Below are positions 1 to 64,000 of a stretch of DNA of 64,000 nucleotides, piece after piece; the first letter of the stretch is position 1, and each line of letters begins with the position of its first letter. This stretch comes from Alphaproteobacteria bacterium (GTDB lineage: Bacteria; Pseudomonadota; Alphaproteobacteria; Micavibrionales; Micavibrionaceae). The notes beneath the pieces were generated by a model. The model saw only the letters and a program-made list of their open reading frames with translations. It was not told the DNA's origin and did not search any database. The position numbers and the translations under genes were made by a program. The stretch is taken from positions 1 to 64,000 of the forward strand of contig JAACPE010000001.1 of NCBI GenBank assembly GCA_009995595.1. Direction: 5' to 3'.

Positions 1-450
<450 letters not shown>

Positions 451-573
451 AACCACAATGCGCGCAGTATTAAATCTGTTGATTTAATGCCAGCTACAAA
501 AGTGGTGTTTGTTTAAGTCAGCTCAAAGTTAGGGGGATATTCCTCTATAAACATTTTCATTATGAATTTGAAT

Positions 574-691
574 GAGCTGGTGGTTTTAGCAAGTGCGAAA
601 CACTCCATCCCATTCCGAACTGGACAGTGAAAAGTCTTAGCGCCGATGGTACTTCATCTTAAGATGCGGGAGAGTAGGTCATTGCCAGCTC
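574..691 (+). rRNA. rrf: 5S ribosomal RNA
   Basis: About 118 nt carrying the conserved CCATCCCATTCCGAACT core and the terminal GGGAGAGTAGGTC segment. Helix I pairs GAGCTGG at the 5' end with CCAGCTC at the 3' end. Complementarity continues outward into the flanks (around 561-573 and 692-704), which gives a long stem that probably serves RNase processing. It is the last rRNA of the operon. The usual downstream tRNA-fMet is about 1.7 kb away instead of adjacent. Confidence 0.96.
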
Positions 692-751
692 TTTCAAGTT
701 CATAGTGATCTTATTTTCAAACTTATTTATGACCCTTGAATTTATTTTATA

Positions 752-774
752 AGCCGCCTTTTGGGCGGTTTTTT
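752..774 (+). terminator. Rho-independent terminator of the rRNA operon
   Basis: A stem of CCGCC (754-758) and GGCGG (764-768) is followed directly by six T. It sits about 60 nt after the 5S rRNA and separates the rRNA operon from the protein gene that follows. Confidence 0.85.
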
Positions 775-859
775 ATTGTCTGGATTTTAGCACTTAATAT
801 ATTGATTACTCTGTTTGATACTGTTATAAATTTCCATAAATTTTTATCAGGTGTGTGTT

Positions 860-1957
860 ATGGGTGTTTTCTCTCCATTTGTTAAAGCAGTAAGCGTTGT
901 TCCTGAACGTTTAAGAGTTGGGGCACATTCAGGCTATCAAGCCGCTAGACAACTTTTGGTTACTCCCTATGTTGATCGTCGATTTCAGTTAATAGAAGCT
1001 GCAAAAAAGGCGGAAAAGATCGACAAAGAAACAATAGCGGTGTTATCGGCAAAAATTTTACGCGTTCGTGAGTTAATTCACGTTGATCCGCACAAGCACA
1101 GAGATATTTTAGCGCAGCTTATGCATAACGAGGGTGTCCACCCTGTTAATAATGAAGAAGACCTTGTTCAAAAACGTTTGGGTGGGCCTCAGGATAATAA
1201 AGATTGCCAAGCTATTGTTGTACCAACATCAAAAGGCTTAGGTGTTTTAGGACAAATATTTCGCTTTCATGCTCATGTTGAGCAAGATCAAGAGGGACTG
1301 ATTTTCCCTGACACTTTACCAACAAACTTGGATGTCATTAAAACGAGCGATATTGAAAACCGCGAGGGTAATGAAAACGTTACATGTTATTGGACAATCT
1401 CATCAGGTATAGGGGGATCAGGACCTCTTCTAATTTCAGACATAGCAGAGGCCGCGCAAGGGCGTTTTGAAACCACCGTATCCCCCGCGCATGAGTTTCG
1501 AAACCTTTGTGGTATCCAAGCGATGCAAAAAAGCGATTTTAGTTTTAAAGCCCCCTCAGATTTAAGGGGGGTGCCAATTGATATACAGCGTGAGGTTATT
1601 AAACGGGGCGTTGATTATATTCAATCGATGCACATAAAACAGGGGTTAGAACAGGTTCAACGCAGTGTTATGGAGCATTTAAACAGCACAGTTTTTAGCC
1701 CTGACAAACGTATTGGAAGTGTTGGGAAATTTCATTTAGGTAACGGGGCATCGGTCATAGGGATTGGCTGTCATGAGAGTGAGAGAGACCCTATTGCGAT
1801 TAACTTGGGGTATGATAGATCTCAACTTGATGAAAATAAGCGAATTTTTGGTCTAGGCTCGCAGCAAATTCCTGTAGGCGCAGCGTTGCACGCGCAGACA
1901 GGAATAGGCTATGTTGTTTACCCAAAAGGGCTTTCACCGCGCCGATTTCATGCATAA
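860..1957 (+). CDS. malonyl-CoA-decarboxylase-like protein
   Basis: The C-terminal half resembles the catalytic domain of malonyl-CoA decarboxylase, an acetyltransferase-fold enzyme that turns malonyl-CoA into acetyl-CoA and CO2. Seen: KFHLGNGA near residues 290-300, matching the family's FHLxNGA histidine motif; then a GLGSQQIPVGAA/GYVVYP stretch where the family has its G-x-S-x-G-x-M-x-N-Y end; and a TVSPAHEF segment where it has SPIPGF. The fit is distant and several consensus positions differ, so activity is uncertain. GTG at 851 is also possible, but ATG at 860 is preferred; neither has a strong ribosome site. It lies between 5S rRNA and a cold-shock gene, an unusual place. Confidence 0.6.
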   Translation: MGVFSPFVKAVSVVPERLRVGAHSGYQAARQLLVTPYVDRRFQLIEAAKKAEKIDKETIAVLSAKILRVRELIHVDPHKHRDILAQLMHNEGVHPVNNEEDLVQKRLGGPQDNKDCQAIVVPTSKGLGVLGQIFRFHAHVEQDQEGLIFPDTLPTNLDVIKTSDIENREGNENVTCYWTISSGIGGSGPLLISDIAEAAQGRFETTVSPAHEFRNLCGIQAMQKSDFSFKAPSDLRGVPIDIQREVIKRGVDYIQSMHIKQGLEQVQRSVMEHLNSTVFSPDKRIGSVGKFHLGNGASVIGIGCHESERDPIAINLGYDRSQLDENKRIFGLGSQQIPVGAALHAQTGIGYVVYPKGLSPRRFHA

Positions 1958-2093
1958 TTGCCTCTAACCCAATAAAACATTGACTTTTGCACTGATTAGC
2001 ATAATGTCTTTGAGTTAGTTTTAGTTTTGAATATTTTATTGAATATTCACATCAAAATTAGCAATATTTTTAATTTAGTAATGGAGACTACCA

Positions 2094-2306
2094 ATGGCCC
2101 AAAGTGGCGTAGTAAAATGGTTTAATCCCACCAAGGGATTTGGTTTCATCGTACCCGATGATGGCGGTAACGATGTATTTGTTCACATCAGCGCAGTTGA
2201 AGGCGCAGGTCTAAAAAGCCTAGATGAAGGACAAAAAGTTAGATTTGAATTGCAAGACAACAGAGGCCGTCAGGCTGCTGCGGACTTACAGGTCGTTGAA
2301 GGGTAG
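2094..2306 (+). CDS. cold-shock protein, CspA family
   Basis: A 70-residue single cold-shock domain (OB fold) that binds single-stranded RNA and DNA and loosens RNA structure at low temperature. RNP1 (KGFGFI, residues 15-20) and RNP2 (VFVHIS, about 28-33) are intact. The ribosome site GGAGA lies before ATG. The 136-nt AT-rich leader is consistent with the long regulated 5' UTRs of this family, but I see no defined cold box. A close relative occurs at 37166. A clear terminator follows. Confidence 0.95.
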
Positions 2307-2334
2307 TTTTTAAACTCCAGTATAAATTAAGTAT

Positions 2335-2361
2335 AGCCCGCCCATTCAGCGGGCTTTATTT
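2335..2361 (+). terminator. Rho-independent terminator of the cold-shock gene
   Basis: AGCCCGC (2335-2341) pairs perfectly with GCGGGCT (2349-2355) across a 7-nt loop and is followed by a T-rich run. Confidence 0.85.
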
Positions 2362-2426
2362 TTGTTTATTATGATTCATGGGGTTGATTAAACCTATTTT
2401 GATGGTTATAACAACACAACTCTTGT

Positions 2427-2506
<80 letters not shown>

Positions 2507-2508
2507 AA

Positions 2509-2533
2509 ATCAAGGCCTTAGCCTTGATTTTTA
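2509..2533 (+). terminator. terminator just inside the element
   Basis: ATCAAGGC (2509-2516) and GCCTTGAT (2521-2528) form a perfect 8-bp stem with a 4-nt loop, followed by T-rich sequence. It would end tRNA-fMet transcription before the integrase gene. Confidence 0.75.
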
Positions 2534-2557
2534 TTTTAAAAACCCTCTAAAATACCC

Positions 2558-2585
2558 TTACACAGTTCTTACACACTTTTACACA
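2558..2585 (+). promoter_or_regulatory. three TTACACA repeats, candidate integrase arm sites (left)
   Basis: TTACACA occurs at 2558-2564, 2569-2575 and 2579-2585, spaced 11 and 10 bp, so all lie on the same helical face. Similar copies lie inside the right end of the element. Short phased repeats next to an att core are typical arm-type binding sites of tyrosine recombinases. The assignment is inferred. Confidence 0.6.
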
Positions 2586-2598
2586 TGTGGAGCAGGGT

Positions 2599-3846
2599 AT
2601 GATAAAGCACTCAATTCTAGGAAATAAGGTTCACGTTTATAAGCGCGAGAATAGCCGCTATTGGCAATGCTCAACCTATCTCAAAGGCAAAAACAGGCGC
2701 ACCAGTACCAAGGAAGATAGCCTTGAAGCGGCAAAAGATTTCGCTGAGGACTGGTATTTTGAGTTGCGCGGTAAGGCTAAGGCCGGATTATTGAAGGATG
2801 AGAAGACTTTTAAAGACGTGGCAGACCAGTTTTTAAGCGAATATGAGGTTATTACAGAGGGGCAAAGAAGCCCGAAATGGGTGGAGGGGCATGCTATACG
2901 CTTGCGCGTTCATTTAAATCCCTTTTTTGGTGGTTTGCCCATTTCAGAAATTACGTCTGGTAAAGTGCAGGAATACAGGGTGCATAGAATGACTCCACAG
3001 CCTGATAAAAATCCTGAGCACTCAAAGAGCAATAGACCGCCTAAAAGCACTCCACCAGCGCGTAAAACGCTCCATAACGAGATTGTGACTTTGAGGCAGG
3101 TTCTGAAAACAGCCATACGGCATGGATTGTTATCGGCTTTGCCTGATTTGTCGCCTCCATATAAAACCCAAGGAAAAATCGTTCATAGGCCTTGGTTTAG
3201 CCCTGCTGAGTATAAGCAATTATACGAAGCGACCCGCGCCTATACAAAGAATTGCCCGCCTGCATATCGCTGGAATGCCGAACAACTGCATGATTATGTG
3301 CTCTTCATGGCCAATACCGGATTAAGGCCGGATGAGGCCAATAATCTTCAGCACAGAGATGTTGAAATTGTCGTTGATGAATGGTCAGGCGATACAATCC
3401 TTGAGATTGAGGTGAGAGGTAAGCGCGGCGTTGGATACTGTAAGAGCACTAAGGGAGCAGTTCGCCCGTATGAGCGGCTCTTAAAACGCGCGAAACCCGT
3501 TAAAAAGAAAGATGCAGACAAGCCGCCTGAATTTCCCAAGCCTACCGACTTGGTATTTCCGGGCAATCACATAAAGATGTTTAATGGCGTTTTAGAGCGT
3601 TCTGAGTTGAAGTTAGACCGTGATGGCAATGCTCGTACTTCTTATAGTTTGAGGCACACATACATATGTCTCAGGCTTATGGAGGGGGCAGATATTTATC
3701 AGATAGCAAAGAACTGCCGGACAAGTGTTGAAATGATCGAAAAGCATTACGCAGCTCATATCAAAACCACGCTTGATGCTTCTGCAATTAATGTGCGCCG
3801 TGTTCGCCCAGCAAGAATCGCTGAAGAGGTTTCAGGGGCAGAATAA
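2599..3846 (+). CDS. int: tyrosine site-specific integrase
   Basis: A recombinase of about 415 residues that would insert and excise the element at tRNA-fMet. Catalytic residues are visible: Arg in TGLRPDE (about residue 243), Arg-His in SLRHTY (about 352-353) and the nucleophile Tyr in EKHYAAH (about 384). The first histidine of the usual HxxR box is Tyr, a common variant. The N-terminal 150 residues fit AP2-like and SAM-like DNA-binding domains. ATG at 2599 is chosen over GTG at 2587 because GGAG lies 6 nt before it. It is the first gene after the tRNA, reads away from it, and ends in its own terminator. Confidence 0.95.
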   Translation: MIKHSILGNKVHVYKRENSRYWQCSTYLKGKNRRTSTKEDSLEAAKDFAEDWYFELRGKAKAGLLKDEKTFKDVADQFLSEYEVITEGQRSPKWVEGHAIRLRVHLNPFFGGLPISEITSGKVQEYRVHRMTPQPDKNPEHSKSNRPPKSTPPARKTLHNEIVTLRQVLKTAIRHGLLSALPDLSPPYKTQGKIVHRPWFSPAEYKQLYEATRAYTKNCPPAYRWNAEQLHDYVLFMANTGLRPDEANNLQHRDVEIVVDEWSGDTILEIEVRGKRGVGYCKSTKGAVRPYERLLKRAKPVKKKDADKPPEFPKPTDLVFPGNHIKMFNGVLERSELKLDRDGNARTSYSLRHTYICLRLMEGADIYQIAKNCRTSVEMIEKHYAAHIKTTLDASAINVRRVRPARIAEEVSGAE

Positions 3847-3867
3847 GTTCACATTCCAAGCAAATTT

Positions 3868-3902
3868 CAAACGCCTCAAGGCTATGCTTTGAGGCGTTTT
3901 AT
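3868..3902 (+). terminator. terminator after the integrase gene
   Basis: AACGCCTCAA pairs with TTGAGGCGTT around a short loop and is followed by TTTATTAT. The stem is at about 3870-3898, some 25 nt after the integrase stop. Confidence 0.85.
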
Positions 3903-3929
3903 TATGATGATTTCTAAAAAAAACCAATG

Positions 3930-4115
3930 ATCCCGTCTTTAAAAAACTATGAAGTAGGGTATGAAAAACCGTTTTTCGTACCCTATTGATTCACAAAGCC
4001 TAGCATAGTAGGTTTTGTTAGCCGCGCCCGCCTCCTGACCTCAACCAAACAACATGGTGTTAGATTGAGGTCAGGAGGCGGGCGCGGCGGTGATAGGTTT
4101 TTGTGAAGACGGGAT
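3930..4115. other. nested inverted repeats, candidate oriT or replication origin
   Basis: No gene lies between 3847 and 4199. The outermost arms are ATCCCGTCTT (3930-3939) and AAGACGGGAT (4106-4115). Inside is a near-perfect 15-bp palindrome-like repeat (3955-3969 with 3971-3985) containing TAGGGTATGAAAAAC. Then comes a perfect 24-bp GC-rich inverted repeat (4021-4044 with 4065-4088) around a 20-nt loop. The GC-rich arms stand out from the AT-rich surroundings, and no T-run follows, so a simple terminator is unlikely. Its place directly before transfer-type genes favours an origin of transfer; an excised-form replication origin is the alternative. Confidence 0.6.
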
Positions 4116-4199
4116 GGTTAGTTTAAGTGATGAATGTTGTTTGGTTTTTTTATTTTAGTGTGAATGTGAATGAAGAGTGGGAAGGGAAAGGAAGTTGTG

Positions 4200-4868
4200 A
4201 TGGGTGAAAAAGATGTGGGGAATAAAGGGAGAATGATTTTTCAGAATAGAGATGCAGATGTGTTGAGGTGGGTGAATGGTTTTGGGTTTGCAAGTGCGGA
4301 TCAGATTAAAAGTTTTATGCAGGTTGGACAGACAGCGGCTTATGTTCGGTTAAAGAAATTGGTGGAGGGCGGTTATCTGGAACGGGAGAGAATTTTACAT
4401 GGTCAGGCCAGAATTCATAAAGTGACCAAGAAAGGCGTTTTAGCCTCTGGCGATGCTGTATTGCCTTTGGGCGATGTAAGGCTTGGGACGTTCCGTCATG
4501 ATTTTAAGCTGGTTGATTTGGCCTTGATGCTGGAAAAAGAAACAGGCGGCAGATTTACGCCGGATAGACGTATTCGGCACGATGAGGGCTTAAGCGGTGT
4601 CGGTCAGCTTGGTCATATCCCTGATGGGTATTTACACATTGGCGAAGATAAGCCAATTGCGATAGAGCTAGAATTATCTGTAAAGTCGCGGGCAAGGATT
4701 AACAGTATTATCAATGATTACGGCGGCAATCTAAGCGTTAAGGAAGTCTGGTATTATACAGATAGCGCCGATGTTGCCCGCGCCATTTCAAAAGCCTCAG
4801 ACGGTTATTCTTTTATCAAGGTCAAGCAAATTCCTTCGGAGGATAACAAAGAAGCGAGGGTTGCATGA
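4200..4868 (+). CDS. replication-relaxation family protein (MobC-like accessory)
   Basis: A protein of 222 residues. The N-terminal 80 residues form a winged helix (DADVLRWVNGFGFASADQIK, then a wing with YLERERI). The C-terminal part has HDFKLVDLAL, then IPDGYLHI and IAIELELSVKS, an arrangement like a PD-(D/E)XK-type core. This matches the replication-relaxation family often encoded next to TraG-type genes on mobile elements. ATG at 4200 has GGAAG just upstream; ATG at 4170 lacks a ribosome site. The 3' end overlaps the coupling-protein gene by 4 nt. It may bind the inverted repeats upstream; that is inference. Confidence 0.7.
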   Translation: MGEKDVGNKGRMIFQNRDADVLRWVNGFGFASADQIKSFMQVGQTAAYVRLKKLVEGGYLERERILHGQARIHKVTKKGVLASGDAVLPLGDVRLGTFRHDFKLVDLALMLEKETGGRFTPDRRIRHDEGLSGVGQLGHIPDGYLHIGEDKPIAIELELSVKSRARINSIINDYGGNLSVKEVWYYTDSADVARAISKASDGYSFIKVKQIPSEDNKEARVA

Positions 4869-6640
4869 GCCGCGATATGAAGCTGAGTGAGCAGGAGCAG
4901 CTCAATATAGCGTTTTTGACTCTGGCCTTGATCTTTTTGACGTTTTCATTGGGCGCGGTGGTTTTATGTATCGCGGCCTTATCAATTCTCATTTTGAATT
5001 TTACAAAGATAAATGTATCGGCAGCGCTGGGCATAGCTGCCTTTGCTTCGCTTATAGGTATCGTCATGCACCAAGACATGCTCTTGTGGTTTACGATGCC
5101 GATCACCATGACCCATAATTTTTACGGGCTTGCTATGCCCGATGGTATTTTTTACATGCTTTTGGGGGATGGGACATTCACATCCTTTATATCATCTTTA
5201 GCAAGCCAGTCTTTAGAGTGGCTTTCCACTCCTAAGCTCTGGCTTTATTTTATTCCTTCAGGACTGTTTTGGGGCGCACTTGCTTATGCGGCCATTAAAT
5301 ACTTCTTTAAAAATCCGCTTGGGAAACTCAAGCGGCAAAAACAAATGGAAAAAGAGCACGGAAAGGTAGGTGACCTTTCCGCCAAAATTATCAATCAAAG
5401 ACCCGCAGAGACCTCGAAAGGGTCTTTGATCGGAACGGATCGATATGCCCGCCATATCGAACTGAGTGACAAAGCCGCAAACCAACATACGTTGGTGCTC
5501 GGCACTACGGGATCAGGGAAAACTGTTACCGTGTGTAACATTGTTGAAAGTGCAATCAATCGTGGATTGCCCCTGATCTATATTGATGGAAAAGGTGATT
5601 ATGATCTGGCCTGTCGCGTAGCCCGCTACGGGCAGGAAAGAGACAGGCCTGTATCAGTATTCGCAATGAAAGGTGATAGCCTCGCATATAACCCCTTGGC
5701 TACTGGAGGCTTCACTTCGAAAAAAGACCGTATTATTGAGCTGCGTGAATGGAGCGAAGAGCATTACAAGAAACTGGCCGAAGGCTATTTGCAATGCGTG
5801 TTCAAGGTTATGGAGCAATGCAATATCCCTTGTAATCTGGCCAGTCTGTCAGAAAATCTGGATTTAAAGAAACTCAAAGCCCTTGTCCGGCAAAACGAAG
5901 CTGATATTCCAAATGCCACAAAATTAATGGATGAGTTGAATAATCAGGATCAAGCTTCAAAGAGTATTGAAAGCTTGGTTGCGGAAATTCGTAATTTTAC
6001 AGCCTCTGAAATCGGCACATTGTTTGAGCTTGAAGAGGGAAAGCCCGTTTTAACGCTGGATCAAGTGATTAAGGATAATGGCATTGCTTATTTTTGCCTG
6101 CCCGCGCTGGAATTTCCCTCAATGTCTAAAACGCTTGGGCGTTTGGTGATTAATGACTTAAAGGCAACAATGGCGCAGCAGCTCACCGGAAATGCCAAAA
6201 ATCCAGTGTATGTGATCTTTGATGAATTTTCTGTTTTTGCCGGAGAGCAGGTTTTGAATGTGATTAATATGGGGCGCAGCGCTGGCATTCACGCCGTATT
6301 ATCTACGCAAAGCTTATCCGATATTGCCTCTGGCCGGAAAGAAAACGCAGATCATTTTATCAATCAGGTGGTGGGAAATTGTAACAATTTTATTTTGCAC
6401 AGGCAGAATTCTGCTGAGGATGCCGAGAAACTTGCATCCATGTTAGGTACAAGAAATACGCTTGAATATACTGCCCAAGTCAGCCAGATCGGCCCAACCC
6501 ATATGGGGACTGTCCGGCGGACACGCGGATTTATCGCCCATCCTGATGATATTAAATCCTTGGGAACGGGGGAGGCGTTTTTCTATTCGAAGGATTCAGG
6601 CAAGGTTACGAAAATGAAGGCAAGGATGAGCAAGATATAA
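4865..6640 (+). CDS. type IV coupling protein, VirD4/TraG/TraD family
   Basis: A 591-residue inner-membrane ATPase that would bring DNA to a type IV secretion channel. Three or four hydrophobic segments fill residues 15-145. Walker A is GTTGSGKT (about 212-219), with DGKGDYDL following, and Walker B is VIFDEFSVFAG (about 450-460). The C-terminal STQSLSDIA segment matches the TraM-recognition (TraD C-terminal) domain. It overlaps the upstream gene by ATGA. No relaxase or mating-pair genes are visible nearby, so it would depend on a helper element or on an unrecognised relaxase. Confidence 0.9.
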   Translation: MSRDMKLSEQEQLNIAFLTLALIFLTFSLGAVVLCIAALSILILNFTKINVSAALGIAAFASLIGIVMHQDMLLWFTMPITMTHNFYGLAMPDGIFYMLLGDGTFTSFISSLASQSLEWLSTPKLWLYFIPSGLFWGALAYAAIKYFFKNPLGKLKRQKQMEKEHGKVGDLSAKIINQRPAETSKGSLIGTDRYARHIELSDKAANQHTLVLGTTGSGKTVTVCNIVESAINRGLPLIYIDGKGDYDLACRVARYGQERDRPVSVFAMKGDSLAYNPLATGGFTSKKDRIIELREWSEEHYKKLAEGYLQCVFKVMEQCNIPCNLASLSENLDLKKLKALVRQNEADIPNATKLMDELNNQDQASKSIESLVAEIRNFTASEIGTLFELEEGKPVLTLDQVIKDNGIAYFCLPALEFPSMSKTLGRLVINDLKATMAQQLTGNAKNPVYVIFDEFSVFAGEQVLNVINMGRSAGIHAVLSTQSLSDIASGRKENADHFINQVVGNCNNFILHRQNSAEDAEKLASMLGTRNTLEYTAQVSQIGPTHMGTVRRTRGFIAHPDDIKSLGTGEAFFYSKDSGKVTKMKARMSKI

Positions 6641-6748
6641 ACTCAATATTTAAAAAAAAATTGCAAAAACCCGATTTGTTGCGATTCAAAAGTATAAATA
6701 CTAATACTAATACAATTCAGTATTAGCATAAATTAAGGAAAATTACTT

Positions 6749-6994
6749 ATGGCATACACTGATAAAGCACTTGAAGAGTTAATAATACCATTACGAAAGC
6801 TTCATAATGAAGGCAATCTTACCGATGAAAAATTTTTTGAAATACGAAGTGTTTTTGAAAATTTATATACCTCGTTAAATGCGTTTTTGAAATCAATAGA
6901 TCAAGACAGTGATTACAATATAGAGGATACGAAAGCTTATCTCAGACAGTATCTCGATGAGCATGACCGATTAATGGAAATTTATAAAAACTAA
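6749..6994 (+). CDS. small helical protein of unknown function
   Basis: 81 residues, acidic, predicted all-helical, no cysteine and no recognisable domain. AAGGA lies 9 nt before the ATG. A perfect inverted repeat CTAATAC-N6-GTATTAG (6707-6726) lies about 22 nt upstream of the start and could be an operator for this gene. It sits between the coupling protein and the M48 protease. A small regulator or accessory protein is possible, but nothing proves it. Confidence 0.65.
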   Translation: MAYTDKALEELIIPLRKLHNEGNLTDEKFFEIRSVFENLYTSLNAFLKSIDQDSDYNIEDTKAYLRQYLDEHDRLMEIYKN

Positions 6995-7090
6995 AGGTAA
7001 GCTTTAAAAAATAGCGATGCGATGAGGCGGATCATTATCTGATAGGTCTGCTATCTGCCTTATTCGCATTTTTACATTCAAGATTGGGGT

Positions 7091-7127
7091 AAGGTTACGA
7101 AAAGGAAAGCGAGGATGAGTAAGATAT
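7091..7127 (+). repeat. second copy of the coupling-protein gene 3' end
   Basis: 37 nt matching 6602-6638, the last codons of the coupling-protein gene, with four mismatches. It lies just before the M48 protease start and supplies that gene's ribosome site (GAGGATGAG). It is best read as the remnant of a second, diverged coupling-protein gene whose body was lost. The divergence argues against a recent tandem duplication. Confidence 0.75.
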
Positions 7128-8043
7128 GATGAATTTTTTACGAGGGGCAATGCTGGTTTTTCTGACCTGCTACTCATGCCTTTTTATGGCGGCATTTTTA
7201 TATTCCATTCGTGATGCCTTGCAAGGTGGAAGTTTTCACATGGATGTGCCTTTATATCTAAACTCGCTTCTATGGGCTTCAGCAATACTGTTAGCTTCAT
7301 TGCTTATATCCGTATCACCGCTGGGCGATAAGATTGTCTCCTTATTTTTTGCGACCCGCAGGCAAAGCCTAAGGGAAGAGCAAAAGATTAATCCGGCGGT
7401 TGAGCGGATCAAGGGTTTGTATCACCAAAAATATGGCCTTGAGCTTGATATAAATGTTTGTGTGATGGATGAGCCGCATATTAACGGCATGGCCTTGGGA
7501 CGAGAAACGGCAGCAATCTCTACAGGGCTTTTGAAAGTCGCCAATGATGATGAAATTGCGGGCGTGCTGGCACATGAAGCCGGACATTTGCATCACAAAG
7601 ATAGCGTTTTGGCGCTGGCGTTGCTGGTTGCTGGATTACCAACGGTATTACTGAATTATTTGTTGAGCATATTTTTCCGTATAAGCTTTGCTTCGGGAGG
7701 AGCAGCCGGAGGTGGTTCGCCTATAGGACTTCTGATTGGCGGTGCGCTTCTGATTTTATTTTTGATGCTTTTTGTTTATTACGTTGTTTTTTGGGCTATA
7801 AGTTTTCTTGTGCTTTGGCTTATGCGGGTTTTTGAAGTCTCGACACAATGGAAAATGGAATATCGCGCCGATGAGTTTGCTATGCAGCTTGGCTATGCGC
7901 CTGCTCTTATTGAGCTATTCGAGCGCGTTGAAGATGAAGATATTCGCAACTCCACGGGGTTTTTAAGCAAATATCTTTATTCACATCCGCCAACGGCTCT
8001 AAGGATAGATAGGCTGGAGCGGGCAATGCTTGGGGAAACTTAG
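7126..8043 (+). CDS. M48-family membrane metalloprotease
   Basis: A 305-residue HtpX/Ste24-like zinc protease. Two N-terminal membrane segments (about 5-30 and 44-66) and two more around 165-235 bracket the active site. The zinc motif is HEAGH (about 149-153) and the third ligand lies in EYRADEFA (about 244-251). The family degrades misfolded membrane proteins. Its role on a mobile element is not known; it may process surface or transfer proteins. The ATG at 7126 follows GAGG; ATG at 7129 is equally possible. Confidence 0.9.
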   Translation: MMNFLRGAMLVFLTCYSCLFMAAFLYSIRDALQGGSFHMDVPLYLNSLLWASAILLASLLISVSPLGDKIVSLFFATRRQSLREEQKINPAVERIKGLYHQKYGLELDINVCVMDEPHINGMALGRETAAISTGLLKVANDDEIAGVLAHEAGHLHHKDSVLALALLVAGLPTVLLNYLLSIFFRISFASGGAAGGGSPIGLLIGGALLILFLMLFVYYVVFWAISFLVLWLMRVFEVSTQWKMEYRADEFAMQLGYAPALIELFERVEDEDIRNSTGFLSKYLYSHPPTALRIDRLERAMLGET

Positions 8044-8077
8044 GTTTGTATGTTGCGGAGGATATTGAGTGCCAAAG

Positions 8078-9052
8078 TTACTCTTTGAGGCTAATGCCCT
8101 CAAAACCGATGTGATGGTCAACGCCAGCCTTAAGATATTGAGGCATACAATCAAAGGGCTGCATCTTCACCCTCCTAAAATCACCGTAATACCGTGATCT
8201 GGGGTTATAAGTTCCTTCTCGGTGATATTCGAGATCATGCTTCATAAAGTCTTCACGGGGAAAGCCGCTGGACATGAAGGTATGCGTATAAAAGTGATAA
8301 ACCGGAAAATCTTTTGGCTTCTTCGAAAATAAAGACGCAATAAATCCGTTTTTGGCCTTAACGTTAGATTTTTCGAATTCCTCGAAATCCTTACCAAGGT
8401 CTTGCTCAATAAATTGATAGGCCAGTTGGCCTATATGCGGAAAGATTAGCATAGCATCTCGCGTTCTATCGCCATCGCCAAAGAAACAGACATGCTTTTC
8501 ATTTTCGCGTGTATCCACACTGGTTAAAAGGATGAAATCATATTCATCGCCCGTGCCAAAATTACTGACGACTTTAAAATTCATCCATTGCGTTGTGAGA
8601 TTATTAGTGTCTGTTCTTGTAAATATGTCGAAGCCGTCCGGTTTACCCGCTGGGCATGGCTTGCCGCCTGAATCTCTGTTTAAGAATTCATCTTTCGCCT
8701 CAAGTTCATGCAGCTGCGATATTATGGCTCTTGCTTGTTCTATCGTTTGGCAATGATCTAAACTGATATGAGAGGCGTAATCCTGTTTTAAAATATCTGA
8801 TAATGTGCCGAAATTTTCCAAAGCCCACCGCACATAGTGCTGCACGGTTTTATGCTGATAAGTGTCCAGGCAGCGAAGGCAGGTTTCGTGATGATAGTTC
8901 CGCTCTTTTTGCAGTTTTTCTAACTCAGAAGGATCGGTTTCAGACGTTATGGTTTTTACCAAATCCTTAATTGCATTCTCTAGCCGCGTTCTTTCATCAT
9001 GGTGAAAATTGTGAACGGCTTCCCAGTTTGGCTTGTACTCGATATTTTGCAT
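8078..9052 (-). CDS. uncharacterised protein, orphan gene on the opposite strand
   Basis: About 324 residues, unrecognised. The first third is helical and charged with a CLRC pair; the middle has KPCPAGKPDGFDIF and then alternating beta-like stretches (DEYDFILLTSVDT, KHVCFFGDGDR); the C-terminus is rich in aromatic residues and histidine. No signal peptide or membrane segment. ATG at 9052 is preferred over 9082 because GGGAG lies upstream at a suitable distance. It is the only minus-strand gene in the first 20 kb of the element and converges with the protease gene. A cargo gene of unknown role. Confidence 0.7.
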   Translation of the reverse strand: MQNIEYKPNWEAVHNFHHDERTRLENAIKDLVKTITSETDPSELEKLQKERNYHHETCLRCLDTYQHKTVQHYVRWALENFGTLSDILKQDYASHISLDHCQTIEQARAIISQLHELEAKDEFLNRDSGGKPCPAGKPDGFDIFTRTDTNNLTTQWMNFKVVSNFGTGDEYDFILLTSVDTRENEKHVCFFGDGDRTRDAMLIFPHIGQLAYQFIEQDLGKDFEEFEKSNVKAKNGFIASLFSKKPKDFPVYHFYTHTFMSSGFPREDFMKHDLEYHREGTYNPRSRYYGDFRRVKMQPFDCMPQYLKAGVDHHIGFEGISLKE

Positions 9053-9156
9053 TTTTAAACGCTCCCTGAATTTTTTATGCATGCAATAAACATATTTCTT
9101 TGTTTCTTGTCAAATCGGCCTTTGCTTTACATTAAAAATATTGCTATAAATAAACC

Positions 9157-9924
9157 ATGAGTGTAGAAAATGGATCGAAAATACAAAAGGTGCTGAAATC
9201 GTGGCCAGTGGGTACGGTGAGTACGAGTAAATGGTTCTCTGAACTTGGCGTGTCCTCGCAACTCTTGAGAAAATATACTCAATATAATTGGGTAAAGCCT
9301 CTGGGAAGCGGTGCCTATATCAAAGCTGATGACACCGTAAGCTGGACAGGCGGGCTATACGCGCTACAAGAACAGCTAAAAATCTCAATCCACGCCGGAG
9401 CCATGACAGCCCTTTCCATGCAGGGTATGGCGCATTACTTGCGGATGGGCGGCGAGAGAGTATTTTTGTTTGCGCCGCCAAAGACTAAATTACCCGCATG
9501 GTTTAAAAATCATGATTGGGGAACGGAAATAAATTTTACGGCCAGCTCAATATTACCGGAGAATGTTGGCTTGATAGAGTATGAAGAAAAGAACTACACC
9601 ATACAAATATCCGCGCCAGAGAGGGCATTTCTGGAATGCCTTTATCTTGCGCCGGAAAAGCTTGATCTTGTAGAGTGCTATCAAGTCATGGAGGGACTGA
9701 CCACTTTGCGCCCGAAGCTATTGCAATCGCTTTTAGAGCAATGCGGATCAATCAAAGTAACGCGCCTGTTTTTATATATGGCCACCAAGGCTGGACATGA
9801 TTGGTATAAACGCCTTGATCAATCAAAATTTGACCTTGGAAAAGGAAGTCGTACAATCACGCAAGGCGGGGTATATATACCGGAATTTCAAATCATCGTG
9901 CCTGAGGAGCTTGTAAAACTATGA
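9157..9924 (+). CDS. abiEi: AbiEi-family antitoxin
   Basis: 255 residues with the AbiEi layout. An N-terminal winged helix (residues about 1-75) binds DNA and represses the operon; the following domain (residues about 80-255) carries the family pattern of IHAGAMTALSMQGMAHY and APERAFLECL. It neutralises the nucleotidyltransferase toxin encoded next to it (type IV style pair). The stop overlaps the toxin start by 4 nt (ATGA), so the two are translationally coupled. Confidence 0.9.
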   Translation: MSVENGSKIQKVLKSWPVGTVSTSKWFSELGVSSQLLRKYTQYNWVKPLGSGAYIKADDTVSWTGGLYALQEQLKISIHAGAMTALSMQGMAHYLRMGGERVFLFAPPKTKLPAWFKNHDWGTEINFTASSILPENVGLIEYEEKNYTIQISAPERAFLECLYLAPEKLDLVECYQVMEGLTTLRPKLLQSLLEQCGSIKVTRLFLYMATKAGHDWYKRLDQSKFDLGKGSRTITQGGVYIPEFQIIVPEELVKL

Positions 9925-10844
9925 TAAATCCATCTTACCGCGCACAAGTCGATCTTTTGTTACAGGTCATACCGCATGTAGCCAAGGAGGAATGCTTTAC
10001 GCTCAAAGGCGGCACGGCGATCAATATGTTTATCTGGGATATGCCGCGTCTTTCGGTTGATATTGATTTAACTTATCTGCCTTTTGATGATCGAGATACG
10101 GCAATGAGCAATATCGCCGCCGCGCTTGACCGGATCAAAGAGCGGATTGAAAAGGCCATCCCTAATTGTACCGTAAGGCTAGTACCGCAGAGCGACGGAC
10201 AGGAAACAAAGATCACCTGCCAAACCCAAAACGCACAAATCAAGATTGAGGTTAATACGATCATGCGCGGGGCTGTTTTTGCGCCAAAGAGTATGGACAT
10301 CGCCGATGCCGTTGAAGATGAATTTGGCCGTTTTGTTTCCATGAATATCGTGCATGAAGCCGAACTATTCGGCGGTAAAATCTGTGCGGCCTTAGACCGC
10401 CAGCATCCACGTGATTTGTTCGATGTATCGTGCCTGTTCGAAACTGGCGGAATTACGGACGACATTATGCAGGGCTTCATAATTAGCCTATTGAGCAGCC
10501 CGCGCCCAATCCATGAAATGATACGCCCGAATTTTCTGGATCAACAAAGAGCGTTTGAAACGCAGTTCGCGGGCATGAGCGAAACACCGTTTTCTTACCA
10601 AGATTTTGAAGCGACACGGGAACGCTTGGTCAAAGAAATCCATGCAAAGTTCACAGCCACTGACCGCACTTTTCTTCTCAGCTTCAAAAATGCCCAGCCG
10701 GACTGGTCACTTTTCCCGCATGAGAAAATAAAAGACCTGCCCGCCGTGAAGTGGAAACTTGCTAATATAGAAAAACTCAAAGCAAAAAATCCTGAGAAAC
10801 ATGCGGAGCAGTTAAAGGCTCTTGAAGGACGATTGAAAGGATAG
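9921..10844 (+). CDS. abiEii: AbiEii-family nucleotidyltransferase toxin
   Basis: 307 residues. The nucleotidyltransferase signature is intact: LKGGTAIN (about 27-34) and the metal-binding SVDIDLTYL (about 44-52), then a conserved KICAALDRQHPRDLFDV block. Family members use nucleotides, usually to block tRNA function, and stop growth during phage infection. It is coupled to the antitoxin upstream. The next gene starts 8 nt after its stop, so the operon may extend into the HEPN-like gene. Confidence 0.92.
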   Translation: MINPSYRAQVDLLLQVIPHVAKEECFTLKGGTAINMFIWDMPRLSVDIDLTYLPFDDRDTAMSNIAAALDRIKERIEKAIPNCTVRLVPQSDGQETKITCQTQNAQIKIEVNTIMRGAVFAPKSMDIADAVEDEFGRFVSMNIVHEAELFGGKICAALDRQHPRDLFDVSCLFETGGITDDIMQGFIISLLSSPRPIHEMIRPNFLDQQRAFETQFAGMSETPFSYQDFEATRERLVKEIHAKFTATDRTFLLSFKNAQPDWSLFPHEKIKDLPAVKWKLANIEKLKAKNPEKHAEQLKALEGRLKG

Positions 10845-10852
10845 ACAACGAT

Positions 10853-11596
10853 ATGCTCAATATTAAATTTTCATCGAAATTAATGCCAGTGCTTCAAAAA
10901 GCTGTTTTAAACACCTTTAATCAAGGCGACTGGAAAGAGCTTGGTTTCGAAACAAGCTCATCAGACCTTATAAATAATCATGGTAGACTATTAAGAAGTC
11001 TGTCATGGGGCGACCCAGATTATGAAGGACACATATTTGATGTATTAGAGGAAATAATCAGGTTAAATCCAGATGCAGATCGCATTCTTTTATCCAAAGA
11101 CAAAATCAAACGTTGGATAAAAGAAAATAGCATTACTGCATACAATGAATTATATGATGAAAATAATCAAATTGAGCCATTCTCAAGCCAAAAACTTTCT
11201 CCTAAAGATGTTGTAAATTCAGCCCTTAATGATGCAGAAATCCTTGTTAACTCAGGCTACCCGCAAAATGCAGTTGATAGAATGCATACTGCTTTTCATG
11301 GCTATTTAAAAAGCATATGTGAAAAATATGATGTACAGCATACTAAAGACCCAAGCATTACTGAGCTGTATAAGCTGGTTTACAGCAATATTTTAAAGGT
11401 TAACAGCACTGCTAAACACCCTGCTGAAATTGAGAAAATACTCCGATCCCATGCCAACACAATAAACGCAATCAATACGCTAAGAAATCATGCAAGTATG
11501 GCGCATGTAAACGATCTTCTGGATAAGGATGAAGCAACATTAGTAATAAATACTGTGCGAACTCTGCTTCATTATTTAGAAGCTAAAATAGATTGA
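10853..11596 (+). CDS. abortive-infection-type protein with HEPN-like C-terminus
   Basis: 247 residues. The C-terminal half (about 120-247) is helical and resembles the abortive-infection C-terminal family, with a RNHASMAH segment (about 210-217) that fits the R-N-x5-H HEPN ribonuclease motif. The N-terminal half is unrecognised. It lies 8 nt after the AbiEii gene in the same direction with an AAGGAT site, so co-transcription is likely. A role as an RNase effector is inferred from the motif and the neighbourhood. Confidence 0.7.
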   Translation: MLNIKFSSKLMPVLQKAVLNTFNQGDWKELGFETSSSDLINNHGRLLRSLSWGDPDYEGHIFDVLEEIIRLNPDADRILLSKDKIKRWIKENSITAYNELYDENNQIEPFSSQKLSPKDVVNSALNDAEILVNSGYPQNAVDRMHTAFHGYLKSICEKYDVQHTKDPSITELYKLVYSNILKVNSTAKHPAEIEKILRSHANTINAINTLRNHASMAHVNDLLDKDEATLVINTVRTLLHYLEAKID

Positions 11597-11641
11597 ACAT
11601 TTGAGGCATATAATCTCTAAAAATCTTATTGAATAAAAGTG

Positions 11642-12466
11642 ATGCAAAACTCAGAAGAAATATTTAGTCAGACTGAAGCTGATAGACCAGAATATAAAGC
11701 ACATAAAGTCTTCAAAGAGCTCGACCGAGCCATAGAATTTTATGATCTGCTAGACTTTTCAGTAATGGGATTTGCCACAAGCGGAACCAAATCAATTATA
11801 AATATCGATAGCCTTCTTTATTCATCAATTAAAAGTACGCTTGAATCAATTAAAATGATTTTACAGCGGGGCCATATAGGCGATGCTTTCTGCCTGCTCA
11901 GAAAATACTATGACTCTTGTATTTTGAATCTTTATACGAATGTGTATTTAGAAAACAATAAGAATGAAGCCAATTTATTAATTGAAGACGTTGTTCACTG
12001 GATGGATGGAACAAAAAAGCTTCCGCACGATACTTTCAAATCAATGCGACAATATCTCCAAAAATTTGAAAAAAGCAAAGAAATCCTAGATTTGGTTTTT
12101 CAGGATCAAAATTATGAATTAACCCGTCAAAGATGCAATGACCACACGCACTATAATTACTTTGATAATGTTCTTGTAAACGATAATAGGCTTCATTTCG
12201 TAGATAGGATCGAGCAGCTAAACCGTTTTCAAAATGATCTTGAAAACATTTTTGTATTACATGTTTCGTGTATATTTCACATTAATAACCACTACATGAT
12301 GTCTGGTGACTATATGGACAGCCTAGAATACGGAATAAAACCTGAAGAAGGCTCACAGTATTGGGTGGCAGATTTTATCCAAGAAATTTTTGACGATGTA
12401 ATTAAAGTAAAGCGCCCTGAAATTGTTGAGTTCATAAAGAAAAACACAGCTATGAAACTTACTTAA
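11642..12466 (+). CDS. helical protein of unknown function in the Abi cluster
   Basis: About 274 residues, helical, without membrane segments. RGHIGDAFCLLRKYYDSCI (about 82-100) recalls the DUF5677-like families, in which an Arg-rich helix precedes a second helix; a later QRCNDHTHYNY segment adds conserved-looking His residues. I cannot name it. It follows the HEPN-like gene after about 45 nt. It uses AT-rich codons like its neighbours. A partner of the upstream gene or an independent effector are both possible. Confidence 0.6.
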   Translation: MQNSEEIFSQTEADRPEYKAHKVFKELDRAIEFYDLLDFSVMGFATSGTKSIINIDSLLYSSIKSTLESIKMILQRGHIGDAFCLLRKYYDSCILNLYTNVYLENNKNEANLLIEDVVHWMDGTKKLPHDTFKSMRQYLQKFEKSKEILDLVFQDQNYELTRQRCNDHTHYNYFDNVLVNDNRLHFVDRIEQLNRFQNDLENIFVLHVSCIFHINNHYMMSGDYMDSLEYGIKPEEGSQYWVADFIQEIFDDVIKVKRPEIVEFIKKNTAMKLT

Positions 12467-12671
12467 AAATGCTAAGGAGCTTCGCCCCTCGCGCCGCAAG
12501 GGTCTTACGATAAACGCTTATCGGCCTTTTCCCCAACCTTCCTTCATTGCATTTCGTGCAGGCCGGGTGATCCCCCTTTAGGCCGAACGCGCCCTTGCGT
12601 TTGCTAACCCCACCCTCGGCGGGAGCCACGGTTGCATATTCGCAACCCAATTCCAAAGAGGAGTAAGAAAG

Positions 12672-13178
12672 ATGACAACTTTATTTGCACAACCCTATGA
12701 TATTTGCGCCAATGGCTTTTATTTTGAAACAGCCGAGCAATACGAAGAAAAAGCAAAAAATCTGACCAATGATTACGGTGATTTAGTCGAGGAATTTGAA
12801 ATTCAATTCATTGATGGTGATAGCATAGATTGCAAGCTGTTTTTCGCGCTCAATATTCATCAAGGCAATTTTGCGGATTTTCTGGATTGTGTGGATGAAT
12901 GGGACATAGACGAGAAAATCAAGGTCATTTTGGCCGTGGGAGAATGTGGCTATAGCTTTACATTTGGAAAGGATACACCGGATCAGTACGATCTTGATCT
13001 ATACGAAATGGATTCCATGCGTGATTTGGCAATGGAATTTGTTGAGCAAGGTTTATTCGGCGATATTCCGGCCAATATTCAAAATTATCTGGATTATAAC
13101 GCTATCGCTTATGATCTTGGCATGGATTACAGCGAGACGACTATTGACGGGACGCGCTATATTTACCGCATGGCCTAG
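12672..13178 (+). CDS. ardA: anti-restriction protein ArdA
   Basis: 168 residues, acidic, matching ArdA throughout: FYFETAEQYEEKAKNLTNDY, EEFEIQFIDG, ILAVGECGYSF and the C-terminal YNAIAYDLGMDYSETTI. ArdA mimics bent B-form DNA and blocks type I restriction and modification enzymes, which protects an incoming element. GAGGAG lies 8 nt upstream of the ATG. The 205-nt leader (12467-12671) is GC-richer than its surroundings; I see no gene in it, but leaders of ardA genes are often structured promoters active on single-stranded DNA. Confidence 0.96.
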   Translation: MTTLFAQPYDICANGFYFETAEQYEEKAKNLTNDYGDLVEEFEIQFIDGDSIDCKLFFALNIHQGNFADFLDCVDEWDIDEKIKVILAVGECGYSFTFGKDTPDQYDLDLYEMDSMRDLAMEFVEQGLFGDIPANIQNYLDYNAIAYDLGMDYSETTIDGTRYIYRMA

Positions 13179-13223
13179 TAAATTTTTTTTAGGGTACAAA
13201 ACGAGGTACAGAAAATTGGCTCA

Positions 13224-13250
13224 GTTCAATTCCCAAAGCGGGAATTGAAC
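13224..13250. repeat. perfect 11-bp inverted repeat between ardA and dcm
   Basis: GTTCAATTCCC (13224-13234) and GGGAATTGAAC (13240-13250) with a 5-nt loop. No T-run follows. On the minus strand GGTTCAATTCC looks like a tRNA T-arm, so a tRNA or att remnant is another reading, but no tRNA can be folded around it. The rest of 13179-13465 holds the dcm promoter and a GGGGCTTCGCCCC hairpin (about 13278-13290). Confidence 0.5.
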
Positions 13251-13376
13251 CTGCGGCATTTTTATAATTCCACCTCTTGGGGCTTCGCCCCGCCGGTTGC
13301 GTTCCCACCCGCCCGGCATCCCCGTGTTTTAATTTGTGAACTAGATAGCTTGCTTTAATATGTTCTCTCTTCGTTC

Positions 13377-13405
13377 TTGACAGAGGTTGTGGATTGAATC
13401 ATTAT
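13377..13405 (+). promoter_or_regulatory. predicted sigma-70 promoter of the Dcm cluster
   Basis: A consensus -35 TTGACA (13377-13382), a 17-bp spacer and a -10 CATTAT (13400-13405). It lies about 60 nt before the dcm start. Confidence 0.7.
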
Positions 13406-13420
13406 TAAGTATTAAACGCC

Positions 13421-13445
13421 CGGACTCTTTCTGTCACAATGTCCG
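13421..13445 (+). promoter_or_regulatory. candidate operator for autoregulation by Dcm
   Basis: CGGAC (13421-13425) and GTCCG (13441-13445) form an inverted repeat between the promoter and the start codon. Inside, GGACT-N5-TGTCA (13422-13436) resembles the GGACA-N5-TGTCC sites that, as I recall, bind the N-terminal HTH of SsoII-type methylases. The Dcm encoded here also has an N-terminal HTH. Inferred. Confidence 0.45.
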
Positions 13446-13465
13446 TATAAATCCTAGGAGGCCGC

Positions 13466-14722
13466 ATGACCAATCTAACTGATAATGTTTTTTATAATCT
13501 CAGAATTCAAACGGGGATGACTGCCGAACAGGTGGCCGAACTTCTTGGTGTTTCAGCGCGTACTGTCAGGCGCTGGGATTCGGGAGAGGTGGAGCCCAAA
13601 AAGATGGTTTTGAGTATGCTGAAAGGGGTGGCGAAAAAAGCACGGTTAAATGCTGCATACGCTTCCAGCAATAAATCAGCTTTTTCCTTTATTGACCTTT
13701 TCGCTGGTATTGGCGGAATTCGGATCCCTTTTCAAGAATTGGGCGGTGAATGTGTTTTTACATCTGAATGGGATAAATTTGCCCAGAAAACTTATGCGAT
13801 GAATTTTGGCGAGATACCTGAGGGCGACATAACGAAAATTCCTGCATCTTCGATCCCAGCTCATGATGTTTTGTTGGCGGGTTTTCCATGTCAGGCATTT
13901 TCCCAAGCTGGTTTGAAGCAGGGCTTTCTTGATACGCGCGGGACAATGTTCTTTGAAATACAAAGAATACTGAGCCATCATCGTCCTAAGGCTTTTGTTC
14001 TTGAAAATGTTAAACAGCTACGTGGTCATGATAAAGGTCGTACTTTAAAAACCATACTGGATATATTGCGTGGAGAAAACGAGCACGATATTCCTGAAAA
14101 TATCCCTATGTCGGAAGAAGCGAAAAGAAGCCTCGGTGATGAGCTCAATTATTGGGTGGATTTTCGCGTTCTCAGGGCTGCTGATTATGGTGTGCCCCAA
14201 AATAGAGAAAGAGTTTTCATAGTGGGAATCAATAAGGATTATTATCCTGATGCAGACTTTAATTGTATTTTCAAATGGCCGGAAGCGACGGTTAGAGAAA
14301 CTAAACTCGGAGATATTTTGCAAAAAAATTCCGATGTAGACACCAAATACACTCTTTCTGACAGGCTTTGGGAAGGCCATCAGCGTAGAAAACGTGAACA
14401 TAAGTTAAAAGGTAACGGATTTGGTTATTCTTTATTTAATCGTGAAAGCCCTTACGCGAATACGATTAGTGCGCGATATTATAAGGATGGTAGTGAAATA
14501 CTTATAGACCAATCGGAGCTAGGTAAGAATCCACGTAAATTAACGCCTCGTGAATGTTCTAGAATACAGGGGTTTCCTGAAGATTTTATTATAGATTGCG
14601 TATCTGATGTACAGGCTTATAAGCAGTTTGGTAATTCCGTAGCTGTGCCTGTTGTCAGGGAGGTGGCAAAGGCATTGCTTGATGCTATGGTGTGTGCGTC
14701 CAGAGTACGAAAGGCAGCCTGA
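13466..14722 (+). CDS. dcm: DNA (cytosine-5) methyltransferase, Dcm/EcoRII type, with N-terminal HTH
   Basis: 418 residues. An XRE-like HTH fills about 12-55 (TAEQVAELLGVSARTVRRW). The methylase motifs follow in order: I FIDLFAGIGG (about 74-83), IV GFPCQAFSQAG (catalytic Cys about 141), VI ENVKQLRG (about 178-186), VIII QNRERVFIVG (about 244-253), and X QFGNSVAVP (about 388). It methylates cytosine C5. The similarity to Dcm and the adjacent Vsr suggest a CCWGG-like target. AGGAGG precedes the start. It is the first gene of a co-directional cluster and its HTH may control that cluster. Confidence 0.95.
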   Translation: MTNLTDNVFYNLRIQTGMTAEQVAELLGVSARTVRRWDSGEVEPKKMVLSMLKGVAKKARLNAAYASSNKSAFSFIDLFAGIGGIRIPFQELGGECVFTSEWDKFAQKTYAMNFGEIPEGDITKIPASSIPAHDVLLAGFPCQAFSQAGLKQGFLDTRGTMFFEIQRILSHHRPKAFVLENVKQLRGHDKGRTLKTILDILRGENEHDIPENIPMSEEAKRSLGDELNYWVDFRVLRAADYGVPQNRERVFIVGINKDYYPDADFNCIFKWPEATVRETKLGDILQKNSDVDTKYTLSDRLWEGHQRRKREHKLKGNGFGYSLFNRESPYANTISARYYKDGSEILIDQSELGKNPRKLTPRECSRIQGFPEDFIIDCVSDVQAYKQFGNSVAVPVVREVAKALLDAMVCASRVRKAA

Positions 14723-15207
14723 TGGCTGATGTTGTTTCCAAATCCAAGAGAAGTCAGATGATGTCTGGCATCAAGGGCAAGAACACAAAACCTGAAATTA
14801 GTCTTAGAAAGGAATTGTTTTCACGTGGGTTTCGTTATCGAACTCATGGCAGAATTTTGCCCGGAAAACCTGATCTTGTTTTTAAAAAGTACAACGCTCT
14901 TGTTTTTGTTAACGGTTGTTTTTGGCATGGTCACGAAAATTGTAAATTGTTCCGGATGCCAAAATCCCGCATTGATTTTTGGGAGGAAAAGATAGGCGTG
15001 AATATAGATAGGGATAAGCGCAATATTATAGAGCTCTTGGATTTTGGGTGGCGGGTGCTGATTGTTTGGGAGTGCTCTATTAAAGGTAAAAGCGTTAGAC
15101 TTCCTGCTACTGCAGATCTTGTTCAAGAGTGGTTATTATCGGATCGGAAAGGTCTTTTTGAGATCCGTCTTGATAATGATACCCAATTACCCATTTTTAA
15201 AAGTTAA
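14722..15207 (+). CDS. vsr: very short patch repair endonuclease Vsr
   Basis: 161 residues from the ATG that overlaps the dcm stop (TGATG). It resembles E. coli Vsr over its length: RSQMMSGIKGKNTKPE, LPGKPDLVF (catalytic Asp), FVNGCFWHGH (active-site and zinc His/Cys), FWEEKIGVNIDRD and GWRVLIVWEC (zinc Cys). Vsr nicks 5' of T in T:G mismatches made when 5-methylcytosine deaminates. Here it may only repair, or it may act as a nuclease of the larger defence cluster. Confidence 0.95.
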   Translation: MADVVSKSKRSQMMSGIKGKNTKPEISLRKELFSRGFRYRTHGRILPGKPDLVFKKYNALVFVNGCFWHGHENCKLFRMPKSRIDFWEEKIGVNIDRDKRNIIELLDFGWRVLIVWECSIKGKSVRLPATADLVQEWLLSDRKGLFEIRLDNDTQLPIFKS

Positions 15208-15318
15208 AAATATATTCATCTGGTTTATTGTCACCTAAGTCGGAAAATCGTTTAAGTTTTGCGTATTCAAATTATTTCGGCTAAGGTTTTGTATTATTTA
15301 ATAGATTTGGAGATTTAA

Positions 15319-17199
15319 GTGCGTAGTGCAGTGCTTGATATAGAAGGGGGGCGGATTTTTATAGAAAGTGATAGGAAATCCTTTCCGCAGATAGAAGAGA
15401 TTTTTGCATTTAAAAACAAAAGCGATGACATTTGTGGTGTTACGGCTGGAGATGTAAAGACAACTGCACGTGTTTCCGAGCTAAAATTCCGGAAGAGACC
15501 TTTTTCTGCCAAATACAGGCTTGAGAAAGGTACTATACTTCCGCTTCTGGAAGACACTGTTTTACATGAGAATGCAGTGACTACCTTTATCGAATACGGC
15601 TATGCCGTTTTGGATAATAAGGTCTATACATGTCTGCCGGAGGAAAGAGATTTGTTCGTTATGGTTAAGGAGGCGGATAATCCTAAAAGTCTTTTGAGGG
15701 CTATAGCTGCTTTAAAAGAGAAGGGGCGTCTTGAAAGTGAATATGATCAGGTAATCCGAGAACTCATAACCACACCTATTTCGGATTTAGAGACTGCAAA
15801 CACCAATGTATTTCCCAATAAACTCTATAACTATCAGAGAGAGGGCGTACAATGGCTTTTATATTGTTATCTTAATAATATCGGGACCATACTTGCCGAC
15901 GACATGGGACTTGGAAAGACAGCGCAAATAATAGGCTTGATAGCTGAATGTAATGAACGTGATCTCCTTAAAAATACCCTGATAGTTGTCCCTAGCACCC
16001 TGATAGAGAACTGGAAAAGAGAATTCGAATTTTTCTATCCCTCGATAAAGCCTTATGTACATTACGGTACTCTTCGAACAGGTCTTGCTTCGGAGTTGGA
16101 AAAATATAAGGTTGTTATAACCCCTTACTCGATAATGACTAATGATATTGAGATGATGGTTGAGCTGGACCTTGATCTTCTGGTATTCGATGAAGCCAGT
16201 TTGTTGAAAAACCCGCAATCAGAGCGAACCCAATCAGCAAAGCGCTTGCAATCAAGCTCTACTATTGCAATTACAGGCACGCCTTTGGAAAATTCGCTGA
16301 AGGACCTCTGGTCTCTTACTGATTTGGTTTTCTCCGGATATCTGGGGCCTCTCGAAGAATTCTCTACTCGATATATTGGTAGGGATATACACGCAACTCT
16401 GGCGGGGAATCTGGAGAGCCTGGAAGCGCACGTTAGGCAGATCATGATACGTAGGTTGAAAGTAGATTATCTTGATGAGCTCCCGGAGCGCATTGATATT
16501 CCGCAACCAATAGAGATGAATGATGCAGAAAGAGAATACTATCAAAAGGTTATCGACACGATAAGAAATAACCGGAACGATAAAGGTGCTGTGTTTCAAG
16601 AAATAATAAGGCTACAGCAATATACGGCCCATCCGGAGCTCCTTTCCGAGAGTAAGTGTTACGAGCTAGCACACCTTAAGGGTGTTAGCGCTAAGTTCTG
16701 CCGCTTATTCGAGCTTCTTGACCAGATTGCCGAAAGAAACGAGAAAGTCATTATATTCGCAAATCATCACGAGATGCTTGATATTTTGAAAGGTGCAATT
16801 GAGAGAGAATACGGAAAAAAAGTATTCCAGATTGACGGGAGATTGCCAAATGAAGAAAGGCAGCCCGAAATTGATACATTTTCAGCGCAGGAAGGGTTCA
16901 GTGTCCTTGTGCTGAACCCAAAGACTGCCGGAATGGGCCTCAACATAACGGCGGCGAATCATGTTATTCATTACAGCAGGCAATGGAATCCGGCCTTGGA
17001 AGAGCAGGCGACAGCCAGGGCCTACCGCAATGGGCAAAAAAAGGCCGTAAATGTTTATTACCTCTTCTATTGTAACACGATCGAAGATGTTATTAATGAA
17101 CGTCTGGGTTTAAAGAGGCAGCTTTCAGAGCGCGTGGTAGTGGTTGAAGACGATAAAACTGAAGATATTGATATAATGTTAGATTACATAGGAGAATAA
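15319..17199 (+). CDS. SNF2-family DNA-dependent ATPase
   Basis: 626 residues, GTG start with GGAG upstream. An unrecognised N-terminal region (about 1-170) precedes a full SNF2 core: Q-like YNYQREGVQWL, motif I DDMGLGKTAQ (about 193-202), motif II DEAS (about 291-294, where most have DEAH), motif III ITGTPLENSLKDLWSL (about 318-333), and motif VI QATARAYRNGQ (about 562-572). These proteins move along double-stranded DNA and remodel protein-DNA complexes. It lies 111 nt after vsr and 3 nt before the GHKL ATPase gene. It is probably the motor of the restriction complex. Confidence 0.93.
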   Translation: MRSAVLDIEGGRIFIESDRKSFPQIEEIFAFKNKSDDICGVTAGDVKTTARVSELKFRKRPFSAKYRLEKGTILPLLEDTVLHENAVTTFIEYGYAVLDNKVYTCLPEERDLFVMVKEADNPKSLLRAIAALKEKGRLESEYDQVIRELITTPISDLETANTNVFPNKLYNYQREGVQWLLYCYLNNIGTILADDMGLGKTAQIIGLIAECNERDLLKNTLIVVPSTLIENWKREFEFFYPSIKPYVHYGTLRTGLASELEKYKVVITPYSIMTNDIEMMVELDLDLLVFDEASLLKNPQSERTQSAKRLQSSSTIAITGTPLENSLKDLWSLTDLVFSGYLGPLEEFSTRYIGRDIHATLAGNLESLEAHVRQIMIRRLKVDYLDELPERIDIPQPIEMNDAEREYYQKVIDTIRNNRNDKGAVFQEIIRLQQYTAHPELLSESKCYELAHLKGVSAKFCRLFELLDQIAERNEKVIIFANHHEMLDILKGAIEREYGKKVFQIDGRLPNEERQPEIDTFSAQEGFSVLVLNPKTAGMGLNITAANHVIHYSRQWNPALEEQATARAYRNGQKKAVNVYYLFYCNTIEDVINERLGLKRQLSERVVVVEDDKTEDIDIMLDYIGE

Positions 17200-17202
17200 T
17201 TT

Positions 17203-18849
17203 ATGGTAGCGAATGTTGCTAACTTGGAACCCGCAACGGTTCATGATTTGGACGAGAGCGACTTTATACCTTCCCCGGCTCGATTGGTAGACGGTTTGAG
17301 AGATACAGGTTACTCATATGAAGCATCATTTGCGGATATTGTAGACAACTCGATAGCCGCTAATGCTAATAAAGTAGATATTAAAATATATCGCATGGCT
17401 GATGGAGAACTTCGTGTCGTAATTGCCGATAATGGCGATGGAATGGATCTTACAACCCTGCTTAATGCAATGAGATACGGCTCTCCAAAGCGCCATGACC
17501 CTAAGTCTTTGGGTAAATTCGGCATGGGGTTGAAAACCGCATCGACAGCATTTTGTCGCAAACTTACAGTATTCTCTATAAAAAATGGTGAGTGCAACGG
17601 TAGGGCTTGGGATATAGAGGAAATCAAGCGTCTGGACAGGTGGGTGCTTCTCACTCCTGATCATGACGAATATGAAGAGGATATTGATTTTATCGGAGAA
17701 CTTTCTGACAAGAAGACGGGCACAGTTGTTATCTGGGAAGATATCGACCGTCTGATTAGCCATTCTGAAAAAGATAGTAAGGATAAACTGCTTGCTGTGC
17801 TGGTTGCCGAGATCAGAGATCATCTAAGTAGTGTTTTCGGAAAATTTCTTGATAAGGATAATACCGACGCTGCAAATGTTGAAATTTTTGTAAATGATGA
17901 ACCACTGGAAGGTTGGGATCCTACTGGAAAATGGATGAATTCAGGTGATGGTAAGAGGGTTACTATACAAAAGAAGGTTATAGATTATGAAGAAACGCTT
18001 AATGAAGAAGTCTCGAAGTTATCTTTCGAGCTTAATGGATATATATTGCCCAACAAGTCAGATATGACAGATGAAGAACTTAATAAGATCCGGTATGGTA
18101 ACGATAATCAAGGGTTCTACATATATCGTGAAAACAGGCTAATTTATGGAGGTGGATGGCCGCATCGCTTGTTTACGAAAGAGCCGCACCTGAATCTTTT
18201 AAGAGTCGAATTGAATTTTGATCATGAACTTGATGACTTTTTCCAGGTTGATATTCGGAAAACCCGAATAATATTTCCGCAAGCCTTGCGCCAGAAGATC
18301 AAGAAGCATCTTACACCGTTTAGAAATGAAGCCAATAAAAGATACAGGCAGGGGCGAAACACTCCTAAGGCTGAGGGGGAAGAGAATTATAATCAACATA
18401 AGTCATCCGATAATGCAATCAGGAAGCACTTGTCTGATAATGCCCAAGCTACACTGACAATTACCGATCATGAAAAAGGTGAAGTGAATGTTAAAAATCA
18501 ATTTGGTAATATTACTTTAACGCATGCCCATCTTGTTGAGGGTACGGATATTTCAGTTCAGGTATGTGAATCCCTAACGGATGGATGCCTGTGGGAATAC
18601 GGGATCAATGAGGAAGGTGATGTTTGTGTACTTTTAAATGAGTCGCATGAATTCTATAAAAAATTCTATACCCCAAACTTCAATAATCCAGTGCTTATTC
18701 AATCTATGGATAGTGTTTTCTGGTCTCTAGCTAACTGTGAGATTGGTACAATTTCGGAGAAGTCGCGCCGTAATATTGAGGAAATGCGTTTTATGGTATC
18801 AAAAAACCTGAGAATATTGTCTGACGAGTTGCCGGATGTTGAAGATTGA
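17203..18849 (+). CDS. GHKL ATPase, MORC/MutL-like
   Basis: 548 residues with a Bergerat-fold ATPase at the N-terminus: DIVDNSIAANA (N-box, about 45-55), ADNGDGM (about 75-81) and GKFGMGLKTAS (about 104-114). An S5-like domain follows to about residue 380. The last 70 residues contain LNESHEFYKKFY and a helical tail that match the C-terminus of the gene product at 19624. GHKL ATPases of this type act as DNA clamps. Iyer, Abhiman and Aravind described such proteins in restriction clusters as relatives of MORC. AGGAGA precedes the ATG. Confidence 0.88.
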   Translation: MVANVANLEPATVHDLDESDFIPSPARLVDGLRDTGYSYEASFADIVDNSIAANANKVDIKIYRMADGELRVVIADNGDGMDLTTLLNAMRYGSPKRHDPKSLGKFGMGLKTASTAFCRKLTVFSIKNGECNGRAWDIEEIKRLDRWVLLTPDHDEYEEDIDFIGELSDKKTGTVVIWEDIDRLISHSEKDSKDKLLAVLVAEIRDHLSSVFGKFLDKDNTDAANVEIFVNDEPLEGWDPTGKWMNSGDGKRVTIQKKVIDYEETLNEEVSKLSFELNGYILPNKSDMTDEELNKIRYGNDNQGFYIYRENRLIYGGGWPHRLFTKEPHLNLLRVELNFDHELDDFFQVDIRKTRIIFPQALRQKIKKHLTPFRNEANKRYRQGRNTPKAEGEENYNQHKSSDNAIRKHLSDNAQATLTITDHEKGEVNVKNQFGNITLTHAHLVEGTDISVQVCESLTDGCLWEYGINEEGDVCVLLNESHEFYKKFYTPNFNNPVLIQSMDSVFWSLANCEIGTISEKSRRNIEEMRFMVSKNLRILSDELPDVED

Positions 18850-19624
18850 TACTGACGCTGTCTTGTTGTTTCTAAACGAACAGTTCACTGATGAGTGTTC
18901 GGTAGAAGAGCTCGATGATACGCAGACCCGCTTCAAACTTCTGGTCCGGTACGCTGATTTTTTTGTGATAGTCATTGCAAGTGAAGCAAGGATTTGTCTG
19001 AATTTTCACGTAAATGAATTCGATGAAGATTTGCGCAATGTGATGCTATTACAATTGCGGCATATTAAAGATACTATTGATAGTGATCTTAAGCCTTACA
19101 AGCTCATGCTTTGGTCAAATGAGAACAAGACATATCCGAATATACCAGATATTGAAAAACTAAAACAAAACCAGGATTTTATTGCAGAGATCTGTTCGGG
19201 GCCCTGTGATATTATGACGGAAGAAAAAGCCCTTCCTGTATTGCTGGATATACTTCATAAGGGCTTAGCTTGGGTATTCTCTATTAATGGCAATATCGGT
19301 GAGGAAGAGGGAGAGCGGCATCAATATTTTTCTTCTAGAATTGAAAGGTCCAGCAAAAATAGAGCGTTGTGTATTTCTATGTACGGCTACAAATGCCAAG
19401 TGTGTGAAAACACTATGGAAGAGAAATACGGTGAACTTGCTAGTGAATTTATTCATGTTCATCATCTCGAAAGTATTGCAAAAAACGGTAAGAAATGGAT
19501 AGACCCGCTTAAAGACCTTATAACGGTATGTCCAAATTGCCACAGTATGTTGCATAGGCGCGAGCCACCACTTTCACCGGAAGAATTACAAGAGATACTT
19601 CGCAATAACAGGAGCGAATTATAA
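18836..19624 (+). CDS. HNH endonuclease, McrA-like, with unknown N-terminal domain
   Basis: 262 residues; it overlaps the GHKL gene by 14 nt. The N-terminal 170 residues are unrecognised and acidic. The C-terminus is an HNH domain: CQVC (about 187-190), VHHLE (about 207-211), and VCPNCHSMLHRR (about 231-242), with two CxxC pairs that bind zinc. This HNH type is typical of restriction systems. It is the most probable DNA-cutting subunit; the N-terminal domain may recognise the GHKL/SNF2 partners. Confidence 0.9.
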   Translation: MLKIDTDAVLLFLNEQFTDECSVEELDDTQTRFKLLVRYADFFVIVIASEARICLNFHVNEFDEDLRNVMLLQLRHIKDTIDSDLKPYKLMLWSNENKTYPNIPDIEKLKQNQDFIAEICSGPCDIMTEEKALPVLLDILHKGLAWVFSINGNIGEEEGERHQYFSSRIERSSKNRALCISMYGYKCQVCENTMEEKYGELASEFIHVHHLESIAKNGKKWIDPLKDLITVCPNCHSMLHRREPPLSPEELQEILRNNRSEL

Positions 19625-20568
19625 TGGGTTATGTATTCGATATTTCAGGCTTTAAGGCTTTTATTCTGCAAGAGTCAGGTCGTTTCAGGATTGATGGCCT
19701 GAGTATTTGGTATAACTCGATCCCTATACCAGTTGATCTCTTCGAAATATTTTTTGACTCTTGGAGGGACAATTTCAAGATTTACTTGGATCATTTGATG
19801 GTCGCTCTGATGCTTGAGCAATTACTTCAGGAGCACGAAGAGCTCGAGCTTTCAGTACAGGACTTTCCTAATGCGGAGGCAATCAAGAGCAACAGGCAGG
19901 CACTTTACAAAATTCTTTCTGAATGTAAGAGCGCTAGATCTGAGTTCACTTCTCTAGCACAAGAACTTGCAGCAATATTGAGTGTCGAGAACTATCAGTT
20001 TGATATCAATGATTTGCTTGAAGCAGCCAGCATTGAAGGTAAAAAATACAAACGTATGTTCCTACCCAAAGAATTCAGAAAACTCATTAAAATTAGAATC
20101 GCGGGCTCTCTTGATAGCGTGGCGACTTCAAATGGGGATATGTTTGGGAACATAATTGCGGATCGGTTAAAGCTCTATCGCAGCGGTTTTAGTGATGCCC
20201 TAGCTGGGCTTTTTAACAAGCTTCTAGAATACAAGATTGATAAATGCTCGGGATTTATAGCAGTTACAGGCTCTTCAATATTGCGCTTTGGCGATGAAGG
20301 AAGCAGCAATAAACTTATACAGGTCATTAAAGAAAAAACGGTCGATGGAAGTTTATGGGAGCCATTATTTGATGGTGAAATCAAGATACGTTTAAATCCT
20401 AGCCATCCACATTATGAAGTCATCACAAAATGCAGCAATCCGGAAGCCGTTATAAAAATTCTGGGTGTTATGGCGCGGCTGGAAATGAATTGTTCCAATA
20501 GCAATGAACTGAAAATAATCGAAAATGTTCGCGCGCGGATATCCAGAGAGCTTTGGATGTCTGATTAA
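19624..20568 (+). CDS. unknown cluster protein, C-terminus shared with the GHKL ATPase
   Basis: 314 residues; its start overlaps the HNH stop (TAATG), so it belongs to the same operon. No known domain. A helical region (about 60-140) precedes a mixed domain. The C-terminal part has LNPSHPHYEVI, a two-residue NP, then MARLEMN and a closing helix. The order and spacing are like LNESHEFYKKF, NP, VFWSLANCE and the closing helix at the end of the GHKL protein. I infer a shared interaction or DNA-binding module. No transmembrane segment. Confidence 0.7.
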   Translation: MGYVFDISGFKAFILQESGRFRIDGLSIWYNSIPIPVDLFEIFFDSWRDNFKIYLDHLMVALMLEQLLQEHEELELSVQDFPNAEAIKSNRQALYKILSECKSARSEFTSLAQELAAILSVENYQFDINDLLEAASIEGKKYKRMFLPKEFRKLIKIRIAGSLDSVATSNGDMFGNIIADRLKLYRSGFSDALAGLFNKLLEYKIDKCSGFIAVTGSSILRFGDEGSSNKLIQVIKEKTVDGSLWEPLFDGEIKIRLNPSHPHYEVITKCSNPEAVIKILGVMARLEMNCSNSNELKIIENVRARISRELWMSD

Positions 20569-20753
20569 TCTGAATATAATTTAATGCGAAATTTTACTTT
20601 GTGCCACAGTCGTGTTGTATGGCTAACGTATTGAAGAGGATAAGTAATTAGCTTTTGAATGGGGCTCCTCATGTGGAGGAAAAGTTATTGTAGGAAATAG
20701 TAGTTGGTCTTCGGCTTTGTTAAAGGTCGATTAGAGAAAATTAAGGAGTTAAC

Positions 20754-21740
20754 ATGAAGATTACGATGTCGTTCTATAGGGTATATTTTCACCCGCCACG
20801 TGACACTGCGGAACGCCAATATATTGACCAGCTTACCGGATCAGAGCCAAGCGCAGCTATTACACTGCAGAACTTTTTCGCAAGCCTGCCTGTATTTGAA
20901 GAGCGGGGAAACTTAAGTACCGGAGAACGCATGGGGGTTATTTATCACGATCAAGTCAAGCAAGTCACAACTGAGGAGCAGATTTCAGGAATTTTGCAGG
21001 TTGGCGAGGATGGATTCGCAAGTGAAATTCATGACGGTCAATCAGGTATGCATTTATTATCAAGAACTCCTGAACATATTGAATTTATGCCCTTTTATTA
21101 TTTGATAGATGCTTCTGCGGGGAAAAAAGACCTGATAGTAGGCGTGCAACATTTTGGTTCGCAAGGCATATCCTCAAAATTTCTTCCCTTAATGATAGCG
21201 TATTTGAGGGCGTCATATCCAGATTATACCGTGAAGCATGACACTATTCACCTAGGCCCTATATTTTTTGGTAATATAATTGCAAATGGTGAAGTCAGAG
21301 AAATTGAAGCAATATCATTTAAACAAATTACTGATAGAGCCTCAACAAACGAAGAGAAAATAAAAGTTAGTAGAGCTTATGGTGCTGTTAAACGCGGTGG
21401 TTTTTTGCCTAGGCCGTTGACTGATCTAATCAGAACACGTAGTGCAGCTATAATGTCTGAGGCTGATGGTCAGGAGCTCAGTCAAGATTTAGTAACGGAA
21501 ATTAAAGAGCTTTTATCAATTAATATACCTGAAGACGAGACTATAGCAGAATTAAACGCTACAATCGTTTGTAATGGTTCACCTCGAAAAATAGATCTGG
21601 GCAATATATATAAATTTGCAACGCGCTACGATATGAACCGTGTCGAAAGGGGAGAAGATCGACATCCTGAGTTTGCAAGCATTGATGAAGAAAGTAAGCG
21701 CATCCTGGAAGATGATATAAGGCCACTTATTAGGGGGTAA
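20754..21740 (+). CDS. uncharacterised soluble protein of a two-gene module
   Basis: 328 residues, no membrane segments and no recognised domain. AAGGAG lies 7 nt before ATG at 20754. The N-terminal half looks beta-rich (ITMSFYRVYFHP) and the C-terminal half helical with many Asp and Glu. It follows the GHKL cluster after a 185-nt gap, so it probably has its own promoter. The downstream membrane gene starts 5 nt after its stop, so the two are co-translated. A sensor paired with a membrane effector is a plausible inference; Kiwa-like pairs were considered but not supported. Confidence 0.65.
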   Translation: MKITMSFYRVYFHPPRDTAERQYIDQLTGSEPSAAITLQNFFASLPVFEERGNLSTGERMGVIYHDQVKQVTTEEQISGILQVGEDGFASEIHDGQSGMHLLSRTPEHIEFMPFYYLIDASAGKKDLIVGVQHFGSQGISSKFLPLMIAYLRASYPDYTVKHDTIHLGPIFFGNIIANGEVREIEAISFKQITDRASTNEEKIKVSRAYGAVKRGGFLPRPLTDLIRTRSAAIMSEADGQELSQDLVTEIKELLSINIPEDETIAELNATIVCNGSPRKIDLGNIYKFATRYDMNRVERGEDRHPEFASIDEESKRILEDDIRPLIRG

Positions 21741-21745
21741 ATCTT

Positions 21746-22270
21746 ATGAAGATATTTGAAAAAGTAGATGTAACCGAGATTATTGGCAGACACTTTAAAA
21801 CCCTGTTTGATATTGGCAGCCAAAAGCCTTGCTGGTCAGAAATTATAGTATTTTATATATTGCCAATTTTAGTTGTCCCGTATGTGGTTTACACTTTTGA
21901 TCATTCTCTTACAGAGAAGCTGGGCAACTTATTTTTCCAGGCATTTGCAATAACTGGCGGGTTTCTTATTAACGCTCTTGTGATGCTTACAGATCGCCGA
22001 CAGCATTATGATGACTCCAAGAAATTTTCCGAACGTGTGACTTTAATTGAAGAGACCTATTCTAACACCGCTTTCGGAGTTCTTATCTGTTTTATGATTG
22101 TTTTGTTTGCAGGTATTGCTGTGGGTACAAATAGCGATGATATTTGTATTACAAATATCTGCAAAATTTGGAGTGTTATTATTACCTCTTTAGTTTATTA
22201 TCTAACAATAATTTTCGCCCATACTTTAGGAATGGTAATTAAGAGGTTAGATAAAATTTTTAGGAGTTAA
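21746..22270 (+). CDS. four-helix membrane protein of a two-gene module
   Basis: 174 residues. Four hydrophobic segments are visible: about 33-50 (FYILPILVVPYVVYTF), 66-84, 112-128 and 142-162, with short loops and a charged segment (DRRQHYDDSKKF) between the second and third. It has no enzyme motif. AGGGGG lies before the ATG at 21746. Small four-helix proteins are common membrane effectors in abortive defence modules, hence the inference. Its partner is the soluble protein encoded just upstream. Confidence 0.65.
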   Translation: MKIFEKVDVTEIIGRHFKTLFDIGSQKPCWSEIIVFYILPILVVPYVVYTFDHSLTEKLGNLFFQAFAITGGFLINALVMLTDRRQHYDDSKKFSERVTLIEETYSNTAFGVLICFMIVLFAGIAVGTNSDDICITNICKIWSVIITSLVYYLTIIFAHTLGMVIKRLDKIFRS

Positions 22271-22322
22271 TGAGGGTTTTTTAATTAAGTCTTAAATTTT
22301 CTTGATGATTGGAAATCATAGG

Positions 22323-23696
22323 TTAAGCGGCATCAATTAGTGTTACGCTTTTAGAACCTCTTGTTAAGGCTACGTATAGGTCTTTGTTTGTTCCCCAGTT
22401 GCTGCCACGTATAATAACAGCATGATCAAATTCTAATCCTTTTATTAGTAATGTGCTGCCAATACATCTGAAAGAACTGTTTCGGCTTTGATGCTTTCTT
22501 TTTCCAATTTCATCAGCGTAAAGGTTTGAAAGGCTTTGAGTAGTAGTAATGTGCTCTTCTAGAACGCATTTAAGAGCGCTTACAGATTCTTTTAATTTGC
22601 ATGATATCCCTGCGTCTTCTATATACGACAACAAATCAAGTATTAGAGCTGGTGTAATACCAGATTGCCTAGTTTCGCATAAAGATTTCCTGTTTGTGTG
22701 ACGTGGGTTTTGGGTTGTCCCATTTATTAATTTTTCTATAAAGTTCTTCTCTCCACTCAAACCGCTATAGGATTTTTTTAGAAAATTAGAGATGGCATTC
22801 TTCTTAGTATTTTCTGTGCCTTCTACAAAATTTTGTATGAAATCTTTTAAAACGCTTAGTTCATTGGATTCTAGAACTTTATATTTTTGATTTACAAGGG
22901 CCGTAACAGCTCCGGTCGGTAAGGTGTGACTCTTGGGCCCAATTATGCATATCCTGCCTTGTTTGCTGTGCGTTAGGCCAATGAGTTGACGGCTCAACTC
23001 ATTGTAACCCAAACGCATTCTACTGATTGGAGCGCCATTAAAATCGGGTTCTCTATTTTTAAAAAACGCTGGTCTTGTTCCTAATAACCATCTTCCAAGA
23101 GGCTCATTTCCGGCTTTAATCCATCTATGTGGTGTGTCTAGTGCGCCAAGGTTATTTGTAAATTCACCTTCAACATCTGACCATTCAATTAGGGTATCAT
23201 CACGAAAACCAAATATTGCTTGCAAAGGGTCGCCAAGAATTCTGCAAGGTAAAATCATTTTTAGTTGCGTAATTAATTGATGCATTGGAATCGTACAATC
23301 CTGATATTCATCAACGATAATTCCGGCATAAGTATTTAGAACTACTTGTTGCACAAAGTTTTTTTGCAAAAGATTGGACATTGCAGAATAGACGTTATTC
23401 CATTCTGCAATGTCAGTGGAGCCTGTGTAATTTGAATTATCGGGGTATCGTTTTACCCACCCCCATGCCCAACCAGCAATAGTATCAATTTGGTATTTTG
23501 ATGTTGGGATTTGATGCGCTTTGAATCTCTGTCTCAATGCATCTACGCCAGCGTGTGTATGAGTTAAAATAAGCTGTCTATGTTCGCAGTAAGACCCTAC
23601 TGCCTTAACAATTGCTTCTGTCTTGCCACAACCAGCGGGTGCCTCAACAAACCCGCTGCTGGATAGGGCTATTGCCTGATAGACTTCATCCATCAT
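22323..23696 (-). CDS. gajB: Gabija protein GajB, UvrD-like helicase
   Basis: 457 residues, close to the length of known GajB. Walker A is APAGCGKTEA (19-28), motif Ia-like THTHAGVDALRQR (45-57), motif II DEYQD (129-133), motif III GDPLQAIFGF, and the final motifs LLIKGLEFDHAVI and LYVALTRGSK. GajB hydrolyses nucleotides and is stimulated by DNA ends; with GajA it stops phage DNA replication. It overlaps the gajA end by 11 nt on the same strand. Confidence 0.9.
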   Translation of the reverse strand: MMDEVYQAIALSSSGFVEAPAGCGKTEAIVKAVGSYCEHRQLILTHTHAGVDALRQRFKAHQIPTSKYQIDTIAGWAWGWVKRYPDNSNYTGSTDIAEWNNVYSAMSNLLQKNFVQQVVLNTYAGIIVDEYQDCTIPMHQLITQLKMILPCRILGDPLQAIFGFRDDTLIEWSDVEGEFTNNLGALDTPHRWIKAGNEPLGRWLLGTRPAFFKNREPDFNGAPISRMRLGYNELSRQLIGLTHSKQGRICIIGPKSHTLPTGAVTALVNQKYKVLESNELSVLKDFIQNFVEGTENTKKNAISNFLKKSYSGLSGEKNFIEKLINGTTQNPRHTNRKSLCETRQSGITPALILDLLSYIEDAGISCKLKESVSALKCVLEEHITTTQSLSNLYADEIGKRKHQSRNSSFRCIGSTLLIKGLEFDHAVIIRGSNWGTNKDLYVALTRGSKSVTLIDAA

Positions 23697-25437
23697 TCTG
23701 TATCCAGTCCCAAAGTGATTTCAGCTCAGTTCTTGTGTAGCTGTTAGCGGGTAATAATGGTAATAAGAATGCAAAAGTGCCCCATGCGCAGTTAGGTCTT
23801 TTTATCCATCCTTTATCTTTATTGTTTACTTTATGCTTATGGGCAGTTTTACCTAGTGCGGCTCTAATAGCAGGGCTTTCTTCCCATTCTTCTGGATTAT
23901 TAGTTAAGCGGTTTTCCGTGGGTAAGCGATCATTAACAGCGCTAACTAAGTTTTCTAATTCCAGAAAATCTCTTAGTTCAATAATTCGATTGAGGAATGC
24001 CGGAATATGATCCCATGAAATGTCTTTAAAAATCTGATCTTCCGTGGAGTTTCCCTTTTCCCACTGAAAAATTGAAACTCCATTTTTAATTAGTTCCTGC
24101 TTATCTGTTTCCTGGAAATCATCCAGGGCGTCATTGTCACAAAAAACAGCGGTTTTATATCCGAGTGAGGCTAGTTTTAAAGCAGCATCTTTTACATTGT
24201 TAATGCCACCTGCATTAAAATAGCAGGTGGCCAAACTCCAAACGGGGGCGTCTTCTTCGTTAAAAGAAAATTCATCCAACGCTCTCAAACATCCAATTTC
24301 TGTTGGGCCTTCGCATACAACTATTTTACTTCCCAAAAAGGCTTCTGCATTACTTCTTACTGCCCCCTGTATGTCTGGCACTGTATTGAGGCTTTCTAGA
24401 TATACGATTCCATCTCTGTCTCTTTTGCAAACAATCAATTCGTTTGTGGCAACATTCAATTCTCTTAATACAACAGGCGAATGTGTTGTTGTAAATATTT
24501 GTTGCTTTGCATTTTTAAGTTTGTAAATCAGACCACGAATTCTATGAGGCTCAAGGCCCAACTCAATTTCATCGGCTAAGGCTATATTATTTCCGTTGTG
24601 CAACTTCATTTGCATAGCAGATGAAATTAGTTTTTTAGAGCCGCTGCCCTTATTACGTATTGGCACAACCCCTTCATGTAAAGATATTGCCCCAGCCTTA
24701 ATAGACTGCTTCTGCACATCTATTTGAGGAGATAGGCTGTCTAATCTAACACCCATGTTTTGAGATTCTAGCTGCACGGAGGACGCAACAGATTGGCATT
24801 CTACAATTCCCTGATGCTCGGATATGTCACTTTGCCTTATCTCTCTTGTTAGCTCTGATAGCAAACCACTTAACCTTGTCTGGCTGTCTTCACTAAGGCG
24901 CGTTAATACCGTATTCCGTCCCCACGTAAAATTTGAATCTGATGAAATATCTATTCTGTTTGCGCCTAATATTGCTCTGTCAGAGGCGTATATTGGTCTT
25001 CTATCCTGTTCCTGACTTTCATCTCTTCCCTGTACCAATGACCATTTAGGTTCCAGTGTTTTATCAATTCTTAGAGAGATAGAAATGGCTACAGGTCCAT
25101 TTTCCTCTGGCTCTGGTAAAGAACCATGTTTATTAAGACCACATTTGCTTTGACCAAATTTATGTTCTCTAAAAAATGATTGGATTTCTGATGAGCCTTC
25201 ATCCCAATCTGTGAGGGTTACCTGTATAATTATTTCTTCATCAATATTTTGATTATAAAAATCGGAATCATCACAATACAGTGATATACGGGGAGAAAGA
25301 GCGTAATCTAGGGCAGTTAGTATTGTTGATTTGCAGGTGTCACCCGGCCCAATAATGCAGTTAAAGTCACTCTGCACGTACCACTGCAAATGCTTAATTC
25401 CCCTGAAATTTCTGATCTCAATATGCCGTATTTTCAT
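23686..25437 (-). CDS. gajA: Gabija protein GajA, OLD-type ATPase with TOPRIM nuclease
   Basis: 583 residues. The ATPase half starts MKIRHIEIRNFRGIKHLQW and has Walker A GPGDTCKST (30-38), where the usual NGxGKS form is altered to DTCKS. Walker B and D-loop lie in ALADEIELGLEPHR (about 284-297), then THSPVV. The TOPRIM domain has VVCEGPTE (about 369-376) and CDNDALDD (about 429-436). GajA nicks DNA when nucleotides fall. It is first in the operon; it diverges from the gene at 25524 across 86 bp. Confidence 0.9.
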   Translation of the reverse strand: MKIRHIEIRNFRGIKHLQWYVQSDFNCIIGPGDTCKSTILTALDYALSPRISLYCDDSDFYNQNIDEEIIIQVTLTDWDEGSSEIQSFFREHKFGQSKCGLNKHGSLPEPEENGPVAISISLRIDKTLEPKWSLVQGRDESQEQDRRPIYASDRAILGANRIDISSDSNFTWGRNTVLTRLSEDSQTRLSGLLSELTREIRQSDISEHQGIVECQSVASSVQLESQNMGVRLDSLSPQIDVQKQSIKAGAISLHEGVVPIRNKGSGSKKLISSAMQMKLHNGNNIALADEIELGLEPHRIRGLIYKLKNAKQQIFTTTHSPVVLRELNVATNELIVCKRDRDGIVYLESLNTVPDIQGAVRSNAEAFLGSKIVVCEGPTEIGCLRALDEFSFNEEDAPVWSLATCYFNAGGINNVKDAALKLASLGYKTAVFCDNDALDDFQETDKQELIKNGVSIFQWEKGNSTEDQIFKDISWDHIPAFLNRIIELRDFLELENLVSAVNDRLPTENRLTNNPEEWEESPAIRAALGKTAHKHKVNNKDKGWIKRPNCAWGTFAFLLPLLPANSYTRTELKSLWDWIQNDG

Positions 25438-25523
25438 TTTATCACTGTTCTTTTATGGATGTTTCTGGCCTATAATAGACTTCAATTTCAATTATTTCAG
25501 TCTTTATTTGGCTAGTGAACTAA

Positions 25524-26862
25524 ATGGCACAACAAAAAGAATTTTCTATTCAGGCGATACTGACAATTTTTTCTCCGGAGTTGTCGGAAACAATACGCAG
25601 TAAAATTGAAGAAAACGGTAAATTTACGACTGTTACAGACAATGTATCGTCTGATCTATTACCCATGGCATTTGCATTATTATCCCTAGACATACCATAC
25701 CAAGATGAGAATGAAATTATTCAGATTACACATGCGTGTATTGTAAAAAAGGGCCAGCGGGTTGCAACTGGACAAATAAGGCTGCAAATAACAGACGTTA
25801 TTGAGTTGCCCAATATTAGCTATAAAGCTTTACTTGATGAATTGCCTAAAAGGTTCCAAGGGATTGGAAAAAAGGCCTTTTCAATTGGATACAAAAAAGT
25901 TGCCCCAAAAACGGGACAACACCTTTTTAAGGCATTGTTAAAATTATGTCCCGGCAAGGAACGCGAAATTCATAAACTAATTTCAAAACTAGATCAGGAT
26001 AAAATCATTCCAAGAACAGCACGAAATGAAGATGCTGCTGTGGAGAAGGACGCTTTTGGTTTGGCGCTTGATATATTTGGTGCTGATCGCAAAGATGTTT
26101 TGAGGCGCTGGGATGCGCAAGATGCATCTTTGGGGCAGTCTTTTTTGAGTGGCTTAAAGGAATATAGTGCTTATGAAGACGATATAATAAGCCACGATTT
26201 ACATACACTCCCAGGCTGGAATTCTGTATCGGAAGTGATAACAGGAGTTGTGGAGTTCGAAAATAGTAAGGGTGAAAAACTTACGGTTATAAATGCAAAC
26301 CGAAAACCAGCAGAAAAAGCTACGGGGACAGATCTTATTTATTTTCATCGTGATTATGAAGCCTTTACATTCGTCCAATATAAAATGATGGACAAGCATG
26401 GTAAGGAGGGAAGCGATTACTATTACAATCCCAACCAAAAATCTCATACAAGTGAATTTGCGAGGTTAAAAAATTTACAACAGTTAATAGACAAAGAGCC
26501 TGCTAGTGATAAATTGTTGGATTATCGTTTAGCACAAACACCAATTTTCTTTAAGGTTTGTAAAAAAATTGCAATTAAAAGCTGACGAAACGACTATTGC
26601 AGCGGGTGCTTATCTCCCTCTTGATCATTGGGAAAGACTAATTAAAGACCCATCCACAAAGGGGAAAAATGGTGGGTGCCAAATTGGTTACCATACTCTT
26701 CATAGCAGATATATTGGTACACAGACTTTTGTGGATTTAATGCAAAAAGGATTTTTGGGTACACACTCGCAGGCATCAAAGAAAATTGCTCTCTTTGTTG
26801 AAGATGCCATAAAAAATGGGCATTCGGTTATGTATGCGATAGAACAGAAAAAATCATGTTAA
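25524..26862 (+). CDS. possible PD-(D/E)XK nuclease next to Gabija, frameshifted
   Basis: Two overlapping frames: 25524-26585, then 26569-26862. Removing one A from the A7 run at 26562-26568 joins them into about 445 residues (…VCKKLQLKADET…). A candidate catalytic core is ATGTDLIYFHRDYEAFTFVQYK, that is D-x13-QxK, seen as TDLIYF and FVQYK around residues 272-290. The family is unknown to me. It diverges from gajA. The break may be a real inactivation, a sequencing error, or polymerase slippage on the A run. A role as an extra Gabija gene or an independent effector is open. Confidence 0.6.
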
Positions 26863-27067
26863 TTGTAAATATACTTGACGAAATGATAGCTTTTGTTTCA
26901 CTTTTGATGTCTTGGGGAAGTTACAAATTTGCGCATTAGGACTTGTCTATTTCACAGTGTACCCTGCCAGCACATTTTGGACATATAGCGAGGAATTTTA
27001 GTTCCCGAAAAACTTTTTCCACAAGCTGAAAAGTGGTCTGAAAAGGCCTCAAAATAGCTCTATTTAC

Positions 27068-27092
27068 TTACACAGTATATTACACATACACA
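27068..27092 (+). promoter_or_regulatory. TTACACA repeats, candidate integrase arm sites (right)
   Basis: TTACACA at 27068-27074 and 27080-27086, with a near copy ATACACA at 27086-27092. CTTACACAGT at 27067-27076 is identical to 2557-2566. It lies about 55 bp inside the right end of the element. The rest of 26863-27146 shows no gene. Confidence 0.55.
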
Positions 27093-27146
27093 TTTTTAAA
27101 TCCAAATAACTAAATTAAATCAATGAGTTAATATATGTATATATAC

Positions 27147-27196
27147 GGCTCATAACCTGAAGGTCGTAGGTTCAAATCCTACTCCCGCAACCAATT
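27147..27196 (+). repeat. attR: right copy of the 50-bp direct repeat
   Basis: Identical to 2457-2506. It carries the anticodon arm, T-arm and acceptor 3' half of tRNA-fMet, but the 5' half is missing, so this copy is not a functional tRNA. It marks the right end of the element. Confidence 0.93.
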
Positions 27197-27400
27197 TTCA
27201 TAATCTGTAATTTCTCTTGAAATATTCAACAACGCTTAACGCCGGAAACGCAGGCGTTTCTTGCCTTATAGCTGAAGAGCACCCTCTCGAAAAATCAACA
27301 AGTTTAGTTCGCATTCTCTCTCTAAATGCCGTTTTTTCTCTGTGAGAATGACCTCATTATGCAAACGGGTCCTTCAGGTTTCACTTTTAAAGACTCTAGA

Positions 27401-27435
27401 TTGGTACTTAAAGTCCGTGGACTTATCATCACCAA
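27401..27435 (+). promoter_or_regulatory. C-box operator of the restriction-modification system
   Basis: A perfect palindrome AAGTCCGTGGACTT (27411-27424) lies inside wider TTGGT/ACCAA arms (27401-27405, 27431-27435). The central GT between AGTCC and GGACT arms is typical of restriction controller (C-protein) boxes. It lies just before the controller gene. GATTGGTACTTAAAGT (27399-27414) recurs upstream of the methylase gene. Confidence 0.75.
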
Positions 27436-27454
27436 TACTGCGATTATGTTTTCC

Positions 27455-27682
27455 ATGGCAAAAGATGAAAATTCAATCCTTATATGTTTTGGAAAGAGAG
27501 TTCGCAACCTCAGAGAGGCAAGAGGGCTTTCTCAAGAGCATTTTGCGCATCTAACCGATTTGGATCGAAGTTATATCGGCGGGGTGGAAAGAGGCCAAAG
27601 AAACATAAGCCTTAAAAATTTAGAAAAAATTGCAACAGCATTAGAGATGTCATTAGAAGAATTGCTCGGGGGTGTTAAATGA
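27455..27682 (+). CDS. restriction controller protein (C protein), XRE family
   Basis: 75 residues, one HTH: KRVRNLREARGLSQEHFAHLTDLDRSYIGGVERGQRNISLKNLEKIATALEM spans about residues 13-64; the recognition helix is DRSYIGGVERG. C proteins time restriction enzyme expression behind methylase expression. The start lies after the C-box; an earlier start would place the operator inside the gene. ATG at 27446 is a near alternative. The stop overlaps the nuclease start by 4 nt. Confidence 0.88.
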   Translation: MAKDENSILICFGKRVRNLREARGLSQEHFAHLTDLDRSYIGGVERGQRNISLKNLEKIATALEMSLEELLGGVK

Positions 27683-28780
27683 ACCATCTGTCTGATGTCT
27701 TCAAATATATATCTTATTTTCGCCATGCGGGACATCAAGTAGGTCGCAAAGTTGGTGATATGTTGGAGGTGCTTACTTATTCAGCATTAGCTAGAGAAAA
27801 TGATCTTTTGAGTAGGCTATGTGTGGAACCGAAATTGCATGGATTTTCTGATGCTGGCCATAAAGTTGAATTTGTTCTTTTTAAGGACAAAAATCTCGAT
27901 CCTAATAATAAGCCCCAAATTATCAAAGGCGGTGATATAAAAAATCCCAATAATATTATTGCATTTATTGAATGTAAAAGAGTGGGTGTGGAGCAAACAA
28001 TTAATACCAGCTTCAAAAAGAACTTTCTAAAAAATGGCAATAATAAAAATTACATCATTCCATTTGATGAAGATTTAAGAGTATCTTTTGCTCCACGAGG
28101 GCAAGAAAGACATGAATATGCAGTAAAATTTACCAGAGATAGTAAAGTTTTGGTGACAAAAGAGGGTAGTGTTCTTGCTGGAAGAAGATCTTACAGCCCA
28201 TTTTCGAATTATTTTTCCGCTTTTTGAAAATGGAGAGTCTACTGCAATTGGTAATGGCGGAAGCTTGCGCGATTATGACCATAAACTAAAGGCGTGCCGA
28301 ATTCTTGAAATTAACGGATCAAATGAAGACGGCGTCTTTGGTCTCTTAAATGATTGTTTATCAGGACCTCAAACTCCCGAAAAAGCGAAGCAATCATCTT
28401 TTGTAGCATTGGATGTTAGAAAAAAAAGATTTAATAGCTTTGATAAGAGGCCTAATGAAAAGGAAATGCCCAGTATATTGGTTCTTACTGAATTTTCGCA
28501 CTGGGAACAAAAAAGTCAAAATATGATAAAATCATGTCTTGATAAAAACTTCGTGATTGACGACAGCGTTATTGTTGAAGCTTTTGAGAGCTTTGAAGAA
28601 CAATTTGGAGCGGATTTTTACGACAAAATAACAAAAGACAACTACGAAAAGGACGCTGATGTAAAAAATATAACAGATAGCATCTTAAATAAATACCAGG
28701 GTAAAATTTTCAGAGATATTGAAGATGGTATTTTAAAGAAAATCGTCATTATCGATGGTAATGTAGAATTTATTTCTTAA
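27679..28780 (+). CDS. type II restriction endonuclease, frameshifted
   Basis: Two frames, 27679-28227 and 28169-28780. Deleting one T from a T5 run (28212-28216 or 28221-28225) joins them into about 366 residues. The first part has GHKVEFVLF and a later FIECKRV, fitting a PD-(D/E)XK core with E-x-K. It follows the C gene by a 4-nt overlap, and its end converges with the methylase gene. If the shift is real, the nuclease is cut before residue 190 and restriction is lost while methylation persists. I cannot give its target. Confidence 0.75.
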
Positions 28781-30002
28781 AAATAAGAATGCCATCCTTT
28801 TTTTCATTATCCGTGCCATGATAATCAGCTCTATGTTTGTAAGCGTATTTGCCTAAACCGTAATGCGTTGTTCGATAGTTAACTTCTTCCAAGCGATAGC
28901 CTATATTTTCTACAATCTCGATTGTTTGATCTATAACAGGGATAAGTTTTCCGTTCCTTGTACAATCTCCGATGACTATTGCTAATGTACTGCCATTCGG
29001 CTGTATTCTATAAGTCTCGCGGTAGCATTTATCTAAATGATTAAAATATTCTTCTGTAATTTTTTCATTTGCAGGGTGCGCTTTCATTTCCTCTTTATAA
29101 AAATTCTTTTTTTCTTCGGTGTATTCTGCCTCGAAAGGTGAACCCCAATAAAATTCCAAGCTATATACGGGCGCATAATTAAAGCTATTTAGGTATGGTG
29201 GATGGCTTATCACTAAATAGCATTTTTTATCATCAAGTAATTTGGGAAGATTGGTATTATCGGCAATAAAGCAATCGGCGATTAAATTCTTGTCCGTTTG
29301 TAAATTAAACTCAGCATGGTCGGCACTCATATCTGAAATTTTCTTTGAAAATGCTGAAATCACGTCACGTTCTTTTTTGTTTTTATTTATATGGGGCCTT
29401 ACCTCGGCATCGTGTGCTTTTGAAACACGTCTAATTATTCCAATAAAAGCTACAAGCATAAAATCTCTTATTGCGCCACTATTCATAGTGAGAATGTAAT
29501 CTTGAATCGCACAAAGATCTCTGGATGCTTGAGGAGAAAACCATTTGTTAACAAAAGCATCTTCTGGGGACGAGAAGTTTTCCTTATTGTTTTCAAACCA
29601 CGTGACTAATTTAAAAAGTTCTTTTTTTACATCAGCAGTGTCGATGTATCTGGCCTTTACATTAGAGGCTAAGACCGACAGCCAGCTTATATCCACACCG
29701 TATGATTTAATGCCTCTTAACTTTGCTTCAATTAATGTTGTTCCAGAACCACAGAAATTGTCTAAAACATAGTGATCTGGAGATGGCGGTAGAATTTGCT
29801 CTAATATCTGGCCGGCAACAGCAGATGGAAATTTTCCGTAGTATCTATAGTCGCTATGCACCAAGTAGGATAATTCAGATATAGTATAAGGAATATCCCA
29901 TTCGTTGATTTTTATAGGCTTGTTTTGAAGAGTTGTGATCTGAGGAAGATATTTTTTGTAAATAACATCTTCGTTTTCAAATAAAGCCAAATTCTGACGC
30001 AT
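28770..30002 (-). CDS. site-specific DNA methyltransferase (N4/N6 type)
   Basis: 410 residues. AdoMet motif I is LDNFCGSGTTLIEA (about 80-93), preceded by YRYYGKFPSAVAGQIL; the catalytic motif IV is ISHPPYLNSFNY (about 263-274). The order, motif I before IV, fits amino-methyltransferases, N6-adenine or N4-cytosine. It protects host DNA from the nuclease encoded on the opposite strand. AAAGGA lies upstream of the ATG at 30002. The GATTGGTACTTAAAGT sequence at 30018-30033 lies in its leader, so the C protein may control it too. Confidence 0.9.
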   Translation of the reverse strand: MRQNLALFENEDVIYKKYLPQITTLQNKPIKINEWDIPYTISELSYLVHSDYRYYGKFPSAVAGQILEQILPPSPDHYVLDNFCGSGTTLIEAKLRGIKSYGVDISWLSVLASNVKARYIDTADVKKELFKLVTWFENNKENFSSPEDAFVNKWFSPQASRDLCAIQDYILTMNSGAIRDFMLVAFIGIIRRVSKAHDAEVRPHINKNKKERDVISAFSKKISDMSADHAEFNLQTDKNLIADCFIADNTNLPKLLDDKKCYLVISHPPYLNSFNYAPVYSLEFYWGSPFEAEYTEEKKNFYKEEMKAHPANEKITEEYFNHLDKCYRETYRIQPNGSTLAIVIGDCTRNGKLIPVIDQTIEIVENIGYRLEEVNYRTTHYGLGKYAYKHRADYHGTDNEKKDGILIFKK

Positions 30003-30017
30003 GTGGGAATCCTTTTT

Positions 30018-30048
30018 GATTGGTACTTAAAGTAAGCATGATATCATG
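30018..30048 (-). promoter_or_regulatory. C-box-like site and palindrome before the methylase gene
   Basis: GATTGGTACTTAAAGT (30018-30033) is identical to 27399-27414, half of the C-box region. It is followed by a perfect palindrome CATGATATCATG (30037-30048). It lies 16-46 nt before the methylase start, where a bound C protein could limit or activate expression. Confidence 0.65.
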
Positions 30049-30442
30049 AGTTATTTTTGTCAACCCTGATGTTGAAGTTTTGCGCTTTAAATTTAATCTA
30101 TTGATTTATAATGAAAATTTAATTCTGCGAACGTCAATTTCGTTTAGTTCATACATCCACCACACAACCAATTTACAAAATGTATGGATTTGTGTGCTCT
30201 GTATAAGGCATGCTACTATAATTCTTCACATAAAAGCTAATTTCTGACTATTCTATTTAGTATCGTATTCAAATACCCTGACGACTTAAGCTACATCCCA
30301 TCAGAGCCTATGATGCAGAGTAAGAGCTTGCATAAACGACAAATCTCTTGGTATAAAATCTACTTACCGTTCATCCTCCGATTAGCTTTAAGCAATGCGA
30401 AGCAGAGGTTAAAGTTTTGTAAGATGAGATTAGAAAACCTAA
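30049..30442. other. AT-rich intergenic region without a gene
   Basis: I see no open frame with a ribosome site, no RNA gene, no further copy of the 50-bp repeat, and no clear terminator. It separates the restriction system from the TetR gene and may hold remnants of older insertions. Confidence 0.6.
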
Positions 30443-31051
30443 TTAAATTTCACGCACCATTACTTTTATGTTTGACATGAAAGCAGTTATTATATCCTCA
30501 AGATCTTTAATATCAGAAACACTGCGTGAAAATGTCCATATGCCGTATATTGATGTCATTAAATACCTGGCCATGGCCTTAAGTTTTTTTCTTGGGATTT
30601 TCCTATCTTTCGTCTCATTACAAAGTATTTGACATAGTGCACTGCTTAAACGATCATTAAAGGCGTTAACGATGTCTCGAAAATCTTTATCATGCGGGGA
30701 GCTTTCATTCATTGTGTTCGCTATAAAGCATCCTTTGTAGGGCGGTGTTTGAGTTCGCAGTTTATCCAAAAGCCAGTCAAAATATTGCTGCAAATTGTCG
30801 AGCGTTGCATCAGGTTCTTCCAGATACCCGACAGGCTCTTTTAAGAAAACATCGTTGAAAAACAGAAGGCTTGCCTCAAACAATCCTTTTTTACTTTTGT
30901 ATTCATAGTAGATGCTGCTGCGGCTATAGCCTGTAGTCTTAACCAAATCATCCATAGACGTGCCGTAAAAGCCAAATTCCAAAAAATGCATGAAGGCTTT
31001 TGGTAGTAAATCTGCACGTGTTTTCGATTTCTCTATTGACATCTTAACCAT
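30443..31051 (-). CDS. TetR/AcrR-family transcriptional regulator
   Basis: 202 residues. The HTH lies at about 14-60 (GFYGTSMDDLVKTTGYSRSSIYYEYKSKKGLFEAS) with the rest a helical ligand-binding domain. Such regulators are usually ligand-released repressors. It diverges from the membrane-protein cluster that starts at 31261, with a palindromic site at 31065-31084 between them, so it probably represses both itself and that cluster. ATG at 31042 is an alternative start. No ligand can be named. Confidence 0.92.
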   Translation of the reverse strand: MVKMSIEKSKTRADLLPKAFMHFLEFGFYGTSMDDLVKTTGYSRSSIYYEYKSKKGLFEASLLFFNDVFLKEPVGYLEEPDATLDNLQQYFDWLLDKLRTQTPPYKGCFIANTMNESSPHDKDFRDIVNAFNDRLSSALCQILCNETKDRKIPRKKLKAMARYLMTSIYGIWTFSRSVSDIKDLEDIITAFMSNIKVMVREI

Positions 31052-31064
31052 CTATTGTAATGTA

Positions 31065-31084
31065 TTTGGAATGATCGTTCCAAA
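31065..31084. promoter_or_regulatory. TetR-type operator palindrome
   Basis: TTTGGAATGATCGTTCCAAA: perfect arms of TTTGGAA and TTCCAAA around GATC, with one pair of mismatched bases. It starts 14 nt upstream of the TetR start codon. Confidence 0.65.
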
Positions 31085-31260
31085 ATTTGTTTGTTAATAT
31101 TATTCCTCTTAGAATTCAAGTATACGGCATGGTTACTAAAAAATAAAAATTTTCTCGATCATAGCCTTAGGTGTATTTGAAATGGTATCCCGACCTACCG
31201 CTGTGTTCTGAATTTGAAACGATTGAAACCACTCGTTGTCATGATGAAAAGAAATAGTCA

Positions 31261-31737
31261 ATGAACGATACACAATACCACAACACGGCACATAAAATCA
31301 TAAATCTGTTTATGCTTAAAGTCATTGCAATACTTATGACACTGACTTTATTTCGGGCACAGACAATATTCTTCATCCCCAAGATTGAGATGTTTGGTGG
31401 CATTACCCCAAATGGCTGGCTTGGTCCCTGGGCGAGCGATTTTGTTATTGGTTTGCTTGTACCAGTAATGGTTTATCTGGCGTTAAAAGCGAAAGGCGCT
31501 CGAATATGGGGGCTTCTTGTCATTTATAACGCCGTTGGCGCATTTGATTATTCACAAGGATTGATTACACAATGGGTGAGCCCTATGCCCGTAGAAATGG
31601 CTTCTCAGATAAGTGTTTATTTGGGAATAGGCGTATTCATGATTTTCCAGCTCATAGCTCTTACACTTTTGTTTAGGACCGATGTTATACATCATTTTTC
31701 AGCTTCTTCACAAAAGAAGAGTATTATTAATGAGTAA
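31261..31737 (+). CDS. small membrane protein of unknown function
   Basis: 158 residues with four hydrophobic segments (about 14-33, 54-71, 78-97, 118-140). No enzyme motif. It is the first gene of the cluster controlled by the TetR regulator. It overlaps the next gene by 8 nt. Its function is unknown; a membrane partner of the MAPEG protein or the later exporter is possible from context. Confidence 0.7.
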   Translation: MNDTQYHNTAHKIINLFMLKVIAILMTLTLFRAQTIFFIPKIEMFGGITPNGWLGPWASDFVIGLLVPVMVYLALKAKGARIWGLLVIYNAVGAFDYSQGLITQWVSPMPVEMASQISVYLGIGVFMIFQLIALTLLFRTDVIHHFSASSQKKSIINE

Positions 31738-32242
31738 TCTTATTATTCTCAATATCCAAATATTGTCAGCAATTTGCATTTATTTGCTCATTTACAGAGT
31801 TTATCTCCGCGATTGGTTTAATACTCGTGATTTTAGAGCGGCAGTTTTACCACTTCTTATTCTTCACAGCTTTCGTTATTTAGGTTTGAGTTTAATAGTT
31901 ACAGGACAAATTGCATCAGAAGTTCCGCGCGGTGCTTTACAAATTATGGCATGGGGAGATTTTGCCGCAGGGTTCGCCGCTTTGCTCGCAGCCATAACAA
32001 TTGCTTCAAAATCAAAAAGAGGGCCATTCATGGTATTGTTGTTTTCCGTGATTGGAATTGCTGATTTGATGGTTGTAGGGCCTACAGCTTACAACGCAGG
32101 TGTATTTGATGCAGATATAGGTACGATGTGGTTTATCCTCGTGACTTTGGCTCCAGCTCTCCTACTAACGCATGTCTATATTGTTTATAGGCTCTTTAAA
32201 TATTTTAAGTCTTGTTCAAAAAACGAATTAGGAAAAACATGA
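31730..32242 (+). CDS. membrane protein of unknown function
   Basis: 170 residues starting at ATG 31730, preceded by AAGAAGAG; an earlier in-frame ATG at 31682 lies deep inside the upstream gene. Four or five membrane segments (about 3-22, 36-56, 66-86, 95-112 and 125-150). No recognised family. It overlaps its neighbours on both sides, which shows an operon. Confidence 0.65.
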   Translation: MSNLIILNIQILSAICIYLLIYRVYLRDWFNTRDFRAAVLPLLILHSFRYLGLSLIVTGQIASEVPRGALQIMAWGDFAAGFAALLAAITIASKSKRGPFMVLLFSVIGIADLMVVGPTAYNAGVFDADIGTMWFILVTLAPALLLTHVYIVYRLFKYFKSCSKNELGKT

Positions 32243-32647
32243 TGACAATCGAAGCATTGAGTATCTTTACATACGGGTTATTGGTTTTTTTTAGGTGTAA
32301 TTATTCAAGCCACTTATAAAAGTAAAACAGCAGGGCCTGGTTATGGCTTCAGCAATAATGAAACGCCTCAGCCCAATAAAGGATTGATGGGCATTCGTAT
32401 TGATAACATGCTCGCTAATCTAAAAGAAGGCGCGCTGATGTACCTTCCGATTGCATTATTAGCGGTGTATTTTGATATTTCAAATGTTTGGACGTCTAAC
32501 GCCGCGCTCGTAACAATTATATCCAGAATAATTTACATACCTGTTTATATTATTGGTATTGAAAAACTCCGCACTCTTATCTGGGCGCCAAGTTTCCTGG
32601 CTATCCCCGCTATGGCATATGGTATTTATCTAGGAATAGGAGAATAA
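32239..32647 (+). CDS. MAPEG-family membrane protein, frameshifted
   Basis: Two frames joined by removing one T from the T8 run at 32285-32292 (LLVFLGVIIQATYKSK) give about 135 residues, the usual MAPEG length. Four membrane helices; the family pattern R-x3-N-x3-E (RIDNMLANLKEGALMYLPI) and the later SRIIYIPVYIIGI segment are clear. MAPEG enzymes act on glutathione or eicosanoid substrates in the membrane. The start overlaps the preceding stop (ATGA). It may be a true inactivation or an error. Confidence 0.75.
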
Positions 32648-32650
32648 ATC

Positions 32651-33136
32651 ATGAAATTTAAAGATAAAATAAATGTCCTCTCTGCTGTCGCTGCAGGTAT
32701 TTTTGCAGGCGGGACGTTGATGATCGGTGTGACCTTTGGTCTGCAGTGGAGTGATTTAAGCCCCGCTGAATTGGTCATTGCATTCCCTCATGATTGGAAA
32801 AATATTGCAACAACCATCATCCCGTTCGCCCTGTTGCAAACCTTTCTTATTCCACTGTCGCTTTATTTTTCCTGGAATAACAAGTGCGCGCGAAGGCTTT
32901 GGATCATAGCGCTTGGGCTATGGTTTGCGAATTGCACTATTACATCGGTTTATCACTTTCCAATCGTATTGCAGGGATTAAACGGAACAATCGAAACATC
33001 TGAAATTAGAGCCGTTGTTGATCAGTGGCTCTTATTTCATTGGCCGCGTGTCGCACTTGGGTTTGCAGCAACCATTTATGCTGTTTACGCCTGTATGATA
33101 ACTTACAAGAAAAGTGAAAAACATCATGAAGCTTAA
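32651..33136 (+). CDS. membrane protein, possibly DUF1772 type
   Basis: 161 residues, four hydrophobic segments (about 9-28, 51-70, 81-99, 134-152). The closing WLLFHWPRVALGFAA segment resembles the W-x3-H-W-x-R ending of DUF1772 (anthrone-oxygenase-like) proteins. The assignment is tentative. It starts 3 nt after the MAPEG stop and overlaps the SDR gene. Confidence 0.7.
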   Translation: MKFKDKINVLSAVAAGIFAGGTLMIGVTFGLQWSDLSPAELVIAFPHDWKNIATTIIPFALLQTFLIPLSLYFSWNNKCARRLWIIALGLWFANCTITSVYHFPIVLQGLNGTIETSEIRAVVDQWLLFHWPRVALGFAATIYAVYACMITYKKSEKHHEA

Positions 33137-33872
33137 AGATAAAATAATTTTAATCACTGGCGGGAATGCGGGCATTGGCGCAGAGATGGCGCGCCAACTC
33201 TCCAAGCAGGGTGCGAAAATAATAATCAGTGGCCGTAACGAAGAAACCTTAAGGGGTGTTGCAGATGAATATGGAGTTGATTATATACGCTGTGATGTGA
33301 CGAAAGAAGCAGATCAATATAATCTGCTAAAAGAGGTTAAAACTCGATATGGCAAGCTTGATGTTCTGATTAACAATGCAGGCATCATGAAAAAATATGC
33401 TTTTGCAGAGGATGAAATAACACTTTCAAATATACGAAATGAAATAGAGATTAATACGATTTCACCACTTACTCTCACATATCTATTTCTACCTTTACTC
33501 AAAAAAAGCAGCGAACCTGCTGTTGTGTTTGTATCCTCCGGCCTTGCTTATGTTCCGTTTCCTGCTACGCCTATTTATTCTGGCACAAAAGCGTTAATGC
33601 ATCATTGTGCGCAATCGCTGCGTCATCAATTCAAGGGCGATAATATAAAGGTGTTTGAATTACTGCCGCCACCAACTGACACAGCACTCGCTGATAATTT
33701 CAGAACGCCGAGTGTCAAGCTCATGCCTGTCGATAAAATGGTCGCTGAGTTTGTGCAAGGGTTAAAATGCAACAAATATGAAATTGCTGCGGGGATGTCG
33801 AAACAAATGCGCATCATAAGTAGAATTGCACCGAATTTTCTATTCAAACAACTGGCGAATACTTTTAAATGA
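33126..33872 (+). CDS. short-chain dehydrogenase/reductase
   Basis: About 248 residues, classical SDR. The cofactor motif is TGGNAGIG (about 10-17), NNAG is at about 82-85, and the catalytic YxxxK is in YSGTKALMHH (about 148-153), with a Ser about 14 residues before it. It oxidises or reduces a small substrate with NAD(P). The C-terminus resembles DltE-like oxidoreductases. GTG at 33114 is an alternative start. The end overlaps the TIGR01777 gene by 4 nt. Confidence 0.9.
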   Translation: MKLKDKIILITGGNAGIGAEMARQLSKQGAKIIISGRNEETLRGVADEYGVDYIRCDVTKEADQYNLLKEVKTRYGKLDVLINNAGIMKKYAFAEDEITLSNIRNEIEINTISPLTLTYLFLPLLKKSSEPAVVFVSSGLAYVPFPATPIYSGTKALMHHCAQSLRHQFKGDNIKVFELLPPPTDTALADNFRTPSVKLMPVDKMVAEFVQGLKCNKYEIAAGMSKQMRIISRIAPNFLFKQLANTFK

Positions 33873-34804
33873 CTTTTGAGAAAAAAATTGTTATCTGCGG
33901 TGCATCAGGGATGGTTGGGACTCTCCTGTCTAAACAACTCCATGAGGACGGACACAGTCTAATCCTAGTTGGGCGGAATGCTAAAAAATTAGAGCAAGCC
34001 TTCCCTTTTCAGGCTGAATTTTTAACATGGGACGCCCTGTCTAAGTACAACGCTAATGAAATAAGAATAATCATTAATTTAAGCGGTGCAGGGGTAAGCG
34101 ATAAAAAATGGACGCCAGACTATAAACCAACCATGCGCGATAGCCGACTTCAAACCACGCAAAATTGTGTTGAGATTTGCAAAAAAAATTCGAACATATG
34201 GCTTATTAATGCGTCTGCGGTCAGTGCTTACGGATTTTATGATTATGATCACGCGCCCTTTACTGAAGGCGATACACATAAAAGAACGGGCACGAATTTT
34301 CTGCAAGAACTCATTGATGATTGGGAAGAGACTGCTTTGAAAGCAGAGTTTTCAGGAAATCGCGTTACTTTGCTGCGCACGGGCATTGTGCTTGATCGCT
34401 CTGGGGGAGGTCTGCCCGCCATGGCAAAGCCTTATGCGTTTTTTATGGGCGGCCCTGTTGGAACGAGAGAGCAAATTATGTCATGGATTAGCCTGCGCGA
34501 TGTTGTGTCAGCCATCAAATTTATAATCAAAAAGCCAGATTTAACAGGCCCTGTGAATTTGACATCAACGGGAGCCTGTCGCCAAAGGGAATTTTCTAAA
34601 GCGCTAGGTAAAGCGCTTGTAAAGCCAAGCGCGGTTCATATGCTCGCCTTTATGATTAAAGCTACCATGGGACAAATGGGCGAGGAACTGGTTTTAACGG
34701 GTCAACGGGTTACGCCATCAAGGCTTTTAAAAAGCGGCTTTAAATTCCAAGATACTGATATAGATATATTTTTAGAAACACATTACAATTCTCACAACGA
34801 TTAG
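33869..34804 (+). CDS. TIGR01777-family NAD-dependent epimerase (YfcH-like)
   Basis: 311 residues, Rossmann fold. The NAD motif is GASGMVG (about 11-17). The family pattern INLSGAGVSDKKW (about 71-83) and SRLQTTQNC follow, and the late GQRVTPSRLLKSGFKF ending is typical. The substrate of this family is unknown. It is co-translated with the SDR gene and lies 9 nt before the exporter. Confidence 0.9.
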   Translation: MTFEKKIVICGASGMVGTLLSKQLHEDGHSLILVGRNAKKLEQAFPFQAEFLTWDALSKYNANEIRIIINLSGAGVSDKKWTPDYKPTMRDSRLQTTQNCVEICKKNSNIWLINASAVSAYGFYDYDHAPFTEGDTHKRTGTNFLQELIDDWEETALKAEFSGNRVTLLRTGIVLDRSGGGLPAMAKPYAFFMGGPVGTREQIMSWISLRDVVSAIKFIIKKPDLTGPVNLTSTGACRQREFSKALGKALVKPSAVHMLAFMIKATMGQMGEELVLTGQRVTPSRLLKSGFKFQDTDIDIFLETHYNSHND

Positions 34805-34813
34805 AAAGTCATC

Positions 34814-35761
34814 ATGACCCAAGCCGCCATATCGATAAAAAATCTCGAAAAAACCTATGATAATGGCTTTAAAGCCCTATCCGGAGTGAATTTGGATGTA
34901 CGAGCGGGCGAAATATTTGCACTTTTGGGGCCAAACGGCGCGGGGAAAACAACGCTGATCGGCGCAGTTTGCGGGATTGTCCGTGCCACCGGAGGTTCAG
35001 TTGAAGTTTTTGGGCATGACAATATTGCTGATTATAAAGCCGCACGGTCTTACATTGGACTTGTCCCCCAAGAGCTGACGACTGACCTCTTTGAAACAGT
35101 CTGGAACACGGTCAGCTTCTCGCGTGAATTATTCGGTAAACCTGCAAACCCCTCCATGATAGAAGATATCTTGAAACGTTTGTCATTATGGGACAAAAAA
35201 GATTCTGAAATAAGAACGTTGTCCGGCGGTATGAAGCGCCGTGTCATGATCGCCAAAGCCCTGTCGCATGAGCCGCGTATATTATTTTTGGACGAGCCGT
35301 CAGCAGGCGTGGATGTCGAACTGCGAACATCCATGTGGCAACAGGTGCACTCACTAAAAGATATTGGCGTGACCATTATCCTTACAACCCATTACATCGA
35401 AGAAGCCGAAGAAATGGCTGACCGCGTCGGTATCATCAGCAAGGGCAATATCATTCTGGTTGATGAGAAAGACGCGCTCATGAAAAAAATGGGAAATAAG
35501 CAGGTTGTGTTTGATTTGCGGGAGCCGTTAAAAGCTATTCCAAAAACGCTTAGTCAATATAATCTGGTTTTAGAAAATGACGGTAACAAGCTTGTCTTCA
35601 CATACAGTCCGTTTGAGCAAGGGAATGATATTTCAAATGTCCTTGATAACTTGAAGGAAAATGGAATAAGACCGATTGACATACAGGTTCACCAAAGCTC
35701 GCTTGAAGAAATCTTCATCGGACTTCTCAATGAGAAAAATGTAAAGGATCAAGTAGCATGA
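34814..35761 (+). CDS. ABC transporter ATP-binding protein, YadG-like
   Basis: 315 residues. Walker A is GPNGAGKT (about 38-45), the signature LSGGMKRR (about 137-144) and Walker [12 protein letters not shown] (about 156-166), followed by the His switch TTHY. The C-terminal 90 residues fit the DUF4162-like tail of drug and polysaccharide exporters. Together with the permease it makes an ABC-2 exporter resembling E. coli YadG/YadH. It overlaps the permease gene by 4 nt. Confidence 0.93.
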
Positions 35762-36519
35762 ATTGGCGCGGCATATGGGCGATTTATAAATTTGAAATGA
35801 AACGGGCTTTAAGGACGGTTGGGCAAAGTATTGCCTCACCCGTCATCTCGACTGTGCTTTATTTCGTGGTTTTTGGCGCGGCTTTGGGTTCGAAAATATC
35901 CAGTATTGATGGGGTTGAATATGGCGCGTTTATTGTCCCAGGCTTAATTATGCTAACAATTTTGGGGCAAAGCATCTCAAACGCATCATTTGGTATTTAT
36001 TTCCCTCGGTTTACAGGAACAATTTATGAAATCCTTTCTGCACCGCTATCTTTTTGGGAGGTGTCTTTGGCCTATGTCGGTGCATCGGCCACTAAATCCC
36101 TTGTCATCGGAATTATTGTTTTGGTGACAGCCGGATTTTTTGTACCCCTTGAAATTCAGCACCCCATATGGATGGCGTTTTTCCTGATTATGACCTGTAT
36201 CACCTTCAGTCTTATGGGTTTCATTATCGGCATATGGGCAGACGGGTTTGAAAAATTACAGATTATTCCTTTGTTGGTCATTACCCCGCTGACGTTTTTA
36301 GGCGGGAGTTTTTACGCCATTGATATGTTGCCGCCTTTTTGGCAGAGCGTGTCGCTTTTTAATCCTGTTGTTTATCTCATCAGCGGCTTTCGCTGGAGTT
36401 TTTATGAAAGCGCGGATGTCAGTCTATGGGTGAGTGTATCTATGGTTTGCGTTTTCACAGCCATTTCTATGGGCATCATTGCGTGGATTTTCAAAACAGG
36501 CTATGGCCTAAGAAAATAA
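35758..36519 (+). CDS. ABC-2 type permease, YadH-like
   Basis: 253 residues, six membrane segments. Matches E. coli YadH in PGLIMLTI, the central [12 protein letters not shown], the [10 protein letters not shown] and [22 protein letters not shown] stretches. It pairs with the ATPase upstream. It is the last gene of the TetR-controlled cluster; substrate unknown. Confidence 0.93.
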
Positions 36520-37165
36520 GAATGTTTTGCTTTCAGTCTATTCCTGCTTTTTACTTTACCAATCGTAGTAAATACTATTTTGCTTTTTCCTGAAGTATTA
36601 AATAAATCATCTATAGACGTATTATAGCAACCAAATGCCTCAAAATGCATAAGTGTTTTCAATGCATTGCAGGCAGAGAAAAACTTTTTGATACCGCCTT
36701 CAGTTTTTTAGCGCCATTGATATTCCTTAAGCTATCTAATCAAGCCACTGATTTTATTGCAATAAAGCTGTAGGGGGTTGTCCTGTAGTTTAAGATTGCT
36801 TTGCAAACCGGTTTGCATCCGAACAAAACCATTATCCCATAGGGCTGAAGTAACAGTCATAGGAAACGCCACATAAACTCTCAGGCATAAGCCGCAATAA
36901 GCCCAAAGAATATTTTGACCATCTCGATAAAGGGTATCTTGTTATGCCTTATGGCTTTAGTGCGGTAATACACGAATTGTATTGACGCGGAGCTTTAAAA
37001 CAGGTTTACTTCTGATAGTTTGATTATTACATATTAAGATGCCTGTTTTCCTTTCATATAGTGGTTGGTTTAATTGGGCTGAATGACTAAGTCGTCATCA
37101 GACATAAGAGCTAAACGCGTGTTGCGTGAAGCAAAATTACCAATATTGCATAAGGAGAAATTACA
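36520..37165. other. long intergenic region, csp leader and one palindrome
   Basis: No credible gene in 646 nt. It contains a perfect palindrome at 36802-36817 and ends in the 5' leader of the cold-shock gene (about 37080-37165, GGAGA before the ATG). Short open stretches between 36880 and 36990 could be the decayed end of a gene, but I cannot identify it. Confidence 0.6.
36802..36817. promoter_or_regulatory. LacI-family-like operator palindrome
   Basis: TGCAAACCGGTTTGCA is a perfect 16-bp palindrome with the central CG pair typical of LacI/GalR-family sites. No LacI gene is visible in the window, so this may be a remnant or a site for a distant regulator. Confidence 0.4.
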
Positions 37166-37372
37166 ATGGCAACAGGTACAGTAAAATGGTTCAATCCTAC
37201 TAAAGGTTTCGGTTTCATCGAGCCAACAAATGGCGGCGGCGATGTGTTTGTTCACATTAGCGCAGTTGAAGCGTCAGGCCTAAATGGTTTGAACGATGGT
37301 CAAAAAATTGAATTTGACGTTGAAGAGCAAAAAGGCAAGCAATCAGCTTGTAACTTAAGAGAAGCTGCATAA
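37166..37372 (+). CDS. cold-shock protein, CspA family (second copy)
   Basis: 68 residues, one cold-shock domain with KGFGFI (about 15-20) and VFVHIS (about 28-33). It is a paralogue of the gene at 2094; most differences are in the last third. A GGAGA site and a long leader suggest post-transcriptional control, as known for the family. A strong terminator follows. Confidence 0.96.
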
Positions 37373-37400
37373 TTTAAGCGCTCTTTTTTAGAGTTTTTAA

Positions 37401-37434
37401 AAACACGGGTTACTTCGGTAAGTCGTGTTTTTTT
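37401..37434 (+). terminator. terminator of the second cold-shock gene
   Basis: AAACACG (37401-37407) pairs with CGTGTTT (37424-37430), with an inner TTAC-TTCG-GTAA hairpin, followed by a T-run. Confidence 0.88.
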
Positions 37435-37488
37435 ATGGGTTAATAAGTAACGGTTCGTCCGTGCTTATTTTTTGTATTTTTTAATGAC

Positions 37489-38805
37489 TTAATCGCATTT
37501 TTTATCTTTTTCCCACGCGGGGGCGACGCAAAATTTGTGATGTGTATATGTCTTAAAGTTTTTGTAATTCGCTAAGGCCACGCTTGCATATAAGGTTAGT
37601 AGAGCCGTGACAATAAGGATCGCTTGATATTTTTTAGCCGATAAGGCGGGGTTTATTTTGGCCGCTACAAGTAATAAAAGCTGCCCACCATCAAAATGGG
37701 GGAGAGGAATAAGGTTCACAAACCCCACCACAATTGAAATAAGGGCTGTAAAAAATATAAATTTATAAATCCAGTTGAGAACGGGCTTATCACGAGCCGT
37801 TTCATCAGGTTTAAACTTTTCTTTATCCATCGGAAAAAGTTGCAAGGGGATTGTGGTAATGGCTGCAAATAATTCGCCTGACTGGATTGCGGCGACCTCA
37901 AAGGCGGCGCGAACGGGTAGCGGGTTATAAAAATGACTGCCTAATGTGCCGATAAAGAAATGATCGAAATGTTCTGCCTTGGGGGTCTGCAAATCTTTAT
38001 TAAGCACGCCATCAACCCATGCCCGATAGGGGCGAATTGTGCCATCGGTTGATTTAAACCCAATGGTCGCATATTGATCGATAACAGATAATAACGCCTG
38101 TCGCGCCGCATCCTTGTCTTTATTCGCGATGGCAACGCCATTAATCGAGGCAATACTCACAAGATCAAACGGTGCATGACGAACAATCACGCCTAAACGA
38201 CCGTGTTTTTTCTTCAGACCTTTCAGGTCAATATAATCGACAATTTCGGGTATTACTGTGGCTTGATGTATTTCATTTCCGCGCTGGATTGTAAATTCTA
38301 CGGGCTGTGGCGCGGGCTCTCTCGTGATTTTTAAAATATCCTCATAGCGCACTACGGGCTTCCCGTTCACTGTTAAGACGCGGTCATTGGTCTCCAATCC
38401 TGCTTTATCTGCAACGCCTCCAATTTCAATGCCCGCAAAGACAGGCGGCGTTGAGGGCTGACCCACCGTGGCAAAAAAGATAAAAAAGAGAGGGAAAACA
38501 GTTAAAAAGTTAAATAAAGGCCCAGCCAGAATGACGGCTATTGTCTTATAAAATGAGAGCGCCTTATAAGCTTCCCCATCAAGCCCAACATGAGCCCCTA
38601 GTGGAAAAAGCCGTAGCGTAAAAGTTGTTTCATTTTTTAATCTGCGCGTATAGAGCGCCTTGCCATATCCGATGCTAAAATCACGGGCATGCACACCATA
38701 AAGCCGCGCCATCAGATAATGCCCAAGCTCATGAAGGCTCAAGACGAGGAAAATAGCAGGGATAATTGTTAAAATCCGTATGATATAGTCGTGAAGATCG
38801 TCCAT
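37489..38805 (-). CDS. rseP: site-2 zinc metalloprotease, RseP/MmpA family
   Basis: 438 residues. The zinc motif HELGH is at 25-29 in the first membrane segment, and the third ligand lies in LPHFDGGQLL near the C-terminus. Two PDZ-like regions lie between (GGVADKAGLETNDRVLTVNGKP is the clear one). RseP cuts anti-sigma factors and remnant signal peptides inside the inner membrane. It is longer than the Caulobacter relative. It stands alone here; the usual dxr-rseP-bamA order is missing. Confidence 0.92.
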   Translation of the reverse strand: MDDLHDYIIRILTIIPAIFLVLSLHELGHYLMARLYGVHARDFSIGYGKALYTRRLKNETTFTLRLFPLGAHVGLDGEAYKALSFYKTIAVILAGPLFNFLTVFPLFFIFFATVGQPSTPPVFAGIEIGGVADKAGLETNDRVLTVNGKPVVRYEDILKITREPAPQPVEFTIQRGNEIHQATVIPEIVDYIDLKGLKKKHGRLGVIVRHAPFDLVSIASINGVAIANKDKDAARQALLSVIDQYATIGFKSTDGTIRPYRAWVDGVLNKDLQTPKAEHFDHFFIGTLGSHFYNPLPVRAAFEVAAIQSGELFAAITTIPLQLFPMDKEKFKPDETARDKPVLNWIYKFIFFTALISIVVGFVNLIPLPHFDGGQLLLLVAAKINPALSAKKYQAILIVTALLTLYASVALANYKNFKTYTHHKFCVAPAWEKDKKCD

Positions 38806-38967
38806 AAGACCCTGAAATAATTTGATTTAGAAAGCTATAGTATCGCACAACGCCAGAGGCGTGCAAATACAATAGGCTTTTGTGGGCATATAGATAATTT
38901 TCCTTGGTTTTATTTTCCAAAATGTATACTCTATCGTTATTCATAAGTACGACTAAGGGGAAATTCC

Positions 38968-41085
38968 ATGCGAGAAAAGCGCGTTCCAAGTAGAGTTCAT
39001 GTTGTCCGTCCACCACAAGACGACCAACAGGCCAATAGCCGCAATCTTGAGATTGTACGCATGCTTGCCCAAATTAGCGATAAGCTAAAACGCAGTGAGG
39101 CAGAGCGCTATGAATTACTGGGTGAATTGCGCGAATATCGTAAATCATTGAAAGAGCTTGAAGAAAAGGCCGACTATTCAAAAAAATCGGTAGTTGCACT
39201 TGAAAATAAAATGCAATCGCGTGATCAACTCGAGGCCGAGGTCTTCGCCCGTCAGGCGCGTTTTGAAAAATCGCTGAAAGAAACTGAAGAAAAAATTGTA
39301 AAATCGGCGGCTAACCAAGCCATTTTAAACAAAAAAATAATTGAGACCGAAGAAAAACAGACAGGCATTGATCAGCGCCTCGATGAATCAATTACCGAAC
39401 AAACCCGTCTCAGCCGTCAGGTTGAAATGACAGGCCAAGATAAATCTCGCATCATGCGTAAAGTAGAGCGCTTAGAAGAGATCGTTTTGGAAACGCAAGA
39501 CGCTCTTCGTGCCAAAGCCATGGTTTTGCTCACAGATCAGAGCAACGCAGCGCAGGCCGCCTTATCTGCGCCTGCTTATGGACAAATGCGCGGCGCCGAT
39601 GGCGCGATGATCGATGGCGAATCTATGCCGTGGATCGCGCGTGTGCTTAACTTTAAAACGCTCGGCGTGACCTCAATGGTTGTAGCGGCTATGCTTTCAG
39701 GGTGGGCTATTAATCAAGTCCAGCAACCTCAAATGCCGCAAATCGCAATCTTAGAGGGGGGCGGTATGGCGCGTCTTAATCTTGACGAACAACGTTGGGA
39801 ACCGCTGGTGATTAACAATAAAGCGGTGCCTTCGAATACTGTGAGTGATTTGGCAGCCCTCGAATCGCAAAAAATGTCATCTAGCTTGACCGGGTCAGAT
39901 ATGCAAGTAACACCAGCCACTCTTGGCGGTGAAATGGGAAGTGTAAGTGATTATAGCGATGAGCAATTGCTGGAAGCATTAGAAAAAAATCCAGAAGAAC
40001 TGGCCGCGCAGCTTAATGCGATTGAACCAGGAGCAACAAATCCTGCTGCGCAAGCCATAAGTCTTTCTGATGAGCCAACAGTAACAACGCCTGTTGCAAA
40101 TTTTGACAAAATGGCTTTTGCTCAAGATCCAAAAATCGCCAATCAAATTGCGGCGTCAAAATCAACAGACTCTCTGTCGTCACGTATGCAGCCCGATGCA
40201 AGCTTGCCTAATGTTATCCGTGATATCGAAACAAAAGCTTTTGACGGCGTGCCTGAGGCGCAACATGATTTGGCGGCTATTTACACGGCAGGCCATGGCG
40301 GCGTTAAGCAAAATTTTGATAAAGCCGCTTTTTGGTTCCGTGAAGCTTCCGATGCAGGCATTGCCAATGCTCAATATAATCTCGGGGTTTTACATCATCA
40401 GGGGCTTGGCGTTAATAAAGACCTTGATATTGCAATGTATTGGTATCGCGAGGCCGCAAAAAATGGTCACCCCGAAGCCCAATACAATCTTGGGATTGCG
40501 TATATCGAAGGTATCGGGACTGAGTACAACCCCCAGCTTGCCGCCGCATTTTTTGAGCGTGCCGCCAATAACGGAATTATGGAGGCCGCGTATAATCTCG
40601 GCCTTATCTATGAAAATGGTTTGCTTGGGCAAGCAAAACCCGATGAGGCGTTTTTATGGTATAAAATAGCGTCCGATCAAGGAAGCCCGGATGCCAAAGA
40701 AGCAATGGCACAATTAGCTAAAGCCGTGCAAATTGATATGCAAGACGTTGATAAGTTGGTTGAACGTATGCAAGAAATCAATGAAGCCGCAAAGGGACGA
40801 CGCGCTGGTCCTCTTGGTAAGGCGAAAACTTCTAATGCGTCACAAATCGCACCAAGTGCAGGGGGCGGCGGCGTAAATGAAGAACAGGCGCTTGTTGCGC
40901 AAGTGCAAGAATACTTGATGCTTACCAATTACTATCCTGGTCCTGCCGATGGTATAACTGGCCCACAAACAGTTGATGCGATCAGCGCGTATCAATCTGC
41001 AAATAATTTACCTGTAACAGGCCAAGCGAGTAAAAAACTGCTCGCCCATATGGTTAGCGGCGCGATTAAAACACTTAATAGATAA
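38968..41085 (+). CDS. PodJ-like polar organising protein with Sel1 repeats and peptidoglycan-binding domain
   Basis: 705 residues. A long coiled coil (about 20-190), one membrane helix (about 228-248), an acidic linker, at least four Sel1-type repeats (about 425-570; patterns such as AQYNLGVLHHQGLGV and AQYNLGIAYIEGIG), and a C-terminal peptidoglycan-binding domain (about 640-700, YYPGPADGITGPQT). This layout is that of alphaproteobacterial PodJ. The part before the membrane helix would lie in the cytosol and the repeats in the periplasm. AAGGGGA precedes the start. Confidence 0.85.
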   Translation: MREKRVPSRVHVVRPPQDDQQANSRNLEIVRMLAQISDKLKRSEAERYELLGELREYRKSLKELEEKADYSKKSVVALENKMQSRDQLEAEVFARQARFEKSLKETEEKIVKSAANQAILNKKIIETEEKQTGIDQRLDESITEQTRLSRQVEMTGQDKSRIMRKVERLEEIVLETQDALRAKAMVLLTDQSNAAQAALSAPAYGQMRGADGAMIDGESMPWIARVLNFKTLGVTSMVVAAMLSGWAINQVQQPQMPQIAILEGGGMARLNLDEQRWEPLVINNKAVPSNTVSDLAALESQKMSSSLTGSDMQVTPATLGGEMGSVSDYSDEQLLEALEKNPEELAAQLNAIEPGATNPAAQAISLSDEPTVTTPVANFDKMAFAQDPKIANQIAASKSTDSLSSRMQPDASLPNVIRDIETKAFDGVPEAQHDLAAIYTAGHGGVKQNFDKAAFWFREASDAGIANAQYNLGVLHHQGLGVNKDLDIAMYWYREAAKNGHPEAQYNLGIAYIEGIGTEYNPQLAAAFFERAANNGIMEAAYNLGLIYENGLLGQAKPDEAFLWYKIASDQGSPDAKEAMAQLAKAVQIDMQDVDKLVERMQEINEAAKGRRAGPLGKAKTSNASQIAPSAGGGGVNEEQALVAQVQEYLMLTNYYPGPADGITGPQTVDAISAYQSANNLPVTGQASKKLLAHMVSGAIKTLNR

Positions 41086-41094
41086 TATTAATCT

Positions 41095-41976
41095 TTATGA
41101 CTTTAACGTGACGGCCTGTACCCACCATTCGGGGTGCAGGTTTTTTATTATCTGCGCTGCGTGTTGAGCGCTTTGGACAGTGTCAAACAAACCAAAGCAT
41201 GCCGAGCCACTGCCACTCATCGACGCGTATAAAATATTATCCTGCGCTTTGATGGCGTTCAAAACCTCTTGAATATCGGGAATAAGAGTGCTTGCCGGGG
41301 CGTATAAATCATTACGTGTGGTTTTTAAAAACGCCATAAGCGCGTCACGCGATTCAAACTTGTTTGGTATGTCTATCTCACCCGAAAACTTAAAAGCTTT
41401 GCTGAAAACATCTTTTGTGCTGCATTGTTTATTGGGATGGATCAGCAGGGCAGGGATATCAAACAGATCAGGCGCTTTAAAAACATCCTCTCCGGTGCCT
41501 TTGATCTGACAAGGTGCGTTGTTAAAGCAAGCGGGGACATCAGCGCCCAGTGCGAAAAGTAACTGTTTAAAAGTATCACTTTGGCTATCTATATCCCATA
41601 GATCACATAGCGCACGTATCAGCGCCGCCGCATCGGCAGATCCGCCGCCCAAGCCCGCACCAAGGGGAATATTTTTAGTCAGCGTGATATCAAAGGCAGG
41701 TGTTTGTCCTGCTCGTTTCGCTATGACCCATAGCGCCTTTATAAGAATGTTGGATGAGTTTTCACTCGTGTCTTTTTCACTCGTGTTTAAGGCGCCCGCA
41801 TAATCACCGTGCAGGGTTAACCCAAGCGTATCAGATGGCTTTAGCGTCACATGGTCACCAAAATCAGCAAACATGATCAGGGATTGCAAATTATGATAAC
41901 CATTATCCCGCCGCCCCAAGACATGCAAAAAGAGATTAATCTTGGCAGGAGCCAGTATTGTAATCGGCGTCTTCAT
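41095..41976 (-). CDS. ispE: 4-(cytidine 5'-diphospho)-2-C-methyl-D-erythritol kinase
   Basis: 293 residues, GHMP kinase. The N-terminal APAKINLFLHV (about 9-19) and the ATP loop PLGAGLGGGSADAAA (about 106-120) are conserved, and the late SGSGSACFGLF motif closes the active site. It phosphorylates CDP-methylerythritol in the non-mevalonate isoprenoid path. It follows the TPR gene by 18 nt on the same strand, so they may be co-transcribed. Confidence 0.96.
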   Translation of the reverse strand: MKTPITILAPAKINLFLHVLGRRDNGYHNLQSLIMFADFGDHVTLKPSDTLGLTLHGDYAGALNTSEKDTSENSSNILIKALWVIAKRAGQTPAFDITLTKNIPLGAGLGGGSADAAALIRALCDLWDIDSQSDTFKQLLFALGADVPACFNNAPCQIKGTGEDVFKAPDLFDIPALLIHPNKQCSTKDVFSKAFKFSGEIDIPNKFESRDALMAFLKTTRNDLYAPASTLIPDIQEVLNAIKAQDNILYASMSGSGSACFGLFDTVQSAQHAAQIIKNLHPEWWVQAVTLKS

Positions 41977-41994
41977 AGCGATAGGCCTTTAAAA

Positions 41995-43908
41995 CTAATC
42001 CGCTAATTCTTCAAGAGGGGCTTGCGCGGGTGATTGTACCGTTTCATGGTCAGTCTTTTGAGTTGCCTGCGTTTCAGAGATTTTTTCTGCTGCTATTTTG
42101 TGATTATCATTTATGGCATTTGGCATTGGCTCAAGACCATTTTTAAGCTTGTCTTGTATAGCCATTTTAATCTCATCATCTTTGGCATGGTTATAGGCAC
42201 GTTCCCATTGAAAGCGGGCTTCAATACGCCGGTCATTCACCCAATACGCATCACCAAGGTGGTCGTTGATAACAGGGTCATAGGGCAACAACTCAACCGC
42301 ACGTTCTAAATGCGGGATGGCTTTATCAAACTCATTCATGCGGAATAAAACCCAGCCCAATGAATCGGCAATATACCCATCATCAGGTTTGAGAAAAACG
42401 GCGCGTTTAATCATATCAAGTGATTTTTCCAGATTCACACCCTGATCTGCCCAGCTATAGCCAAGATAGTTTAAAATGTAAGGATGGTTTGGTTGAAACT
42501 CAAGCGCAGCAAGCAAATCTTTTTCTGATTTTTCAAATTCTTTGATTTGTTCATAGGCCATACCGCGGGCATACAGTAAGTGCCAATATTCACGCGGTAA
42601 AGGCGTGCCAATATCTTGTTCTGCTTGGTCATAAATTTTAATTGCTTCAAGATTATTTTCATTGGCGCGGTGGATATGGCCAATTTGAATGAGCGCCTCA
42701 ATATTATTTTTATTTTTATAAAGGTCATCCAAAATCGCAATTGCTTTATCTGTTTGTTTTAAATCTTCATAAAGCGTTGCGGCTTCAATTTGGGCGTCTT
42801 CATACAGATCATCTTTTTTATCAATACTGGTAAAATATTCAATAGCATCTTCTTTTTGATCGCTACGCGCCAAGATACTGCCAATAATGACTTTCGAGCG
42901 TGCAAGGCTTGGTTTGAGATGAAGGGCCATGTTTGAAAAAACGAGCGCACTATCATCGCTTTGGTCACGATATAAAATTTCCGCCATGTGTAAAAATACC
43001 AGCGCCGCCCCATCTTTGGGGTTTTGCACTTTGGGCGTTTTGATAAGAGATAAAATCTTCTCTTTACTCTCATCCTCAAGCGCCTCAATTTTTTGCTCAA
43101 GCGGTGCATAGGTGAAGCCAGAAGATTGTATCAAGTTGTACAGCTCTAACGCTTTTTTGGGTTTATCAATGGCAACATACAGATCGCCAATTTTTTCCAA
43201 ATCATGCGGGTCTACATCACCGCTCGTTAAGCTTTTTTCGACATAAGGGAGTGCCTTTTCGGTATTGCCCGTATATTGACCAATCAAAAGCGCATGATAC
43301 GCATAAAGGGAGTTAAGCGGCATTGTCGAGATTTCAAATTTATCTGTACCAGAATGCGCCCATGCTTCTAATACAGGCGTAATGAAACTCCCAAGGCTAT
43401 TTTCGGGTACAGCCTTAATAGAGGTAAGCGCGGCGCTATAATCCTGGCGATCAAAATCATCCATGATGAGAAATAACGTAGCCAGTGCGTTTGTTGGGTC
43501 ATTGGCACTGACTTTACGTGATAAAGATATGGCGCGGTTGATCTCTCCTGATCCCATGGCCAATACCATGGCTTGTTTTTCCAGATTGATATCACTGTTA
43601 TCTTTTTCAAGAACTTTGCTGAGATAGTCAGAGGCCGTTTTCCAATCTTTGCGGCGCTGGGCAAATTGCCCTGATAAATAATTTCCTGCGCTTGTTTCTT
43701 TATAATATAAAGGCTGTGGCCCAATAGCGGCGAGATAATCTTCTAAAGTCAATTGTGTTTCATCATGCGGGTGAAAATAATCAGGCATTGTTCGCTCGGA
43801 AATTTTAAACCCGACAACGAGCGCAATCGCACATATCGGAAAAATCAAAAGATTTTTCAATCCTGATTTTTTGGTCTCTGGTTTTTTTTCAATGGCTCTA
43901 TCGTGCAT
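41995..43908 (-). CDS. membrane-anchored TPR protein
   Basis: 637 residues. A short cytosolic start and one hydrophobic segment (about 18-37) anchor it in the inner membrane; the rest (about 85-600) is a series of tetratricopeptide repeats (for example ILNYLGYSWADQG, YIADSLGWVLFRMNEF and INDHLGDAYWVNDR). The repeats serve protein-protein binding, probably in the periplasm. The position between ispE and ETF-QO is common in alphaproteobacteria. No enzymatic motif. Confidence 0.9.
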   Translation of the reverse strand: MHDRAIEKKPETKKSGLKNLLIFPICAIALVVGFKISERTMPDYFHPHDETQLTLEDYLAAIGPQPLYYKETSAGNYLSGQFAQRRKDWKTASDYLSKVLEKDNSDINLEKQAMVLAMGSGEINRAISLSRKVSANDPTNALATLFLIMDDFDRQDYSAALTSIKAVPENSLGSFITPVLEAWAHSGTDKFEISTMPLNSLYAYHALLIGQYTGNTEKALPYVEKSLTSGDVDPHDLEKIGDLYVAIDKPKKALELYNLIQSSGFTYAPLEQKIEALEDESKEKILSLIKTPKVQNPKDGAALVFLHMAEILYRDQSDDSALVFSNMALHLKPSLARSKVIIGSILARSDQKEDAIEYFTSIDKKDDLYEDAQIEAATLYEDLKQTDKAIAILDDLYKNKNNIEALIQIGHIHRANENNLEAIKIYDQAEQDIGTPLPREYWHLLYARGMAYEQIKEFEKSEKDLLAALEFQPNHPYILNYLGYSWADQGVNLEKSLDMIKRAVFLKPDDGYIADSLGWVLFRMNEFDKAIPHLERAVELLPYDPVINDHLGDAYWVNDRRIEARFQWERAYNHAKDDEIKMAIQDKLKNGLEPMPNAINDNHKIAAEKISETQATQKTDHETVQSPAQAPLEELAD

Positions 43909-43939
43909 AATATTCCTAATAACTGATTATTTTCTGTTC

Positions 43940-45592
43940 TTACATACCGCTATAATTTGGCCCACCGCCGCCCTGGGGGACGGTCCACACAATATTTTGT
44001 GACGGGTCTTTTATATCACATGTTTTACAATGCACGCAGTTTTGTGCATTGATCTGAAATTTCTTCTCGCCCGCTTGTTCTATAACCTCATAAACACCAG
44101 CAGGGCAATAACGCTGCGAGGGCTCTGCATATTTAGGTAAATTGATCTCAATAGGGACGCTTGCATCTTTTAACTTTAAGTGCGAAGGCTGATCTTCGGC
44201 GTGGTTGGTATTGGATAACTGCACACTGGTTAGGCGATCAAATGTTAATTTACCATCAGGTTTTGGATAATCAATTTTATGCGCTTTATCCGCTTCAATC
44301 AACTGCGCGTGGTCGGCATGGTTTCTAAGTGTATACGGCAAGCGCCACCCTCCAATCGTTTGAAACGCCGAATGAATAAGGCCAAAGAGCAACCCTTTAT
44401 GAAATCCGGGGCGAATATTACGCACTTGATAGAGTTCATCATAAAGCCATGAGTTTTCAAAATTGGTCTGGTAATGCGCACACTCCCATCCTTGGGCGGG
44501 TGTGTCCTCTTGATTGAGGCAGGTAAAAATACTCTCTGCGGCGATCATGCCTGATTTAATTGCGGCGTGGTTGCCTTTAATTTTGGGGACATTCAAAAAC
44601 CCTGCACTATCGCCTGTGAGAACGCCGCCGGGGAAGGTTAGCTTGGGTAAGGATTGCAGGCCGCCCTCAACCAGCGCCCGCGCGCCATAACCAATACGCT
44701 TGCCACCTTCTAATAACGCCTTAATCTTAGGGTGCGTTTTAAAACGCTGCATTTCTTCAAAAGGGGAGAGATACGGGTTTTGGTAATCAAGCCCAACAAC
44801 AAAACCAATCGACACAAGATTATCTTCCATATGATAGAGCCACGACCCGCCATAGGTTTTGCTATCCATTGGCCAGCCAATACTGTGCTGAATATAGCCT
44901 TTATTATGTTTAGCAGGGTCAACCTCCCATACTTCTTTCACACCTAGGCCGTAAGTTTGCGGATCAGAGTTGGCGCGAAGGTCAAATTTGGCAATAGCCT
45001 CTTTTGATAGTGAGCCATGACACCCTTCGCTTAAAACTGTTTGGCGGGCATGGATTTCCACGCCCGGCTCAAACATATCTGTGCGCTTACCTTCTTTGTT
45101 AATGCCCATATCCCCAGTGGCAACGCCAATCACGGCACCATGGTCATTATACAAAAGCTCCGCCGCCGCAAATCCCGGGAAAATTTCAACGCCCATGTTT
45201 TCGGCCTGCGAGGCGAGCCAGCGCCCAAGTGCTCCAAGGCTGATGATGTAATTGCCATGGTTTTTCATCTGCGGTGGGGTGGGGAGCTTGATTGCGCCTG
45301 ATTTCGTAAGAAAGATAAAATCATCTTTTTTTGCTTCACATGTCAGTGGCGCGCCTTTGTCTTTCCAATCAGGGATAAGCTCATTCAGCGCGCGCGGTTC
45401 AAAGACCGCGCCAGAGAGTAAATGAGCGCCCACTTCTGACCCTTTTTCAAGAATACAAACGGCAACCTCTTTACCTGTTTCATTCGCGAGCTGTTTCAGC
45501 CTTATTGCAGTCGCAAGGCCAGCTGGGCCAGCGCCGACAATAACGACATCATATTCCATCACTTCACGGTCGGATCGAAGGGGTTGGGTCAT
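43940..45592 (-). CDS. electron transfer flavoprotein-ubiquinone oxidoreductase
   Basis: 550 residues. FAD site VVIVGAGPAGLATAIRL (about 15-31); the C-terminal 4Fe-4S cluster lies in CPAGVYEV and NCVHCKTCDIKDP, followed by the invariant WTVPQGGGGPNYSGM end. It passes electrons from ETF (fatty acid and amino acid oxidation) to ubiquinone at the inner membrane. It diverges from the udg gene. Confidence 0.97.
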   Translation of the reverse strand: MTQPLRSDREVMEYDVVIVGAGPAGLATAIRLKQLANETGKEVAVCILEKGSEVGAHLLSGAVFEPRALNELIPDWKDKGAPLTCEAKKDDFIFLTKSGAIKLPTPPQMKNHGNYIISLGALGRWLASQAENMGVEIFPGFAAAELLYNDHGAVIGVATGDMGINKEGKRTDMFEPGVEIHARQTVLSEGCHGSLSKEAIAKFDLRANSDPQTYGLGVKEVWEVDPAKHNKGYIQHSIGWPMDSKTYGGSWLYHMEDNLVSIGFVVGLDYQNPYLSPFEEMQRFKTHPKIKALLEGGKRIGYGARALVEGGLQSLPKLTFPGGVLTGDSAGFLNVPKIKGNHAAIKSGMIAAESIFTCLNQEDTPAQGWECAHYQTNFENSWLYDELYQVRNIRPGFHKGLLFGLIHSAFQTIGGWRLPYTLRNHADHAQLIEADKAHKIDYPKPDGKLTFDRLTSVQLSNTNHAEDQPSHLKLKDASVPIEINLPKYAEPSQRYCPAGVYEVIEQAGEKKFQINAQNCVHCKTCDIKDPSQNIVWTVPQGGGGPNYSGM

Positions 45593-45703
45593 GCTGGAGG
45601 TGCTCCTAAGATAGTTGTTATTCTTTAATATTAGTAGTTTACACGAGGTGGGTAAATATTCTCTAATAGTTTTATTAAAAAACAGTTAGAGGATGGCTCA
45701 ATA

Positions 45704-46525
45704 TTGCAAAATGCGTCTTTAAGCGCTGCATTACAGTGGTATATCGATCATGGGGTCGATGAAGCGCTTGGCGATGTGCCAATTAACCGCACTGTTTTTC
45801 TCGCCCCTCAGCCGCCTGCTTCACTTGATACGCCTAACCATAAAAATAGCGCCCCCGTCACCTCTGTTATGAAACAAACTTCTGCTGAGCCTATGATTGG
45901 CGCGGCGCAGGCGATAGAGCAAGCTCAGAAAATTGCTCATGAGTGCCAAAGCTTAGAGACCTTAAAAGCCGCAATCGCCGCATTTGATGGCCTCTCCATC
46001 AAAAAGACCGCCACTCAACTTGTTTTCGCCGATGGTAACCCTCAATCTAGCATGATGGTTATTGGTGAAGCGCCTGCAACCGAAGATGACCGTCAAGGCA
46101 GACCCTTTTTGGGGCCAGAAGGTCAGTTAATGGATAAGATTTTGGGCTCTATCGGCCTATCACGTGGTGCAGAGGACCCTGATAACGCCGCCTATCTAAC
46201 CAATATTCTCAATTGGCGACCTCCGGGTAATAGAACGCCTTCGCAGGCTGAGCTTGATATAGCCTTACCGTTTTTAAAGCGGCACATTGCGCTTGCCTCG
46301 CCAAAAATAATTATATTATGTGGTGGATTAGTTGCAAAAGCCTTGCTGGATAAGTCTGAGAGTATCTCAAAACTACGTGGCACTTTTCATGATTATGAAG
46401 GAATTCCCACGATTGTAACCTATCATCCGGCCTATTTGCTCCAAACGCCAGCGCAAAAGCGTGCTGTTTGGGCCGATATGCTAATGATTAAGGCCAAACG
46501 GGCGGAGTTGGGTCTAATACATTAA
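45704..46525 (+). CDS. uracil-DNA glycosylase, family 4
   Basis: 273 residues, TTG start; AGAGGA lies about 10 nt upstream and no in-frame ATG is better placed. Motif A is GEAPATEDDRQGRPFLGPEG (about 118-137), then NILNWRPPGNR (about 166-176), and the C-terminal motif TYHPAYLL. The N-terminal 90 residues are low-complexity and typical of the alphaproteobacterial form. The iron-sulphur cysteines of classical family 4 are not all visible. It removes uracil from DNA. Confidence 0.92.
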   Translation: MQNASLSAALQWYIDHGVDEALGDVPINRTVFLAPQPPASLDTPNHKNSAPVTSVMKQTSAEPMIGAAQAIEQAQKIAHECQSLETLKAAIAAFDGLSIKKTATQLVFADGNPQSSMMVIGEAPATEDDRQGRPFLGPEGQLMDKILGSIGLSRGAEDPDNAAYLTNILNWRPPGNRTPSQAELDIALPFLKRHIALASPKIIILCGGLVAKALLDKSESISKLRGTFHDYEGIPTIVTYHPAYLLQTPAQKRAVWADMLMIKAKRAELGLIH

Positions 46526-46600
46526 TTTTCATAATGTTAAATTTAAGTTTGTTCTCTTTTATTGGACATTTTGGGTTAAATAGTCTATCAAACCCACATT

Positions 46601-48622
46601 ATGACATCATACGTGGTAAAGCGGCATGGCCTGTTTTTAACAGGATTATTTGCCTTCGGCCTTATTTTAATGCTGGTTCTGGGTGGTAAAACAGGGCAGG
46701 CGGAAAATGATTTTCTTGGTGCGCCTGTGCCAATAGGTAAGCCCGATCATTTGGTTTCTGCCACTATTTATGACCAACAGATCTTTCAAGAGAAAATCGC
46801 TACTGTACCTCTACCGATTGCTAAGCCTGACTCAGAGAAGGATGGCGGATCTTTTATCCTAGCGTCACTCACAAATTTTGCCTCTATGAAAAAACCTGAT
46901 GTTCAGAAAGCCGAAGAATACAAACGCGGATTTTTTGCAACGCGTGATGTCCTAAAAGATCGTGATATCACACTCTATCAAGAAGCCTTTGCTCTTCAAA
47001 AAACGGGGCAATTCAAGGAGGCGGATAAAACCCTTAAAAGCGTTAAAAATGACATCTTAAAAGGCCATATTTTCGCCAGTCGTTATTTGAGCACGAATTA
47101 CGCGCCCGACTATAAAGAGCTTGTGAACTGGCTGAGGCAATATGACGATCACCCACAAGCTGATGCCATCTATAAATTGATGATGTCGAAGAAACCACAA
47201 GATACAAGCGCACCTCTATCAAGGCCAGATGTGAAATCTCTTTTAACGGGTAATCTGGGGACGGCAACGGCCAAAGAAAAACATTATCAGAGCAAAAAGA
47301 AAAGAACGAGCGCCCAAGAATCTGGTGTCCAAAAACTAACCTACGAAATTCACCGATACGTTAAAAAATATGAACCCACTAAGGCGCTCAATTTACTGGC
47401 CACCTCTGATGCAGCCAGTGATATTGATGATGTTGAATATGACCGTATGCGCGCTTTGATAGCCTCTGGCTATCTTTATGCTAACAAGCTTGATGAGGCC
47501 GAAAAATTAGCAAAAGCCTCATGGAAGCGCTCTGGGGAGTATGCGCCGATGGCGGGATGGGTCTATGGCTTATCCCTCTGGCAAAAACAAAATTACAAAC
47601 AATCGGCGCACGCTTTTGAAAGTGCGGCTTCATCTCCATATGCTTCGGGCTGGATGGTATCGGCCTCTGCGTTTTGGGCATCGCGGGCGCATATGCGCGC
47701 TGGCAACGAAGTTCTTGTGAGCAAATGGTTGAAACTGGCATCGGCCTATCCTCGAACTTTCTATGGCATTATTGCCACGCAGGCTATGGGCAAACGCCTT
47801 GCTTATAATTGGGATGTGCCGCCATTCGATAAAGCGGCAAGTGACCTTATTCAATCAACGCCATCTGGCAAACGGGCAATAGCTCTTCTCGAGATTGGAC
47901 AAGTGGACCGCGCTGAAAAAGAGCTTCTGCGTTTTGATGCAGCGCTGACCCCTGACAGACAAAGGGCGCTTATAGCGCTGTCTGCAAAATATGACCTGCC
48001 AGCACTTCAAATGCGATTAGGAAGTTTATATTCACAGCAGGGCAATTTATATGACGCCGCCCTTTACCCATGGGCGCCGTGGGAGCCTAAAGGAGGTTAC
48101 CGCGTTGATAAATCCCTTATTCATGCCATTGTCCGCCAAGAATCGCGCTTTGATGCTTCTGCCGCTAACCCAAGCGGGGCGACAGGGCTTATGCAACTTA
48201 TGCCTTCAACAGCAAGTTATATAGCCGGGCATGACCGTTTTAAAACACCAGAAGGTCATAAACAACTCAAACAACCGCATGTCAATTTGGCTTTAGGGCA
48301 AGATTACGTGGCGCATTTGTTGAAACACCCTGCAGTAAAGGGTGATCTTCTCTCGCTTGCGGTTGCCTATAATGCAGGGCCTGGCAATTTATCGCGCTGG
48401 AAATCAGAGCGCGCCCATATCAAAGACCCGCTTTTATTTATTGAAACTATTCCTTTTGCTGAGACACGCGCTTTTGTTGAACGTGTTTTATCAAATTACT
48501 GGATTTATGAAACGCGCGCTGGGAAACGCTCTCCCTCTCTCGAGGCTGTTGCCAATGGTAAATGGGCGCATTACGCAGGTAATATTCTACCCCCAACCAT
48601 CGATATCGCGTCGGCGTATTAA
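46601..48622 (+). CDS. soluble lytic transglycosylase (Slt-like)
   Basis: 673 residues. A hydrophobic segment (about 11-30) serves as signal or anchor. A helical superhelical domain (about 110-480) precedes the catalytic domain with AIVRQESRFDASAANPSGA (about 509-527; catalytic Glu), GLMQLMP and VAYNAGPGN. It cleaves peptidoglycan glycan strands, giving anhydro ends. It lies 75 nt after udg; the 3' end is convergent with the phosphatase gene. Confidence 0.93.
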   Translation: MTSYVVKRHGLFLTGLFAFGLILMLVLGGKTGQAENDFLGAPVPIGKPDHLVSATIYDQQIFQEKIATVPLPIAKPDSEKDGGSFILASLTNFASMKKPDVQKAEEYKRGFFATRDVLKDRDITLYQEAFALQKTGQFKEADKTLKSVKNDILKGHIFASRYLSTNYAPDYKELVNWLRQYDDHPQADAIYKLMMSKKPQDTSAPLSRPDVKSLLTGNLGTATAKEKHYQSKKKRTSAQESGVQKLTYEIHRYVKKYEPTKALNLLATSDAASDIDDVEYDRMRALIASGYLYANKLDEAEKLAKASWKRSGEYAPMAGWVYGLSLWQKQNYKQSAHAFESAASSPYASGWMVSASAFWASRAHMRAGNEVLVSKWLKLASAYPRTFYGIIATQAMGKRLAYNWDVPPFDKAASDLIQSTPSGKRAIALLEIGQVDRAEKELLRFDAALTPDRQRALIALSAKYDLPALQMRLGSLYSQQGNLYDAALYPWAPWEPKGGYRVDKSLIHAIVRQESRFDASAANPSGATGLMQLMPSTASYIAGHDRFKTPEGHKQLKQPHVNLALGQDYVAHLLKHPAVKGDLLSLAVAYNAGPGNLSRWKSERAHIKDPLLFIETIPFAETRAFVERVLSNYWIYETRAGKRSPSLEAVANGKWAHYAGNILPPTIDIASAY

Positions 48623-48623
48623 T

Positions 48624-49385
48624 CTAATCCTTTAAAATCTTTAAAAACTTATCTTTCAACGCGCTGTCACCAAAGGCAATGACGCGGCCCTCTGATTTTA
48701 AGGTCAGTTTATTTCCGTCCCAATCGCACATATGGCCGCCAGCACCCTCAATAATTGGAGGAAGCGCGGCAAAGTCATATGGGCTAAGATGCGATTCAAT
48801 CGCGCAATCTAAGTACCCGCTCGCAAGCAGGCCAAAGGAATAACAATCGCCACCCCAAATATAAAAACTCGATTGATCTTCAATCTCTTTCCATTCAGGT
48901 ACCATGATAGGATGCGTGCTAATCACTTTTGCATATTTAATGTCCGCGCATTCGCGCGTTATGACAGGCATATCATTAAACGTTGTTTCAAACCCTTTTG
49001 CACCGACCCAGCGCTCTTTTAAAATCGGTTGATCAATAACGCCCAAAATCGGCACATTATTTTCACATAACGCGATGAGCGTCCCAAAGCTTGGCCGTCC
49101 GGCAATAAAGGATTTTGTGCCATCAATAGGGTCTAAAACCCACGTATATTGGCTTTTGCTCTCTTTTAATCCAAATTCTTCACCAATTATACCGTGGTCT
49201 GGATATCTTTTTTCAATAAGACGGCGTAAATGGTCTTCAACTTTTTTATCGGCGATGGTGACAGGGCTTTCATCGGCTTTACTTTCGACCTCTAAAGGCG
49301 CTCTGAAGTAAGGGCGGATGATTTTTCCCGCTTCATCAGCAAGATAGTTCGCTAAAGTGATGAATTCTTGCATATTTTCTTGCAT
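48624..49385 (-). CDS. inositol-monophosphatase-family phosphatase (HisN-like)
   Basis: 253 residues. Metal-binding motif WVLDPIDGTKSFI (about 79-91), upstream GEEFG (about 67-71) and the late GGDCYSFGLLASG region match the family. In alphaproteobacteria this type is commonly histidinol phosphatase HisN; inositol or nucleotide phosphatase are alternatives. It diverges from alaS across 53 nt, so promoters overlap. Confidence 0.9.
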   Translation of the reverse strand: MQENMQEFITLANYLADEAGKIIRPYFRAPLEVESKADESPVTIADKKVEDHLRRLIEKRYPDHGIIGEEFGLKESKSQYTWVLDPIDGTKSFIAGRPSFGTLIALCENNVPILGVIDQPILKERWVGAKGFETTFNDMPVITRECADIKYAKVISTHPIMVPEWKEIEDQSSFYIWGGDCYSFGLLASGYLDCAIESHLSPYDFAALPPIIEGAGGHMCDWDGNKLTLKSEGRVIAFGDSALKDKFLKILKD

Positions 49386-49438
49386 ATTATAGGGACTTTC
49401 GCATTATATGAGTTCAACATTAAGGTACAGCGCAGAAC

Positions 49439-52105
49439 ATGAAAACAGTAAAAGACATCCGTAGTGAATTTTTAGGGTATTTTGAGAAAAACGGCCACAC
49501 ACACGTCGACTCCTCGCCACTTGTGCCGCAAAATGATCCAACCTTGATGTTTGTGAACTCTGGGATGGTTCAGTTTAAGAACGTCTTTACTGGTGGAGAG
49601 CATCGCGATTATACCCGCGCCACTACCGCGCAAAAATGCGTGCGGGCAGGGGGCAAGCATAACGATTTGGATAATGTCGGCTACACGGCGCGTCACCATA
49701 CGTTTTTTGAGATGCTTGGTAACTTTTCATTCGGCGATTATTTCAAAGAAGAAGCGATTTCATACGCTTGGGAATTGGTGTCAAAAAACTTTGAAATGCC
49801 TAAGGATAAGCTTCTGGTCACTGTCCACTCAACGGATGAGGAAGCCGCAGGCCTCTGGAAGAAAATTGCAGGCTTTAGCGATGATAAAATTATCCGTATC
49901 CCCACCGATGATAATTTCTGGCAAATGGGTGATACGGGGCCTTGCGGGCCGTGTACCGAAATATTTTATGATCAAGGTGAGGGCCTTGCTGGTGGCCCGC
50001 CGGGATCACCTGATGAAGATGGCGATAGATTCTTAGAGTTCTGGAATCTCGTTTTTATGCAATACGAACAAGAACCGGGCGAAGATGGACAGCCCATCCG
50101 CCGCCCCTTACCAAACCCTTCCATTGATACAGGTATGGGCTTAGAGCGTATGGCCGCCCTCATGCAAGGCAAAGTCACCAACTACGATATCGACCTTTTA
50201 AAATCCATTATAGACAATGTTGCCGATTTAACGGGCGTTGCTTATTCGGGCGATCAGGCGGCGTCGCACCGTGTTATTGCCGATCACTTGCGCTGCGCGT
50301 CATTTTTGCTTGCGGATGGAGTGATGCCCTCCAATGAGGGGCGCGGCTATGTCCTGCGCCGCATTATGCGCCGCGGCATGCGCCACGCCCATTTATTGGG
50401 TGCGAGTGACCCGCTCATGTATAAACTCCTTCCGACCCTTGTCTCGATGATGGGCGAAGCCTACCCAGAGTTAAAACGCGCCGAAAGTCTGATTTCAGAA
50501 ACACTGAAAAATGAAGAGGCACGCTTTAAACAAACGCTGGATCGCGGGCTTAAGATGCTCGATGACGAGGCAGATAATGTGCGTGATAATACGCTTGCTG
50601 GCGATGTTGCCTTTAAGCTTTACGATACGTATGGTTTTCCTGTTGATTTAACCCAAGACGCCTTACGTTTAAAGGGGATTGAAGTAGATATGGCGGGCTT
50701 TAACGCCGCGATGGATGAGCAGAAAAAAGCCGCCCGCGCAGCGTGGTCAGGCTCTGGTGATGCAGGCACTGAAAAGCTCTGGTTTGAGATTTTGGAAGAA
50801 TTTGGCCCCACAGAGTTTTTAGGGTATGAAAAAGAGCAAGCTGAGGGTAAAGCCCTCGCCCTTGTCAAAGACGGTAAAGTCGTTGAAAGTCTGAATAAAG
50901 GTGATGATGGTTATATCATTACCAATCAAACGCCATTTTACGCGGAAAGTGGCGGACAGGTTGGTGATACTGGCTTCATAGCAGGGGAGGGTCTCTCTGG
51001 TGTGGTGACGGATACCAAGAAGCAAGTAGGTAAACTTTTTGCCCACGCTGTGACGATGAAAGAGGGAAAAGTTGAAAAAGGCGATAGCCTCGTTTTAACC
51101 GTCGATCATATGCGCCGCTCGATTATCCGTTCAAACCATTCTGTGACGCACTTGCTTCACGAAGCCTTACGCGAAACGCTGGGTGATCATGTGGCGCAAA
51201 AGGGATCGCTTCAAGATGATCAGCGTACGCGTTTTGATATCTCGCAACCTGTTGCCCTGACGCCAGCGCAGCTCAAAGCTGTCGAAGAAAAAGTAAACGC
51301 AGAGATACGCGCCAATACAGAAGTTATTACGCGTATCATGCCGATCGACGAAGCCCGCGAAAGCGGCGCCATGGCCCTCTTTGGTGAAAAATACGACGAT
51401 GAAGTCCGCGTAGTTTCGATGGGGACAGCCAAAAAGGGGTCTAATAAGCCTTACTCTGTTGAGCTTTGCGGTGGTACACATGTAAAACGCACAGGCGATA
51501 TTGGTCTGTTTAAAATCATCTCCGAAAGCGCCGTGTCTTCTGGTGTGCGCCGTATAGAGGCATTAACTGGAGCAAACGCGCTGGCGTATTTAGAGGAACA
51601 AGAAGCCCGCCTTCATGAGGCCGCTCAGATACTAAAATCCGCCCCTGCCGAAGTGACCGCACGTGTTAAAACACTGGTCGAAGATCGCAAGAAGTTAGAG
51701 CAAGAAGTATCAACGCTTCGTAAGCAACTCGCCATGGGCGGTAATGTTGGCGCGGCGTCTTCGTCAAATGATGATGTCAAAGAAATCAATGGCGTGAAGT
51801 TTATCGGCAAAGTGCTCCCTGATTTCCCCGCCAAGGATCTCAAAGGCATGGTTGATGATCTTAAGAAAAAGCTAGGATCTGGCGTTGTGGTGTTAATCGC
51901 CACAGCAGATGGCAAGGCCTCTATCGTTGTTGGTGTGACTGCCGATTTAACGGGCAGTATTAACGCCGTTGATCTCGTCAAACTCGGAGCGCAGGCGCTT
52001 GGCGGCCAAGGCGGCGGTGGCCGTCCCGACATGGCGCAAGCTGGTGGTACAAATGCGAGCGCCGCTAATGACGCAGTAAGCGTGATTGAGGCAAAACTGG
52101 CTTAG
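49439..52105 (+). CDS. alaS: alanyl-tRNA synthetase
   Basis: 888 residues, full length. The class II catalytic core starts the protein ([36 protein letters not shown]), then the tRNA-binding part, the editing domain with [11 protein letters not shown] and [12 protein letters not shown], and the C-terminal DHHA1 domain ending AGGTNASA. It charges tRNA-Ala and edits mis-charged Ser and Gly. Convergent with the next gene with only one base between them. Confidence 0.98.
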
Positions 52106-52106
52106 C

Positions 52107-53060
52107 TTATGGCTTGTGCCCAAAATTAAGGGCTTGGCCACTCTTTTGTGCTTGGTGAATATTTAATAAAGAGGTTTTAGCTTCTGTCATAGCTTCTTTT
52201 GTGTCGCTCATCCATGAATAGCGACGCCCTTCTAAGCTCTCGAGCGTAGACCATATTCTATCCAAAATGCTGGTTGCTTGATCTAATTTCGAAGAAGTAA
52301 TCCTTGGCATTTTGTCCTCTCTGAATTGGATAAAATGGGTACGAATGCCATGTTCAACAAATAAAGCCTGGTTGGCAAGAATGAGCGCATCTCTTACTTG
52401 TTTATCTCCTAAGGTAAGATAGGCAGGGGGGGCTTCTTCTAAAATACGGATCATATCAAAAAGTTTATGCGATACTTTATCTATGCGCTCGTAAGCTCTG
52501 GGCATGATTTGAACTTCAAATCTACCGGTCCGCCCTTTACCAAGATCAATTTCTATATCAAAATTAATAAAACCTGCGAAACCGCTTTTTCTGGGGGATT
52601 TCATATAATCTCTAAATGACCCATCTGCAACTGTCTCCCCATCTCTTCCCAACAAACGGACAACACCCCCTTTAGTCTTGGATCGCCAAACACGATAAAA
52701 AGCTTCGTAGTCTTTAGGGGAATTTATATAGATCCTTCCTCTTCCTAAATCCGAGATGTTTCTGTGGGCATCAGTAAGTTTTACTGCCGCCCGGTCAAGA
52801 TTTTTCATATCCGCAATGAAATAAGAACCATCAGGATCTTCCAATCCCATTTCTTCGGCAAAAGCACGTAAAAATTTTCCAGCAGGTGTACGACTTTGCT
52901 CTGCGTTTTTATAGGCTCGGGCTAGCCTGGTTAGTTCCTTGGAGGGCAGCTTGCCTAATTTTTTATCGTCTTTTTTACTATCGATAAGAGCACGAACTAC
53001 CCTATGTGTGGCTTCGTCTAATTCTCTATTTGGTTTTATCCATGGCAGGCTCTTATTCAT
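52107..53060 (-). CDS. RelA/SpoT-like nucleotidyltransferase-fold protein, unknown role
   Basis: 317 residues. The middle (about 86-205) resembles the RelA/SpoT synthetase fold: KNLDRAAVKL, DLGRGRIYIN (family D-x-R-R), FRDYMKSPRKSGFAGF (family DYI-xxPK-xNGY) and FEVQIMPRAYERIDKVSHKL (family EVQIRT-x14-H). There is no HD hydrolase, TGS or ACT domain. Key residues of the synthetase are only partly kept, so a different nucleotide or a toxin function is possible. It converges with alaS and diverges from ndk. Confidence 0.65.
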   Translation of the reverse strand: MNKSLPWIKPNRELDEATHRVVRALIDSKKDDKKLGKLPSKELTRLARAYKNAEQSRTPAGKFLRAFAEEMGLEDPDGSYFIADMKNLDRAAVKLTDAHRNISDLGRGRIYINSPKDYEAFYRVWRSKTKGGVVRLLGRDGETVADGSFRDYMKSPRKSGFAGFINFDIEIDLGKGRTGRFEVQIMPRAYERIDKVSHKLFDMIRILEEAPPAYLTLGDKQVRDALILANQALFVEHGIRTHFIQFREDKMPRITSSKLDQATSILDRIWSTLESLEGRRYSWMSDTKEAMTEAKTSLLNIHQAQKSGQALNFGHKP

Positions 53061-53182
53061 ATGAAGAAATTACCATAAAATTATGGAAATAAAAAGGGGT
53101 TTCTTTAAAATCAGCACTTGCCCTTTTTTCAGGGCTTGATATAACGCTTTCGGTATTTAATTTTAAGCAAAAAGAGGGACTT

Positions 53183-53605
53183 ATGGCCATTCAACGTACA
53201 TTTTCAATACTCAAGCCTGACGCAACGCGTCGCAACCTAACTGGTGCAATTAACGCACGCTTCGAAGAAAACGGTCTACGTATCGTGGCTCAAAAACGTA
53301 TTCACATGACTCGCGCACAAGCAGAGAAATTCTATGAAGTTCACTCTGAGCGCCCATTCTTTGGTGAACTTGTTGACTTTATGATCTCTGAGCCTGTTGT
53401 GGTTCAAGTGTTGGAAGGTGAAAATGCTGTTGCAAAAAATCGTGAAATCATGGGCGCAACAAATCCAGCAGATGCAGATGAGGGAACAATCCGCAAAGAT
53501 TTTGCCCTAAGCATCGGCGAAAACTCTGTCCACGGATCAGATTCAGATGAGAACGCTGCAATCGAGATCAAGCATTTCTTTAAAGACGAAGAAATCGTTG
53601 GTTAA
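53183..53605 (+). CDS. ndk: nucleoside diphosphate kinase
   Basis: 140 residues, full length. [15 protein letters not shown] opens the fold and [12 protein letters not shown] carries the active-site histidine (about 117-118). It moves phosphate from ATP to other nucleoside diphosphates through a phosphohistidine. AAGAGGGA precedes the ATG. Confidence 0.98.
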
Positions 53606-53627
53606 TAAATAGAACAAGAACAAAGCC

Positions 53628-56600
53628 TTATTCTGCTAACCATTTTTCAACCGCGGCCTTTGCATTTGCAAGGGCCGTTGGTATTTGTGCCACATGCATT
53701 GTTATTTTGTCCGCTTTTTCTCTCTTGGCTTCGTCTTCTATATCAGCGGCAATGAGAGCGACGCCTTTTAAACCAAAATTACCTGTCATCCCTTTAAGCT
53801 CATGCGCCTTGGAATGTAACATTGTAAAATCTTTACTTTCATCGGCCATTTTTAGATCAATAATAATCTCCTCTGATTTTTCAAAAACTTCATCAAGCAT
53901 GCTCTTAATCGCTTCAAGATCAAGGTGACTGCGCAATGAGTTGAGCATCTCTTCATCAAAGGCATCGTTCCTATTGTTTGCCACTTTTTTAGGAGGTGGC
54001 ATCGGGATATAAACATCTTCATCAGGCGCATCTTTTTGAGCGTCATTAATAACAACAGCGTCAAATGTATTTTCTGAGGTGCTCGGCTCTTGTGATACTA
54101 AAGGGGGCGCAGTTCTCTTAACAGACGTTGTTCTCGAAATAGAGGCCGATGGTTTTATAACAGGCTTGTCTTCGACTTGAAAATTAACAGGCTCATCATA
54201 ATCCTTCGGATCAGCAAGCTGATTACTATAAGCTTGCGTAGCTGTGTCGTTATGAACTGCTTGTGGCTTTGGCGCAGTTAAATCACCGCTGCCCGCTTGC
54301 GCGATGAGCTGGCGCAATTTTTCTGGGTCAATTGGTTTGGCCAAAAACCCGCTCATACCAGATTTGCGGTATTCTACTATTTGCTCGTCATTCACATTAC
54401 CCGTGAGGGCAACAATAGGAATGCTCGCGATTTTAGGGTTAGGATTGTTGCGGATTAGACGTGTCGCTTCATCCCCCTTCATTATCGGCATTTCAATATC
54501 CATGAAAATTAAATCAAAGCGCTCTTTTTCAATGATCTCAAGCGCTGCTTTTGCACTCTCTTGGGTTTGAACATCATGGGGTGTATTTTCTAAAAAGCTG
54601 GAAACAACTTTTCTATTAATTTTATTATCATCAACCACTAAAATCCGTAGGGGTTTGACATTGCTTTGTTGCGGAACAGTTCTGGCTGCGGCGGGGCGCT
54701 CGGCCTCTTTTTGATTAGGGATAGGTACGTTGAGCGTAAAGAAGAAAGTGCTTCCTTCGCCTTCATTACTATTAATATTAATATTACTCTTCATAGCTTC
54801 AACAAGACCTTTACTAATCGCAAGACCAAGTCCAGTGCCGCCAAACTTACGGCTTACTGTTTCATCGGCTTGGGAGAAGGCCTCAAATATTTTCTGTTGC
54901 CCTTCTTTTGAGATACCAACACCGCTATCGGTTACGCCAAGATATAGCTCACAACTACTGCCATCGGCAGATTTTTTAATCATCTGCGCCTTAACGGTGA
55001 CGCTCCCCTTTTCGGTAAATTTAATAGCATTTCCAGTAAGGTTTAAAAGAACTTGTCTTAGGCGCGTCGGATCTCCTTTCACAAAATGGGGGAGGGACGG
55101 GTCCACTTGGCCAATTAGCTCAATGCCTTTTTGTGAGGCATGCCCATTCATTAACGTTACAACCCCCTGGATCAAGCGTGGTAAGTCAAAGCTAATGCTT
55201 TCAATTTGCATTTTGCCTTGCTCAATTTTTTCAAAATCAAGAATATCGTTTAAAAGCGCAAGCATCGCATCTGACGATTCTTGAATAGTCATCGCATAGT
55301 CTTTTTGTTTTTTATCAAGGCCGCTATCAAGAAGCATTTTGACCATGCCCATAATTCCCGTCATCGGTGTGCGGATTTCATGTGTTACAACGGCAAGGAA
55401 AGCTGATTTTCCACGATTGGCCATGTCTGCTTCTTCTTTGGCAAGACGCATTTCTTCGGCCCGGCGCGCTTCGCTCTTACGAAGCTCTGTCAAAATGCGA
55501 CGCTCTTGCTCGATGACTTTCATCAATCGCTCTTGCTCTGCTAATTCTTTAGATTGGCGCACCCTTGACGTTGACGCACCTTCTTCAATTTCTACTGTGC
55601 GCGACATGGGTAAGTGTGAGCCGCTGCTCCCACCTTTTGCTTTTAAAGCAAAAGTAAAGAAGAGAGCTTGCGGGACGAGCGCATACCAAAACGCATTTAA
55701 CATCGCCGATAATGGCGGCATAAATCCAGAGAGAGTTAAAATCGAAATGGATAAACCAAAGAGCAAAATAAACCAGCCAAAAATAAATGGCATAGCCTGA
55801 TTTCTATTTTCTGCTGATTGGATAAGCGTGATGATTGGAATAAAAAATAGCAATAACAACGTCGGGCCAAACATTAAAATAGTTTTTACAACTCCAAGCA
55901 AGTCTGGCAAAAATACCCCAATAATAGGGGCTATTATAACAGCGATAAAACTGCCTTTGATGATTTTTTCTAAATTATCGCTATAGCTATCACTGTCCCA
56001 GAAAATTCTGGCAAGAAACAAACCAATAATCGCAAGGAACGAGAGAAAGAGGGGGATAATAAGTCCGCCTAAAAAGGGTATAGAGGGTACGATTTGACTA
56101 TGCATAAATAAGAACGCTGCTATCGCGACATAGTATATTGAAAAATATGAGTAAAGCGCGTACCCTTGCGCAATCGCAAACGCCATGAAGAAAAAGACCA
56201 TACCCACAAGACCAAACAAGATAACCGCCATCACAATCAGGCGTTTATTCTCAAGCTTTGTTTTACGCTCTTCTGAAACAACTTTTAATGGTAAAGTCGT
56301 CGGTAAACCTGCATAGGGATTAATTTTCATGACAACCATCGATTTTTGATTAAGCGGTAAGTCTATTTTAACGATGGGGTTCTTAATTTTCGTATTGCTT
56401 GTCGGATTGCTTATGGGCGCGCCTGTCATGTCTAAGATATAGATATCTACATCGCTTAAAAGGCCAAAGCGCCCGGAGAAATAATCACCAAAATCAATAT
56501 ACCATTGGGTTTTTGATGACCTGTTATTCACCTCAAAAGAAAGCCATTGCTCTTTGCCGCTATAGCCAAAATAAAGCAAGCTCTTGAGGTTCTGCTCAAT

Positions 56601-56882
56601 ATCCAAGTTTTTATAGTGCGCAGTGACGATGGATGATAACGCCTCTTCATCAAAGGTTTGATCATATTTTTTAATATAAGGGGATAGAAAATTTTCGTTA
56701 TAGCCTTCGGTCAAATTCAGCGTCGCAAAATTGCTCTGCGCTTTTGCTTGAAATGATACAAATTGCGCTGCAAAAAAAACAACTGTACCGAGGACCATAA
56801 GCAAGAAAAAGTTTATCTTCTGGTTATGCTCAGTAGTGATTGTTGTATTTTCTAAAGTGCCGTGTTTTTTATACGTTACCAT
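53628..56882 (-). CDS. hybrid sensor histidine kinase with 7TMR-DISM input
   Basis: 1084 residues. A signal/first membrane segment (about 26-46), an extracellular 7TMR-DISM-type domain (about 70-205), seven membrane helices (about 215-410), a coiled linker, HisKA with THEIRTP (His about 500), an HATPase core (about 610-725), a receiver with VVDDN (about 747-751) and IFMDIEMP (Asp about 793), and a C-terminal Hpt domain with KAHELKG (His about 1026). A four-step phosphorelay within one protein. The target regulator is not encoded nearby. It follows the 47-residue membrane gene without a gap. Confidence 0.95.
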   Translation of the reverse strand: MVTYKKHGTLENTTITTEHNQKINFFLLMVLGTVVFFAAQFVSFQAKAQSNFATLNLTEGYNENFLSPYIKKYDQTFDEEALSSIVTAHYKNLDIEQNLKSLLYFGYSGKEQWLSFEVNNRSSKTQWYIDFGDYFSGRFGLLSDVDIYILDMTGAPISNPTSNTKIKNPIVKIDLPLNQKSMVVMKINPYAGLPTTLPLKVVSEERKTKLENKRLIVMAVILFGLVGMVFFFMAFAIAQGYALYSYFSIYYVAIAAFLFMHSQIVPSIPFLGGLIIPLFLSFLAIIGLFLARIFWDSDSYSDNLEKIIKGSFIAVIIAPIIGVFLPDLLGVVKTILMFGPTLLLLFFIPIITLIQSAENRNQAMPFIFGWFILLFGLSISILTLSGFMPPLSAMLNAFWYALVPQALFFTFALKAKGGSSGSHLPMSRTVEIEEGASTSRVRQSKELAEQERLMKVIEQERRILTELRKSEARRAEEMRLAKEEADMANRGKSAFLAVVTHEIRTPMTGIMGMVKMLLDSGLDKKQKDYAMTIQESSDAMLALLNDILDFEKIEQGKMQIESISFDLPRLIQGVVTLMNGHASQKGIELIGQVDPSLPHFVKGDPTRLRQVLLNLTGNAIKFTEKGSVTVKAQMIKKSADGSSCELYLGVTDSGVGISKEGQQKIFEAFSQADETVSRKFGGTGLGLAISKGLVEAMKSNININSNEGEGSTFFFTLNVPIPNQKEAERPAAARTVPQQSNVKPLRILVVDDNKINRKVVSSFLENTPHDVQTQESAKAALEIIEKERFDLIFMDIEMPIMKGDEATRLIRNNPNPKIASIPIVALTGNVNDEQIVEYRKSGMSGFLAKPIDPEKLRQLIAQAGSGDLTAPKPQAVHNDTATQAYSNQLADPKDYDEPVNFQVEDKPVIKPSASISRTTSVKRTAPPLVSQEPSTSENTFDAVVINDAQKDAPDEDVYIPMPPPKKVANNRNDAFDEEMLNSLRSHLDLEAIKSMLDEVFEKSEEIIIDLKMADESKDFTMLHSKAHELKGMTGNFGLKGVALIAADIEDEAKREKADKITMHVAQIPTALANAKAAVEKWLAE

Positions 56883-57026
56883 CTATAGTAAGATTATCGC
56901 CAAAAGCACCAAGGACGCACAAATTGCGATCAGGCTATATTTAGAAATTTTCGTAAAGCCCCGCCACATTGCTGTTGCCTGCTCGACTTGTTCCTTGCTG
57001 ACCTCAACGGTTTTGTTTGTCCCCAT
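56883..57026 (-). CDS. 47-residue membrane protein, cytochrome aa3 oxidase subunit IV-like
   Basis: ATG at 57026 to TAG at 56883-56885. A charged start (VEVSKEQVEQATAMWRGFTK, residues 7-26) is followed by one membrane helix (about 29-47). This is the shape of the tiny bacterial aa3-oxidase subunit IV family, where an aromatic-rich segment F-x-x-x-T-K precedes the helix. It sits 3 nt after the purM stop and its own stop codon touches the kinase ATG, so it is likely part of that operon. Too short for certainty; no oxidase genes are nearby. Confidence 0.6.
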   Translation of the reverse strand: MGTNKTVEVSKEQVEQATAMWRGFTKISKYSLIAICASLVLLAIILL

Positions 57027-57029
57027 GAT

Positions 57030-58109
57030 TTAACGCCCCAAATTTTCCAAGTGATTGATGTGAACGGCATCGCTGCCAGAAGAATACTCAATATACCCTA
57101 TTTCTCTTACAGTTTCACCTGTGGAGGTTAATTTTTCGCTAATGATTTGTGCATTTTCTTTTGAAACGATGACAACCATACCAATCCCACAGTTTAACGT
57201 GACTGCCATGTCAGCAGGCTCAAGCTTTCCAGCGCTTGCGAGCCACTCAAAAACAGGCGGTAAATCCCAGCTTTTTGCATCTAATATAGCGCATGCGCCT
57301 TTGGGCAAAATACGCGGAATATTCTCAATCAGGCCGCCGCCTGTAATATTGGCAATACCCTTAATGAGCGGCATGCCGTCTTTGCCAACTTCTTTAATAG
57401 CAGACAGAATTGATTTCACATAAAGCCTTGTGGGTGTTAACAAAGCTTGTCCCATCGTCTGCGAGCTATCAAACGGGGCAGGGGCATGATAATCACCGTT
57501 ATGCGTCTCTTTAACAATTTTACGCACCAATGAGTATCCGTTTGAATGCAGGCCACTTGCCGCCAAGCCTAGGATGACATCGCCGTCTTGAATAGTGTCA
57601 CCAGTGATTTGTTGGCCACGTTCAACGGCGCCGACAGTAAATCCAGCTAAATCATAATCGCCATCGGCGTACATACCCGGCATTTCGGCTGTTTCTCCGC
57701 CAACAAGCGCGCAACCTGATTCCGCGCAGCCCTTTGCAATACCCCCAATAATCGCCGCCGCCGCGTCCACATCAAGCTTGCCACAGGCAAAATAATCAAG
57801 GAAAAACAGAGGCTCTGCACCTTGTACAATCAAGTCATTGACGCACATGGCAACCAAATCAATACCAATTGTGTCGTGAATGCCCGTATCTATAGCAATT
57901 TTAATTTTCGTACCCACGCCATCTGTAGCTGAAACAAGGATAGGGTCGTTATATCCTGCCGCTTTAGGATCAAAAAACGCGCCAAAACCACCAAGACCGC
58001 TCATCACGCCACTTCTGTTTGTGGCTTTGACCGCAGGTTTGATGCGTTCAACTAGCGCTGCGCCAGCATCTATATCCACACCCGCTTCTTTATAAGCACT
58101 CTGTTTCAT
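57030..58109 (-). CDS. purM: phosphoribosylformylglycinamidine cyclo-ligase
   Basis: 359 residues, full length. [26 protein letters not shown], the ATP motif [10 protein letters not shown] and the mid-protein [12 protein letters not shown] segment are conserved. It closes the imidazole ring in purine synthesis. purN, which often follows in alphaproteobacteria, is missing; the small membrane gene and the sensor kinase take its place on the same strand. Confidence 0.97.
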
Positions 58110-58188
58110 TGCTCTTACCCTATCCCTTAGGTTATATAATCAATTTATGTTATAAAATAGCCATCTTTCAACGTAAGTGTAAGGGTCA

Positions 58189-59421
58189 ATGACAATATCT
58201 CTAACAGCTTTTTCTTATAGGCATTTGCAACGCCTACGTACAGTGTTTTATGCGGCGCTTATGGTGATGTGCTTTGCTGATCAGGCTGCATCCGCCAGTG
58301 CGCTTTACACAGTCGAAAATGTGGAAGTGGACGTGACCGCTGATAATGCTGTTCAAGCCCGCAAAAAAGCCTTTGTCGAGGCGCAGGTTAAAGCATACCA
58401 AATGCTCTCTGAGCGTCTTTTAGCCGAAGATCCTCAGGCCAAAATCGAAGAACTTGATGCCGATGCCATCAGCTACCTTGTCCAAGATTTTGAAGTCACG
58501 AAAGAGCAACTCACTGCCAAACGCTATAAAGGCAATTACACCATCCGTTTTCGCAGTGATGCTTTTAAGAAAAAAGCTGTAGCACAAGGGCGCTCCTATA
58601 CTGATCTTCCGCGCGGCGCTATTTTGGTTTTGCCGTATTATCAAAGCGCGGGAAACACTATTTTATGGAGCCCCATGAACCCCTTTATGGCGGCATGGGC
58701 GCGTGCGCCAAAAAGTGGCGATCCCATGAGCAGCATCGTTGTGCCGATTGGTGATATTGATGATGTGGCGGCAGTCAATGAATATTCGCCGCTGAGTTAT
58801 GATCCAAGTCGTTTTGAAAAAATGCGAAGCCGATACGGCGCAAAAGATGCCATGATTGTCCTTGTCGCCCCCGAAATGTCCCCTGATGGACGCGAAACGC
58901 TTAAGCTTTCCCTTTATAATGCCGCCCCAAATGGGCCAGAGTTTTCAGGGCAGTTTACCGTTGAAGGAGAAATGGGCGAGGCTACGCAATCTCTCTATGA
59001 TCGCGCCGTCACCCAAACAAAACAGCAATTTAAATCTGAATGGAAAAATGAAACTGCGATTACCACGAACACACTGGGAACGATTAACGCCGTCATGCCG
59101 TTTGGCACAATGCGCGATTGGATTGAATCAAAACGCACCCTTGAAAGTGTCTCTGGAATTAACGCCATCCGCGTTACAAAATTATCCCCGCGTCAGGCCA
59201 GCATGGATATTGATTTTGTCGGAGAACTTGCCCGTCTTAATCGCGCCCTTCAAAGAAGCGGTATTATAATGACCTCATCAGAAGGGCAATACGGCAAAGT
59301 TTATACGTTGCGCCGTCAAGCATTTCCCCCCGTCCATACGAACGGGAGCACACAGCGCAATAATAACCCCTACGGCAATACAGTTTATCCGCCCCAAGCC
59401 CCTGTCTCTGTCTATCAATAA
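58189..59421 (+). CDS. DUF2066 domain protein, exported
   Basis: 410 residues with an N-terminal hydrophobic signal (about 15-36, ending ASASA). The DUF2066 pattern runs through YTVENVEVDVTADNA and AFVEAQVKAYQMLSERL (about 40-80) and the later GAILVLPYYQ. Function unknown; a periplasmic protein near purM in many alphaproteobacteria. It diverges from purM across 79 nt and is followed by the AI-2E gene after 26 nt. Confidence 0.9.
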   Translation: MTISLTAFSYRHLQRLRTVFYAALMVMCFADQAASASALYTVENVEVDVTADNAVQARKKAFVEAQVKAYQMLSERLLAEDPQAKIEELDADAISYLVQDFEVTKEQLTAKRYKGNYTIRFRSDAFKKKAVAQGRSYTDLPRGAILVLPYYQSAGNTILWSPMNPFMAAWARAPKSGDPMSSIVVPIGDIDDVAAVNEYSPLSYDPSRFEKMRSRYGAKDAMIVLVAPEMSPDGRETLKLSLYNAAPNGPEFSGQFTVEGEMGEATQSLYDRAVTQTKQQFKSEWKNETAITTNTLGTINAVMPFGTMRDWIESKRTLESVSGINAIRVTKLSPRQASMDIDFVGELARLNRALQRSGIIMTSSEGQYGKVYTLRRQAFPPVHTNGSTQRNNNPYGNTVYPPQAPVSVYQ

Positions 59422-59447
59422 CAACGGAACGCAAAGGAAGAACGCCC

Positions 59448-60581
59448 ATGTCTTTAAAATCGACAAAACCCCAAGCGCATCTTATCTTTTGGAGCGTCTC
59501 CGCCTTTCTCTTTATTGGATTTGTTTGGTTGTTTAAAGGCGTCCTCACGCCGTTTGTTTTGGGTATTGCTATTGCATATTTACTCAACCCTGTTGTTAAT
59601 GCGCTTACAAAATTAAAGATCCCGCGCTTAGCGGCAGTTATCATTATTCTTTTGTCTTTCTTTATTTTTGTGATTGGCGTTATCACAATCGCAGCGCCGC
59701 CATTGGCACGCGAAGCATCCGCTTTGGCAGAGAGCTTTCCGGGCTACATTGACCGCACTATTGAATTTCTCAATCCCTATCTTGGCATGGCGCAAGAACG
59801 CTTTGGCGGTAATTATACGGAGAATATTCAAGGTTTTTTAAAAGACAATGTTGGTAAAATTGTCTCTCTATCTGGCGGCCTTGCTGGCGGCCTCGCCAGC
59901 GGTGGCCAGGCTGTTATTGGCTTTTTCACAACATTGCTCCTTGCACCGCTTGTCGCCTTTTTCATGATGCAAGAATGGCCCAAAATAACAAAATGGGTCA
60001 ATGATCTGATCCCGCGCGAAAATGAAAAAACAATCCAGGGTCTTCTCAAAAAAATGGATTTTAAAGTGGCGGGCTTTGTTCGTGGACAAATCACAGTCGC
60101 ATTTTTTCTTGGTGTTATCTATGCAATTGCACTCACCATAGCAGGGCTTAATTATGGCTTTTTAATTGGCATTACGGCGGGGTTTTTATCCATTATACCG
60201 CTTGTTGGCTCAACTGTGGGCTTACTGGTGAGCGTTATTGTTGCGTGGTTTCAGATGGGGGAGATCAGCTATGTCGCAATCATCGCCGCGATCTTTGTTG
60301 TTGGACAAATTGTCGAAGGCAACATCTTAACACCTAAACTTGTCGGCGATAGCGTCGGACTTCATCCGGTTTGGGTTTTATTTGCACTTTTGGCGGGGGG
60401 CAGTTTATTTGGTATTGTCGGCATGTTGCTCGGCGTACCTGTTGCCGCTGTAGTGGGCGTCCTTCTGAGTTTTTCAATCACAGAGTACAAAAAAAGCACG
60501 CTTTATGCGGCAAAGACGCCAGCGAAAACAGTCACTAAGAAAACATCAAAAAAATCGACCATAAAAAAGAAAACAGCATAA
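59448..60581 (+). CDS. AI-2E/PerM-family membrane transporter
   Basis: 377 residues, about eight membrane helices; the family motifs PLVAFFMMQEWPK and VEGNILTPKLVGDSVGLHPVWVLFALLAGG are clear. The C-terminal tail is Lys/Thr-rich and low complexity. Substrates vary (small signals, ions). It overlaps no gene and lies 3 nt before hda. Confidence 0.93.
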   Translation: MSLKSTKPQAHLIFWSVSAFLFIGFVWLFKGVLTPFVLGIAIAYLLNPVVNALTKLKIPRLAAVIIILLSFFIFVIGVITIAAPPLAREASALAESFPGYIDRTIEFLNPYLGMAQERFGGNYTENIQGFLKDNVGKIVSLSGGLAGGLASGGQAVIGFFTTLLLAPLVAFFMMQEWPKITKWVNDLIPRENEKTIQGLLKKMDFKVAGFVRGQITVAFFLGVIYAIALTIAGLNYGFLIGITAGFLSIIPLVGSTVGLLVSVIVAWFQMGEISYVAIIAAIFVVGQIVEGNILTPKLVGDSVGLHPVWVLFALLAGGSLFGIVGMLLGVPVAAVVGVLLSFSITEYKKSTLYAAKTPAKTVTKKTSKKSTIKKKTA

Positions 60582-60584
60582 ATC

Positions 60585-61268
60585 ATGAGCGCCGCGCTTG
60601 AACAAATTCCGCTTGATTTAGGAAACCGCACCGCGCTGGGGCGTCAAGATTTCCTCGTTGCGCCATGTAATCAAGACGCGGTCGCGTGGATTGATTTGTG
60701 GCCTGAGTGGCCCGCGCCATGCCTTGTTCTATACGGCCCTGTTGCCAGTGGTAAAACCCATATCGGCGCGGTGTGGTCTGAAAAAACCGCCGCTATTTGC
60801 GTGCGTGCCAGTGATATTAACGAAAATGCCATTCGCGATATCGCCTCTATGGATCATCATGTTATCATCGAAGATGCCGATGAGTTGATCGGCAATATCC
60901 AAGGCGAGAAAGGCCTGTTTCATCTTTATAATATTTTTAAAGAAGATGGGCGCAGCTTTCTTATAACCTTGCTTGAGCCACCAGTGCGGCGCAGTTTTTC
61001 CTTGCCTGATCTCGCTTCACGCTTACGCGCTGCGCCTTCTGTTGCCATACGCGAACCCGATGAACAGCTTTTAGGGGCCGTTCTTGTCAAACTGTTTAGC
61101 GACAAACAAATTCGTGTTGGTGCCGACGCACTGCACTACATCCTGCCGCGTATTGAGCGCTCCTTTGAGGCTGTGCGTGATCTGGTTGAAAAAGCAGACA
61201 GCCGTGCCATGATCGAAAAACGTAAGATTTCCATTCCTCTTTTGCGTGATATTCTTAATCAGGAATAA
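60585..61268 (+). CDS. hda: DnaA-like initiator-regulating ATPase Hda
   Basis: 227 residues, AAA+ core without the DnaA DNA-binding domain. P-loop GPVASGKTH (about 51-59), Walker B-like VIIEDADELI (about 86-95), and an Arg finger region (SRLRAAPSV). In other bacteria Hda promotes hydrolysis of DnaA-ATP with the sliding clamp. The N-terminal QIPLDLG fits a clamp-binding motif. Co-directional with the AI-2E gene. Confidence 0.9.
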   Translation: MSAALEQIPLDLGNRTALGRQDFLVAPCNQDAVAWIDLWPEWPAPCLVLYGPVASGKTHIGAVWSEKTAAICVRASDINENAIRDIASMDHHVIIEDADELIGNIQGEKGLFHLYNIFKEDGRSFLITLLEPPVRRSFSLPDLASRLRAAPSVAIREPDEQLLGAVLVKLFSDKQIRVGADALHYILPRIERSFEAVRDLVEKADSRAMIEKRKISIPLLRDILNQE

Positions 61269-61329
61269 ATTCGAAGGGTTTTCTCCTTTTTTTCGTATAA
61301 AATTTATACATCTTAAAACAGGGGAAGTT

Positions 61330-62292
61330 ATGCTTAAATTTATCACCTTATTATTTAGTTTTTTTATAACACACGCTTCGTTCGCAAGTGATGTTAGCGT
61401 AAAAGATGGAAGCTTTTATGATTCAGCCCGAAGCAGAACAGTTCCTTATAAGCTTTATGCACCCTCAAATCTAACATCCCCTGCGCCTATTATCATTTTC
61501 TCTCACGGCTTAGGGGGTTCTACGAGCGCGGCCCCATATTTTGGCAAGGCCATGGCTGAAAATGGATATTACGCCTTTTTTATTCAGCACGAAGGCAGTG
61601 ATAAAACCATCTGGCAAGGATCACGTAATCCCCAGGAAGTTAAAAGAAAATTTTCTGCAGCTGTTAGAGACTCCGATGCTTATAAAAACCGTATGAAAGA
61701 CCTTCCATTTGTGATTGATCAGATTGAATTACTGAATAAACAAGGTGCGTTAAAAGGAAAGCTTGATGTCAATAAAATCGGGATGGCAGGGCATTCTTAT
61801 GGTGCAAAAAGTGTTCTGGCCGCAGCAGGGCAATCAGGTACTATGGGAGCCTATTTTAAAGAGAGCCGCATCAAAGCAGCTGTCGCACTAAGCCCCAGTT
61901 TACCAATGTATTCAAAAGATAATAAGAGCGATCAAGTGAAGGCTGCTTTTTCAAAAATTGATATTCCTCTGTTTTTTGTGACAGGAACAAAAGACGGAAA
62001 CCCTCTTAGCAATAAACAATCAACAGAAGATGCAGTTGCAGAGAGAATTCTATCTTATACTTACACACCACCAACAGATAAATACCTCGTCGTTTTTAAA
62101 GATGCCGAGCATAGCAGTTTTGGTCAAAGAGCAACCACAGACGCCCTTGGTACACATATTACACAAAGCGTTTCCCACGGCGCAGTCTTGTTTTTTGATG
62201 CTTATCTAAAAGGAAATCAAGACGCATTGAATAGCTTGAGGCAGGATTATAAATCAACACTCAAGCCGGCCGATCATTTTGAATATAAATAA
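61330..62292 (+). CDS. secreted alpha/beta hydrolase
   Basis: About 320 residues from ATG 61330, which has GGGGAAG upstream; a longer frame from 61246 would overlap hda. Signal peptide (about 1-20, ending SFAS). Alpha/beta-hydrolase motifs: oxyanion HGLGG (about 59-63), nucleophile GHSYGAKS (about 152-159), acid in KDGNPL, and final AEHSSFG (His about 263). Resembles platelet-activating-factor-acetylhydrolase or dienelactone hydrolase-like enzymes; the substrate is unknown. Confidence 0.88.
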   Translation: MLKFITLLFSFFITHASFASDVSVKDGSFYDSARSRTVPYKLYAPSNLTSPAPIIIFSHGLGGSTSAAPYFGKAMAENGYYAFFIQHEGSDKTIWQGSRNPQEVKRKFSAAVRDSDAYKNRMKDLPFVIDQIELLNKQGALKGKLDVNKIGMAGHSYGAKSVLAAAGQSGTMGAYFKESRIKAAVALSPSLPMYSKDNKSDQVKAAFSKIDIPLFFVTGTKDGNPLSNKQSTEDAVAERILSYTYTPPTDKYLVVFKDAEHSSFGQRATTDALGTHITQSVSHGAVLFFDAYLKGNQDALNSLRQDYKSTLKPADHFEYK

Positions 62293-62294
62293 TT

Positions 62295-62780
62295 CTAATC
62301 TAGCGTAATGAAATCAATAAGCGTGTTGCTTTGCGGTTTTAAATCGCTCCACATCTCAATGGCGCAATCAAAAATAGAAAGGCTGGCTGGGTTATAAAAA
62401 ATATTCAACTTTTCGAGCTTGGCGCTGTCACCCTTATCCGCCATAGACCGCGCGAGTAAATGTATCCCTGGGTTATGGGCAATCACCAGTAAATTTTCCG
62501 AACCACAACGTTGTATACTGTTTAATATGTCACCTGCAGGAGCATTGGTCAGCGCGTCTTGATATTCAATCGCACCTATATTTCCATGTGCTTTTTTAAT
62601 CGCATTTGCTGTCATTTGAGTGCGCCGCGCCGCAGAGCACAATGTTTTTTGTACGTCTTTTATATACCCGGCCAACTGCTCGGCTTGTTTAATCCCATGT
62701 GGACTAAGGGGTCTATCTTTGTCCTCAACATCAAATGATGAGCTAGCCTGAGCATGACGCAAAAGATAAAGTTTTGGCAT
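62295..62780 (-). CDS. sixA: phosphohistidine phosphatase SixA
   Basis: 161 residues, histidine phosphatase family. The catalytic LLRHAQAS (RHA, about 7-10) and a second His in VIAHNPGI (about 100-107) are clear. It removes phosphate from phosphohistidine, for example on Hpt domains. The start codon overlaps the rnd stop by one base, so it is probably co-transcribed. Confidence 0.92.
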   Translation of the reverse strand: MPKLYLLRHAQASSSFDVEDKDRPLSPHGIKQAEQLAGYIKDVQKTLCSAARRTQMTANAIKKAHGNIGAIEYQDALTNAPAGDILNSIQRCGSENLLVIAHNPGIHLLARSMADKGDSAKLEKLNIFYNPASLSIFDCAIEMWSDLKPQSNTLIDFITLD

Positions 62781-63931
62781 TACGTTGTAATCACTTTTTT
62801 TATTCGCCCTTTATGAAGCCCAAGGGTAAGGTTGCCCTCTTTAAGTGCTTTTGCGTCTTTACCAAATATTTCATACCGCCACCCTATCATGGCAGGAACG
62901 TTGGGTGCGTCCTCGATGGCAATCGCTTCCAGATCGTCTGTCGTTGCAATCATCTTGGCGGCGACATCGGCTTCGGATGCGTTGATCTTGAGTAAAAGCT
63001 TGAGCATTTCAAGTGTCGGGGTTGCATGCTTGGGGAATGGCTCTTTGCCTGTGACTTGCGGCCATGTCGTTTTATCGCTATGGCGCGCGCGTTTAACAAT
63101 CTCTAATAAAACGTTGGCGGTTTTGCCGTTAGCGATCTCTTGGGGAACATTACGAATACGCTTTAACCCATCCCGATCCTTAGGTAAATAAACTGCAATA
63201 TCGGCGAGCGCATCATCTTTCATGATGCGGCTACGGGGGACATCTTTTTTACGGGCAATTTCTTCGCGCCATCCAGCCAACGCCTTTAAAACAGCAAGCA
63301 CTTCGGGCTTATCAGAACGTATCTTTATCCGTTTCCACATATCCTCAATAGGCTGTTCATAGGTTGAGACACTCGTAAGGACTTCCATTTCCGCCTTTAG
63401 CCATTTTTCGCGCCCTTGTTCTTTAAGGCGTTGATCAAGTGCCTTATAAGCATCGCGCAAAAAGATAACATCATCAAGTGCGTAGGTGAGCTGCTTGCCT
63501 GATAACGGGCGGCGCGACCAATCGGTAAATTGTGCATTCTTGGCCAATGCATGGCCCGTGATATCCTGAACAAGACGGTTATACGCAATAGAATCCCCAT
63601 ATCCACAAACCATCGCGGCAACTTGCGTGTCGAAAATAGGGTGGGGGATTTTGTTGTTCAGATAATAGAAAATCTCTAAATCTTGGCGCGCCGCATGAAA
63701 AACCTTGAGTACATTCTCATTATGAAGCAAGTCATTGAGCGGCGTCCAATCAAGCTTAAACTCAATGGGGTCAACGGCAACAGCCTCAAAATTATCTGCG
63801 CCAAGCTGAATAAGGCACAAAATAGGATAAAACGTCTTATCCCTCAAAAACTCGGTATCAATTGTGATATAAGGCTTTTGGGATAACTCAGTGCAAACGG
63901 TGTTGAGCTCTTCTTGTGTTTTAATAATCAT
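62780..63931 (-). CDS. rnd: ribonuclease D
   Basis: 383 residues from ATG at 63931; the frame stays open to the window end, but a GTG there lacks support. DEDD exonuclease: YITIDTEFLRDKT (D-x-E, about 23-35), FHAARQDLEIF (about 78-88), and YALDDVIFLRDAY (about 174-186). The C-terminal HRDC domain has ARKKDVPRSRIMKDDALADIA. It trims tRNA 3' ends. 63932-64000 is upstream sequence without a visible gene. Confidence 0.95.
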   Translation of the reverse strand: MIIKTQEELNTVCTELSQKPYITIDTEFLRDKTFYPILCLIQLGADNFEAVAVDPIEFKLDWTPLNDLLHNENVLKVFHAARQDLEIFYYLNNKIPHPIFDTQVAAMVCGYGDSIAYNRLVQDITGHALAKNAQFTDWSRRPLSGKQLTYALDDVIFLRDAYKALDQRLKEQGREKWLKAEMEVLTSVSTYEQPIEDMWKRIKIRSDKPEVLAVLKALAGWREEIARKKDVPRSRIMKDDALADIAVYLPKDRDGLKRIRNVPQEIANGKTANVLLEIVKRARHSDKTTWPQVTGKEPFPKHATPTLEMLKLLLKINASEADVAAKMIATTDDLEAIAIEDAPNVPAMIGWRYEIFGKDAKALKEGNLTLGLHKGRIKKVITT

Positions 63932-64000
63932 GGCGCAGTTATGGCATAATATCGACCTTAAAGACAAAGCGAAATACGAACAAAATGAGAGTTCACACAC

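Follow-up and report, generated by a model that had tools for sequence, protein, structure and literature searches.

A C-terminal module common to the MORC-like GHKL ATPase and a protein of no known family in an SNF2-type MORC restriction-modification cluster

The MORC-like GHKL ATPase and the last protein of a predicted restriction-modification cluster, here called X, end in C-terminal modules that are almost certainly homologous. The cluster was found in the window, the whole stretch of 64,000 nucleotides that was analysed, and the homologous region comprises the last ~75 to 85 residues of both proteins. The module offers a starting point for understanding how prokaryotic MORC ATPases end and how restriction systems of this kind are assembled.

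Gene cluster and related systems

The cluster extends from 13466 to 20568, with all genes on one strand, and contains the following features:

13466 to 14722, plus strand: C5-cytosine DNA methyltransferase (Dcm-type) with an N-terminal HTH (PF00145, E=2.2e-98)
14692 to 15207, plus strand: Vsr-type nicking endonuclease (PF03852, E=4.3e-29)
15319 to 17199, plus strand: SWI2/SNF2 helicase (PF00176, E=8e-55; PF00271, E=2.2e-20)
17203 to 18849, plus strand: MORC-like GHKL ATPase (PF13589, E=3.6e-29)
18550 to 18837, plus strand: C-terminal module of the ATPase, residues ~450 to 545 (profile match)
18836 to 19624, plus strand: HNH endonuclease (PF01844, E=1.5e-7)
19624 to 20568, plus strand: X, 314 aa, no known family (relatives in loci L002, L003 and L009)
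19624 to 20253, plus strand: N-terminal domain of X, residues 1 to 210 (AF2, alignment, profile search)
20332 to 20553, plus strand: C-terminal module of X, homolog of the ATPase module (profile searches)

The last 14 bases of the ATPase gene are shared with the HNH gene, and the stop codon of the HNH gene overlaps the start codon of X by one base (TAATG). The ATPase shows intact N-box, DNGDGM, and GKFGMGLKT motifs, and its Foldseek matches include MORC2/MORC3, with E values down to 5.6e-16. The HNH endonuclease contains CxxC zinc sites as well as the motifs HxHH and CPNCH. With an intact MORC-like ATPase, an adjoining SWI2/SNF2 helicase, and HNH, cytosine methyltransferase, and Vsr genes, the cluster is an SNF2-type MORC restriction-modification system, in which restriction itself is predicted. 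SWI2/SNF2-type MORC/paraMORC restriction-modification operons are described in the main text of Iyer, Abhiman and Aravind 2008 (PMC2292703), and according to this text the SNF2 helicase, the MORC-like GHKL ATPase, HNH, the cytosine methyltransferase, and Vsr are common to those operons and the cluster. VP1/RAV (EcoRII-N-like) DNA-binding proteins are reported there for some of the operons; no mention of X or of the common C-terminal module was found in the parts consulted of the main text and legends.

The ATPase also falls into the GHKL family of MzaB from the MZA anti-phage system (PADLOC, E=1.7e-41; NCBIfam, E=2.2e-54). Unlike in MZA, however, the NCBIfam MzaB score of 184.6 lies far under the cutoff of 850, and the match covers solely the N-terminal ~380 residues. 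None of the ORFs in the window matched the MZA partners Z1, AIPR, or PD-(D/E)XK at E<=1e-4. An AIPR-like gene stands beside several HNH-type SNF2-MORC loci (L007, L022, L034-L036), as in Mza-type systems.

Homology of the C-terminal modules

A sequence-only reading of the window had noticed by eye a series of short strings in both C termini and proposed a common module. The strings are present in the ATPase (LNESHEFY at 478, NNPVL at 494, SLANCE at 508, closing helix at ~522 to 540) and in X (LNPSHPHY at 257, SNPEA at 271, MARLEMN at 283, closing helix at ~293 to 313), their order agrees between the two proteins, and the module is borne out at the level of the sequence, in profile comparisons, and in the predicted secondary structure. 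The position of the strings holds, but the true start of the module lies ~20 residues earlier, at the sequence T/V-D-G-x-LW-E (ATPase 459, X 240), which is the best-conserved part of the module and was missing from the strings listed. The NP pair, which had been counted among the shared features, is a coincidence and does not belong to the module, as the relatives show no conservation there (NS and NV in ATPases, GI and GC in X proteins).

BLASTP of the ATPase against X gives E=0.001 over 86 residues. The local-alignment score of the two C termini is 69, compared to 26.5 +/- 4.8 for shuffled sequences, with none of 5000 shuffles scoring as high; the ATPase/X pairs of two other loci reach 81 and 75 (0 of 2000 shuffles as high). 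Profile comparison of the C termini with hhalign results in 98.5% and E=2.5e-15. Among 2,119 ORFs, an HMM built from ATPase modules only matches the X proteins (E=6e-7 to 3e-9); reciprocally, the HMM of X recovers the ATPases. Six-frame searches of the cluster's own genome with ATPase-only profiles match the ATPase and X and no other location (E=3e-6), and a broader ATPase-only profile again hits solely these two (E=6.5e-6). The Kaistella genome, searched with the X profile, likewise contains just X and the ATPase. When the N-x-x-H-P columns are masked, the ATPase and X still align in hhalign with E=3.6e-11. It is scarcely credible that the likeness arose by chance or by independent convergence on a short motif: the similarity spans ~76 columns, survives this masking, is reciprocal, and is specific across whole genomes. 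What such a reading can draw on is the Hsp90 part of the case described below, which hangs on one motif.

The C-terminal family motifs are present in both proteins, and the columns common across the families are G-x-L-(W/F), h-x-h-N-x-x-H-P, A-x-x-E, and R-x-x-x-S-x-x-L. In the ATPase of the window, E replaces the P after the H of N-x-x-H-P, and X is devoid of some residues conserved in the ATPases (Y/K/Y after HP). The AlphaFold2 model of the ATPase (mean pLDDT 80) places strands at 464 to 468 and 474 to 479 and helices at 483 to 489, 496 to 516, and 522 to 540 of the module. The model of X, built from three sequences (mean pLDDT 62), places strands at 245 to 249 and 253 to 257 and helices at 264 to 269, 273 to 289, and 293 to 313. 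The predicted order is thus β-β-α-α-α in both modules.

Distribution of the module

Several groups of MORC-type ATPases usually end in this module. In an iterated search of 5,389 ORFs, which were drawn from the fetched loci as well as the window and form a set chosen by the presence of the ATPase, it was found at the C terminus of ~50 MORC-type GHKL ORFs, linked to SNF2 helicases, to Rad25 helicases, or to neither; in most Z1/Mza-linked ATPases of this set the module is not recognizable. The only carriers in the set without a GHKL domain at E<=1e-3 are the four X proteins, one of them split over two frames, together with the tail of the Vibrio ATPase, which is frameshifted. Because the ORFs had been selected by ATPase presence, whole genomes were searched as well, 398 with the narrow profile and 347 of the same class with the broader one, and yielded GHKL ORFs and X and nothing else. 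Within the genomes covered, the module is therefore confined to X and the MORC-type ATPases. Searches of Pfam and the PDB gave no credible match for the module. A match of profile A3 to 7rdr was rejected as a helical-repeat artifact, since no stretch passes alone and the match disappears with the broader profile.

Loci containing X

X is known from four loci: the window, Kaistella pullorum (L002), a Vibrio vulnificus plasmid (L003), and an IMG/VR contig (L009). No further X was found in 398 and 346 sampled genomes, while a scan of genome contigs gave one other genome. The idea that X belongs to phages or is widespread on plasmids was rejected, as the phage search remained without a match and only one plasmid and one viral contig carry X. 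All four loci contain the SNF2 and ATPase genes, whereas HNH is present in two and replaced by McrB-like and LlaJI genes in the other two. In the latter, L009 and L003, X lies directly behind the ATPase with overlapping genes, HNH is missing, and the McrB/LlaJI genes come next. This indicates that X goes with the SNF2 helicase and the ATPase rather than with one particular nuclease. The arrangement of an McrB-like AAA gene and a LlaJI (McrC-like) gene straight after X (L009:6629-10781, L003:9607-13930) combines two restriction machineries. On the Vibrio vulnificus plasmid (L003:8022-10657), the McrB gene is fragmented, and the reading frames of the ATPase and X are each interrupted inside the C-terminal module.

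Compared to other SNF2-MORC loci, X occupies the place of the EcoRII-N protein. X occurs without EcoRII-N in four loci and a small EcoRII-N/B3 protein occurs without X in 15, and no locus contains both. The methyltransferase of the window groups in one clade with those of the other X loci, and the X loci form one clade in the helicase and ATPase trees as well. The mutual exclusion of X and EcoRII-N thus reflects a single historical switch and not repeated replacement.

Origin and N-terminal domain of X

A tree built from 45 modules and 97 columns unites the four X modules in one clade (97/92), which nests within the clade of the SNF2-system ATPase modules (96/92) and outside all other MORC groups. 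In the best tree, X joins the ATPases from its own loci, a grouping that is poorly supported (26/97). The nesting suggests that X took its module from an ATPase of this kind, and a derivation from the ATPase of the same kind of system is accordingly considered probable; the C-terminal domain of X was most likely acquired once, as judged from the module tree. The proposal that X arose from an ATPase fragment thus holds for its C-terminal quarter but not for the whole protein: residues 1 to 210 show no similarity to the ATPase or to anything in the databases searched, and a fragment origin throughout was rejected.

X has no significant match in Pfam, NCBIfam, PADLOC, or the PDB, and a profile search with residues 1 to 210 found no relative outside X. 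A fold search of X against viral structures returned nothing. The N-terminal domain contains a conserved block at ~170 to 192 (NGDMFGNIIAD...YRSGFSDA) and is predicted to be all-helical, at the low confidence of the X model, in contrast to EcoRII-N, which is a β-rich DNA-binding domain. A diverged EcoRII-N/B3 protein was rejected as the identity of X, with an hhalign value of 0.12% and no Pfam EcoRII-N or B3 domain in X.

Resemblance to Hsp90

The module weakly resembles the C-terminal dimerization domain of Hsp90, a resemblance that depends on one short motif. As in Hsp90/HtpG, it is the last domain of a GHKL ATPase, and a strand, N-x-x-H-P, and subsequent helices lie in the aligned place. 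Against a profile of Hsp90 C-terminal domains from 60 bacterial sequences, the module reaches an hhalign score of 29.9, compared to at most 16.4 in 160 decoys. The X modules alone score 33.8 (at most 21.2 in 47 decoys) and the non-SNF2 MORC modules 31.4, while the SNF2-type ATPase modules are marginal with 20.7 against a decoy maximum of 20.5. With six motif columns masked, the match falls to decoy level, and no similarity beyond N-x-x-H-P is left. HMMER searches against Pfam or the PDB do not detect the Hsp90 C-terminal domain. In Foldseek searches with the low-confidence X model, the HtpG/GRP94 C-terminal domain recurs (1sf8, 2ioq, and 2o1u at E 2.2 to 5.1), with nothing significant in the PDB. 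Owing to the loss of signal on masking, homology to Hsp90 is not accepted as an established fact and serves as a lead for dimerization only, which it weakly favors. The comparison bears on the question of whether the sharing between MORC and Hsp90 goes beyond the ATPase and S5 domains.

Proposed role of X

The sequence-only reading had suggested that the ATPase and X dimerize through the module or bind the same partner, and both options are plausible. The best explanation, with doubt and belief in balance, is that X is an extra subunit of the SNF2-MORC system that partners the ATPase via the module and stands in for the EcoRII-N DNA reader. Its two parts differ in weight: the module has an even chance of being a pairing domain, and the assignment of X as the stand-in for the reader is somewhat more tentative. 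The module would act as a dimerization domain like that at the C terminus of Hsp90, through which X would form a dimer either with the ATPase or with a second copy of X. Its N-terminal domain would take over the task of the EcoRII-N/B3 protein and bring the complex to unmethylated target DNA, where the ATPase, the helicase, and the nuclease (HNH here, McrBC/LlaJI-like elsewhere) would cut or block invading DNA. This explanation is favored by the reciprocal and specific homology of the two modules, by the association of X with the SNF2 and ATPase genes, and by the mutual exclusion with EcoRII-N. Against it count the small number of X proteins, four with one of them frameshifted, an N terminus that is unlike EcoRII-N and modeled at low confidence, the dependence of the Hsp90 match on one motif, and the single switch between X and EcoRII-N, which does not amount to repeated evidence for a replacement. 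If the module is a pairing domain, an interaction between X and the ATPase is predicted, and specificity subunits should be exchangeable by moving the module.

Alternatively, both modules may attach to a common third protein, with the SNF2 helicase as the likeliest candidate, and X and the ATPase would then sit next to each other or compete. Apart from the methyltransferase and ATPase genes, the helicase gene is the only one that all X loci share with the EcoRII-N loci. A docking domain that had been copied would also retain the surface facing its partner, and X does keep the residues conserved across families. However, the module is not an SNF2-specific dock, since it is likewise found in MORC-type ATPases whose loci encode a Rad25-type helicase or show no recognized helicase gene in the fetched stretch. 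In addition, GHKL ATPases commonly dimerize via their C-terminal domains (PMC12733681, PMC5651269), the C-terminal end being the usual dimerization place, e.g., in MutL and Hsp90 (PMC12733681). A common third partner is accordingly rather unlikely.

The likelihood is lower still for a homodimer of X formed via the module, which would act on its own as a two-headed adaptor or as a two-headed protein for recognition. Homodimers are the common state of Hsp90 C-terminal domains, and the loss of the Y/K/Y residues in X may have shifted its choice of partner; the linkage to the ATPase and the gene overlap across the four X loci nevertheless point to a common complex. Very unlikely is a role of X as an inhibitor or timer that pairs with an ATPase protomer via the module and blocks ATPase homodimers until a signal arrives. 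A detached dimerization domain would be the classic design of a dominant-negative regulator, but the conserved N-terminal domain of 210 residues and the absence of X from EcoRII-N loci are more in keeping with a functional subunit than with a mere cap.

Returning to X as an ATPase partner that replaces the DNA reader, a wider generalization is possible, although it is rather doubtful. Prokaryotic MORC-type ATPases would end in an Hsp90-type dimerization domain, and one lineage would have duplicated this domain onto an unrelated protein, creating a new class of target readers that plug into the ATPase dimer and replace EcoRII-N/B3.

Neighboring genes

Two genes lie 3' of X at 20754 to 22270 (328 and 174 aa), after a gap of ~185 bases, and match nothing in Pfam or PADLOC. 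These genes, starting at 20754 and 21746, were rejected as further members of the cluster, as they have no relatives in other SNF2-MORC loci. A Gabija-like pair on the minus strand adjoins the cluster at 22323 to 25437, with a GajB-like gene (PADLOC, E=2.8e-121) and a GajA-like gene (E=2e-156), which places the cluster in a defense island. The ORF at 9921 to 10844 resembles, by eye, an AbiEii-type nucleotidyltransferase toxin.
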